From positions 1 to 37,766 of the forward strand of contig CALVPX010000014.1 of the NCBI GenBank assembly GCA_944354265.1: a stretch of DNA of 37,766 nucleotides, in the 5' to 3' direction. Positions 1 to 37,766 of the stretch are shown here, piece by piece. Below the pieces are notes generated by a model. The model made no database searches, had not been told where the DNA came from, and worked only from the letters and a program-made list of their open reading frames with translations. The first letter of the stretch is position 1; every line of letters starts with the position of its first letter. Made by a program: the position numbers and the translations under genes. This DNA is from an uncultured Clostridia bacterium (GTDB lineage: Bacteria > Bacillota > Clostridia > Christensenellales > Borkfalkiaceae).

Positions 1-89
1 TTATAAAATGATAACTTACGCCTTTCGGCGTCGCAGCTATCTATCATTGTCTTATTGCTGCATTAACTTTCGCCTTTGCGCGTATAAAC

Positions 90-118
90 ATTATATCTTA
101 ACTTTTAAAAAAACACAA
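90..118 (-). promoter_or_regulatory. Promoter reading off the left edge (probably tuf)
   Basis: On the minus strand there is TTGTGT (113-118), a 17-bp spacer and a perfect TATAAT (90-95). The predicted start is near position 83. The leader that follows can form a CGCC-GAAA-GGCG tetraloop hairpin at about 24-37. In most bacteria tuf follows fusA, so tuf is the likely target, but that gene lies outside the window. Confidence 0.5.
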
Positions 119-179
119 ATAATTTTCAATGTTTTTTATAAAAATTTGCGCGCTAAGGCATTTATTCATTTATTTTCAA

Positions 180-208
180 CGGTGGGCAGGCAATCGCCTG
201 CCTTACCG
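180..208 (-). terminator. Hairpin downstream of fusA
   Basis: A 7-bp perfect stem, GGCAGGC/GCCTGCC (185-191 with 196-202), has an AATC loop and is extended by CGGT/ACCG. It lies 11 bp past the fusA stop. There is no clean T-run right after it on the minus strand, so it may be a weak terminator, an mRNA-stabilising hairpin or a repeat remnant. Confidence 0.4.
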
Positions 209-218
209 CTACTTAATT

Positions 219-2330
219 TTAATTGGTGTTCCTCTTAGCTCTCTCGCCGATGACCTTTTCAGCTACCGACTTGGGAACTTCGGCATAGTGGTCGAACTGC
301 ATCGTGAACTGACCGCGACCCTGAGTGCGCGAACGGAGGTCGGTTGCATAGCCGAACATCTCTGAAAGGGGAACTTCGGCGTCGACTACTTTTGCGCCTG
401 CGCGGTCGTCGGTGGAGACGATTGTGCCGCGGCGGGCGGTTACGTTGCCCATGATGTCGCCGAAATAGTCGTCGGGAGTGATGACCTCAACCTTCATTAC
501 GGGTTCGAGAAGGACGGGCTTAGCCTTGGACATACCGTCCTTGAAGGCCATGGAGCCTGCGATTTGGAATGCCATTTCGGACGAGTCGACCTCGTGGAAG
601 GAGCCGTCGTAAACCTGAACCTTGAAGTCAACTACTTCGTAGCCTGCAAGGAAGCCGTTCTTTGCGGCGCCCTGAATGCCCTTGTCGATTGCGGGGATAT
701 ATTCCTTGGGAATGGAGCCGCCGACGGTGAGATCCTCGAACACATAGCCCGAACCGGGTTCGCCGGGAATGAGGTGAATTTTGCAGTGACCGTACTGACC
801 TTTACCACCCGACTGCCTCTTGTAGAGACCCTCTGCGTCGCAGGCCTGACGAATGGTTTCGCGGTAGGCGACCTGAGGAGCGCCGACATTGGCTTCTACC
901 TTGAATTCGCGGAGAAGTCTGTCGACGATGATATCGAGGTGAAGTTCGCCCATGCCGGCGATTATGGTCTGACCGGTCTCCTGATCGGTATAGGTCTTGA
1001 AAGTGGGATCCTCTTCTGCGAGCTTGATGAGCGCCATGGTCATCTTTTCCTGACCGGCCTTGGTCTTAGGCTCGATGGAGAGCTGAATGACGGGGTCGGA
1101 GAAGGTCATCTGCTCGAGAATGATGGGATGAGCTTCGTCGCAGAGGGTGTCGCCCGTGGTGGTGTCCTTTAAGCCGACGATGGCGCAGATGTCGCCCGAG
1201 TAGATCTTGGAGATCTCCATACGCGAATTTGCGTGCATTTGAACAAGACGGCCTACGCGCTCCCTCTTGCCCTTTGTGGAGTTATATACATAGGAGCCTG
1301 ACTCCAATACGCCGGAGTATGCTCTGAAATATGCGAGGCGGCCGACGAAGGGGTCGGTTGCGATCTTGAATGCAAGGCCGCAGAAGGGCTCGCCGTCGTC
1401 TGTCTTTCTCTCTTCCTCTTCGCCCGTATCGGGATTTACGCCCTTTACATGGTCGATATCGACGGGGGAAGGAAGGAAATCGACGATTGCGTCGAGGAGC
1501 ATCTGAACGCCCTTGTTCTTATAGCTCGAGCCGCAGAGAACGGGGGTGCACTTCATGGCGATGGTGGCCTTTCTTAAACCCTTGCGGATTTCTTCGGGGG
1601 TGAGTTCCATGGTTTCAAGGAACTTTTCCATGAGTTCGTCGTCGCCTTCTGCAGCGGCTTCCATTACGGCGAGGTGACCTGCTTCGGCAGCTTCCTGCAT
1701 GTCTGCGGGAATTTCTGCCTTGTGGTACTGCTTGCCGTCGTCAGAGTCGTAAATTTCGGCGTTCATTTCGATGAGGTCGACGATGCCTTTGAAGGTGTCC
1801 TCCTTGCCGATGGGCAGTTCTACGGGGACGGGATTGGTGTTGAGCCTCTCCTTCATCATCTTTACGGCGCGCTCGAAGTTTGCGCCGTTGATGTCCATCT
1901 TGTTGACGTAAGCTATGCGGGGAACCTTGTACTTATCTGCCTGACGCCATACGGTTTCAGACTGAGGTTCTACGCCGCCCTTTGCGCAGAAGGTTGCAAC
2001 TGCGCCGTCGAGAACGCGGAGCGAACGTTCAACTTCAACGGTGAAGTCAACGTGGCCCGGGGTATCAATGATGTTGATTCTGCATTCATCGGCCTTTGTC
2101 TTGCCCGTGCGCGTCCAATGGCAGGTGGTTGCGGCGGAGGTGATGGTTATACCTCTCTCTTGTTCCTGAACCATCCAGTCCATGGTGGCCGTGCCGTCGT
2201 GCGTTTCGCCGATTTTGTGGTTGATGCCTGTGTAGTAAAGGATACGCTCTGTCGTCGTCGTCTTGCCGGCGTCGATGTGAGCCATGATACCGATATTTCT
2301 TGTATGCGCTAAATCGTATTCTCTTGCCAT
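219..2330 (-). CDS. fusA: Translation elongation factor G
   Basis: EF-G is the GTPase that drives tRNA-mRNA translocation on the ribosome and, with RRF, ribosome recycling. The 703-residue product is full length. The G1 motif AHIDAGKT is at residues 17-24, G3 DTPGH at 89-93 and G4 NKMD at 143-146; the C-terminal domains IV and V ([10 protein letters not shown], RGxIxxxD region) are intact. The ATG is preceded by GGAGCG. It is the last visible gene of the rpsL-rpsG-fusA operon and starts 14 bp after the rpsG stop, so it is probably transcribed from the rpsL promoter. I see no sign of the divergent EF-G2 or TetM type. Confidence 0.98.
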
Positions 2331-2344
2331 ATTTCACGCTCCGA

Positions 2345-2815
2345 TCAGAATCTGAAATGAGCGAAAGCCTTGTTGGCTTCTGCCATTCTGTGGGTATCTT
2401 CCTTCTTCTTTACAGATCCGCCGGTGTTGTTGTAAGCGTCCATGAGTTCGGCAGCAAGCTTGTTGCACATTTCCCTTTCGGAGCGCTTGCGGGTGTTGGT
2501 AACCAACCAACGGATGGCGAGGGTCTGACGCCTTTCGGGTCTGATTTCGATGGGCACCTGATAGTTGGCGCCGCCAACCCTCCTTGCTTTAACTTCCAAT
2601 ACGGGCATGATGTTGTTCATTGCCTGATTGAAGATATCCATGGGGTCTTGTCCGAGCTTTTCGCTCGCTATTTTGAAGGCGTCGTAGACGATCGCCTGTG
2701 CGGTACCTCTTTTGCCGTCGTACATGATTTGGTTGATGAGCTTTGTTACAACCTTTGAATTGTACACGGGATCGGGTAATACGTCCCTCTTGGGAACGTT
2801 TCCTCTTCTTGGCAT
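2345..2815 (-). CDS. rpsG: 30S ribosomal protein S7
   Basis: S7 is a primary 16S rRNA-binding protein that nucleates assembly of the 30S head and lies near the E site. The product has 156 residues, the normal family length, beginning [10 protein letters not shown]. The longer upstream reading frame is rejected because GGAGGA (2823-2828 on the plus strand as tcctcc) sits correctly in front of the ATG at 2815. It belongs to the str operon. The gap of 618 bp to rpsL is unusually long and is filled with repeat elements (see 2897-3398). Confidence 0.98.
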
Positions 2816-2896
2816 GTTATTATCCTCCTTTTTAAAATTTGTTTTTAAGGGTTTTAACCTTAAATGTAAATAAGCTATTACTTGCCGAAAAACAAA

Positions 2897-2995
2897 TCGC
2901 TCAAGTCGTACTCGCTGCGCTGCGTGCAACTTGCAGCGAGGTGCTGCGGTCGGCGGCGCTTAACGGCAGAAGTGAATTCCGCCTACGCCGCTCGT
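2897..2995. repeat. Two-hairpin intergenic element, copy 1 (family R2)
   Basis: It is homologous to 11928-12037. A first stem CTCGCTGC/GCAGCGAG (2911-2918 with 2933-2940) is followed by a nested hairpin: outer GCGGCG/CGCCGC (2953-2958 with 2986-2991), inner GGCAGAA/TTCCGCC (2965-2971 with 2977-2983) and loop GTGAA. The other copy keeps the same pairs with different bases. It lies between rpsL and rpsG. Whether it acts as RNA or is a miniature mobile element is unknown. Confidence 0.65.
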
Positions 2996-3020
2996 CTTTA
3001 AGTGTGCGCGAAGCGCGTTC

Positions 3021-3081
3021 CTCCCGCTGTCATCTTGAGCGACAGTCGAAAGATCTCGGAGCGGAGCGACGACAGCGGGAG
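3021..3081. repeat. Palindromic GTCATCTTGAG repeat (family R7), short form
   Basis: The inverted arms CTCCCGCT/AGCGGGAG enclose GTCATCTTGAGCG and TCGAAAGATC, the hallmark of a repeat found at least seven more times in the window. The same CTCCCGCT-flanked form occurs inverted at 19925-19986. No coding potential was recognised. Confidence 0.65.
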
Positions 3082-3234
3082 AAAAATACCCGCATTTTTC
3101 GTGCGCTTAGACTTATGAGTAAAATGTATCGGTAGCAAATCTTCTCCGCGGGATAGCCGCGAATACTGCCTATTCTTTGTCGGTTAAAGGGTAGATATAT
3201 TCCAACACAAGAATAAACATAAATGATATCTCTC

Positions 3235-3398
3235 GCAAAAGTCTTGGCAGGCGATGCCTGCGACTTTGCGCGACTTTGAGAGGCCTGCCTCTCTTGCCGC
3301 GACCACTATGTCGCCCTCGGTTATATAGTCGCGGCAATTCACTCCGCTGAGGTCGAGGTATCGACAAATTGGGTCTGCTGCGGGGAAATCAATTCCCC
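3235..3398. repeat. Multi-hairpin structured element, copy A (family R1)
   Basis: Five successive stems are visible: 3235-3269; GAGAGGC/GCCTCTC (3278-3293); TTGCCGCGAC/GTCGCGGCAA (3294-3303 with 3328-3337, 24-nt loop); GTCGA-GGTA-TCGAC (3352-3365); and GGGGAA/TTCCCC (3382-3398). The second copy at 28976-29155 has the same order, identical loop length in the third stem and compensating base changes. It lies in the rpsL-rpsG gap. It resembles no RNA family I can name. Confidence 0.65.
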
Positions 3399-3410
3399 TT
3401 GCAACGCTTA

Positions 3411-3432
3411 TTATTATATAATGATATAATAA
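3411..3432 (-). other. AT hairpin just after rpsL stop
   Basis: A perfect 9-bp AT-only stem, TTATTATAT/ATATAATAA (3411-3419 with 3424-3432), immediately follows the rpsL stop codon. It is too weak to be a classical terminator and may mark an mRNA processing point between rpsL and the element-filled gap. Confidence 0.4.
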
Positions 3433-3433
3433 A

Positions 3434-3808
3434 TTATGACTTAGGTTTTTTAGCGCCGTAAAGCGAACGACTACGCTTACGCTTTGAAACGCCGGCGGTG
3501 TCGAGTGCGCCACGGATGATGTGGTAACGAACGCCGGGAAGGTCCTTTACACGGCCGCCGCGGATGAGAACTGAAGAGTGCTCCTGAAGGTTGTGACCTT
3601 CGCCGGGGATGTAGACCGTACCTTCCTGCTTATTTGTAAGGCGAACCCTTGCAATTTTACGGATAGCCGAGTTGGGCTTTTTGGGTGTAGTGGTAGTAAC
3701 GGAGATGCAAACTCCGCGCTTCTGAGGGCAGTTGTCCAAAATGGGCGACTTGCTCTTGTAAACCTGCTTTTCCCTTCCGTGTTTGATAAGCTGATTGATT
3801 GTAGGCAT
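3434..3808 (-). CDS. rpsL: 30S ribosomal protein S12
   Basis: S12 lies at the interface of the 30S decoding centre and helps control accuracy. The product has 124 residues starting [10 protein letters not shown]; the upstream extension of the frame is discarded because a TTTCCTCC complement (GGAGGAAA) precedes this ATG. The streptomycin-relevant positions are wild type: K43 within TPKKPNS, and K88 followed by D89 ([10 protein letters not shown]). The gene begins the str operon here: no rpoC lies immediately upstream and a strong own promoter is present at 3993-4021. Confidence 0.98.
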
Positions 3809-3992
3809 TTTGTTTCCTCCTTGTATTACTCGGTAACGTTTGAAAAAGCTATGCGCGATGCATATTTCCAAACTACCTGTGGAATATATCTTCGACCTGC
3901 ACACCCTTAAATGCAAATCAAAAGAAGCAAAAAAATAACTTTTGCCGCTTGCTTAGCATAGCAACCCACACTAAACATTAACAGCAAAAGCT

Positions 3993-4021
3993 ATTCTAAC
4001 AAAGCGACGCCCAATTGTCAA
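3993..4021 (-). promoter_or_regulatory. Promoter of the str operon
   Basis: The minus strand reads TTGACA (4016-4021), exactly 17 bp, then TAGAAT (3993-3998). The predicted start near 3986 gives a 5' leader of about 178 nt before rpsL. The segment 3809-3986 shows no gene; its length is compatible with autoregulation by a ribosomal protein, which I cannot demonstrate. Confidence 0.75.
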
Positions 4022-4072
4022 CAAAATGAGCGAAAAATTTTAAAAAAATATATATATCGGGAGACGAATAAC

Positions 4073-4122
4073 GTGAAATTCACGCTGCGCGCGAGTGAAG
4101 CTCCGCTTACGCGGAGTGAAAT
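4073..4122. repeat. Degenerate GTGAA hairpin array (family R3)
   Basis: Units of GTGAA(G) are separated by short palindromes, including CTCCGC-TTAC-GCGGAG. It looks like a worn version of the GTGAAGT arrays at 19675, 24126 and 34263. The stretch 4022-4306 otherwise holds only the next repeat. Confidence 0.5.
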
Positions 4123-4131
4123 ACCGCCCAT

Positions 4132-4247
4132 AAGCTTCCCCTTAGTTAAGGGGAAGTGGCGCGGACGCGCCGATAGGGTTTGTAAATAAAGAAAAAACCC
4201 TTCAGTCTCCCTACGGTCGACAGCTCCCCTTTAAAAAAAGTGGAGCC
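4132..4247. repeat. Hairpin-ended inverted-repeat element (family R4), divergent copy
   Basis: The left end has a terminal hairpin CTTCCCCTTAG/AAGGGGAAG, then the hairpin GGCGCG-GAC-GCGCC, then GATAGGGTTTGT. The right end is the inverse arrangement (ACCCTTCAGTC ... CAGCTCCCC, ending GGAGCC). The architecture matches the copies at 13413, 15162, 33043 and 37591, but the end sequences differ (CCCTTAG rather than CCCTTGTGT). Confidence 0.55.
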
Positions 4248-4306
4248 TACAATAAGGTATTACGCCTTCGGCGCATTATTTCTACCGAGAACGCAAGCCG
4301 CGTACT

Positions 4307-5269
4307 TCACTTATTTGTTATTTCCGTAAGGAAATTTTCGTAGTCCTCCCTGCCCGCCTTTTCAAAGTCGATGGCGGCATAGGGGTGGACGTCGTTCAAG
4401 CCCGTCAGAAGGTAAGGGGTGTCGTACCCCCACACCACGCCGCTACGCTTTAAGGGCAGCATATGTTCGCGGACAAAGCGCAGAATGGGATTTATGTTGT
4501 AGCGGGGGCTGCGCAGATAGCCTATGAGCGCCTCCGAAAAGCAGTTGCCCGCTCCCCTGCCCATGCCGCTGACCGTTGCGTCGAGGTAGTTGACGCCCCT
4601 GTCAATGGCGGTTATGGTGTTTGCAAAGGCGAGCTGTTGATTGTTGTGGGCATGCACGCCAAGCTGTTTGCCGTACTTATAGGCAATTTCGCCGTACATG
4701 TCGCACAGCCGCGACATATCTGCGGGATAGAGCGAGCCGAAACTGTCGACAATGTAAATTATGTCGACGGGGGACTGCGCTATCTTTTGCACCGACGCCT
4801 TTACGTCGGCGATGTCCTCGTGCGAGACTGCCATTATGTTGCAGCTTGTCAAATAGCCCATATCGTGGCAGTAACCTATCATCTGCACGGCCTCGTCGGT
4901 CTGACGGACGTAGGTCGCGATGCGGTACATGTCTATGACCGACCTGTCCTTGGGCAACACCTCCGTCTTTAAATCGACCCTGCCCACGTCGGACATGACG
5001 GCTATCTTCATGTCCGTTTTATTTTCGCCAACGACGGCGCGGATGCTGCCCTCTTGACAGAATTTCCATTCGCCGAACTTTGTCACGTCGAACAGCTTTT
5101 TGGACACCTTGTAGCCGAATTCCATTATGTCGACGCCCGCCTGCACGTTGGCGGCATACAGCGCCGCGGCAAAGCCTTGGGGGAAGTAAAAATTGTTGAC
5201 TATACCCCCGTCGCGCAATGTGGCGTCCACCACCTTTATGTCCTTTCTGCAAGGCTCAACATTAATCAT
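4307..5269 (-). CDS. DRE-TIM metallolyase family aldolase (HMGL-like)
   Basis: The 320-residue protein has the TIM-barrel fold signature of the HMG-CoA lyase / isopropylmalate synthase / 4-hydroxy-2-oxovalerate aldolase superfamily: DATLRDGG at residues 15-22 (catalytic Arg19, metal-binding Asp20) and the metal-binding HAHN at 206-209 (His206, His208). VDSFGSLYP (174-182) and the Gly-rich SGMGRGAGN (234-242) are also typical. Only the barrel is present; there is no regulatory or communication domain, so it is not a standard LeuA. A pyruvate-dependent aldolase activity resembling 4-hydroxy-2-oxovalerate aldolase is plausible, but the substrate is unknown. It stands alone between repeats with its own promoter. 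The ATG is preceded by GGAG about 10 nt upstream. Confidence 0.85.
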   Translation of the reverse strand: MINVEPCRKDIKVVDATLRDGGIVNNFYFPQGFAAALYAANVQAGVDIMEFGYKVSKKLFDVTKFGEWKFCQEGSIRAVVGENKTDMKIAVMSDVGRVDLKTEVLPKDRSVIDMYRIATYVRQTDEAVQMIGYCHDMGYLTSCNIMAVSHEDIADVKASVQKIAQSPVDIIYIVDSFGSLYPADMSRLCDMYGEIAYKYGKQLGVHAHNNQQLAFANTITAIDRGVNYLDATVSGMGRGAGNCFSEALIGYLRSPRYNINPILRFVREHMLPLKRSGVVWGYDTPYLLTGLNDVHPYAAIDFEKAGREDYENFLTEITNK

Positions 5270-5302
5270 AAAAACTTATCTCCGTTGTGCAATATCCTTT
5301 TT

Positions 5303-5331
5303 ATATTAGCATATATGTGCGGAGATGTCAA
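5303..5331 (-). promoter_or_regulatory. Promoter of the DRE-TIM aldolase gene
   Basis: The minus strand reads TTGACA (5326-5331), 17 bp, TAATAT (5303-5308). The predicted start near 5296 leaves a leader of about 27 nt containing the ribosome-binding site. Confidence 0.75.
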
Positions 5332-5355
5332 ACCACTTTTAAGGCACGCCGCACA

Positions 5356-6822
5356 CTATGCGCGGGCGGAGGAGCCGAGATCCTTAAAGGTAAACTGAGA
5401 GAATTGAACCTCGACGTGGCGGCAGGCGAACAGACAGAGATAGTCACTTGCGCCGTCGGATGCGGCGAGGTCGAAGTCGTACCATGTGCGGGAGAAACCG
5501 TTTACCTGAGCGCGTATCTGCTGATTGACCTTTGTTATGGTCAGCTCAAAGGTCGCACCTGCGGCCATGCTTACGGCATTTTCCTCCCGCTTGAGCATTC
5601 CGCCCTCGCGGCAGAATACGGCGCGGCCGTCGGCAATGGCGGCGGCTATGTAGTTGGAGTTGAGCGAGGGAACGTATTGGTCGGCATATATGTCGTCGCG
5701 AAGCATCATTCCGAAGGCCGTCTGCCCGTCGGCGCCGTCACCAAATTTAAGCACTCGGCAACGCACAGACGCGGTGAAATTTTGACCTGCGGGCAGCTGC
5801 ACAAAGGCTGCGGCGAAGCCGTCCGTCTTGGAGCTTATCTTGCCGCGGGGTACAACGCTTAAGTTGCCCAATTTAATGTTGCCGCCCTCCCCCTCCACGG
5901 TAAATTCGGGAATGTGCTCGACTCCGCCGAAGTCGCCCATGACTGTTGCGTACCACGGGGCGGGAAGTTTGAAGTGCAGCTTGCCCGCCATATCGCCGTT
6001 GAAGGGCACATACTGCGGCTCCGAATAGTTGCGGTTGATTGCCTGCTCAAGCTCGCCTTCGGCGGGCGGGATGAGGTCGTCCTTGAGATAATTTTTAAGG
6101 GGGTCGTCCGACTGCGACAGGGCGACGGCCCATTCGTATGCCGTCCACGCGGCGCCGTATTTGTTGAGGTGGGTGCCGTCCAACCCTGCGGGAACGCCGT
6201 GCGACGTGCCCGCCCACGCGTGGAACTCAGCCGCTCTTTTGTGCCCGACCTTTAAGTAGCGGGCCATGGACGAGGCAGTCAAATCGACGACGGTGACGCC
6301 GACGGCCTGCCCCAATTTGCGGATGGCTGCAGGATAGTCGCCGCCCTCGAACCCGCCGCCCGTCTGCGTTATGTGGCCGCATGTGCCCGAGTAGTCGTCC
6401 TCCTCCGACAGGCGGACGATGGGCGTGCACAGTATGGGAGTCGCGCCGCGGTCGCGGGCGAGACAGATATAATTTTTATACAGGTTGTGCCTGAACGAGA
6501 GGCCGCGGGAGGTGTCCTCCTCGGTGTAGGGCGTGTTGGGATTGGTGTAGCGCTCCTCCTCCCGCTTTTCGTCGTTGTGGCCGAAGCCTATGACGAGGAA
6601 GTCGCCGTGGGAGAGGTCTGCCCTGAGCCGGGCGTAGTTTGGCTCGGACAAAAAGCTCTTGGAGCTGCGACCCGAAAGGGCGAGGTTGACCACCTTTACG
6701 CCCTCCTTAAAGTAGCGGCCAAGCTGCGTGCCGTAGCCGTAGCGGGAGAGATAATATTTGTCGTCAAAGGAGCTGACTATGCTGTCGCCGACGACGTAGA
6801 CCGTGGGATATGCCTTAATCAA
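5356..6822 (-). CDS. SGNH/GDSL hydrolase with C-terminal accessory domain
   Basis: This is a predicted esterase of the SGNH fold, closest in pattern to rhamnogalacturonan acetylesterases that deacetylate plant pectin. Block I is VVGDS (nucleophile Ser14), block II ends in SGRSSKSF (Gly51), block III is GFGHND (Gly81, Asn84 region) and block V is DGTHLNKYG (Asp215, His218). Residues from about 250 to 488 form a second, beta-rich region of the kind seen in carbohydrate-binding or LamG-like modules; I cannot name it. No signal peptide is visible, so it may act in the cytosol. The start is TTG, overlapping the recG stop (TTGA); no later start would keep the catalytic Ser. AAAGGA lies upstream within recG, so translation is coupled to recG. 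Confidence 0.85.
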   Translation of the reverse strand: MIKAYPTVYVVGDSIVSSFDDKYYLSRYGYGTQLGRYFKEGVKVVNLALSGRSSKSFLSEPNYARLRADLSHGDFLVIGFGHNDEKREEERYTNPNTPYTEEDTSRGLSFRHNLYKNYICLARDRGATPILCTPIVRLSEEDDYSGTCGHITQTGGGFEGGDYPAAIRKLGQAVGVTVVDLTASSMARYLKVGHKRAAEFHAWAGTSHGVPAGLDGTHLNKYGAAWTAYEWAVALSQSDDPLKNYLKDDLIPPAEGELEQAINRNYSEPQYVPFNGDMAGKLHFKLPAPWYATVMGDFGGVEHIPEFTVEGEGGNIKLGNLSVVPRGKISSKTDGFAAAFVQLPAGQNFTASVRCRVLKFGDGADGQTAFGMMLRDDIYADQYVPSLNSNYIAAAIADGRAVFCREGGMLKREENAVSMAAGATFELTITKVNQQIRAQVNGFSRTWYDFDLAASDGASDYLCLFACRHVEVQFSQFTFKDLGSSARA

Positions 6823-8825
6823 TTGAGTATAACGTCCTTTAATTTATTATATTTGCTCATCGCCGCGGCGCGCAGGGCGGTTATGTCGAACCCGCCCGAG
6901 AATGCGTCGTCGGAGATGCTCTTTGCGGTGAAGATTGCCGACACGGGGAAGCGCAGATTCTTTAAATCGGTCATTACATGGCCGCTCTGACGGGTGCCCA
7001 TAAAGTCGCCCCCGCCGCGCATCTGCAGGTCGCTTTCGGCAATGGCGAAGCCGTCGGAATTGTTCTTGAGCACGGACAGGCGCTGACGGGCGACATCCGT
7101 ATCGCTGCCCATTAAGAGGAAGCAGTAGCTCTTTTTGTCCCCCCTGCCCACTCTGCCGCGCAGCTGATGGAGCTGCGAGAGGCCGAAGCGTTCGGCATTG
7201 TAGATGACCATTATGGTGGCGTTGGGCACGTCGACGCCCACCTCTATGACCGTGGTGGAGACGAGAACGTCGTACTCCCGGTTGCGGAAGGCGGTCATCA
7301 CCTCGTCCTTCTGCTTGTCCTTGAGTTTGCCGTGCATGAGCCCCAAGCGCACGCCGGGCATCTTTTTGGTGAGCTCCTCGTAGAGTTCGGTGACGGACAT
7401 CACGGTGCCCTCGTCGTCGCCCTCTATCTTGGGGCAGACGAAGTATGCCTGCGTGCCCTTCTTCACCTCGGCGGAGATGTAGGCGAGCATGTCCGCATAT
7501 CTGCGCTCGGGAATGATTGAGGTGGATATATCCTGCCGCGAACGCGGTTTGTCCTTGATTGTGGTGACGTCGAGATCGCCGTAAAAGATGAGGGTTAAAG
7601 TGCGCGGAATGGGCGTAGCCGACATGACTAAGGTATCCACCGCGCCGCCCTTGCCCGTGAGCGAAGCCCTCTGCCCCACGCCGAAGCGGTGCTGTTCGTC
7701 GCAGACGACGAGTGAGAGATCAGCAAAGAGCACGTCGCCCTGAATGAGGGCGTGCGTGCCGCAGACGGCGTTTATGCTGCCGTCGGCAAGCCCCTTCTTT
7801 ATGGCCCTCTTCTGTGCGGCGGGGGTTGAGCCGGAGAGAAATTCCACCCTGTACTCGGGCAGATATCTTTGAATGAGCGCGGCATTTTGGCGGGCCAACA
7901 CCTCCGTGGGGGCGAGCATTGCCGCCTGATGACCGGACTTGACCGCCATATATATGGCGGCGAGCGCCACCGCCGTCTTGCCGCTGCCCACATCGCCCTG
8001 AATGAGCCTGTTCATTACCTTGGGCGATTTGAGGTCGGTATATATGGCGTTGACCGCCTCCTTCTGTCCGTCGGTGAACTCGAAGGGGAAGCGCGAAGTG
8101 AAGTTTTTTACATCCTCCGCCGTCGCCGAATAGGCGTTGAGGCGGGCGGTTTCGCCGTCGCCCTTTATTATTTTGAAGGCGGAGATGAGCAGAAAGTACT
8201 CCTCTATCGCCACGCGCTCGGCGGCGAGGGCGGCGCCCTCCGCGCCCGTAGGCATGTGCACGCTGACATAGGCGGACTTTAAGTCCAAAAGGTTGTACTT
8301 TTTCTGCAGGGCGTAGGGTATGGCGCTGACGATGGGAACGTTGTTTAAAGCCTGCCTTATAGCCATGCGCATGGCGCCCTGAGTGAGCGAGCCCGCGAGG
8401 GGATAGACGGGCACATATCCCTTGAGCTTTAAGTTGTTGTCCGCCCGCTCGAAGGTGGGGTTGACCATGGAGGCGCCGAGACCGTACTTGTTCTGCACTC
8501 GGCCGTAAAAGAGGTATTCGCCGCAACTGAGTTTGGTGGCCACATATGGCTGATTGAACCATATCGCCTGAAACAGATAGTCGCCCTGACGGCAGAGCGC
8601 CTTTACATAGGGGCGCTTTGAATAGCGGTTGAACTCGACGTTTAAAACCTCGCACAGCGTCAAGATTACGTCGTTGTGGTAGGCGGAGGCTATTGTGTCC
8701 GTGCGCGTCAGGTCGAGATAGTCACGCGGAAAATGGCGGACTAAATCTTCCTGCGAAAAGATATTCAGTTTGTTGAAGTCCTTCTCCCTCTTTTCGGAGA
8801 CGTACTTTAGCTTTTTAAGGTCCAT
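6819..8825 (-). CDS. recG: ATP-dependent DNA helicase RecG
   Basis: RecG is a superfamily 2 helicase that remodels stalled forks and branched DNA. The 668-residue product has an N-terminal wedge/OB region (about 1-240), Walker A GDVGSGKT at 277-284, DEQH at 376-379, and the C-terminal helicase motifs including the QLRGRVGRG segment near residue 570. Its position downstream of yloU-yloV matches the B. subtilis order, without sdaAB-sdaAA. No clear Shine-Dalgarno precedes the ATG at 8825 and a bidirectional terminator lies at 8902-8928, so it probably has its own start of transcription. Confidence 0.97.
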   Translation of the reverse strand: MDLKKLKYVSEKREKDFNKLNIFSQEDLVRHFPRDYLDLTRTDTIASAYHNDVILTLCEVLNVEFNRYSKRPYVKALCRQGDYLFQAIWFNQPYVATKLSCGEYLFYGRVQNKYGLGASMVNPTFERADNNLKLKGYVPVYPLAGSLTQGAMRMAIRQALNNVPIVSAIPYALQKKYNLLDLKSAYVSVHMPTGAEGAALAAERVAIEEYFLLISAFKIIKGDGETARLNAYSATAEDVKNFTSRFPFEFTDGQKEAVNAIYTDLKSPKVMNRLIQGDVGSGKTAVALAAIYMAVKSGHQAAMLAPTEVLARQNAALIQRYLPEYRVEFLSGSTPAAQKRAIKKGLADGSINAVCGTHALIQGDVLFADLSLVVCDEQHRFGVGQRASLTGKGGAVDTLVMSATPIPRTLTLIFYGDLDVTTIKDKPRSRQDISTSIIPERRYADMLAYISAEVKKGTQAYFVCPKIEGDDEGTVMSVTELYEELTKKMPGVRLGLMHGKLKDKQKDEVMTAFRNREYDVLVSTTVIEVGVDVPNATIMVIYNAERFGLSQLHQLRGRVGRGDKKSYCFLLMGSDTDVARQRLSVLKNNSDGFAIAESDLQMRGGGDFMGTRQSGHVMTDLKNLRFPVSAIFTAKSISDDAFSGGFDITALRAAAMSKYNKLKDVILN

Positions 8826-8901
8826 GGCTGTATGCGGCTTTTATAATTAATATTGTGCGGCGGAAAGTGCCCGCCTCCGTTTTCTGAATTAATTATAACA
8901 C

Positions 8902-8928
8902 AAAAAGGCGAGCGGTGCTCGCCTTTTT
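8902..8928 (-). terminator. Bidirectional terminator between yloV and recG
   Basis: The stem GGCGAGC/GCTCGCC (8907-8913 with 8917-8923) has a GGT loop and is flanked by A5 and T5. It can act on either strand; on the minus strand it would separate the yloU-yloV unit from recG. Confidence 0.75.
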
Positions 8929-9038
8929 GCAAAATATATAAAATTTACTCCAAATTGCCATTTATGCGGGGCAATATATTTGTCAAGGTTATATAAGTCT
9001 ATAGTTAGGCGCACCCATTTTTGTCCGTCGCTACCATT

Positions 9039-9139
9039 GTCATTTCGAGCTTGCCGAGAAATCCCCCAAACGAAGTCTGCACTGCGTTCGCGCAGATTTC
9101 TCCACTCCGTTCGCTATCGCTCTCTTCGGTCGAAATGAC
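9039..9139. repeat. Palindromic TCATTTCGA repeat (family R6), near-complete copy
   Basis: It starts GTCATTTCGAG and ends TCGAAATGAC, with the internal GAGAAATC...GATTTCTCC palindrome. It is preceded by TTTTGTCCGTCGCTACC, a prefix also found before several R7 repeats. It lies between yloV and recG. The rest of 8929-9331 holds only the duplicated yloV end. Confidence 0.75.
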
Positions 9140-9177
9140 AAAAGAGGAATGGTCGAAATGACAAAAAGGGCGCCATA

Positions 9178-9270
9178 TTACCAAAGGGCATTTCCCGTGC
9201 AGGGCAATATAACATTAATTACTCAAGAGACACCATGTAGTAGTACACGGGCTGACCGCCGTAGTTTACT
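9178..9270 (-). pseudogene. Duplicated 3' end of yloV with its downstream flank
   Basis: On the minus strand this stretch encodes YGGQPVYYYMVSLE followed by a stop (about 9221-9265), identical in protein to the last 14 residues of yloV at 9332. The codons differ at four positions (Tyr, Val, Ser, Leu), all synonymously. Similarity continues about 40 bp past both stop codons (9178-9220 against 9293-9331). Upstream of the shared codons the sequences diverge at once. It is the remnant of a second yloV-like gene or of an old tandem duplication. A weaker third copy of the flank may lie near 8950-8980. Confidence 0.7.
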
Positions 9271-9331
9271 CCTACGGCCGCAACCCCGTGGATTACCAAA
9301 GGCATTTCCGTAAGATGCAAATTTTAATTAA

Positions 9332-10981
9332 TTACTCTAACGAAACCATGTAGTAATACACGGGCTGACCGCCGTAGTGATAGTCTACGTCGCAGTCGGG
9401 GAATTCTTCGGCGACCTTTGCGGCGAGAGCTTCGCAGTCGGCCTCCTCAACTCCTTCGCCGTAGTAGAGGGTTATCATCTCGTGCTCGTCGCGCTTCATC
9501 TTTTTGATGAGCTGCAGGGTGGTCTCGCCGATGTCGTCGCCCTTGGCGAGAATCTTCTTTGAGTCGAGGCCGATTATGTCGCCCTCCTGAAGCTTGAAGC
9601 CGTTCATGGTGGTGTTGCGCACGGCATAGGTCACCTGTCCGGAGGAGACGCCGTCGATTGCGTGGATCATGTTGGCCTTATTTTCCTCAACGCTGACGTC
9701 GGGGTTGAACACCAAAGCTGCGGCGAAGCCCTGAGGGACATTTTTGGTGGGTATGACGTGTATGGTGCGGTTGTTGACGAGGCCCTTTGCCTGTTCGGCC
9801 GCAAGAATTATATTTGAGTTGTTGGGGAAGACGAACACGTTTGCGGCGTTTATCTTCTGAACTGCGTCGGCGATGTCCGACGCGGAGGGGTTCATGGTTT
9901 GACCGCCCTCAATTACTCTGTCCACAGTCAGATCCTTGAAGATTTCTGCAAGGCCCTCGCCCGCACAGATGGCAAGCATGCCCATCTCCTTCTTTTCGGC
10001 CTCGAGCTTTGCCTTGAGCTCGCGGTTCTCCTCGAGCATGTTTTCGATCTTTATTCTGTCGAGTTCGCCGAGTTCGAGCGCATACGAGAGCGCAATGCCG
10101 GGCGTGTTGGTGTGGACGTGAACTTTGACGAGCTCGAGATCGCCTATGCAGATTACCGAGTCGCCTATCGCCATCAGCTTTTCCTTGAGCTTGTCGATGT
10201 CGGCAAGGGTGGTCATCTGCTTGAGGTGAATGATAAAAAACTCTGTGCAGTATGCAAACTGAATTTCGCCGAGGTCGAGATTTATTATATCCGAGTTGTC
10301 GCCGAATTCGGGTTCCTTTTTATTAGTCTCCAACGCCTCGGTGGGAACGTCGCCCGCCACCTCTTCGCCGGTGAGTGCGGCGAGGAAGCCGCGCATTATA
10401 GTCATCAGGCCGACGCCGCCCGAGTCGACAACACCCGCCTTCTTTAAAACGGGCAGCAGTTCGGGGGTTTGGGCGAGGGCTTCGTCGCCCACTTCTATGA
10501 GTGCCTTGAAGAAATCGATGAAGTCCTTGTTCTTGGATGCAAGTTTGCCCGCCGATTCGCTCATGAGGCGGACGACGGTGAGGATTGTGCCCTCCTTGGG
10601 AATGGACACGGCGGAGTAAGCGACCTTAGTGCCGGCCTCCATGGCCTTGGCAAAGGTCTTTGTGTCGAAGGTCTGCGAGCAGTCGCGAAGTACCGAGCAG
10701 ATACCGCGGAGAATCTGCGAAGAGATTACGCCCGAATTTCCCCTTGCGCCGCGGAGGGCGCCCTTGGAGACGGCATCGCAAATTTCCTGAAAGCGGTTGG
10801 AAGAACAGCCGTTCATTTCCCTGACGGCCGACTGAAGTGTGAGCGACATGTTTGTACCCGTGTCGCCGTCGGGAACAGGGAACACGTTGAGTGCGTCAAC
10901 TTTCGCCCTGTTTATTTCAAGCATTCTGGCACCGGAGGAGATCATCTTTCTGAAGTCGGTGCTGTTCAATGTTTTTAACAT
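9332..10981 (-). CDS. fakA: DAK2-domain fatty acid kinase catalytic subunit, YloV/FakA family
   Basis: FakA phosphorylates fatty acids bound to FakB (DegV-type) proteins, feeding exogenous fatty acids into phospholipid synthesis. The 549-residue product has the N-terminal DAK2 (DhaL-like) nucleotide-binding domain with VFPVPDGDTGTN around residues 33-44 and the C-terminal DegV-like region of the YloV family. It follows yloU closely (gap 91 bp) as in B. subtilis. The ATG has AAGGAG 7 nt upstream. No fakB is visible in the window. The last codons and 3' flank are duplicated just downstream (9178-9270). Confidence 0.93.
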   Translation of the reverse strand: MLKTLNSTDFRKMISSGARMLEINRAKVDALNVFPVPDGDTGTNMSLTLQSAVREMNGCSSNRFQEICDAVSKGALRGARGNSGVISSQILRGICSVLRDCSQTFDTKTFAKAMEAGTKVAYSAVSIPKEGTILTVVRLMSESAGKLASKNKDFIDFFKALIEVGDEALAQTPELLPVLKKAGVVDSGGVGLMTIMRGFLAALTGEEVAGDVPTEALETNKKEPEFGDNSDIINLDLGEIQFAYCTEFFIIHLKQMTTLADIDKLKEKLMAIGDSVICIGDLELVKVHVHTNTPGIALSYALELGELDRIKIENMLEENRELKAKLEAEKKEMGMLAICAGEGLAEIFKDLTVDRVIEGGQTMNPSASDIADAVQKINAANVFVFPNNSNIILAAEQAKGLVNNRTIHVIPTKNVPQGFAAALVFNPDVSVEENKANMIHAIDGVSSGQVTYAVRNTTMNGFKLQEGDIIGLDSKKILAKGDDIGETTLQLIKKMKRDEHEMITLYYGEGVEEADCEALAAKVAEEFPDCDVDYHYGGQPVYYYMVSLE

Positions 10982-11072
10982 TTTTTCTCCTTAATTACAC
11001 AAAAAAGCGGCATTTTTAAACATAAAACCCATTATTGCCGCAAAAAAGGATTAAACCGTAAAATGTAGTATT

Positions 11073-11423
11073 TTACAGCTTAACCCCGATGATGTTGACG
11101 TTTACCGTGTCTACTATCATGCCGGTAAACTTTTCAACCTTATATTTAATTCCTTCTTTAAGGCTTTCGGCGACCGCATTGATGGATACGCCGTATTTGA
11201 TAATGACGTATACGTCGATAAAAATTCTGTCGCCGTTGGTGACGACCTTGACACCCTTGCCGCCGGGCTGTTTTTTCAACAGTTCTGAAAGGGAGTCCGT
11301 GAAGCGGCGGGAGACCATTTCGACTATGCCGTAACATTCCAACGCGGCATTGGAAGCCACTTTGGCGATTGCTAAATCTGATATGGAAATTTTACCGTAT
11401 ACGTTGCTTGTATTTACTGACAT
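11073..11423 (-). CDS. yloU: Asp23/Gls24 family protein YloU
   Basis: The 116-residue product starts MSVNTSNVYGKISISDLAIA and is a complete Asp23 domain. In other Firmicutes such proteins are membrane-anchored or cytosolic stress-linked scaffolds near fatty acid metabolism; the biochemical role is not established. The start at 11423 is chosen because AAGGA lies 9 nt upstream and the family N-terminus fits; the 11-residue extension of the frame has no support. It forms a unit with fakA and is divergent from rpmB, exactly as in B. subtilis. Confidence 0.92.
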   Translation of the reverse strand: MSVNTSNVYGKISISDLAIAKVASNAALECYGIVEMVSRRFTDSLSELLKKQPGGKGVKVVTNGDRIFIDVYVIIKYGVSINAVAESLKEGIKYKVEKFTGMIVDTVNVNIIGVKL

Positions 11424-11491
11424 AGAATAATCCTTGAATTGCGTGTGCAAGGGCACACTAATGAGGCGCGGGAGAGCGCACCTGTAAAATT

Positions 11492-11520
11492 ATTGTAACC
11501 TACTTTTACAATTTTTGCAA
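11492..11520 (-). promoter_or_regulatory. Promoter of yloU-fakA
   Basis: TTGCAA (11515-11520), 17 bp, TACAAT (11492-11497) on the minus strand, about 70 bp upstream of the yloU start. It is divergent from the rpmB promoter. Confidence 0.65.
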
Positions 11521-11624
11521 CTATTTAAAAGGGGTTAACGCGAAATACGCGCAGTTTGCATGAAATCTTCATGAAAAATATGCAATAAAAATTTAAAAAG
11601 TTTGCTTTTAAGCTATATTTTTGT

Positions 11625-11653
11625 TTGATTTTTTTTAAAAGGCATGGTATATT
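11625..11653 (+). promoter_or_regulatory. Promoter of rpmB
   Basis: TTGATT (11625-11630), 17 bp, TATATT (11648-11653), preceded by TGG to give an extended -10. The predicted start near 11660 leaves a leader of about 75 nt. Confidence 0.6.
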
Positions 11654-11733
11654 TATATAGCTGTTTTTCGGAACGGCTTATATTTTACACTCTTTTTCAA
11701 GTAACTAACCGTAATTTTATGGAGGTATATAAT

Positions 11734-11919
11734 ATGTCGAGAGTATGCAGCGTATGCGGAAAGGGTCAAACTTCCGGCAACAATGTCAGCCATTCCAAGA
11801 GAAGAACAAGAAGAACCTTTAAAGCCAACGTTCAGAAAGTTTCATACGTCAACAAGGATGGCAAAGTTGTAAACGATTACGTTTGCACCCGCTGCCTTAA
11901 AACTGTAGAGCGTGCATAA
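11734..11919 (+). CDS. rpmB: 50S ribosomal protein L28
   Basis: L28 is a small late-assembling 50S protein. The 61-residue product starts MSRVCSVCGKGQTSGNN and has two Cys pairs (C5-C8 and a C-terminal CTRC) forming the zinc-ribbon version of the family. GGAGG at 11721-11725 sets the ATG at 11734; the 30-residue upstream extension is not translated. It stands alone on the plus strand between yloU and repeats. Confidence 0.97.
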   Translation: MSRVCSVCGKGQTSGNNVSHSKRRTRRTFKANVQKVSYVNKDGKVVNDYVCTRCLKTVERA

Positions 11920-11927
11920 AAAAATAT

Positions 11928-12037
11928 TCGCTCGGTTCGTACTCGCGGCGTTGCCGCTCCGTGCGAACGCGCAGCGAGGGTAATTTTGTCGGAAACGGCT
12001 ATACGACGGAAATGAATTCCGTCTACCGTTTCTCGGC
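11928..12037. repeat. Two-hairpin intergenic element, copy 2 (family R2)
   Basis: It lies directly after rpmB. The first stem is CTCGC/GCGAG (11942-11946 with 11974-11978). The nested hairpin has outer GAAACGG/CCGTTTC (11992-11998 with 12026-12032), inner GACGGAA/TTCCGTC (12005-12011 with 12017-12023) and loop ATGAA. Compared with 2897-2995 the outer stem has changed on both sides while pairing is kept. Confidence 0.65.
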
Positions 12038-12078
12038 GTAAATTATTTTATACACACATTAATAAGCCAATTCTTTTG

Positions 12079-12122
12079 AAAGCGTTCGTGCCGAAAGTTT
12101 GTTCGGTATGGGCGCTTTTTTT
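12079..12122 (+). terminator. Terminator of rpmB
   Basis: A two-part stem, AAAGCG/CGCTTT around TGCCGAA/TTCGGTA, is followed by a run of seven T. It lies 160 bp past rpmB because the R2 element intervenes. Confidence 0.75.
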
Positions 12123-12151
12123 GTTAACGCTCGTTGTGCATTTTCTTTTTT

Positions 12152-12206
12152 GTCATTTCGACCGAAGTGAGCGATAGCGAACGAAGCGGAGAAATCTGCA
12201 TGAACG
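12152..12206. repeat. Half copy of the TCATTTCGA repeat (R6)
   Basis: It starts GTCATTTCGACCGAAG and runs to GGAGAAATCTGC; the opposite arm is missing, and an R7 copy follows directly. Confidence 0.65.
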
Positions 12207-12221
12207 AAGTCACACTACACG

Positions 12222-12337
12222 GTCATACTGAGCGGAGCCGAAGGCGCAGTCGAATGTATCTTGCTCGAAATGTAATCAAGCTAGATCTTTCGACTGCATT
12301 CGTCGCCAAAAGACTCCTCATTTCGCTCAAGATGACG
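12222..12337. repeat. GTCAT...ATGAC palindromic repeat (R7)
   Basis: It begins GTCATACTGAGCGG and ends CGCTCAAGATGAC, with the inner arms CGAATGTATCTTG and CTAGATCTTTCG. The 90-codon open frame crossing it is made of repeat and is not a gene. The stretch 11920-12419 contains only R2, the rpmB terminator, R6, R7 and the next terminator. Confidence 0.7.
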
Positions 12338-12362
12338 GGTCTGATACAACTGCATTTTCAAC

Positions 12363-12402
12363 AAAAGGCGGGCGCGGCGGGCATTTTGCCCGCCGCGCCC
12401 GC
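12363..12402 (-). terminator. Terminator of the LRR lipoprotein gene
   Basis: A perfect 15-bp GC-rich stem (12368-12382 with 12388-12402) has an ATTTT loop and is followed on the minus strand by TTTT. It is 18 bp past the stop codon at 12420. Confidence 0.8.
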
Positions 12403-12419
12403 TTAATTATTAAAAAAAT

Positions 12420-13271
12420 TTATTTGTTTGTAATGTGTATCTGCCCGCCGGAGTAGGTTAAATCGGCGTCGTTACAGTGGATGGTCATTCCGTCGACGGA
12501 GAAGTATTCGATTGTTTGCTCCTCGTCGAGGTAGACGGTGACAATCTCGGTTTCGCCCTCCTCGCCGTCCTCAACGGCGCGCTCCTCGGCGTAGAACACC
12601 TGCACCTCCTGCCACTCATTTTCAGTGCCGTCGAAGTAGATATCGGTGAGGAAATTGCCCGAAATCGACTCGCGGTGCAGGTATCTGAGCGTGGACGGAA
12701 AGTGTATTTCTGTGAGCTTTGTGTTGGTGTAGATACCGGTATTGTCGTTTGCAACCATGCCCATGAACGTGCCGATGTAAATTGTATCTACCGACGCCTG
12801 AACATCGGCCCGCGCTAAGGAGGTGCAGTATGCAAAAGAGTACGGACCGAGCGCGGTGACAGACGAGGGGATTACCACCTCTTCGAGTGCGGTGCAGCTT
12901 GCAAATGCGGCATAGCCTATGTAAGTTACCGAGGAGGGAATGTCCACACTGCCGATTTTTGAGTAGGCGAAGGCGTAATTTTCGATTCGCGTTACGGTAT
13001 CGGGAATGGACACCCTGTAGAGCGAAGTGCCCATGAAGGCGCTGTCGCCAATGCTCTGTACGGGCAGTTCGCCGTGAACGCCGTCATCGTAGCTTGAAGG
13101 AATTTCGTAAGAGGTCAATGCAGATTTACTGCCCGAAACGCCGCTTAAAATGTAATAGGTGCCGTCCTCGCTGACGGAATAAGTTACCTCTGCGGTGCCG
13201 CAGGCGGAGAGGGATAATAGACCCGCGGAGGCTACGACCGCCGCGGACAGAGTGGCGATAAGCTTTTTCAT
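12420..13271 (-). CDS. BspA-type leucine-rich-repeat lipoprotein
   Basis: The 283-residue protein begins MKKLIATLSA with a hydrophobic signal and the lipobox LSAC, so it should be lipid-anchored outside the membrane. Between about residues 65 and 175 it has four or more LRR_5 repeats (IPDTVTRIENYAF, IPSSVTYIGYAAF, IPSSVTALGPYSF patterns), as in BspA-like surface proteins that bind host or matrix ligands; the ligand here is unknown. The acidic C-terminal part is unassigned. No Shine-Dalgarno precedes either ATG (13280 or 13271), but the promoter at 13281-13309 predicts transcription starting 2-4 nt before the second ATG, so I chose 13271 and a nearly leaderless mRNA. Confidence 0.85.
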   Translation of the reverse strand: MKKLIATLSAAVVASAGLLSLSACGTAEVTYSVSEDGTYYILSGVSGSKSALTSYEIPSSYDDGVHGELPVQSIGDSAFMGTSLYRVSIPDTVTRIENYAFAYSKIGSVDIPSSVTYIGYAAFASCTALEEVVIPSSVTALGPYSFAYCTSLARADVQASVDTIYIGTFMGMVANDNTGIYTNTKLTEIHFPSTLRYLHRESISGNFLTDIYFDGTENEWQEVQVFYAEERAVEDGEEGETEIVTVYLDEEQTIEYFSVDGMTIHCNDADLTYSGGQIHITNK

Positions 13272-13280
13272 AACAAACAT

Positions 13281-13309
13281 ATTCTAACACAACGGCGCCG
13301 AATATGCAA
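13281..13309 (-). promoter_or_regulatory. Promoter of the LRR lipoprotein gene (leaderless type)
   Basis: TTGCAT (13304-13309), 17 bp, TAGAAT (13281-13286) on the minus strand. The expected start near 13274 is only about 3 nt from the ATG at 13271, and no ribosome-binding site exists. Confidence 0.65.
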
Positions 13310-13412
13310 GGCAGAAAAATAAACGTTTGGTGAAATTTATTGTATGCGCACGATTTGAGCGGTAAGGAAGCGTAAAAAATTGGTAAGGAATTCCTTTATT
13401 TGCCGCATTGGA

Positions 13413-13553
13413 GGCTCCTTTGTGTAAAGGGAGCTGTCGCAGGCGAGCTTGCGAGACTGTGACTGAGGGATTGTAACCATATTATATTAACTACGGCGGC
13501 TCCGCCGCCTACAATCCCCCCTTTAATCCCCCCTTTACACAAGGGGGGCTCGG
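13413..13553. repeat. Hairpin-ended inverted-repeat element (R4) without gene
   Basis: The left end GGCTCCTTTGTGTAAAGGGAG leads through a variable hairpin to TGAGGGATTGT; the core contains GGCGGC-TCC-GCCGCC; the right end is ACAATCCCCCC ... TTTACACAAGGGGGG. Two worn right-end copies follow (about 13572-13594 and 13604-13625). The rest of 13310-13747 is featureless apart from the hairpins at 13665 and 13705. Confidence 0.75.
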
Positions 13554-13664
13554 GAGAGGTACGTTCATCACTCTTTACACGAGGGGGCTTGTGGAGAATT
13601 CGCCCCTCCTTTATACAAGCGAGCAATAATGACACGAACAACTCATCGGCGTTAACCTCTTTTG

Positions 13665-13691
13665 AACCACGCAGGCCTACGCGTGGTTTTT
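13665..13691 (+). terminator. Terminator-like hairpin
   Basis: AACCACGC/GCGTGGTT (13665-13672 with 13681-13688) is followed by a short T-run on the plus strand. No plus-strand gene lies upstream, so it may be incidental or a relic. Confidence 0.4.
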
Positions 13692-13704
13692 GTTATACAA
13701 AATA

Positions 13705-13740
13705 GCCGCAGGCGCACGCAAAAATGCGTGCGCCTGCGGC
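13705..13740 (-). terminator. Terminator of the yicC-to-spoVM block
   Basis: A perfect 16-bp stem (13705-13720 with 13725-13740) with an AAAA loop lies 8 bp past the spoVM stop. The minus strand continues TATTTTG. It ends the long housekeeping block. Confidence 0.7.
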
Positions 13741-13747
13741 CTTTTAG

Positions 13748-13816
13748 TTACTTTTTATATATTGCCTTTAAAATTACCCTCACAGGCTTGGGCGGTTTTA
13801 TGCAGATTATGGTCAT
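13748..13816 (-). CDS. spoVM: Stage V sporulation protein SpoVM
   Basis: SpoVM is a tiny amphipathic helix that marks the convex forespore membrane and anchors SpoIVA to start spore coat assembly. The 22-residue product is MTIICIKPPKPVRVILKAIY followed by KK. It aligns with the 26-residue B. subtilis protein at Ile6, Lys7, Pro9 and Lys10, the last three being the family hallmark. The ATG at 13816 overlaps the thiN stop (ATGA), with GGGGGAG 4 nt upstream. In B. subtilis spoVM also follows thiN and precedes rpmB. It is below the size limit of most gene finders. It is strong evidence that the organism sporulates. Confidence 0.85.
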   Translation of the reverse strand: MTIICIKPPKPVRVILKAIYKK

Positions 13817-14421
13817 ACACTCCCCCTGTTGATGATGATTAAGGCGGTGTCGTCCTGCCCGAATTCGACGAAGGCGGGCGCGCTTTGGACTATGTTCGAA
13901 ATTCCGCGGCACTCGCCGAGCGCTATTTTTTCGGGATAGGCGTACTTGCACCCCTTACTACCCATTATATGAACGCTCTGCCCGAAAGGTAACACCGAAA
14001 AGGTTTGACCTTTATATTCGCCCAAGTCCACCTTGCCCTGCGCGGCGAAGATGAGCGAGGTTTTAGTTATCATTCTTGCGGATACGCCCCTAATTAATGA
14101 AGCGTACAGAAGCTGAAGGTTGCCGAGGAAGTGATCCTCCCTTCCCCCTCCGCCGCCGTAAATTTCGATGTCGTCGATGCCTGCGGCAATCATCTTGAAC
14201 AGGGCGATTTCGCCGTCGGTGAAGTTCTTTTCGGAGGGATAAATCTCCTCGGGGGCGGGGTCGGGGATATAGGGCAGGCTGTCGAAGTCGCCCACCGTCT
14301 TGTCTATGCGCACCCTGCCGTGCGCCCACGAATAGGCACCGTCGCAACAGTAGACAACGGCGCCATTGTCGTCTATCACTCCGTCGTACGGTTCGCCGTT
14401 TAAAAGCAGTATGCCCTTCAT
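13813..14421 (-). CDS. thiN: Thiamine pyrophosphokinase
   Basis: ThiN transfers pyrophosphate from ATP to thiamine, giving thiamine diphosphate in the salvage route. The 202-residue product starts MKGILLLNGE and carries the family motifs CDGAYSW (26-32), GDFDSL (44-49), DGEIAL (69-74) and GGREDHFLGNL (92-102). The ATG at 14421 overlaps the rpe stop by 4 nt; the longer frame upstream runs inside rpe and is not used. It is translationally coupled to rpe before it and spoVM after it. Confidence 0.92.
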   Translation of the reverse strand: MKGILLLNGEPYDGVIDDNGAVVYCCDGAYSWAHGRVRIDKTVGDFDSLPYIPDPAPEEIYPSEKNFTDGEIALFKMIAAGIDDIEIYGGGGGREDHFLGNLQLLYASLIRGVSARMITKTSLIFAAQGKVDLGEYKGQTFSVLPFGQSVHIMGSKGCKYAYPEKIALGECRGISNIVQSAPAFVEFGQDDTALIIINRGSV

Positions 14422-15083
14422 GCCTTTAGGGCGGCGATTGTAGCCGCCATGTCTGCTGACTTGAACACGGTGGAGCCTGCGACGATTACGTTTGCACCCG
14501 CCGCCTTTATGTCGCCGACGTTGGCCTCGGTGACGCCGCCATCGACCTCGATATCCATGTCGCCCCTGCCCATTTTGACGGCGTATTCCCTCGCCTTTTT
14601 GAGCTGTTCGAGCGCCGTGGGAATGAACTTCTGCCCGCCGTAGCCGGGAAAGACGGACATTATGAGCACCATGTCGCAGAGGTCGAATACGGGGAAGATT
14701 TTTTCGACGTCGGTGTCGGGATTGACGACCGCGCCGCACTTTACGCCGTAGGATTTTATGAGCTCGAGCGTCTCCCTTAAATATGTAGGGGAGATTTTGT
14801 TGCACGCCTCGTAGTGCACGGTGATGATGTCGGCGCCCGCCTCCGCAAAGAATTTGATCTGCGTCTTGGGGTGCTCAATCATGAGGTGGCAGTCGAGGGG
14901 CAAATTGGTGAGCGGGCGGATATTCTTTACCATCTGCCCGCCGAAGGTTATGGGCTCGACGAAAGAGCCGTCCATTACGTCGCAGTGAATGACGTCGGCG
15001 CCCGCCGCGTTGAGATTTTTTATTGCCTCCCCCATCTTAGAAAAATCTGCGGAGAGTATTGAAGGTGCTATTTTGATTTGCAT
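14418..15083 (-). CDS. rpe: Ribulose-phosphate 3-epimerase
   Basis: Rpe interconverts ribulose 5-phosphate and xylulose 5-phosphate in the pentose phosphate pathway. The 221-residue TIM barrel has the metal-binding and catalytic residues in place: His33 and Asp35 (HCDVMDG), His66 (DCHLMIE), Asp181 (EVDGGV), plus the flexible FPGYGGQ loop (145-151). GAGG lies 4-5 nt before the ATG. Upstream, where B. subtilis has rsgA, a repeat element with a DUF559 gene is found instead. Confidence 0.97.
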   Translation of the reverse strand: MQIKIAPSILSADFSKMGEAIKNLNAAGADVIHCDVMDGSFVEPITFGGQMVKNIRPLTNLPLDCHLMIEHPKTQIKFFAEAGADIITVHYEACNKISPTYLRETLELIKSYGVKCGAVVNPDTDVEKIFPVFDLCDMVLIMSVFPGYGGQKFIPTALEQLKKAREYAVKMGRGDMDIEVDGGVTEANVGDIKAAGANVIVAGSTVFKSADMAATIAALKA

Positions 15084-15122
15084 AAAACCTCGCTATAAAT
15101 TTTTGATTTTACCTGAATTTAT

Positions 15123-15142
15123 GGCTCCCTTGTGTAAAGGGA
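15123..15142. repeat. Partial duplicate of the R4 left end
   Basis: The 20-bp GGCTCCCTTGTGTAAAGGGA is repeated 39 bp before the full left end at 15162. The right side has a matching worn duplicate at 15637-15659. Such doubled ends may record repeated insertion or end slippage. Confidence 0.6.
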
Positions 15143-15161
15143 ATATTCACTTCAAATTCAA

Positions 15162-15626
15162 GGCTCCCTTGTGTAAAGGGAGCTGGCGCGGACGCGCCTG
15201 AGGGATTGTCAAAGCATATTTTTAACAACATTATCAATATAAACACAAACACCTTTAAAATTAGTGTTTATCTTTAAATTAGAAATGCGAATAACTTTTA
15301 CACCATATTCACTTAAATATTTTGTACGTTCCAAGTCATGCCTTTCTGCCTCTTCGTCGTAATGCTGGGAACCGTCCAACTCAATGGCTAATTTTATTTG
15401 TGCACAGTAAAAATCCAAAATATATTTACCGAAAATTTTTTGACGGATAAACTTCAACTCATAATTTCGCAAAAAATCGTACCATAAATGTCGTTCTTCT
15501 TTTGTCATATTCCTACGAAGCTTTGAAGCACAATCTACAAGAGATTTATTAAAAATCCTATCCATATCAGACACCTATTGGAAACAATCCCCCCTTTGAT
15601 CCCCCCTTTACACAAGGGGGGCTTGG
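15162..15626. mobile_element. Hairpin-ended inverted-repeat element carrying a DUF559 gene (R4)
   Basis: The left end (15162-15209) is a terminal hairpin CTCCCTT-GTGTA-AAGGGAG, then GGCGCG-GAC-GCGCC, then GAGGGATTGT. The right end (15584-15626) is ACAATCC... and the hairpin CCCCCCTT-TACAC-AAGGGGGG, i.e. an inverted repeat of the left end. The coding region fills the space between GGGATTGT and ACAATCC, where other copies in this window have only a ~35 bp core. The whole is AT-rich inside and interrupts the conserved rlmN...rpe gene order. Mobility is inferred from the copies, not shown. Confidence 0.65.
15209..15565 (-). CDS. DUF559 (Vsr-like fold) endonuclease-domain protein
   Basis: The 118-residue protein is a stand-alone DUF559 domain, a relative of the very-short-patch-repair nuclease fold. 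Visible family signatures are the N-terminal TKEERHLW (21-28), DFYC (51-54), the active-site core IELDG (61-65) with Glu62 and Asp64, and His68. The stop codon lies at the inner edge of the left repeat and the gene begins 19 bp inside the right repeat, so gene and repeats form one unit. The ATG at 15565 has AGGTG 6 nt upstream; the GTG at 15574 has no ribosome-binding site. It is much richer in A+T than the flanking genes, which suggests transfer. Its partner DNA and role are unknown; a nicking or homing function in spreading the element is my guess. Confidence 0.8.
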   Translation of the reverse strand: MDRIFNKSLVDCASKLRRNMTKEERHLWYDFLRNYELKFIRQKIFGKYILDFYCAQIKLAIELDGSQHYDEEAERHDLERTKYLSEYGVKVIRISNLKINTNFKGVCVYIDNVVKNML

Positions 15627-15676
15627 GTGGTAGTTTCCCATTTATACAAGGGGGCTTGGTCATTTACGCCTGCGCG

Positions 15677-16723
15677 TTATTTTCGTGAGCTGTCTATATA
15701 CGACGCTCGCAGTTGACCGCAGGCGCCGCCTATGTCGGCGCCCATCTGCCGGCGGAGTGTGGCCGAAAGGCCGCCCTTTTCCAAGAGACCCAAAAAGCGA
15801 TAGGCCGACTGCTCGTCCGTGGCCTTTAAGGTGCGCTCCTTGACCTCGTTTAAGCGAATTAAATTGACATGGCAGGGGCGACCCTTTAAGAGGGAGATTA
15901 GGTCCTCGGCGTGCCGCCTGTCGCAATTTTCGCCCTCAATCAAGGAGTATTCAAAGATGTACCGCCTGCCCGTCTTGGCAAAATAGTTGTCGCACGCCTG
16001 CAAAATTTGGGCTATGGACCACTTGTTGGCAATGGGCATGGTGCGGGCGCGCTCTTCATCGGTGGTGGCGTGGAGAGAGACGGTTAAGTTGAGGGGTATG
16101 CCATCGTCGGCAAAGGCGTACATTTTATCCACCAACCCGCAGGTGGAGAGGGAGATATTGCGCGCGGAGATATTCAAGCCCTCCGCCGCAGTGAGATTTT
16201 TTAAAAACTCGACGACGTTGCCATAGTTGTCGAATGGTTCACCGCTGCCCATCAGGACGACGTTTGTAACCGCCCTTTTTTCCTTGGTGCCGCCATATGC
16301 GGCGTTGACCTTTAAAATTTGGGACAAAATTTCGCCCGAGGACAGGTCGCGTATGCGGCCGTTTAAAGTACTTGCACAGAATTTGCAGCCCATGCGGCAG
16401 CCCACCTGCGTGGAGACGCACTGCGTGTTGCCGTACTTGTAGCTCATGAGCACCCCTTCGATTATGTTGCCGTCGGCGAGCTCGAAGAGGAATTTTTTTG
16501 TGCCGTCGGCGCTCTCAAACGTCTCAATAATTTTGATGGCGCAGTCCTCAAAGTCCTCTAAGAGCCTGCTCTTTAAGGCCGCGGGCAGAGTGGATATCTG
16601 CGAGATGTCCTTGCCCTGAGTCAGCCCCTCGTACAGCTGCTTTGCGCGAAAGGCGGGCTGCCCGTACGAAGCGACGAGTTCCTTTATTTGGTTGTAACTT
16701 AAGTCCTGAATTATCGCCTTCAT
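15677..16723 (-). CDS. rlmN: Dual-specificity rRNA/tRNA methyltransferase RlmN
   Basis: RlmN is a radical SAM enzyme that methylates C2 of A2503 in 23S rRNA and of A37 in some tRNAs. The 348-residue product has the iron-sulfur motif CRMGCKFC (Cys109, Cys113, Cys116) and the conserved C-terminal Cys335 (GGACGQL) that carries the methyl intermediate. AAAGGA lies 8 nt before the ATG, inside the rsmB 3' end; the two genes abut with no gap. It is the last gene of the yicC-to-rlmN run before the inserted element. Confidence 0.96.
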   Translation of the reverse strand: MKAIIQDLSYNQIKELVASYGQPAFRAKQLYEGLTQGKDISQISTLPAALKSRLLEDFEDCAIKIIETFESADGTKKFLFELADGNIIEGVLMSYKYGNTQCVSTQVGCRMGCKFCASTLNGRIRDLSSGEILSQILKVNAAYGGTKEKRAVTNVVLMGSGEPFDNYGNVVEFLKNLTAAEGLNISARNISLSTCGLVDKMYAFADDGIPLNLTVSLHATTDEERARTMPIANKWSIAQILQACDNYFAKTGRRYIFEYSLIEGENCDRRHAEDLISLLKGRPCHVNLIRLNEVKERTLKATDEQSAYRFLGLLEKGGLSATLRRQMGADIGGACGQLRASYIDSSRK

Positions 16724-17947
16724 TTAGCTTTTCCTTTCAAAACAGGTTAAATAGAACCCCGCGCCGAGGGATATGTGGGGAAGAAACTGCAGGCCGTACT
16801 TTGTGGTCTTGTGATTCAACGGACTTGCAGGGATTGAAAGTTCAAAGTTGGGGTGGCTTGTTAAAAAGTTGTGGGCGGCGGTGTCGTTCTCCTGCGGGAG
16901 AATGGAGCAGGTGGAATAGTACAGCCTGCCCCCCTCCTTTACATAGCGCGCGGCGTTATTTAGCAGCGCCGCCTGCGTGGCTGCAAGCGAGGGAATGTCC
17001 TCCTCCCTGCGGTTGAGCTTGATATCGGGATTTTCGTTTATTACGCCCGTGCCCGAACAGGGGGCATCGACCAAAACGGCGTCGTACACCCCCTCATATG
17101 CAGGGTTGAACACGGTGCCGTCGGCGCAGACGGGGATGACGTTTTGAACGCCCATGCGCTGACAGTATGCCCCTATGAGCTCCACCCTGTGGGGATGAAG
17201 TTCGCACGCGGTGACCTCCTTGAACTTTTTGGAGAGCAGAACGGACTTTCCGCCCGGTGCAGCGCACATATCGAGCAGGCGTTGCCCCCCTGATATGGCC
17301 TGACAAATGGCTATGGAGCCGACCGACTGAAAGGTGTAGTCGCCCGCAAAGAAGCCGCCGTCGCGCACGAAGTGTTTGAATATATAAACGTTTTCAAAGG
17401 GCGTTAAAAGGTGCTCGCCTCCGAGATAGTCTTTGGCGTTATTTTCAAAGCGCACGCACATGCCTAAGGACGGGGAAGTCAATATGTCCTCCGCCTCGCC
17501 CTTGTAGGTGCGGCGGACGATTTTTGCCAACCAAAGGGGCACAGAGGCGGCTATTGACAGGCGCTCGTCCGCCTGTGCGGGCAGCTCGGGCACCTTGTAG
17601 GAGCGCAGAAAGGCGTTTACAAAGCCTGCAGCACCCCCCTTGCCGAGCTTTTTTAAGAGCTCGACGGCGCTGTCGACGACGGTGTAGTCCTTGAGGCCCA
17701 TATATTCGAGAATGTAGAGCGCAATCTTTAAAACAAGCCGCACCGCAGCCTTGGGCGACTTTTGGGTGTTGGCGGAAATTATATAGTTTAAATATATGTC
17801 CCGCTCCAAGACGCCGTAACAGATGGCGACGGTGCGCCCCTTGTTCAAAGGTTCCACGGTGCTCTCTGCGAGAGCCTGTTTGAAGTATTTGCCCCCCGAA
17901 TATACCTTGCTGAGCACTATGTAGGGGTCGGTCAAAGGGTTAGTCAA
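16724..17947 (-). CDS. rsmB: 16S rRNA m5C967 methyltransferase RsmB
   Basis: RsmB methylates C967 of 16S rRNA. The 407-residue protein has an N-terminal NusB-like domain (about 1-140) and a SAM-dependent domain with LLDMCAAPGGKS (224-235), the catalytic Cys297 in DAPCSGTG and the release Cys347 in YYSTCS. The frame overlaps fmt by 8 nt and starts with TTG (17947); no ATG lies near the expected N-terminus, so translation is likely coupled to fmt. The start is the least certain part. Confidence 0.94.
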   Translation of the reverse strand: MTNPLTDPYIVLSKVYSGGKYFKQALAESTVEPLNKGRTVAICYGVLERDIYLNYIISANTQKSPKAAVRLVLKIALYILEYMGLKDYTVVDSAVELLKKLGKGGAAGFVNAFLRSYKVPELPAQADERLSIAASVPLWLAKIVRRTYKGEAEDILTSPSLGMCVRFENNAKDYLGGEHLLTPFENVYIFKHFVRDGGFFAGDYTFQSVGSIAICQAISGGQRLLDMCAAPGGKSVLLSKKFKEVTACELHPHRVELIGAYCQRMGVQNVIPVCADGTVFNPAYEGVYDAVLVDAPCSGTGVINENPDIKLNRREEDIPSLAATQAALLNNAARYVKEGGRLYYSTCSILPQENDTAAHNFLTSHPNFELSIPASPLNHKTTKYGLQFLPHISLGAGFYLTCFERKS

Positions 17948-18854
17948 GGATGTCGCCCGCCTTTATCTTTCTGCCGTTTACAAGGTCGGAGGCCGAAAGG
18001 GGCTTGCCGCCCGCAAACTGCGCCTGCAAAATGCTAAATGCGCCATTTTGGCATTTGACGACGATGCCCTTTTTATCGGCGCGGACGACCTCGCCCGGCC
18101 TGCCATCTGCGGGGCAATCGCACAGTTGGGCCCTATATATGTTGAGCTGAACGCCGTTCAATGAGCAATATGCCAAGGGCGAAGGGCTCATGGCGTTGAT
18201 GCGGCGGACGGCCACGGCGGCGTCATCGAAGGAGACGCGGGCGTCCTCCTTTTTGATTTTCTTGCAGTAGGTGGCCTGCGCTTCGTCCTGCAGCAGCACC
18301 TGAGGATGGCCTGCGGCGATATACTCTATCGCCTCCAAGGCCGCCTCGGCGGAGAGAACGGACAGCTCATCTGAGAGTTCGCCATAGGTTTTATCGCCCA
18401 CCTCGCACCGCTTTACGAGCAGAATGTCGCCCGAATCGAGCGCCTCCTCTGTGCGCATGACGGTGACGCCCGTGTGGCTTTCGCCCGCTAGTATGGCCGA
18501 CTGAATGGGACTTGCCCCCCTGAATTTGGGCAGCAGAGAGGCGTGCAGGTTCCACACGCCGAGGGGGAAAGCCTGCAATAACTGCTTGGACAGAATTTGC
18601 CCGTAGGCGCAGGTTATCATAATGTCGCCGCTGAGGGACTTGACCTCCTCCACATGGTCGCGGATTTTGGGACAGTCCAAAACGGGTATGCCGTGTTCTG
18701 TAGCGAACTGCTTGACGGGCGTGGGAGTGAGCACTTTTTTTCTGCCCACGGGCTTATCGGGCTGTGTAATTACCCCTGCCACACCGTACTTTTGGTGGAG
18801 CGCCTTGAGCGCGGGCAGGGCATAGGCGGGCGACCCCGCAAAGATTATTTTCAT
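17940..18854 (-). CDS. fmt: Methionyl-tRNA formyltransferase
   Basis: Fmt formylates the initiator Met-tRNA using 10-formyltetrahydrofolate. The 304-residue product starts MKIIFAGSPAYALPAL. The catalytic Asn102 and His104 (WNLHASLLP) and Asp140 (EEALDSGDIL) are present, and the C-terminal OB-like domain is complete. AAAGGA lies 7 nt before the ATG at 18854; the longer frame has no such site. It is normally coupled to def, but here a 310-bp gap with two repeats separates them. Confidence 0.97.
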   Translation of the reverse strand: MKIIFAGSPAYALPALKALHQKYGVAGVITQPDKPVGRKKVLTPTPVKQFATEHGIPVLDCPKIRDHVEEVKSLSGDIMITCAYGQILSKQLLQAFPLGVWNLHASLLPKFRGASPIQSAILAGESHTGVTVMRTEEALDSGDILLVKRCEVGDKTYGELSDELSVLSAEAALEAIEYIAAGHPQVLLQDEAQATYCKKIKKEDARVSFDDAAVAVRRINAMSPSPLAYCSLNGVQLNIYRAQLCDCPADGRPGEVVRADKKGIVVKCQNGAFSILQAQFAGGKPLSASDLVNGRKIKAGDILD

Positions 18855-18940
18855 AGAAATTCCTTTCGGCGACTGCGTCGCGTAAATTGCAACCTGCGGG
18901 TTGCATGAATTGAATGTTGGGTGGGCGGGTGGGTTCATCT

Positions 18941-19055
18941 GTCATGTTGAGCGGAGGTGCAAGCTATAGCGCGCACCGCAGTCGAAACATCTTGCTCGGT
19001 TTTTTGCCCCCGCAAGATACATTCGACTCCGCCTTCGGCTACGCTCAGTATGACA
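18941..19055. repeat. GTCAT...ATGAC palindromic repeat (R7)
   Basis: It runs from GTCATGTTGAGCGG to CGCTCAGTATGACA with the inner arms CATCTTG and CAAGATACATTCGAC. It interrupts the def-fmt pair together with the R6 piece at 19067. Confidence 0.75.
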
Positions 19056-19066
19056 ATAAGGTGCAT

Positions 19067-19124
19067 GACTTCGTTTGGGAGATTTCTCCATGCGTTCGCT
19101 GCCGCTCACTTAGTCGAAATGACA
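19067..19124. repeat. Half copy of the TCATTTCGA repeat (R6)
   Basis: It reads ACTTCGTTTGGGAGATTTCTCC and ends TAGTCGAAATGAC. The left arm is absent. Confidence 0.65.
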
Positions 19125-19164
19125 GAAATAGAAGTGTGCAGCGGTCAAATGCACGCGCATTTTT

Positions 19165-19629
19165 TTAATTTTCTTCCTCGGGGAGGTCATATACCTCGCT
19201 TGCAATATCCGTGTAAATTATGCCGTCGAGGTGGTCGAGTTCGTGGCAGACGGCGCGGGCGAAGAAGCCTTCGGCAGTCAGCTTGTGCTTGCGGCCGGTG
19301 CGGTCGCGGTATTCCGCCTTGATTTTGTAGGGGCGGGTGACGGTGCCCTGCTTGCCCTTTACCGAAAGGCAGCCTTCGGGCCCCGACTGTTCGCCCTTGC
19401 GGGACAATATTACGGGGTTGATCATTTCGAAGAACCCCTCCTCCACGTCGACGACGACGGCGCGGACGGGTATGCCTATTTGGGGCGCGGCGAGGCCGGC
19501 TCCGTTTTCGGCGCGGACGGTCTGCTTTAAATCGTCCATCAGAGCGCCGAGTTCGGCATCGAATTTTTTGACTTCGGCGCACTTTTGTCTTAAAACTTCG
19601 TCGCCTATTTGAACTACATATTTAACCAT
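19165..19629 (-). CDS. def: Peptide deformylase
   Basis: Def removes the N-formyl group from nascent proteins. The 154-residue product has the three family motifs: GAGLAAPQIG (43-52), EGCLS (85-89, metal ligand Cys87) and HELDH (129-133, metal ligands His129 and His133, catalytic Glu130). GAGG lies 8 nt before the ATG. It lies between priA and fmt as in B. subtilis, but both neighbours are displaced by repeat-filled gaps. Confidence 0.97.
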   Translation of the reverse strand: MVKYVVQIGDEVLRQKCAEVKKFDAELGALMDDLKQTVRAENGAGLAAPQIGIPVRAVVVDVEEGFFEMINPVILSRKGEQSGPEGCLSVKGKQGTVTRPYKIKAEYRDRTGRKHKLTAEGFFARAVCHELDHLDGIIYTDIASEVYDLPEEEN

Positions 19630-19694
19630 TATGGTACCTCTTTTAATGTGAAATGCAGGAAAATGTCAATTTAAGTGAAGTTTTGCGGCTTTTG

Positions 19695-19810
19695 TTCTCG
19701 GCGGCAGTAAGGATGGCAGCCGCCTCGGTCACCGCATCGGGCGACCTGTTGCCCTCGCTCACCTCGCAAGGCAAAACAGCACACTGTGCTGTTTTGAGAA
19801 TACCTTGCTC
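19695..19810. repeat. Three-hairpin structured element, copy 1 (R5)
   Basis: It is 116 nt and homologous to 31483-31597. Stem 1 is GGCGGC/GCCGCC (19700-19705 with 19719-19724), stem 2 is GGGC/GCCC (19739-19754), stem 3 is AAAACAGCAC/GTGCTGTTTT (19773-19795), and it ends GAGAATACCTTGCTC. Stem sequences differ between the copies but pairing is kept. Confidence 0.7.
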
Positions 19811-19924
19811 GTCGCAAAGTGAAGTTCATTGCTTATAGCAATGAGTGAAGTTGCGCATATAATGCGCAGTTAAGTTTGCACCTGCGGGCAAGTTGCGGTA
19901 TGAATATTTTTCACCATAACTTTT

Positions 19925-19986
19925 CCTCCCGCTAAGGTGCGTTCCGCACCGGATCTTTCGACTGCGCTCAAGATGACAGCGGGAGG
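19925..19986. repeat. Short R7 repeat with CTCCCGCT arms
   Basis: CCTCCCGCT and AGCGGGAGG enclose GGATCTTTCGACTGCGCTCAAGATGAC-type sequence (inverse of the copy at 3021) and a GGTGCG-TTC-CGCACC hairpin. It is nested in the centre of the GTGAAGT array. Confidence 0.65.
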
Positions 19987-20090
19987 AAAAACTTCACAAA
20001 AACCGCAAGGTTTTTACTTCACAGTGCGATAGCGCTACTTCACTTACGCGCAGCGTAAACTTCACAGTTAACGCCAAGCCGCCACTTTCG

Positions 20091-22262
20091 TTAACTAAGG
20101 TTTTGCGGGTTTTCTTCAACGTAGGCGAGGGCTTCTGCTGTGGAGTATTTTACCGCTATATCGTAAATATTTGGCAGAAGTTTTTGGGATTTGAGCCGCA
20201 TGAGCACCTGATAGCGCACTTTGCCCTGAATTTTTTTGATGGGCGAGTGCATTTTGTTGAAGAAGATGAACTCGTCCTCGTCGGCTTTTCTCAAATCCTC
20301 TATGGCGAAGTAGACGTCCTTTAAAACGGCCAATGCCGCCCTGTCCTCCTCAGCCGTGACCATTACGCGGCAGATTAAAGAATATGGCGGGAAGTTTGTG
20401 GCCCTGCGTATTTTGACCTCGTTTTCGAAGAAGCCCTTATAGTCGTAATTTACGGCATAGCGCAGAATGTAATTTTCGGGCGAGTAGGTCTGAAGGACGA
20501 CCTTGCCCTTTTCGTCCGCCCTGCCGCTGCGGCCCGCAACCTGTGTTATTAGCTGAAAGGTGCGCTCGCCGCTGCGGTAGTCTGAAAAGTGCAGGCTCAT
20601 GTCGGCGTCGAGTATGCCGACCAAGGTGACGGAGGGGAAGTCGTGCCCCTTGGCTATCATCTGCGTGCCGACCAAGATGTCGGCCTCGTGCCTGCCGAAG
20701 GCGGAGAGAATTTTATAGTGCCCGTCCTTGCCGGACACGGTGTCGTTATCCATGCGCAGTATGCGGGCGGAGGGGAACAGTTCCTTCAAGTCCGCCACCA
20801 CCCTTTGGGTACCCGTGCCGCCGTACCTCAGGTGCACGCCGCCGCACTCGGGACAGGCGGAGAGCATGCGGTACTTTGCGCCGCAGTAGTGGCACTTTAA
20901 ACAGTTCTCCTCCGAGTGGTATGTAAGCGACACGTCGCAATTTTGACATTTTGCCACATAGCCGCAGTCCTGACAGATGACCGTCTTTGCGTATCCGCGG
21001 CGGTTCAAAAAGATTATCGCCTGATTGCCCTGCGAGAGCGTTTCCCTGAGCTCCTCACGGAGGGCGCGGGAGAAGGCCGAGTTGTTGCCCCGCTTTACCT
21101 CCTCCCTCATGTCGGAGATTATTATTTGGGGCATGGGCTTTTTGTTTATTCTTTGGGGCAGCTCCACAAGGCCGTACTGCCCTTCGGTGGCGCATATATA
21201 GCTTTCAACCGAGGGCGTGGCCGAACCCAAGATGAGTTTGCAGCCGTTGTATTCGGCGCGCAGCTTTGCCACCTCCACGGTGGAATAGCGGGGAGCGGTC
21301 TCCGATTGGTAGGAGGGGTCGTGCTCCTCGTCAATGATTATGGCTCCCAAATTTTCGAGGGGGGCGAAGATGGCCGAGCGGGCGCCTATGGCAATTTTTG
21401 CCTCGCCAGAGCGCAGGCGCCACCACTCGTCGAACCGTTCGCCTGCGGACAGGCCGCTGTGCATTATTGCCGCCTGACCCTTGAACCTGCGCCGCAGCTG
21501 ACGGAGCATCTGCGGGGTCAATGAAATTTCCGGCACGAGGAATATGGCCGTTTTGCCGCGCTTTAAAACTTCGGCTATGTAACTTAAATAAATTTCCGTC
21601 TTGCCGCTGCCCGTTACGCCGTGGATGAGCTGAACGGTTTTGGGAGAACTTTCAATATAGTTCAGGGCGCTCTGCTGTGCGGACGTCAGCTCTACGGGGA
21701 TATACTCCTCCTCTTCGCCGAGCATGGGCGTGCGGCTGCGGCGCACCTTGTACACCTCCGCCCCGCACTTTTCGATGATGGCATTGACGGCGGCGCGGCC
21801 GAACTGCTCGCAAAATGAGGTGAACTCCCTGTCGCCATTTTTTAGCTCTTCAAGGGCGGCCGCCTGCTTTTTTGCGGCTTTGTTAAGGGATATGTCGGGG
21901 TCAATGAGCTTTATGTACTTGGTGTACACCTCGTTGACCCTGCCCAAACGCATCTCTGACGGCAGAAACAGGCGGAGCGCGACCGCCTTGGGCACGCGGT
22001 ACCTCTGCGCGATGCTCTGCATGAGCGAAAAACACTCGGGCACAAGGGCGGGCTGTTCGTCGTAGACATACCTTACGGGCTTGATTTTTGACGCGTCAAA
22101 GGAAGGGTTTGCGCTTACGCCCATTACAAACCCATCCACCACCCTTCCGCCGAAGGGTACCTTTACCCTGCAGCCGACTTGAGTTTGGTCCGGGCAGGAA
22201 TATTCAAAAACCTTGTCCACCTGACTGTGGGCAATGTCTACTATCACACTACAGTACTGCAT
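20091..22262 (-). CDS. priA: Primosomal protein N' (replication restart helicase PriA)
   Basis: PriA recognises abandoned forks and reloads the replicative helicase. The 723-residue product (start MQYCSVIVDI) has the N-terminal DNA-binding domain, Walker A GVTGSGKT (215-222), DEEH near residue 310, and the eight-Cys zinc-binding insert beginning CQDCGYVAKCQNC. The ATG at 22262 fits the family N-terminus, but neither it nor the TTG at 22286 has a Shine-Dalgarno. The usual neighbour coaBC is absent between priA and rpoZ. Confidence 0.96.
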   Translation of the reverse strand: MQYCSVIVDIAHSQVDKVFEYSCPDQTQVGCRVKVPFGGRVVDGFVMGVSANPSFDASKIKPVRYVYDEQPALVPECFSLMQSIAQRYRVPKAVALRLFLPSEMRLGRVNEVYTKYIKLIDPDISLNKAAKKQAAALEELKNGDREFTSFCEQFGRAAVNAIIEKCGAEVYKVRRSRTPMLGEEEEYIPVELTSAQQSALNYIESSPKTVQLIHGVTGSGKTEIYLSYIAEVLKRGKTAIFLVPEISLTPQMLRQLRRRFKGQAAIMHSGLSAGERFDEWWRLRSGEAKIAIGARSAIFAPLENLGAIIIDEEHDPSYQSETAPRYSTVEVAKLRAEYNGCKLILGSATPSVESYICATEGQYGLVELPQRINKKPMPQIIISDMREEVKRGNNSAFSRALREELRETLSQGNQAIIFLNRRGYAKTVICQDCGYVAKCQNCDVSLTYHSEENCLKCHYCGAKYRMLSACPECGGVHLRYGGTGTQRVVADLKELFPSARILRMDNDTVSGKDGHYKILSAFGRHEADILVGTQMIAKGHDFPSVTLVGILDADMSLHFSDYRSGERTFQLITQVAGRSGRADEKGKVVLQTYSPENYILRYAVNYDYKGFFENEVKIRRATNFPPYSLICRVMVTAEEDRAALAVLKDVYFAIEDLRKADEDEFIFFNKMHSPIKKIQGKVRYQVLMRLKSQKLLPNIYDIAVKYSTAEALAYVEENPQNLS

Positions 22263-22284
22263 ATGCGCCAATTTATAAGCTAAC

Positions 22285-22310
22285 AAAATCGCCCCGCTCG
22301 GGGCGATTTT
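22285..22310 (-). terminator. Terminator between rpoZ and priA
   Basis: The stem ATCGCCCC/GGGGCGAT has a GCTC loop and is flanked by A4 and T4. On the minus strand it follows rpoZ by about 12 bp, so priA must rely on read-through or its own promoter. Confidence 0.65.
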
Positions 22311-22322
22311 GTTTAAAAATTT

Positions 22323-22544
22323 TTAATCCTTTACAGCCTTGATCTTGCCCTCTTCAATTTCCTCGCAGGCGAGGGCGATCTCCTTTAAGTGGTGGGGATT
22401 TTCGCGCGGGCTGTTGACGCTGTTCTGTTCGATGAGCTGACGGGCGCGCTTTGCAACGACAACGCAGAGCGCATAGCGCGAGACGTGACCGCCGTTTTCG
22501 TCGAGCTTTGCAATTAAAGAATCTACGGGAGGTACGTTAATCAT
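22323..22544 (-). CDS. rpoZ: RNA polymerase omega subunit
   Basis: Omega helps assemble the beta' subunit of RNA polymerase. The 73-residue product begins MINVPPVDSL and carries the conserved helix RYALCVVVAKRARQL (about 23-37). It overlaps the gmk stop by 4 nt (ATGA) with AAAGG just upstream. The gmk-rpoZ order is the usual one in Firmicutes. Confidence 0.93.
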   Translation of the reverse strand: MINVPPVDSLIAKLDENGGHVSRYALCVVVAKRARQLIEQNSVNSPRENPHHLKEIALACEEIEEGKIKAVKD

Positions 22545-23116
22545 TTTATGCCTTTTCTCCTATTTTCCACAATTTTTATTATAGTTTCGACGGTTTTATC
22601 GAGATCGTCGTTGATTATCGTATAATCGTAAAACTGACTGCGCGACATTTCGTAATCGGCGCGCTCGAGCCGCTTTGCAATGACCGCTTCGTCCTCGGTG
22701 CCGCGCAGTTTTAAGCGGCGCACGAGCTCTTCGCGGCTTGGCGGAGTTATCATGAGCAGCAGCGCATCGGGGAATTCCTCGCGTATGTGCTGAGCGCCGT
22801 CCACGTCGATTTCAAGAATTACGGTCTTGCCCTCGGCAAGCTTTTGTTCTACAAAGAAGCGGGGAGTGCCGTAATAATTTTCGAAGTGGTTGGAATACTC
22901 CAAAAAGCCGTTTTCGTCTATCATCTTTAAAAAGGTGGCCTTGGAGATGAAAAAGTAGCTCTTGCCCTCCTTTTCCCCCTCCCTAGGGGCGCGCGTTGTG
23001 CACGAGACGGAGAGCACCGCATCCTTTAGCCTCTTTAAGAGCATGCCGACGACCGTGCCCTTGCCCACGCCCGAGGGGCCCGATATTACTATCAGCGTTC
23101 CTTTGTTATCACTCAA
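22541..23116 (-). CDS. gmk: Guanylate kinase
   Basis: Gmk phosphorylates GMP to GDP. The 191-residue product has the P-loop GPSGVGKG (13-20), the GMP-binding region TTRAPREGE and the lid. The only start compatible with the N-terminus is TTG at 23116, which lies inside the end of yicC (8-nt overlap), so translation is coupled. AGG lies about 11 nt upstream. Confidence 0.96.
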   Translation of the reverse strand: MSDNKGTLIVISGPSGVGKGTVVGMLLKRLKDAVLSVSCTTRAPREGEKEGKSYFFISKATFLKMIDENGFLEYSNHFENYYGTPRFFVEQKLAEGKTVILEIDVDGAQHIREEFPDALLLMITPPSREELVRRLKLRGTEDEAVIAKRLERADYEMSRSQFYDYTIINDDLDKTVETIIKIVENRRKGIK

Positions 23117-23984
23117 CGTTCTGTACCTGTTCTCTTATTTTTTCTATTTCGTTCTTCATGTCGAGGCCCAATTTTGTGATTGCAAGGTCGTTCGACTTTG
23201 AGCATATAGTATTTGTTTCCCTGTTGAATTCCTGAATGAGAAAGTCAAGCTTGCGCCCGACGAGATTTTCTGCGCAGATGGCGCGGAATTGTGATATGTG
23301 CGACTGCAAGCGGGTGAGCTCCTCGTCGATATTGGCCTTATCGGTAAACACGGCCACCTCGGTTAAGAGCCTGCTCTCGTCGACGGGCACGTTTTCGAGA
23401 TAGGACTTGATTTTTTCTTCAAGCTTCTGCCTGTAGCCCTGTGCGACGAGGGGAGCGCGCCCGGCTATATTATTTACGCACTCCTCTATTGTGTCTACGC
23501 GGGCGAGCATGTCCTTTGCAAGCTTTTGCCCCTCGACGGCGCGCATGGCATTCAAATTGTCGAGCGCGGACTGAAGCGCGGCCTTCAGAGCCGAAAGCAC
23601 CTCTTCGTCGGCGCCGGCGGCCTCCTCCGCCCTGAGTATATCGGGCTGACGGAGAATGGAAGTTATTGTAAAGTCGTTTGACACTTCGGGAAAGAGTTCG
23701 GCAATGCGCTTTGCCGCGTCGACATAGGCCTTTGCAGTGCTCTCGTCGACATAGAGCGACTTGGGCTTTTGCCGCTTATCGGTAAAGCTTATAAACACGT
23801 CGGCATGGCCGCGGGTGAGGGAGCCGCGGACGATGGAGCGGACGGTATCTTCATACCCTGAAAAGATTTTGGGGCACTTGACGGAGATGTCGAGATAGCG
23901 GTTGTTGACCGTTTTGACCTCCGCCGTCAGTTCTATTCCGCCCTCCTTGTATTCTCCCCTGCCGAAACCGGTCATGCTGTACAT
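23109..23984 (-). CDS. yicC: YicC/YloC family endoribonuclease
   Basis: The family was shown in E. coli and B. subtilis to have endoribonuclease activity linked to small-RNA or mRNA turnover. The 291-residue product starts MYSMTGFGRG, the invariant N-terminus, and ends with the DUF1732 region (EELTRLQSHI, GRKLDFLIQEFNRE). The ATG at 23984 has AGGGG upstream; the GTG at 24008 is less likely. It is the first gene of the long minus-strand block with a good promoter. The remA gene that follows it in B. subtilis is absent. Confidence 0.94.
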   Translation of the reverse strand: MYSMTGFGRGEYKEGGIELTAEVKTVNNRYLDISVKCPKIFSGYEDTVRSIVRGSLTRGHADVFISFTDKRQKPKSLYVDESTAKAYVDAAKRIAELFPEVSNDFTITSILRQPDILRAEEAAGADEEVLSALKAALQSALDNLNAMRAVEGQKLAKDMLARVDTIEECVNNIAGRAPLVAQGYRQKLEEKIKSYLENVPVDESRLLTEVAVFTDKANIDEELTRLQSHISQFRAICAENLVGRKLDFLIQEFNRETNTICSKSNDLAITKLGLDMKNEIEKIREQVQNVE

Positions 23985-24030
23985 AATATTTATAACCCCT
24001 GAAGTCACCTTTTAATATTGATACACATTC

Positions 24031-24059
24031 ATTATAGCGCATACAATTTAAAATTTCAA
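24031..24059 (-). promoter_or_regulatory. Promoter of the yicC-gmk-rpoZ operon
   Basis: TTGAAA (24054-24059), 17 bp, TATAAT (24031-24036) on the minus strand; predicted start near 24024, about 40 nt before yicC. Confidence 0.75.
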
Positions 24060-24125
24060 GCCGCGGCGGGGGATTTTAATAAAATTTTATTATTACGGCA
24101 TTATCCGACCATGTCATTTACAAAA

Positions 24126-24440
24126 GTGAAGTACGCAGGCACAGCCCGCGTGTGAAGTAGTGCAATGCACTGTGAAGTAAAAGCCATATGGCTTTTGTGA
24201 AGTTTGCCCGCCCTTTGGCGGGCAAGTTATGGTAAAGTACAATAATATTTTCTGTCCGTCGCTATCATTGTCATCTTGAGCGAAGCCGAAGGCGAAGTCG
24301 AAAGATCTTGCTCGGTTTTATATCAGGCTAGATACATTCGACTGCGCAGGTCTATGACCTGCTCCGCTCAGTATGACACGGCTGCGCCGTGTGCGCCATA
24401 GGCGCATAGATACTCACCGCAACTTTTTTGCGTTTACGCA
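24126..24440. repeat. GTGAAGT hairpin array with nested R7 copy (R3)
   Basis: GTGAAGT at 24126, 24152, 24172 and 24197 alternates with palindromes (AGTGCA-A-TGCACT; AAAAGCCATATGGCTTTT; TTGCCCGCC/GGCGGGCAA), then GTTATGGT. The mirror arm is worn (TTTGCG/CGCAAA then AACTTCAC near 24447). An R7 copy lies in between. Unit for unit it matches 34263-34457 with different hairpin sequences. It fills 23985-24496 with nothing else seen. Confidence 0.75.
24270..24378. repeat. GTCATCTTGAG palindromic repeat (R7)
   Basis: A complete copy from GTCATCTTGAGCG to GCTCAGTATGACA, preceded by CTGTCCGTCGCTATCATT, the prefix seen at several copies. It is nested in the GTGAAGT array. Confidence 0.8.
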
Positions 24441-24496
24441 AATAAACTTCACACCGCACCATTACTTTTTCACTATTCACTCTTCACTATTCACTC

Positions 24497-25159
24497 TCAA
24501 TAATCTCCCCTGTCGTCGCAGAAGGCGCCCCGTTCGCGGGTGGTGACCACGCGGTAATTGTTCCGCGGCTGTGTGGAAAAGAGGGTGTAAGGCGAGGCGG
24601 AAGTGACGATAGACCCCGTGATATCCGCAAAGTAAGCGCAGTTGCCCGCGCACATGGCTACGGGCATGCCGTACAGATAGGCATAGGCGCGTATAAGCAA
24701 TGGCGACATGGCGTTTACATTTTCTGCAAGGCACAGAACGAGGTTGCAGCCGCAGATCGAAAGACTCTTTAAATTTTCGGGGAAGTGCAAGTCGTTTTCT
24801 ATGCACAGCCCCACCTTGTAGCCGCCCAACCTGTACAGGCCGAGGTAGGCGCCGCTCTTGTACTCCTCTCCCCCGACGACGTGCAGCATGTCGGTTATTC
24901 CGAGCAGCCTACCCCCCTCCGCCACCGCCGCGGACTTGCGCCTTAACCCCCTGCTGTCAGTGCGGCAGCCGCACACGGCGGCGCAGCCCGAATGCTTTGT
25001 GAGGCGCGCGAACCTGCCCAACTTGTCGCTCGTGCCGGCGAGCTCGGCGCTGTAATCGACGTCGCCCACATAGCCGAAGCCGATGAGCGCGACGTCGCAT
25101 TGGGGCAGGGCGGCGGGCAGCTCGCCCGGGCGCAGACAGGGGATGACGCAAATCTTCAT
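24497..25159 (-). CDS. Nitrilase-superfamily-like protein lacking the catalytic Cys
   Basis: The 220-residue protein starting MKICVIPCLR resembles the carbon-nitrogen hydrolase fold. The block VGLCIENDLHFPE (116-128) aligns with the canonical nucleophile block VGVAICWDxxFPE, including Asp123 and FPE, but the nucleophile position is Glu121; a Cys lies two residues earlier (Cys119). It is shorter than typical members (about 260). It may be a pseudoenzyme, a binding protein or an enzyme with a shifted nucleophile. The start at 25159 has no Shine-Dalgarno; TATAAT at 25164-25169 would place transcription at the ATG, but no good -35 is visible. It is divergent from the M1 peptidase gene. Confidence 0.6.
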   Translation of the reverse strand: MKICVIPCLRPGELPAALPQCDVALIGFGYVGDVDYSAELAGTSDKLGRFARLTKHSGCAAVCGCRTDSRGLRRKSAAVAEGGRLLGITDMLHVVGGEEYKSGAYLGLYRLGGYKVGLCIENDLHFPENLKSLSICGCNLVLCLAENVNAMSPLLIRAYAYLYGMPVAMCAGNCAYFADITGSIVTSASPYTLFSTQPRNNYRVVTTRERGAFCDDRGDY

Positions 25160-25245
25160 ACATATTATATTATTGTTTGCGCGGAAAAATTGTTCTGCTT
25201 TCAACCGCCGTTCTATTTGGCGTTCATGCGGCATAGTTTAGAGAT

Positions 25246-26691
25246 ATGAAAAAGATATCTTACTTAGTTGCGGCGGCGTTGGTATGCGCGGCGGTCGCAC
25301 CCATATGCGCCTGCACCCCCGACGAGGGGCGCAATATTACCACCTACGACATAGCCGTGCAGTACGACGGGCAGAACACACTGACGGGTAGCGTTAAGTG
25401 CAGCGTGTACAACGACACGGAAAACGCGCTTGACTGCCTTAAGTTCAACCTTTGGGGCAACGCCTTCCGCGAGGGAGCATTCAATTCCCCCGTACCCTCC
25501 GCCATGCAGGCGCAGGCATATTACGGCGGCGCAAGCTACGGCGGAATGAGCATAACGGCCGTCGAGGGCGGGCAGTGGCAGGTATGCGGAGAGGACGAAA
25601 ACATACTCGAAGTTGCGCTTGAAGGCACACTATACCCCGACGAACGCGCCGAGGTGACCATAAATTATGAGCTGACCCTCGCCAACGTAAACGGCCGCAC
25701 GGGCGTTGCGGAGAGCGCCGTAAACCTTGGCAACTTTTACCCCATACTGTGCGCATACGGTCAGTCGGGTTGGCTTGAGTACACCTATTGCCCGACGGGC
25801 GACCCCTTTGTGTCCGCGGTGGCAAATTACACCGTCAGCCTGACCGTTCCCGAGGACTTCACCGCGGCGGCGAGCGGACAGCTTGATGGTAGCAGCTCAA
25901 GCGGCGGCACGACGACGTTCAACTATAGGCTGAACAGTGCAAGGGACTTTGCCATTGTGCTCTCGCGCGAGTTTGAAGTTATCAGCCGCGAAGAGAGCGG
26001 CACGAACATCTATTACTACTACACCGACGACGGGGAGGCGGAGAGCAAGCTGACCATAGCCGCGCAGAGTTTAAAATATTTTGAGGAGGCCTTCGGCGAA
26101 TACCCCTACCCCACCCTGTCCGTAGTGCAGACAGGATTTTATCAGGGCGGCATGGAGTACCCCGGGCTGACCATGATTTCGGACGACTGCGACGGGCAGA
26201 CCGCGCTCTACACCATAGTGCACGAAAACGCCCACCAATGGTGGTACGCCGCCGTGGGCAACGACAACTACGCCCACAGTTGGCAGGACGAGGGGTTGGC
26301 GGAGTACTCCGCCCTGATGTTTTTTGAAAACACCCCCGAATATGGCCTGACCAAGGCGGGTCTGCTTGGCAGCGCGACCAAGGCCTACAGAGCTTATTTT
26401 TCGGTATACAGTCAGCTGTTCGAGGGCGTGGACACGGGCATGGAGAGGACATTAAGTGGCTTTTCGGGCGACTATGAATACGCCAACATTGCCTACAACA
26501 AGGCGCTTTTGATGTTCGACGCCATAAGGGGCGCCTGCGGCGACGGACACTTTTTGGCGGCGCTCAAGAGCTATTACAGCGAGTACAAATTTGCGATTGC
26601 CCCGCCCGAGGGGCTGATGGCCTGCTTTTGCCGCTATGCCGACTGCGAGGGAATTTTTGACAGCTTCCTCAACGGGAAAGTTATTATTTAA
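25246..26691 (+). CDS. M1 family zinc aminopeptidase, probable lipoprotein
   Basis: The 481-residue protein begins with a signal peptide and a Cys-containing lipobox-like end (ICAC, Cys23), so it is probably surface anchored. The gluzincin site is complete: HENAH (326-330) and the third zinc ligand Glu349, exactly 18 residues after the second His, in EGLAEY. GGMEY (301-305) takes the place of the GAMEN exopeptidase motif. It has only the N-terminal beta domain and catalytic domain, lacking the C-terminal helical domain of full-length M1 enzymes. Role: release of N-terminal amino acids from peptides outside the cell (inferred). The Shine-Dalgarno is weak. Confidence 0.88.
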   Translation: MKKISYLVAAALVCAAVAPICACTPDEGRNITTYDIAVQYDGQNTLTGSVKCSVYNDTENALDCLKFNLWGNAFREGAFNSPVPSAMQAQAYYGGASYGGMSITAVEGGQWQVCGEDENILEVALEGTLYPDERAEVTINYELTLANVNGRTGVAESAVNLGNFYPILCAYGQSGWLEYTYCPTGDPFVSAVANYTVSLTVPEDFTAAASGQLDGSSSSGGTTTFNYRLNSARDFAIVLSREFEVISREESGTNIYYYYTDDGEAESKLTIAAQSLKYFEEAFGEYPYPTLSVVQTGFYQGGMEYPGLTMISDDCDGQTALYTIVHENAHQWWYAAVGNDNYAHSWQDEGLAEYSALMFFENTPEYGLTKAGLLGSATKAYRAYFSVYSQLFEGVDTGMERTLSGFSGDYEYANIAYNKALLMFDAIRGACGDGHFLAALKSYYSEYKFAIAPPEGLMACFCRYADCEGIFDSFLNGKVII

Positions 26692-26718
26692 TATTTAACG
26701 CAGATTGTTTCCCCCTTT

Positions 26719-26910
26719 GTCATTTCGACCGCAGTGAGCGAGAGCGAACGGAGTGGAGAAATCTCTGAGCTGCCCATTGTCCGCGCGGAAACCGCGCGAG
26801 ATACGTTCGACTACGCTCAGTATGACAATGGGCAGCGACGGACAAAAGGGACCCTAAACTTCGTTTGGGAGATTTCTCGACTACGGGCTTCGCCCTTCGC
26901 TCGAAATGAC
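26719..26910. repeat. TCATTTCGA repeat (R6) with nested R7 half
   Basis: The outer arms are GTCATTTCGACCGCAG...GGAGAAATCTC and GGGAGATTTCTCG...TCGAAATGAC. Inside lies an R7 half (GATACGTTCGACTACGCTCAGTATGACA, about 26802-26826) followed by the inverted prefix AGCGACGGACAAAAG. Confidence 0.75.
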
Positions 26911-26928
26911 GGGTAAGGATATGCGGCA

Positions 26929-26968
26929 GTGCGCGCCGCCACGCAGGTGGCGGCGCGCACAATTTTTT
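26929..26968 (+). terminator. Terminator of the M1 peptidase gene
   Basis: A perfect 14-bp stem (26929-26942 with 26947-26960) with a GCAG loop is followed by AATTTTTT. It lies 237 bp past the stop because the repeats intervene. Confidence 0.8.
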
Positions 26969-27002
26969 ACATTTGCGGGCGGCAAATTTGCGAAACTTTT
27001 TG

Positions 27003-27031
27003 TTGCCAAATTAAATATTATGAAGTATAAT
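27003..27031 (+). promoter_or_regulatory. Promoter of corA
   Basis: TTGCCA (27003-27008), 17 bp, TATAAT (27026-27031). The predicted start near 27038 gives a 195-nt leader. Confidence 0.75.
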
Positions 27032-27036
27032 AAGGT

Positions 27037-27214
27037 TAGTCGGGTGCTAATAACTTTAAAAACCCGGCTAGCGCAGGGCAAATATATGCAATTGACCCTG
27101 CGGCAAAGGTTATTTTATGGACGCTTACCCAAGTTTTTATTTTAGCGAATAATTGACTGCCGCCAACGTATACTGCACGGTGCGCGGGAGTTTTTTCGCG
27201 CACTATTTTATTTT
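27037..27214 (+). ncRNA. Structured leader of corA, candidate riboswitch
   Basis: Stem 1 is TAGTCGGGT/ACCCGGCTA (27037-27045 with 27062-27070). Stem 2 is CGCAGGG/CCCTGCG (27072-27078 with 27096-27102). The loop of stem 1 (AATAACTTT, 27049-27057) can pair with AAAGGTTATT (27105-27114) with one bulge, giving a pseudoknot. An intrinsic terminator (GTGCGCG/CGCGCAC, 27180-27203, then TATTTTATTTT) precedes the corA ribosome-binding site. This is the layout of a transcription-attenuating riboswitch. It does not match the M-box or any other class I can recall; a metal ligand is only a guess from the gene downstream. Confidence 0.55.
27180..27214 (+). terminator. Attenuator-type terminator before corA
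   Basis: A 7-bp GC stem with a GGAGTTTTTT loop and the tail TATTTTATTTT lies inside the leader, upstream of GGAG and the ATG at 27232. Confidence 0.65.
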
Positions 27215-27231
27215 ACGGAGAAAGATGCAGT

Positions 27232-28230
27232 ATGGTTAAATATTTTGTAACGGGCGAAGACATGCGCCTCACCCAAACCGAGGCATTCAGAGAGCTGTGT
27301 TGGGTGGATATGGTCAACCCCACCGACGACGAAGTGGACGACGTTGTGGAAGCGACGGGCGTTTCAGAGGACATGATTAAGGCCGCGCTCGACGAAGAGG
27401 AACCCGCCCGCACCGAGTTTGACGAGGGCAACAGCATGTTTGTTGTCGACTGCCCCATAATTGAGGAGAGCGACAGCGGCGACACCTACTCCACCCTGCC
27501 CCTCGCCATAATTTACAACAAAAAGTGCATAATTACCGTATGCTTAAAGGGCAACCCCGTCTTAAAGGACTTCATTACGGGGCGCATCAAAATTTTCTGC
27601 GACAAGCCCGTGGGATTCATTTTAAACTTTATGTACGGCAATGCAAAGCGCTTTTTGTACTGCCTTAAGCAGATAGACAGAAAGGCTCACCGCGTTCAGT
27701 CGGAGTTGGGCAGAACGCTCAAAAACGAAGAAATTTTGCAGCTTTTGGACCTTGAAAATTCACTTGTCTACTTTTCGACCTCACTCAATTCCAACTACAA
27801 GGTGCACGAAAAGCTCTCCAAGGTGGAGGCAGTGGCGACGAGGGAAGATTATCAGGATCTGTACGACGACATGGTGATTGAGAGCAGTCAGGCCATTGAA
27901 ATGTGCAAGATATACAAGGATATTTTGTCAGTTTCGATGGACGCGTACGGCTCGGTAATCTCCAACAACGCCAACGACACCATGAAGAAGCTGACGGTTA
28001 TAACCATTCTTTTGGCCATTCCCACGATGATTGCCGGATTTTGGGGAATGAACGTTGTGGTGCCGTGGCAGATACAGGACGGCGACACCTCCACCATATG
28101 GTTTTGGGTGATAATAGGCGCAACCTTTGTGCTGACTGCGGCAGTGGCCTTTCTCTTAGTAAAATCAATGAAGTTCAGACCTGCGGCAAAGCGCAGACAG
28201 AAAAAACAGAGAAGAACGAGGGATAATTAA
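27232..28230 (+). CDS. corA: CorA family divalent cation transporter
   Basis: CorA forms a pentameric membrane channel for Mg2+ (sometimes Co2+, Ni2+ or Zn2+). The 332-residue product has the cytosolic funnel (about 1-250) with the long helix, then TM1 (about 254-271) ending in the selectivity signature GMN at 272-274, a short loop and TM2 (about 290-312). The basic C-terminal tail RQKKQRR is typical. It abuts the next gene. Its leader carries a candidate riboswitch with a terminator. Confidence 0.93.
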   Translation: MVKYFVTGEDMRLTQTEAFRELCWVDMVNPTDDEVDDVVEATGVSEDMIKAALDEEEPARTEFDEGNSMFVVDCPIIEESDSGDTYSTLPLAIIYNKKCIITVCLKGNPVLKDFITGRIKIFCDKPVGFILNFMYGNAKRFLYCLKQIDRKAHRVQSELGRTLKNEEILQLLDLENSLVYFSTSLNSNYKVHEKLSKVEAVATREDYQDLYDDMVIESSQAIEMCKIYKDILSVSMDAYGSVISNNANDTMKKLTVITILLAIPTMIAGFWGMNVVVPWQIQDGDTSTIWFWVIIGATFVLTAAVAFLLVKSMKFRPAAKRRQKKQRRTRDN

Positions 28231-28428
28231 ATGCCCATATTGCAATACAAATGCCCCAAGTGTGGCAAGGAATTTGAAGAGCTTGTAAAAAAATACGACG
28301 ACGAGGTACTGTGCCCCGAGTGCAAAATCAGGGCCGAAAGGAGCTATTCGGGCTCGGTATGGTCGGCGACGGGCAAACCCGCCAAAAAGTGCAGCGGTCA
28401 CTGCTCCACCTGCGGCGGCTGCCATTAA
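28231..28428 (+). CDS. FmdB-type zinc ribbon protein
   Basis: The 65-residue protein begins MPILQYKCPKCGKEFE, the N-terminal pattern of the FmdB family of putative regulatory zinc ribbons, with CxxC pairs at 8/11 and 28/31. The C-terminus CSGHCSTCGGCH is an extra Cys/His-rich tail that may bind another metal. It starts directly after the corA stop, so the two are cotranscribed; the role is unknown. Confidence 0.85.
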   Translation: MPILQYKCPKCGKEFEELVKKYDDEVLCPECKIRAERSYSGSVWSATGKPAKKCSGHCSTCGGCH

Positions 28429-28447
28429 AACTTAACATAAAACGCAT

Positions 28448-28485
28448 GCGGCGGACTGCAAAAATTTGCAGTCCGCCGCTTTTTT
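28448..28485 (+). terminator. Terminator of corA-fmdB
   Basis: A perfect 15-bp stem (28448-28462 with 28465-28479) followed by six T. Confidence 0.85.
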
Positions 28486-28550
28486 GCCGCCAAAACTGAA
28501 TAAACGGCGAGCCCGCAGGCAATAAACTGTGCGTACATAAGGAGATTGTC

Positions 28551-28970
28551 ATGCGCGCTTTGAAACTTGGAGCATTAATGATAATTGCCGCGGCGGTGTG
28601 TGCGGCGGCGGTGTCGCTGCCAAAGCACACCGCATTTGAGTGCGGCGAAAGTTACACATTCTATTTGGGGAGCTCCTCCTCCAACTGCCGCGTCATGACC
28701 GTAGACGACAATGCCGGTCTTGTGCTGCTGACCTTAAAGGACGTCCGCGGCGAGGCGACCACCTATGCCGAACTCGACGTGGAGAGTTTTTTAAAAGACA
28801 ACGGCGGGCGCATTCTTTTTAAAGAACAACTCTCCGACAGCGTAAATTACTACTGCTCCGCCGATTTGCCGTACGAAATTGAGCTGTACGGGCGCACGGT
28901 CAACCTGCACATATGCATAAAAGATAGCAACGTGACGGTCGGCTCGCCCATTATTTTTGGGGGATACTAA
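28551..28970 (+). CDS. Small exported or membrane-anchored protein of unknown function
   Basis: I do not recognise the family. The 139-residue product has a hydrophobic N-terminal segment (about 5-22, LGALMIIAAAVCAAAV) acting as signal peptide or anchor, then a soluble beta-rich domain with four Cys in the mature part (FECGES, SNCRV, YYCSA, LHICI) that could form disulfides. It ends IIFGGY. AAGGAG lies 7 nt before the ATG. It resembles the small secreted proteins often found near sporulation genes in this group, but I have no firm evidence. Confidence 0.75.
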   Translation: MRALKLGALMIIAAAVCAAAVSLPKHTAFECGESYTFYLGSSSSNCRVMTVDDNAGLVLLTLKDVRGEATTYAELDVESFLKDNGGRILFKEQLSDSVNYYCSADLPYEIELYGRTVNLHICIKDSNVTVGSPIIFGGY

Positions 28971-28975
28971 GTTGT

Positions 28976-29155
28976 TAACGAAAGTGGTGCCCTGCCCGAG
29001 GGCATCCACTTTCCGTTAGTTTTGGAGGCGCTGCCTCCCTTGCCGCGATATTTTAAGTGCCCACGAGTATATAATCGCGGCAATTCCCACCGCTGAGGCG
29101 CAGGTATGCGCAAATTGGGGCCTTTGCCCCGAAAGCGCGGTTTTGGGGCAAAACG
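28976..29155. repeat. Multi-hairpin structured element, copy B (R1)
   Basis: It begins 5 bp after the preceding stop codon. Stems: TAACG...CGTTA with AAAGTGG/CCACTTT (28976-29018); GGAGGC-GCT-GCCTCC (29024-29038); TTGCCGCGAT/ATCGCGGCAA (29040-29049 with 29074-29083, 24-nt loop); GCGCA-GGTA-TGCGC (29098-29111); GGGGC-CTTT-GCCCC (29117-29130). It is the counterpart of 3235-3398. The rest of 28971-29329 is AT-rich and shows no gene. Confidence 0.65.
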
Positions 29156-29329
29156 TTAATTAATGCCTGCGGCGCACACGGCTCCGCCGTGCCATACACA
29201 ACCACCGCGCAAAATTAAAATTTTTAAAAGGCATGTATAAACGCTTAAAAGGCGGGCAATAAAAGGTTTGTAAGCAAATGTGCCGCATAAAATGCAGGGC
29301 AAAAGTGCTACATAAAAGGAGATAAAATT

Positions 29330-30007
29330 ATGAGCGAACAAAACAACCAAAAGAATAACAAAAAGAGATTATTGACCTACTATCTTATTTTAGGCGCGTG
29401 CATACTGCTGATTGCCGCAGTGACGGTGACGGTTATATTTGCCGTGAGGGGAAACGACAATTCCTTTGAGATTGATAACGGCGGCGGCGACGTTGTTGAC
29501 GGCGGCGATCAGAACGACGATGACGACAATGACGACGACGTTAACGACGACAACGACGATGATGACGAGCCTTCGGACGACGTTTCGAGCGCGTATGAAT
29601 TTATTGCGCCCGTGGCCGAGCTTGACATTATAAACGACTACACCTTCTACTACAACAAGACTTTGGACTGCTACCACTACCACACGGGGCTTGACATGGC
29701 TGCCGAAGCGGGCACTCAGGTTCTGGCGTGCGTGGACGGCACGGTGGAGAGCATAACCGTGGGCGACATTCTTGACGGCACAAAGATAGTGCTTTCGCAC
29801 GCGGACGGCGTTAAGACGAGCTATTACTTCATAGATGCCGCGGAGGGCCTTGAAGTGGGCGACACCGTCAAGCGCGGCGACGTGATAGGCACTGTAGCCG
29901 AGCCCGTCGGCAGCGAATACAAGGAGGGCGCACACCTGCACTTTGAGGTGACAAAGAACGGCGAGCTCGCCGACCCCAACGACTACCTCGATATTGCAGA
30001 AAAGTGA
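29330..30007 (+). CDS. Membrane-anchored LytM (M23) protein, SpoIIQ-like
   Basis: The 225-residue protein has a short basic N-terminus, one membrane segment (about 15-39), a very acidic Asp/Asn-rich linker (54-84) and a LytM domain. The metal ligands are intact: His118 and Asp122 (HTGLD) and His204 of HLH (202-204), so it may be an active endopeptidase rather than the degenerate form of B. subtilis SpoIIQ; clostridial SpoIIQ also keeps these residues. Size, topology and the presence of spoVM support a role in engulfment and the SpoIIIAH channel, but a vegetative cell-wall hydrolase is possible. AAGGAG lies just before the ATG. No spoIIIAH is in the window. Confidence 0.8.
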   Translation: MSEQNNQKNNKKRLLTYYLILGACILLIAAVTVTVIFAVRGNDNSFEIDNGGGDVVDGGDQNDDDDNDDDVNDDNDDDDEPSDDVSSAYEFIAPVAELDIINDYTFYYNKTLDCYHYHTGLDMAAEAGTQVLACVDGTVESITVGDILDGTKIVLSHADGVKTSYYFIDAAEGLEVGDTVKRGDVIGTVAEPVGSEYKEGAHLHFEVTKNGELADPNDYLDIAEK

Positions 30008-30059
30008 TGAACTATACGCCACTTTTGTCCGTCACTGCCATTGTCAACGACAGAGAGTC

Positions 30060-30168
30060 GTCATCTTGAGCGGAACGAGTGTAACGAGAGAAGTCGAAAG
30101 ATCTTGTTCGGTTAGTACCATGCAAGATACGTTCGACTACGGGCTATCGCCCTTCGCTCAGTATGACA
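30060..30168. repeat. GTCATCTTGAG palindromic repeat (R7)
   Basis: It runs GTCATCTTGAGCGG ... CGCTCAGTATGACA. Between the usual prefix (TTTTGTCCGTCACTGCCATT) and the repeat there is an extra small palindrome, CGAC-AGAGA-GTCG. It occupies most of 30008-30270. Confidence 0.75.
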
Positions 30169-30216
30169 CAATGAAGCCGTTTGAGCCTCAAAATAATAAA
30201 TGAAAACTTTACAGCC

Positions 30217-30245
30217 GGCGCGCCGCTTTTTTAAAGCGGCGCGCC
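30217..30245 (+). terminator. Strong hairpin downstream of the SpoIIQ-like gene
   Basis: A perfect 13-bp stem (30217-30229 with 30233-30245), but the tail ACTTCACTTTG is T-poor. It is probably a terminator displaced by the repeat. Confidence 0.5.
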
Positions 30246-30270
30246 ACTTCACTTTGTATATTCGAAAATA

Positions 30271-30299
30271 TTTACAAATTCTTAACAATATATTATACT
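30271..30299 (+). promoter_or_regulatory. Promoter of the 302-residue membrane protein
   Basis: TTTACA (30271-30276), 17 bp, TATACT (30294-30299). A second TATAAT at 30319-30324 lacks a good -35. Confidence 0.6.
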
Positions 30300-30347
30300 T
30301 TTATAAAAAAATGAGCGGTATAATATTGCCATAAAGAGAGGTATGCC

Positions 30348-31256
30348 GTGAAGAAAGATATCCGCCCGTTGGCTTTTTTGAAAGACCCGCCCGCATGGTT
30401 CATGCTGACCGTGTGGGGCGCCGCCATTATCTTTATAGCTCTTGCGACAGTGCTTACAATCCTTTCGCAGGAGCATTGGTACGTTTACGCAATATATGTA
30501 TGCGCGGCGGTTTTTCTTGCATATTCGGTATTTTTGATTGTGCGCGGAGTGCCTAAAATTAAAAGGGTCATTGTTGAGCGCGCGCAAAAGCACGCCTTTA
30601 CGCAAAACATAATTTCGAGCTACGGCTTCCGCACGACGGCCTTCTTTGTGGTATCATTGGCCATAAACGTGGCGTTTGCGCTGTTCAACGGCGCCATGGG
30701 CATAATAATGCACTCGATATGGTACGGCATAATGGCGTGCTACTACTTATTTTTGAGCGCATTGCGCGGCGGACTGCTTTTGGGCAACCTTAAGGCCAAA
30801 AAGCTTGCAGGCGGCGACGAGGACGCCATGGGCATGTTCAAGCTGAAGATTTACAGAATGTGCGGCATTTCGCTGTTTGTGCTTGAAGCCGCGCTTGCAG
30901 CGGCGGTCACACTGATGGTTCTGTCCGACCGCCCGACTGCATATTCCGAGATAATGGCCATAACCTGCGCGGCATACACCTTTTACAAGATAATTTTTGC
31001 CGTGATAAATGTGTGCAAAGTAAAAAAACTGCGCGACCCGCTGCTGCAGTCCTTCCGCAACATCAACCTTACGGACGCGGCGGTGTCACTCCTTTCGCTG
31101 CAGGTGACGCTTGTGGCAGTATTTTCAGACGGGCAGACGGCCGAAATGAACACATTGAACGCCATAACGGGCTTTGCCGTATGCGCCCTGACCATAGTTT
31201 TGGGCGTGACGATGATTGTAAGCGCCACCATGCGTTTAAAAAAGATGAGACAATAA
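30348..31256 (+). CDS. Polytopic membrane protein of unknown function
   Basis: I do not recognise the family. The 302-residue protein has about eight hydrophobic segments (near residues 15-38, 45-65, 97-117, 120-143, 172-195, 205-225, 243-262, 272-292) and charged cytosolic loops, including KIKRVIVERAQKHA. The start is GTG at 30348 with AGAGAGG 6 nt upstream. It has its own promoter and terminator, so it is a single-gene unit. Confidence 0.8.
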   Translation: MKKDIRPLAFLKDPPAWFMLTVWGAAIIFIALATVLTILSQEHWYVYAIYVCAAVFLAYSVFLIVRGVPKIKRVIVERAQKHAFTQNIISSYGFRTTAFFVVSLAINVAFALFNGAMGIIMHSIWYGIMACYYLFLSALRGGLLLGNLKAKKLAGGDEDAMGMFKLKIYRMCGISLFVLEAALAAAVTLMVLSDRPTAYSEIMAITCAAYTFYKIIFAVINVCKVKKLRDPLLQSFRNINLTDAAVSLLSLQVTLVAVFSDGQTAEMNTLNAITGFAVCALTIVLGVTMIVSATMRLKKMRQ

Positions 31257-31267
31257 AAAATTTATAG

Positions 31268-31297
31268 TAAAAGCCGCGCTGTTCAGCGCGGCTTTTT
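31268..31297 (+). terminator. Terminator of the membrane protein gene
   Basis: AAGCCGCGCTG/CAGCGCGGCTT (31271-31281 with 31284-31294) with flanking A and T runs, 12 bp after the stop. Confidence 0.8.
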
Positions 31298-31343
31298 GTG
31301 TTGGTGAAATTTATATGGCTTCCTTTTGCCCGTCGCTACCATT

Positions 31344-31452
31344 GTCATCTTGAGTGGAGCCGTAGGCGGAACCGAAAGATCCTGCAGGGCATGAAATCAA
31401 GCAAGATACATTCGACTACGCAGGGCTATGCCCTGCTTCGCTCAGTATGACA
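31344..31452. repeat. GTCATCTTGAG palindromic repeat (R7)
   Basis: A complete copy, GTCATCTTGAGTGG to GCTCAGTATGACA, with the prefix TTTTGCCCGTCGCTACC. Confidence 0.8.
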
Positions 31453-31623
31453 AACCCTATCGGCGCGCTGAAGCTCGCCATCTTCTCACGCAACGCAATG
31501 TAAACGTTGCGTTCGGACACCGCTCGCACAATTTAATGTGCTCGCTCATTTCGCAAGGCAAAACAACACACCGTGTTGTTTTGAGAATACCTTGCTCAAC
31601 CCTTACTAAGGGGAAGCTTATCG
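31453..31623. repeat. R4-type element interrupted by a structured element
   Basis: The outer parts AACCCTATCGGCGCG and CTAAGGGGAAGCTT match, inverted, the ends of the element at 4132. Between them lies the R5 element (31483-31597) in place of the expected hairpin arm. This is a nested insertion. Confidence 0.55.
31483..31597. repeat. Three-hairpin structured element, copy 2 (R5)
   Basis: It is 115 nt. Stem 1 is ACGCAACG/CGTTGCGT (31488-31495 with 31505-31512), stem 2 is GCACA/TGTGC (31526-31541), stem 3 is AACAACAC/GTGTTGTT (about 31562-31580), ending GAGAATACCTTGCTC. All three stems differ from 19695-19810 with pairing kept, whereas TCGG-CACCGC and CTCGCTCA between the stems are conserved. 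Confidence 0.7.
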
Positions 31624-31632
31624 AGTTGACAT

Positions 31633-32799
31633 TTAAAGGCTTGCCTTTAAGATATCCACTACCTCTTCTCTTGTGAGGACTTTGTAGCCGCCCTGCATGA
31701 TCAGGGTGGCGTCGGCGATGCCCTCTATCATGTCTTCGGTGACGCCGAGGTCCTTTAAGTTCATGACGAGACCGATTTCGTTCATCCAACTCTCCATGGC
31801 GACGAGGCCTGCGGTTGCCACCTCTTCATCGCTCTTGCCCTGAGGATCGACGCCCCACACGTTGACTGCGTAGCGGGCAAACTTTTTGAGCCCGAAGGGC
31901 ATTATATAGCGGTAATAGGCCATGGACACGGCGGCAAGGGTCATGCCGTGGGTGGCATCCGTATAGGCGCCGACCGCCTGACCGAGCATGTGAACCTCCC
32001 AATCGGTCGTCTTGCCCTGCGCAACAAGGGTATTGAGCGCCCATGTTGCCGTCCACATTATGTTGGAGCGCGCCTCGTAGTCGGTGGGATTTTTGACGGC
32101 AATGCGCGACGAATGAATGAGCGAGCGCAGAAGGCCTTCGGAGATGTAGTCGGACGTGTTGTCGTCCTCGCCGGAGAAGTACTGCTCAAGGATGTGGCTC
32201 ATTATGTCGTAGAAGCCGGCCACCATCTGATATTTGGGCAGGGTGTAGGTGTAAGTGGGGTCGAGCACGGAGAACTTGGGGAACACCTCAGTGCCGAAGA
32301 CGTGGCCGATTTTGAGCTTTTGCTCGTGATTGGTGATTACGGCGCCGCCGTTCATCTCCGAACCCGTGCCGACCATGGTTAAAACGCAGCCGACGGGGAT
32401 AATTTTGCAGGTGGGCTCCTCAAAGCGGATATAGTACTTTTCCCAAGGATCGTCGTTGCAGTAGGCAGAGATGGAGACGGCCTTTGAATAGTCGCACACC
32501 GAACCGCCGCCGACGGCGAGAATTAAATCGACAGCGTTTTCGCGGGCGATGCGGGCGCCCTCTTCAAGCTTCTTGGAAGTGGGGTTGGGCATTACGCCGC
32601 CGTCCTCCACCACTTTTTTGCCGCAGTCTTTAAGGACGGACAACACGGCGTCGTAAATGCCGTTCTTTTTTATGGAACCGCCGCCGTAGACGAGCATGAC
32701 GGTGGGGCCGTATTTTTCAAGCTCGCCCTTTAAATTTTTGATTGCACCCTCGCCGAAATAGAGGCGGGTGGGGTTGAAGAAAGTAAAATTGCCGAGCAT
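31633..32799 (-). CDS. Iron-containing alcohol dehydrogenase (butanol dehydrogenase type)
   Basis: The 388-residue group III dehydrogenase reduces aldehydes to alcohols with NAD(P)H, a common end step of fermentation. Nucleotide-binding GGGS is at 97-100. The metal ligands Asp198 and His202 (FYDIMSH), His270 (EVHMLGQ) and His284 (DATHG) are all present. It is most like the BdhA/YqhD subgroup. The ATG at 32799 follows AGGAGG by about 11 nt; the longer frame is rejected. It has its own promoter, and its paralogue lies at 35501 on the other side of the micropeptide cluster. Confidence 0.93.
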   Translation of the reverse strand: MLGNFTFFNPTRLYFGEGAIKNLKGELEKYGPTVMLVYGGGSIKKNGIYDAVLSVLKDCGKKVVEDGGVMPNPTSKKLEEGARIARENAVDLILAVGGGSVCDYSKAVSISAYCNDDPWEKYYIRFEEPTCKIIPVGCVLTMVGTGSEMNGGAVITNHEQKLKIGHVFGTEVFPKFSVLDPTYTYTLPKYQMVAGFYDIMSHILEQYFSGEDDNTSDYISEGLLRSLIHSSRIAVKNPTDYEARSNIMWTATWALNTLVAQGKTTDWEVHMLGQAVGAYTDATHGMTLAAVSMAYYRYIMPFGLKKFARYAVNVWGVDPQGKSDEEVATAGLVAMESWMNEIGLVMNLKDLGVTEDMIEGIADATLIMQGGYKVLTREEVVDILKASL

Positions 32800-32840
32800 A
32801 TTTTTGATTTTCCTCCTGAAATTTTTATTTTTACGCATTC

Positions 32841-32869
32841 ATTATACCACGCGCAGACGGGCATTTCAA
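32841..32869 (-). promoter_or_regulatory. Promoter of the first alcohol dehydrogenase
   Basis: TTGAAA (32864-32869), 17 bp, TATAAT (32841-32846) with TGG before it (extended -10), minus strand. Predicted start near 32834, leader about 35 nt. Confidence 0.75.
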
Positions 32870-32966
32870 TATCGAAATTTAAAGTTTTGCATTAGAAAAA
32901 CTTTTTAAGTTAACGCGTGGCTTTGCACCACCTCTGACCTTTCGACTAAAGCCTTGCTCCTTCCAT

Positions 32967-33232
32967 GTCATTTCGACCGAAGAGAGGCGGCGAAGCCGAC
33001 GAACAAAGCGGAGAAATCCCCCAAACGAAGTTACAATTCTTGCCCCCCTTGTGTAAAGGGGGGATCAAAGGGGGGATTGTAGGCGGCGAGCCGCCGTAGA
33101 AATTAAAGAAAAGACAATCCCTCAGGCACGCTTTGCGTGACAGCTCCCTTTACACAAGGGAGCCAAAGTGAGAGACTGCGTTCACGCAGATTTCTCCATG
33201 CGTTCGCTGTCGCTCACTTAGTCGAAATGACA
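32967..33232. repeat. TCATTTCGA repeat (R6) with an R4 element inserted
   Basis: The outer arms GTCATTTCGACCGAAG...GGAGAAATCCCCC and GATTTCTCC...TAGTCGAAATGACA form one R6 copy. The R4 element at 33043-33164 sits in its centre, between AACGAAGT and AGACTGCG, which are adjacent in the uninterrupted copy at 9039. This is a clear nested insertion. Confidence 0.8.
33043..33164. repeat. Hairpin-ended inverted-repeat element (R4) without gene, inverted
   Basis: It begins CCCCCCTT-GTGTA-AAGGGGGG, then GGGGGGATTGT, the core AGGCGGCGAGCCGCC, and ends ACAATCCCTCAGG ... CTCCCTTTACACAAGGGAG. It has both ends complete and a ~33-bp core where the copy at 15162 has the DUF559 gene. Confidence 0.8.
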
Positions 33233-33389
33233 TAGGGGGAGTATGCGGCGGGCTTAGTCAAAATGACAAAAAGGGCGCAAAACAGGATATCGATAAAAAA
33301 GTAATGTTTTAAATTTGAGGTTTGGGGGTATATTACAGGCGACGGGAGGGTAAAAAAGGTCTCCCGCGGGGCGCGAAAATTAGCGCAAT

Positions 33390-33488
33390 TAACAAAAGAC
33401 GCAGAGCTTTTGTTAGAAAATGAAAATTTTTGTTAATTATGAAAAGTTGTAACAAAAAAATTACAAATAAAATGAAAGTTAACAAAAA
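33390..33488 (+). promoter_or_regulatory. Five TAACAAAA boxes upstream of the micropeptide promoter
   Basis: TAACAAAAG at 33390 with its inverse CTTTTGTTA at 33407, TTTTTGTTA at 33427 with TAACAAAAA at 33450, and TAACAAAAA at 33480. They form two inverted pairs and a single box, 70-170 bp upstream of the -35. This looks like a multi-site operator; the regulator is unknown. The stretch 33233-33560 has no gene. Confidence 0.5.
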
Positions 33489-33559
33489 TTATCGGCATTA
33501 TCATAAAATAGTGTTAGAAAGTAACAGAAATCAAATTTTAAAAATTTTTTGCAATGTTA

Positions 33560-33588
33560 TTGACTAACAAATTTTCATATGCTATACT
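33560..33588 (+). promoter_or_regulatory. Promoter of the micropeptide cluster
   Basis: TTGACT (33560-33565), 17 bp, TATACT (33583-33588) with TGC before it (extended -10): one of the best promoters in the window. Predicted start near 33595. The leader has a GAAATCAGG/CCTGATTTC hairpin (33596-33621) and a second nested stem (TGCGG/CCGCA, about 33645-33660) before the first ribosome-binding site. Confidence 0.8.
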
Positions 33589-33698
33589 GCAAGCGAAATC
33601 AGGAAAGAACCCCTGATTTCCATACAACAAGATGACAGGGGCGTGCGGGGATAACCGCAGCGCCAACAAATAACCCCTAAAAAAGTGAGGTAATAATT

Positions 33699-33791
33699 AT
33701 GGATATGTACACCTATTTAACTCAGCCTGCAGCATTGTTCTGCATGATGTACTGCGAAAGAGTTAAGGAAGTAGAAAGAGAAAACAGATAA
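33699..33791 (+). CDS. Micropeptide 1 of the tandem cluster
   Basis: A 30-residue open frame starting MDMYTYLTQP, with a central hydrophobic stretch holding two Cys (ALFCMMYC) and a charged C-terminus ending EVERENR. AGTGAGG lies about 9 nt upstream. It is the first of three short frames on one predicted transcript. It shares only the beginning (MDxY) with the other two. No family is known to me. It could be a precursor peptide, a leader peptide or a small regulatory protein; no signal peptide or modification enzyme is visible. Confidence 0.6.
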   Translation: MDMYTYLTQPAALFCMMYCERVKEVERENR

Positions 33792-33894
33792 CTTTAAAAC
33801 AAAATTAACTTTAAAAACATTGCTACAACGATTTAAGTTGCGCCGGACACAGACCGGCAGCGACGGCAAATACCTTTCAAGGAGGTACGAGATT

Positions 33895-33990
33895 ATGGAT
33901 ATTTATGAAAAATTAAACCAAATTGACGACGAAAGGACGGCTTACGGCGTTAATCCCCTTTCGTATGTAGTTCTCGACTGCGCACGCTGA
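33895..33990 (+). CDS. Micropeptide 2, PLSYVxLDCAR family
   Basis: A 31-residue frame, MDIYEKLNQI at the start and GVNPLSYVVLDCAR at the end, with a perfect AAGGAGG site 8 nt upstream. Its C-terminal 14 residues match micropeptide 3 at 12 positions while six of the shared codons differ synonymously (Gly, Leu, Ser, Tyr, Ala, Arg), so the peptide sequence, not the DNA, has been preserved. The N-terminal half is acidic and probably helical. A single Cys lies third from the end. Function unknown. Confidence 0.75.
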   Translation: MDIYEKLNQIDDERTAYGVNPLSYVVLDCAR

Positions 33991-34064
33991 TAAGCGCGGC
34001 GGGTTGAAGAGCGCAGAGTAACTAAGACACAACTATTGAGACGCATCTTAAAGGAGGCATTTAT

Positions 34065-34163
34065 ATGATCGATTTTTATGAAGAAATCGCACAGCTTGAC
34101 AGCGACAAGAATGAGATCGGTGTTTCGCCCCTCTCATACGTCACTCTCGACTGCGCTAGATAA
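34065..34163 (+). CDS. Micropeptide 3, PLSYVxLDCAR family
   Basis: A 32-residue frame, MIDFYEEIAQLD at the start and GVSPLSYVTLDCAR at the end, with AAAGGAGG 7 nt upstream. It is a diverged paralogue of micropeptide 2. The spacing between the two frames (74 nt) contains no other signal. The cluster is closed by the terminator at 34213. The constant Cys-Ala-Arg end with a variable middle recalls processed or exported signalling peptides, but no protease, transporter or maturation gene lies nearby. Confidence 0.75.
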   Translation: MIDFYEEIAQLDSDKNEIGVSPLSYVTLDCAR

Positions 34164-34212
34164 TTAATGAAAATTGTATTAACGGACGATAAATTTAGTC
34201 AATAATTGAGTG

Positions 34213-34249
34213 GCGGGCGCGCACGGCAAAGTGCGCGCCCGCTTTTTTT
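34213..34249 (+). terminator. Terminator of the micropeptide cluster
   Basis: A perfect 12-bp GC-rich stem (34213-34224 with 34231-34242) with a GGCAAA loop and seven T. Confidence 0.9.
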
Positions 34250-34262
34250 GTAATAAATTTAA

Positions 34263-34457
34263 GTGAAGTATGCGGAAAAACTCCGCATGTGAAGTAGCCA
34301 CCTGCGCTGTGAAGTATAGGCCACATGGCCTATGTGAAGTTTGCCCGCCCTTCGGCGGGCAAGTTATGGTAAAAAATAATCTATACCGCCACTTGCGCCG
34401 CAGGCGCAAACTTCACTGCCTGCAACTTCACACATTGCCGCAGGCAATGTACTTCAC
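34263..34457. repeat. GTGAAGT hairpin array, complete copy (R3)
   Basis: GTGAAGT at 34263, 34289, 34309 and 34334 separates palindromes (ATGCGGA/TCCGCAT; AGC/GCT; ATAGGCC/GGCCTAT; TTGCCCGCC/GGCGGGCAA), followed by GTTATGGT. The mirror arm has ACTTCAC at 34410, 34425 and 34451 with TTGCGCC/GGCGCAA and ACATTGCC/GGCAATGT hairpins. It lies between the micropeptide terminator and the lysR promoter. Confidence 0.8.
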
Positions 34458-34491
34458 TTTACCGTGCAAAACTATACTCTGCCACAAATTA

Positions 34492-34520
34492 TTGCGCGCG
34501 GAGATGAATAGTGATATAAT
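34492..34520 (+). promoter_or_regulatory. Promoter of the LysR gene (leaderless type)
   Basis: TTGCGC (34492-34497), 17 bp, TATAAT (34515-34520). The expected start, 7 nt downstream, is the A of the ATG at 34527. No Shine-Dalgarno is present between them. Confidence 0.65.
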
Positions 34521-34526
34521 GCTGAT

Positions 34527-35405
34527 ATGGAACTGAGAGTACTGAAATATTTCCTTGCCGTGGCGCGGGAGGAGAGCATTACAAAGGCGGCCGAAAAGCT
34601 GTTCATAACGCAGCCGACGCTTTCGCGGCAGATTGCCGAGCTTGAGGACGAGCTTGGAGCGCCGCTGTTTGTGCGCGGCAACAGGAGCGTGACCCTGACG
34701 GGCGAAGGCCTTATGCTTAAGCGGCGCGCCGAGGAGATGCTTGAACTTGAGGACGCCATACGGCAGGAGTGCGCGCAGGGCGGCAAGGTGGGCGGCAGCG
34801 TGCGGCTTGGCATGGCCGAGGCCTTTTCGGCCAACATTGCGGCGCAGATAATAGATAAGTTCAGGGACGAACACCCCGAGGTGAAGTTTGAACTTTTCAC
34901 CGCCATGGCCGACGAAGTGCTTGAGCGCATAGACAAGGGCACCATTGACGTGGGTTTTTTGCTTGAGCCCGTCAACGTGGACAGATACGACTTTATCCGC
35001 CTGCCGCAGACCGAGCGCATGGGCATACTCATGCGGGCGGACGACAAACTTGCCCGAAAGGAGAGCCTTGAGCCCGAAGATTTATTGGGCCTCCCCCTCA
35101 TCGTGCCCATGCGGCGCGAACTTCAGAGCAATACGCGCAGCGCAATAGGCGCAATATACGATAAATTCAACATTATAGCCACATTCAACGTGGTAAACAA
35201 CGCCTCCCTATTGGCCGAGCGGGGGACGGGGTATGTGCTAGTAGCAGAGGGCGCCGCACAGTACAACCACAACCCCGGGCTGTGCTTCAGGCCGCTGAAG
35301 CCCCTAACGCCCATAAACTGCGTGGCGGTTTGGAAGAAGTATCAGCCCTACGGCAGGGCGGCTTCGATATTCCTTGAAAAGCTTGCAATGCTCTGCGGGC
35401 ATTGA
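34527..35405 (+). CDS. LysR family transcriptional regulator
   Basis: The 292-residue protein has the N-terminal winged helix-turn-helix (about 1-60: FLAVAREESITKAAEKLFITQPTLSRQIAELE) and a periplasmic-binding-protein-like effector domain (about 90-290). It probably senses a small molecule and controls neighbouring genes; the alcohol dehydrogenase 95 bp downstream on the same strand is the best candidate. Unlike most LysR genes it is not divergent from its putative target. The mRNA appears leaderless. Confidence 0.92.
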   Translation: MELRVLKYFLAVAREESITKAAEKLFITQPTLSRQIAELEDELGAPLFVRGNRSVTLTGEGLMLKRRAEEMLELEDAIRQECAQGGKVGGSVRLGMAEAFSANIAAQIIDKFRDEHPEVKFELFTAMADEVLERIDKGTIDVGFLLEPVNVDRYDFIRLPQTERMGILMRADDKLARKESLEPEDLLGLPLIVPMRRELQSNTRSAIGAIYDKFNIIATFNVVNNASLLAERGTGYVLVAEGAAQYNHNPGLCFRPLKPLTPINCVAVWKKYQPYGRAASIFLEKLAMLCGH

Positions 35406-35425
35406 CGGTGCAAAATAATAGGCAT

Positions 35426-35454
35426 TTCACATTTTTTTGGGGCTGCGCTATAAT
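35426..35454 (+). promoter_or_regulatory. Promoter of the second alcohol dehydrogenase
   Basis: TTCACA (35426-35431), 17 bp, TATAAT (35449-35454). Predicted start near 35461. Confidence 0.7.
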
Positions 35455-35500
35455 TTAAGAGCGCAGGATATTGCGCAAAATATTAAAAAGGAGAAAATTT

Positions 35501-36673
35501 ATGCGCAATTTTATATTTGAGTACCCCACCAAAGTGTACTTCGGCAGCGGCGCCGTCAAAGAGCACCTCGCCGGCGAGCTCAGTAAATACGGCAAAAACG
35601 TGCTGCTTGCCTACGGCGGCGGTTCAATAAAGGCCAACGGAGTTTACGACGAAGTGATGTCCGTCCTCAAAGAGTGCGGCAAGAACGTTACCGAGTTTGG
35701 CGGCATAATGCCCAACCCCACCTACGCCAAGGTACAGGAGGGCGCAGCCCTTGCAAAACAGAAGGGCATAGACCTCATCCTTGCCGTTGGCGGCGGTTCG
35801 GTTACAGACTGCTGCAAGATAGTAGCCCTGCAGGCGACTAACGACGAGGACGTTTGGGAGAGCGAATTGGTAAAGGGCAAGCTGCCCGCCTGCCCGCCCG
35901 TACCCCTCGGGGCGATAGTCACCGTGTCCGGCACGGGCAGCGAGATGAACGGCGGCGGAGTTATAACCAACGAGGATAAAAAGATTAAGACGGGTCTGTT
36001 CGGCGCCGCCCCCCGATTCGCCGTGCTTGACCCCGAATACACAATGAGCGTACCCTTTGCGCAGGTCATGTCGGGCGCGTTCGACACCCTTTCGCACGCC
36101 ATGGAGACATACTTCGGCCAACCCGACGACGACAACGTATCCGACGACATAAACGAGGCGGTGATGAGGAGCGTGATACGCAACATGCGCGTGCTTTTGA
36201 CCGACCACAACGACTACACGGCGCGCTCCAACCTGATGTGGGATTCGGCCATGGCCGAAAACGGCATACTCAAGATAGGCAAAAAGACTGACTTTCAGGC
36301 GCACATGATAGAGCATCAGTTGGGCGCTTACACCGACTGCAACCACGGCATGGGGTTGGCGGCCATACACCCCTCCTACTACCGTCATATCTTTAAGGAG
36401 GGCCTTGCCAAATTTGTGCGCTTTGCCACGAATGTATGGAACATTGAGCGCGGCGACATGACCGACGAACAGCTTGCCATGGCGGGCATAGACAGGCTTG
36501 AGCAGTTCATAGCCGAATGCGGCCTGCCGACGAGGCTTTCACAGCTCAAGGTGCGCACGCCCATTACCGACAAGATGCTTGAGGAGGTCGCCTACAGCAC
36601 CACCATTCAACCCAACAGCTATAAAAGGATGACGGGCGGAGAAATTTACGACATTCTCAAGGAGTGCATGTAA
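35501..36673 (+). CDS. Iron-containing alcohol dehydrogenase (butanol dehydrogenase type)
   Basis: The 390-residue paralogue of the protein at 31633 has GGGS (97-100) for NAD(P) and the metal ligands Asp195 and His199 (FDTLSH), His268 (QAHMIEH) and His282 (DCNHG). Fermentative aldehyde reduction is likely; substrate range is unknown. AAGGAG lies 8 nt before the ATG at 35501, so the ten-residue upstream extension is dropped. It lies downstream of the LysR gene with its own promoter. Confidence 0.94.
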   Translation: MRNFIFEYPTKVYFGSGAVKEHLAGELSKYGKNVLLAYGGGSIKANGVYDEVMSVLKECGKNVTEFGGIMPNPTYAKVQEGAALAKQKGIDLILAVGGGSVTDCCKIVALQATNDEDVWESELVKGKLPACPPVPLGAIVTVSGTGSEMNGGGVITNEDKKIKTGLFGAAPRFAVLDPEYTMSVPFAQVMSGAFDTLSHAMETYFGQPDDDNVSDDINEAVMRSVIRNMRVLLTDHNDYTARSNLMWDSAMAENGILKIGKKTDFQAHMIEHQLGAYTDCNHGMGLAAIHPSYYRHIFKEGLAKFVRFATNVWNIERGDMTDEQLAMAGIDRLEQFIAECGLPTRLSQLKVRTPITDKMLEEVAYSTTIQPNSYKRMTGGEIYDILKECM

Positions 36674-36709
36674 AGGCATTTGTTTAATTTAATGCGGAGA
36701 CGTTGACAT

Positions 36710-37576
36710 ATGTGGATAGTTGCAGCTATTCTTTCTGCGGTGTTCGCCGGCCTTACGGCCATACTCTCCAAATGCGGCGTAAAGCACGCCAACTCCGACG
36801 TGGCCACGGCGGCGAGGACATCCGTCGTTCTCGTCATTGCGTGGCTCATCGTGTTCATCACGGGCACCTACACCACCATTGCGGACATAAGCGCGCAGTC
36901 GTGGATATTTCTCATTCTTTCGGGACTTGCGACGGGCGCCTCGTGGATATGCTACTTTAAGGCGCTGTCCTTGGGGGAGGTCTCCAAGGTGGCGGCGGTA
37001 GACAAGTCGAGCGCCGTGCTCTCAGTACTGTTCGCCATAATAATCTTCCCCGACGAGCGCAATCTGTGGTGGCTCAAGCTGATATTTTTGGCGGTGATCG
37101 CCGTGGGCACATACCTCATGACCGACATAAAAAGGGGCGAGGACAAGGGCAGGCTGACATGGCTGATATTCGCCGTGCTCTCGGCGGTGTTTGCGGCGGC
37201 CACTTCGCTGCTTGCGAACGCGGGCATCGAGGGAGTTGACTCCAACCTTGCCACCGCCATAAGGACGGTTGTGGTGCTGATAATGGCGTGGCTGATAGTG
37301 CTCTGCCGCGGCGAAGGCAAGTTTGTAAGGGAGCTCAAGGGCAGGGAGATAATTTTTCTCGTGCTTTCGGGACTTGCGACGGGTGCCTCGTGGCTGTGCT
37401 ACTACTATGCCATTCAGCAGGGGCAGGTCAGCGTCGTAGTGCCCATAGACAGGCTGAGCATACTGATAACCGTAATATTCTCGCTCATCGTGTTCAAGGA
37501 AAAGCTTTCCGTAAAGGCGTGGATAGGCCTCGCCCTGCTGACCGCGGGCACGGTGTGCATGGCAGTATTCACTTAA
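36710..37576 (+). CDS. EamA/DMT family transporter
   Basis: The 288-residue protein has ten membrane segments in two EamA halves (1-140 and 147-288), the layout of drug/metabolite exporters and some amino acid transporters. The halves share RTxVVLxxAWLIV and LSGLATGASWxCY. The two copies of the latter are nearly identical in DNA (36917-36946 against 37364-37393, one difference in 30). GGAG lies 12 nt before the ATG. It follows the dehydrogenase by 36 bp, so it may be cotranscribed; the substrate is unknown. Confidence 0.9.
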   Translation: MWIVAAILSAVFAGLTAILSKCGVKHANSDVATAARTSVVLVIAWLIVFITGTYTTIADISAQSWIFLILSGLATGASWICYFKALSLGEVSKVAAVDKSSAVLSVLFAIIIFPDERNLWWLKLIFLAVIAVGTYLMTDIKRGEDKGRLTWLIFAVLSAVFAAATSLLANAGIEGVDSNLATAIRTVVVLIMAWLIVLCRGEGKFVRELKGREIIFLVLSGLATGASWLCYYYAIQQGQVSVVVPIDRLSILITVIFSLIVFKEKLSVKAWIGLALLTAGTVCMAVFT

Positions 37577-37590
37577 TTTTACGCAATATG

Positions 37591-37688
37591 GGCTCCCTTG
37601 TGCAAAGGGAGCTGGCGCGGACGCGCCTGAGGGATTGTGCCGCAGTATTTTATTTCTACGGCGGCTCCGCCGCCTACAATCCCCCCCT
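37591..37688. repeat. Hairpin-ended inverted-repeat element (R4), right end lost
   Basis: The left end GGCTCCCTTGTGCAAAGGGAG ... GAGGGATTGT and the core GGCGGCTCCGCCGCC are present, but the right end stops at ACAATCCCCCC, where the IS30-type sequence begins. Confidence 0.75.
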
Positions 37689-37766
37689 ATGTTCGACAGA
37701 TTGTCAAGCAAGTGCAACACATTAAGAGACAAAGACTTCAGCGGGAGTTAGCCAACCGAGACATTT
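37689..37766 (-). mobile_element. End of an IS30-family insertion sequence (partial)
   Basis: The minus strand shows the end of a transposase gene followed by the terminal sequence TTGCACTTGCTTGACAATCT typical of IS30-family ends. The insertion is in the right end of the R4 element. The remainder lies outside the window. Confidence 0.65.
37722..37766 (-). CDS. IS30 family transposase, C-terminal 14 residues (partial)
   Basis: The minus strand encodes KCLGWLTPAEVFVS and a stop. This matches the conserved C-terminus of IS30 transposases (xxLGWxTPxEVF), the DDE enzymes of this IS family. The gene enters from the right edge, so its integrity cannot be judged. Confidence 0.7.
   Translation of the reverse strand, partial: KCLGWLTPAEVFVS

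What the first reader, a model, noticed from the sequence alone, without database searches (positions are those of the whole stretch)
33595..34249. Transcription unit of three ~30-residue peptides, two sharing GVxPLSYVxLDCAR
Seen: an excellent extended -10 promoter, three short frames each with a good ribosome-binding site, and a perfect terminator, with no longer gene inside. Micropeptides 2 and 3 share 12 of their last 14 residues while six shared codons differ synonymously, which indicates selection on the peptide. All three start M(I)DxY. I know no family with this C-terminus. Candidate roles are a self-signalling peptide, a precursor peptide or a small protein binding a partner through its Cys-Ala-Arg end. 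It lies between two paralogous alcohol dehydrogenases and beside a LysR gene.
Basis: seen in the sequence. Interest (0 to 1): 0.85.

Follow-up and report, generated by a model that had tools for sequence, protein, structure and literature searches.

The report
Micropeptide regulon under a conserved promoter
The tiny genes are real and belong to a set of very short, fast-changing peptides that one genus of uncultured gut bacteria makes from an almost unchanging, apparently switchable promoter; what the peptides do is not known.

Summary
The window lies in a Candidatus Coproplasma (Borkfalkiaceae) genome. Orthologues of peptides 2 and 3 have pN/pS 0.18; core-peptide relatives occur in 72 of 93 genus genomes, up to five per array.

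The unexpected part is the promoter. A palindrome, TGTTA-N5-TAACA, overlaps the -35 box, and a second copy lies exactly 43 bp upstream in 73 of 75 measured promoters. The pair is in 79 of 93 genus genomes at 2 mismatches; at 1 mismatch, in 7 of 12 genus members and 0 of 384 others of the order. All 84 promoter copies read lead to short ORFs, mostly 29-39 codons, including a second unit in this genome. The peptides form 14 types by my rules, plus five unplaced.

Best reading: a repressor-gated, genus-specific regulon of helical micropeptides acting by binding, with conflict-like payload turnover. Coding, shared promoter and genus restriction are shown; repression, partner, localisation and function are inferred.

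The parts
33479..33511 (+). upstream conserved block (TTAACA...TTATC...ATCATAAAATA)
   Evidence: conserved columns in 66 aligned promoters and in 9 close relatives
33512..33526 (.). distal operator TGTTA-GAAAG-TAACA
   Evidence: palindrome; same element exactly 43 bp above the proximal one in 73 of 75 measured promoters; position
33555..33569 (.). proximal operator TGTTA-TTGAC-TAACA, overlapping the -35 box
   Evidence: mean pairwise identity 0.95 over 66 promoters; position
33560..33588 (+). sigma-A type promoter TTGACT-17-TATACT with extended -10 TG
   Evidence: extended -10 identity 0.94 over 66 promoters
33685..33690 (+). ribosome-binding site of peptide 1 (GTGAGG)
   Evidence: read
33699..33791 (+). 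peptide 1, MDMYTYLTQPAALFCMMYCERVKEVERENR (30 aa)
   Evidence: 42% identical over 26 aa to the peptide of the second unit in the same genome; three similar peptides in G587
33880..33885 (+). ribosome-binding site of peptide 2 (AGGAGG)
   Evidence: read
33895..33990 (+). peptide 2, MDIYEKLNQIDDERTAYGVNPLSYVVLDCAR (31 aa), core type
   Evidence: pN/pS 0.182 over 10 orthologues; family in 72 of 93 genus genomes
34052..34057 (+). ribosome-binding site of peptide 3 (AGGAGG)
   Evidence: read
34065..34163 (+). peptide 3, MIDFYEEIAQLDSDKNEIGVSPLSYVTLDCAR (32 aa), core type
   Evidence: pN/pS 0.182 over 10 orthologues; family in 72 of 93 genus genomes
34212..34243 (+). intrinsic terminator closing the unit
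   Evidence: a terminator was found in 70 of 75 related units

Best explanation
This is one unit of a genus-specific micropeptide regulon. A DNA-binding protein, most likely a repressor because one operator lies on the -35 box of a promoter that looks strong by itself, holds two palindromic operators 43 bp (about four helical turns) apart. When it lets go, one burst of transcription makes one to five peptides of about 30 residues, without evident leader, from near-perfect ribosome-binding sites. The peptides are the product. In the core type, an acidic amphipathic N-terminal helix and a C-terminal helix (PLSYVxLxCAR) flank a Gly-Val-Ser-Pro turn, a helical hairpin that would dock on a cellular partner through its C-terminal end. 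The promoter is fixed and the payload turns over, as expected if the partner or opponent keeps changing (phage, competitor or other conflict). Shown: coding selection on the core peptides, shared dual-operator promoter, its link to micropeptides in every copy read, restriction to the genus among the genomes searched. Inferred: repression rather than activation, high output, helical hairpin, intracellular binding, conflict as driver. The confidence given is for the whole mechanism; for the regulon alone I would say 0.95.
For: Coding: pN/pS 0.182 in two sets of 10 orthologues; other frames 1.5-2.6; lowest of 300 column shuffles 0.43. Spread: 72 of 93 genus genomes; in 38 named loci the only genus name is Candidatus Coproplasma, in four titles. 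Operators: second operator at 43 bp with at most 2 of 10 mismatches in 73 of 75 measured promoters; N4 and N6 centres 0 of 59; pair in 79 of 93 genus genomes at 2 mismatches, reversed-pattern control 2 of 93; at 1 mismatch 7 of 396 in the order, all seven among 12 genus members, 0 of 384 others. Payload: 69 of 71 units have a 25-45-aa ORF with a 5-6-nt Shine-Dalgarno match in the first 500 nt, against 2.0% of 355 shuffles and 3 of 71 on the reverse strand; second and relocated units again hold micropeptides. Helicity: segment moments 8-9 s.d. above shuffles (peptides are related, so not independent). C-terminal box: 97 of 105 core and 17 of 52 non-core peptides; shuffle means 1.1-2.1, maximum 8.
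Against: No regulator was found: the exact operator sites elsewhere in this 86%-complete genome do not precede an evident regulator gene, and of four LacI genes beside secondary units three carry a different repeat upstream and the fourth shows no operator there. The unit on C27 of this genome breaks the spacing rule: its distal site is one base further off with one mismatch, plus an exact site at 116 bp. In G613 the distal site is absent, and G040 and G615 have slot peptides without a recognisable promoter. No partner gene is constant: the commonest neighbour family is in 15 of 24 loci. Repression rests on geometry only. No structure could be predicted. The C-terminal box was defined after seeing the peptides, and 35 of 52 non-core peptides lack it. 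Eight of 93 genus genomes showed no unit.
Confidence: 0.42

Rival explanations
1. Secreted leaderless amphipathic peptides (like phenol-soluble modulins or multi-peptide leaderless bacteriocins), made in bulk and exported by a transporter encoded elsewhere, acting on membranes of competitors or host.
For: Tandem cistrons of about 30 aa without evident leader, good expression signals, payload turnover, amphipathic segments; four types are cationic (C, D, H, I, mean charges +1.8 to +5.0).
Against: Core peptides are acidic (mean charge -3.7, range -9 to -1); among the recurrent neighbour families scanned there is no peptide exporter or immunity gene; no Pfam match.
Confidence: 0.27
2. Type-I-toxin-like peptides that slow the producing cell under stress (compare TisB, 29 aa, LexA-controlled).
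For: Operator-gated promoter driving peptides of about 30 aa; short hydrophobic segments; multiple copies.
Against: Antisense promoter-like sites are at the shuffled rate (0.35 against 0.37 per 500 nt, 71 units; 20 of 71 units have at least one); the core is acidic, with a mildly hydrophobic end only.
Confidence: 0.1
3. Self-signalling peptides: exported, processed and sensed by a receptor.
For: Conserved C-terminal motif, small size, several paralogues per genome.
Against: No receptor, processing protease or peptide transporter among the recurrent neighbour families scanned; the conserved end behaves as an amphipathic helix; many dissimilar types share one promoter.
Confidence: 0.07
4. Precursor peptides of modified natural products (RiPPs), the Cys being modified by enzymes encoded elsewhere.
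For: Short precursor-like ORFs; a Cys somewhere in 102 of 105 distinct core peptides.
Against: Types D, F, H, J and N under the same promoter have no Cys; no modifying enzyme among the recurrent neighbour families scanned; the conserved part is C-terminal.
Confidence: 0.05
5. The RNA or chance ORFs, not peptides, are the functional product (small RNA, leader or attenuator).
For: Compact unit with terminator; 75-104-nt spaces between cistrons.
Against: pN/pS 0.18 and third-position excess of differences; later 5' UTR identity 0.32; no Rfam match in the window at the gathering threshold; in the window no longer gene lies before the terminator.
Confidence: 0.02

Closest known systems
Phenol-soluble modulins of staphylococci (recalled)
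   Same: leaderless, short, amphipathic, several cistrons in a row, one regulator for unlinked units
   Different: core peptides are acidic with a conserved C-terminal motif; a direct sequence comparison was not made; the promoter here has paired palindromes, one on the -35
Multi-peptide leaderless bacteriocins such as aureocin A70 (recalled; only a search listing seen)
   Same: several leaderless peptides of about 30 aa in tandem
   Different: no transporter or immunity gene among the neighbours scanned; acidic core
TisB and other SOS-controlled small toxins (starts of abstracts in a search listing)
   Same: operator-controlled promoter, product of about 29 aa
   Different: several divergent peptides per unit, no excess of antisense promoter-like sites, operator unlike the recalled LexA box
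Sda/MciZ-type small inhibitors of Bacillus (recalled)
   Same: short helical proteins acting by binding a partner in the cytosol
   Different: single conserved genes, not hypervariable sets; homology not tested one to one
lac operator geometry, LacI family (recalled)
   Same: TGTGA-N5-TAACA has the same 5-5-5 layout; paired operators
   Different: no LacI gene beside the array in this window; LacI genes near secondary units do not carry the operator upstream
Genus-specific small-protein families of the global microbiome catalogue (PMC11364881, one passage seen)
   Same: genus-restricted small-protein families are common (52.6 of 96.7 million)
   Different: here many dissimilar types share one conserved promoter; whether these peptides are in that catalogue was not checked

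Membership tests
Any described protein family (Pfam, NCBIfam, PHROGs, PADLOC, PDB sequences) | profile match at curated or convincing E-value | tested here: not met
   (three window peptides); best were weak (Antimicrobial13 E 0.031 in 1 of 40). PADLOC JetB reached E 5e-4 in the best of 9 of 69 members; I take it for chance but did not test it further
Phenol-soluble modulins / leaderless bacteriocins | leaderless short amphipathic peptide | tested here: met
   helical moments above shuffles; absence of a leader judged by eye, no signal-peptide program run
Phenol-soluble modulins / leaderless bacteriocins | cationic character | tested here: not met
   core mean charge -3.7, none above -1; four non-core types are cationic; lysis itself not testable here
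Phenol-soluble modulins / leaderless bacteriocins | dedicated exporter or immunity gene | tested here: inconclusive
   none among the recurrent neighbour families scanned; an unlinked exporter was not searched
Type I toxin-antitoxin | antisense RNA promoter over the toxin gene | tested here: not met
   antisense promoter-like sites 0.35 per 500 nt, shuffled 0.37; a consensus scan, not expression data
LexA/SOS-controlled small peptide | LexA box in the promoter | tested here: not met
   the conserved site is TGTTA-N5-TAACA; the LexA consensus is recalled
Peptide pheromone system | linked receptor and export or processing genes | tested here: not met
   recurrent neighbours are CorA, M1 and M23 peptidases, GntR-aminotransferase regulator, isocitrate dehydrogenase, D-Ala ligase, Mur ligase, YicC, guanylate kinase, TsaD/TsaE, PriA and the like
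RiPP precursor | linked modifying enzyme | tested here: not met
   none among the recurrent neighbour families scanned; unlinked enzymes not searched
Candidatus Coproplasma genus trait | present in the genus, absent from sister genera | tested here: met
   core 72 of 93 genus genomes; operator pair at 1 mismatch 0 of 384 other genomes of the order; no array after the M23 gene in 20 loci of 15 other genera

The most novel reading that the evidence does not exclude
A kind of system not described before: one regulator and one almost invariant dual-operator promoter act as a fixed delivery platform, within a bacterial genus, for a rapidly replaced payload of leaderless micropeptides of some 14 sequence types, several converging on an aromatic-hydrophobic C-terminal helix ending in Arg, which dock on cellular or invader proteins in an arms race. 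New peptide genes are recruited to, or evolve beyond recognition under, the same promoter.
Probability: 0.35. Interest if true: 0.88.

Novelty: new variant of a known kind. Interest (0 to 1): 0.72.

Why it matters
Small proteins are usually found one family at a time by sequence similarity. Here the conserved thing is the promoter, and it pulls together peptides that similarity searches would not connect. It gives a direct handle, a 58-bp operator pair, for finding the units in a genome, for pulling down the regulator, and for asking why peptides of about 30 residues are replaced so fast under fixed control.

Tried and rejected
Rejected. (1) The ADH/LysR neighbourhood as context: that dehydrogenase family is in 4 of 24 loci. 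(2) LacI genes beside secondary units as the regulator (L316, L329, L331 orthologous; L330 another LacI; Pfam, for L316 and L330): the first three have TTTGTGCATTTG-type repeats upstream, and no operator lies before any of the four. (3) Rex: its recalled site has an N6, not N5, centre. (4) Weak order-wide hits of the core profile: 12 genomes outside the genus, E 0.005-0.05; of 8 loci read none has a tandem array. (5) Viral origin: 0 exact promoter matches, and 12 peptide-pattern stretches with none confirmed, in viral contigs. (6) A resemblance to a formate acetyltransferase chain (8id0, E 0.62), dropped as chance.

Not followed. In the family search at 3 mismatches the promoter pattern hit 48 of 53 genus members and also 22 of 248 others, the latter with 2 (G060, G107) or 3 mismatches; those were not read. 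Weak 3-mismatch hits inside the genus (for example G572, G104:C52, G025:C1), the second operator pairs counted in G623 and G625, and matches beyond the printed list were not read.

Limits. Promoters (76, at most 4 mismatches) came from 95 chosen stretches; 19 had none, some because the contig ends. One promoter at 4 mismatches was dropped. M23 loci read: 16 of 17 in core-less genomes, 20 of 24 in other genera; in the latter I found three short ORFs with a strong ribosome-binding site, none in an array. Types come from pattern rules of my own and some may be distant relatives; LLWY peptides of G587 and G594 seen were lost by my terminator finder, which also missed the ORF of G621 (seen). Fifteen of 75 units hold a same-strand ORF over 60 codons; most look like frame extensions around the peptides, which I did not test. 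In G602 and G609 they are genes lying behind a hairpin and their own promoter-like sequence. Eight genomes (G073, G568, G572, G574, G575, G578, G583, G624) stay undecided; the G572 operator-pair match lies in GC-rich DNA and looks spurious.

Full report
What was claimed and what is there. All are present. The promoter begins slightly upstream, with the -35 box at 33560. Seven of the 12 shared C-terminal codons of peptides 2 and 3 differ synonymously, not six. In 33589-34249 there are two ORFs of 25-45 codons with a 5-6-nt Shine-Dalgarno match; dinucleotide shuffles average 0.038 and 1 of 500 reaches two. The promoter scan alone is not above chance (4 sites against 3.0), and two operator-like sites in the window alone occur in 16 of 100 shuffles. 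The case rests on comparison between genomes.

Relatives. The window is contig C14 of a 1.75-Mb genome, 86% complete. Searching 201 genomes of its family with peptide 3 gave matches in 26, of which 24 are of one genus (24 of 29 searched); the other two (E about 0.5, inside frames of over 300 codons) are noise. A profile of 40 peptides (A2) found the family in 72 of 93 genus genomes, 48 of 61 among those at least 90% complete. In the order (396 genomes) 9 genus genomes gave strong hits and 12 other genomes E 0.005-0.05; the eight of those loci that I read held no array. In 38 named loci four titles say Candidatus Coproplasma and the rest name no genus.

The core peptide. Consensus MxIYExLNxLDxxxxxxGVSPLSYVxLxCAR (69 sequences). 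Arrays hold up to five copies, as in G116. Orthologues of peptides 2 and 3 in 10 genomes each have pN/pS 0.182, with differences piled on the third codon position (568 of 863 and 638 of 935). The same DNA in the other frames gives 1.5-2.6; 300 column shuffles have medians 0.84 and 0.88 and a lowest value of 0.43. Selection is therefore on the peptide. For peptide 1 the evidence is thinner: a weaker ribosome-binding site, one relative in this genome at 42% over 26 residues and three similar peptides in G587.

The promoter. Aligning nine close relatives showed long conserved stretches of upstream DNA. The motif is a palindrome TGTTA-N5-TAACA, once over the -35 box (TGTTATTGACTAACA) and once upstream. 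It occurs in 47 of 59 upstream regions of at least 250 nt, and never with a 4- or 6-nt centre. Of 76 promoters with at most 4 mismatches, taken from 95 stretches, 75 could be measured and 73 have the second palindrome exactly 43 bp upstream with at most 2 of 10 mismatches. The two exceptions are G613 and the second unit of this very genome; there a one-mismatch site lies one base further off, by my count of the sequence, and an exact site lies at 116 bp. Over 66 promoters, mean pairwise identity is 0.95 in the proximal operator, 0.94 in the extended -10, 0.81 in the distal operator and 0.32 in the later 5' UTR. The pair at 2 mismatches is in 79 of 93 genus genomes, the reversed pattern in 2. 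At 1 mismatch it is in 7 of 396 genomes of the order, all seven among the 12 genus members searched and none among 384 others; the reversed pattern is in 2, both of the genus. With 3 mismatches the promoter signature alone also turns up in 22 of 248 other family genomes, at 2-3 mismatches, as a loose sigma-A pattern may.

The payload. Reading downstream of 75 promoters gave 151 ORFs, most of 29-39 codons, 136 with a 5-6-nt Shine-Dalgarno match, and a terminator in 70 units. In the first 500 nt, 69 of 71 units carry such an ORF of 25-45 codons, against 2.0% of 355 shuffles and 3 of 71 on the reverse strand. The 21 genomes without the core peptide are informative. I read the M23-peptidase slot in 16 and found divergent micropeptides with a strong ribosome-binding site in five and with a weaker one in a sixth, G184. 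Seven others carry the promoter elsewhere, again before a micropeptide (G564, G565, G566, G581, G590, G592, G595). Thirteen of the 21 therefore have a unit, which makes 85 of 93 genomes; eight are undecided. Two of the slot cases, G040 and G615, have no recognisable promoter. This genome has a second unit on contig C27. Secondary units in G584, G604, G616 and G621 encode further micropeptides, the G604 one from a GTG start. In all, 84 promoter copies were read (75, the G621 ORF; six; two; one) and each leads to at least one short ORF. The G104:C26 copy ends at its contig edge. In G602 and G609 longer genes follow behind a hairpin and a promoter-like sequence of their own.

Types and a possible common end. 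By my own rules 158 peptides fall into 14 types and five unplaced: an acidic core (mean charge -3.7), cationic types such as MFIAKLLGNMYENIERRCMSGNLDLKTTARFYLALSNI, and short ones such as MRFIHWLRYIGSLLTPAKSKKN. Several end alike (SYVALNCAR, VYLALTNAR, FYLALINAR, WYLLSVNR). A pattern for this, set after seeing the peptides, fits 97 of 105 core and 17 of 52 non-core peptides, against shuffle means of 1.1-2.1 and a maximum of 8; suggestive only, since peptides are related. The end segments of core peptides keep helical periodicity (moments 0.335 against 0.233 +/- 0.012, and 0.383 against 0.291 +/- 0.010). No signal-peptide program was available, so 'leaderless' is by eye.

Neighbours and regulator. 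In 24 loci the commonest neighbour families are in 10-15. Representatives scanned against Pfam are housekeeping or general genes: CorA, M1 and M23 peptidases, a GntR-aminotransferase regulator, isocitrate dehydrogenase, D-Ala ligase, Mur ligase, hydrolase, acetyltransferase, TsaD/TsaE, YicC, guanylate kinase, PriA, an ECF transporter component; two recurrent families have no match. This looks like a fixed slot without a functional theme. In 20 loci of 15 other genera the slot holds no array. Exact operator sites elsewhere in this genome do not precede an evident regulator. LacI genes next to four secondary units looked promising, but three carry other repeats upstream and none the operator. 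The regulator is unknown.

What it most likely does. The promoter looks strong by itself and one operator covers its -35 box, so repression is the simplest reading, with two operators about four helical turns apart for cooperative binding. The peptides are under purifying selection within lineages (shown for the core) and replaced between lineages. I favour intracellular binding effectors whose targets change, with secreted amphipathic peptides as the main rival. Function is inferred; the regulon is shown.

Known work. No convincing match in Pfam, NCBIfam, PHROGs or PDB sequences. PADLOC JetB matched 9 of 69 members, E 5e-4 at best, which I treat as chance. Six papers in the library mention Coproplasma; by titles and abstract starts none is about small proteins. 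Searches pairing small-protein terms with Clostridia, with the family or with conserved promoters gave one unrelated paper and none, and the operator halves with 'operator' and 'repressor' gave none; exact wording matters in such searches. Genus-specific small-protein families are in themselves common (PMC11364881, one passage). What is unusual here is one promoter for many types.

Noticed in passing
L316, L329, L331: A LacI-family gene (342-345 aa) upstream of a secondary micropeptide unit has repeated TTTGTGCATTTG motifs before it, probably its own operator.
   Followed up: partly
G056:C31:15411-15444, G025:C1:132565-132598, G158:C48:4610-4643: An identical 34-bp promoter-like sequence (TTTTATTGACAAACAGAAATGGATATGATATAAT) occurs in three different genera of the family, possibly a shared mobile element.
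   Followed up: no
window 34255-34460: Intergenic stretch between the terminator and the LysR gene with several short palindromes separated by TGAAGT-like repeats, unlike the array.
   Followed up: no
window 28551-28970: A 139-aa protein with a hydrophobic start, in 15 of 24 loci of the genus, has no Pfam match.
   Followed up: partly
L139, L140, L184: G573 and G174 carry extra core-peptide copies at contig ends, so some genomes seem to have several arrays that assembly has broken.
   Followed up: partly
window 33000-33240: Repetitive-looking intergenic DNA (CCCTTGTGTAAAGGG-like segments) before the array, resembling a scattered repeat element.
   Followed up: no
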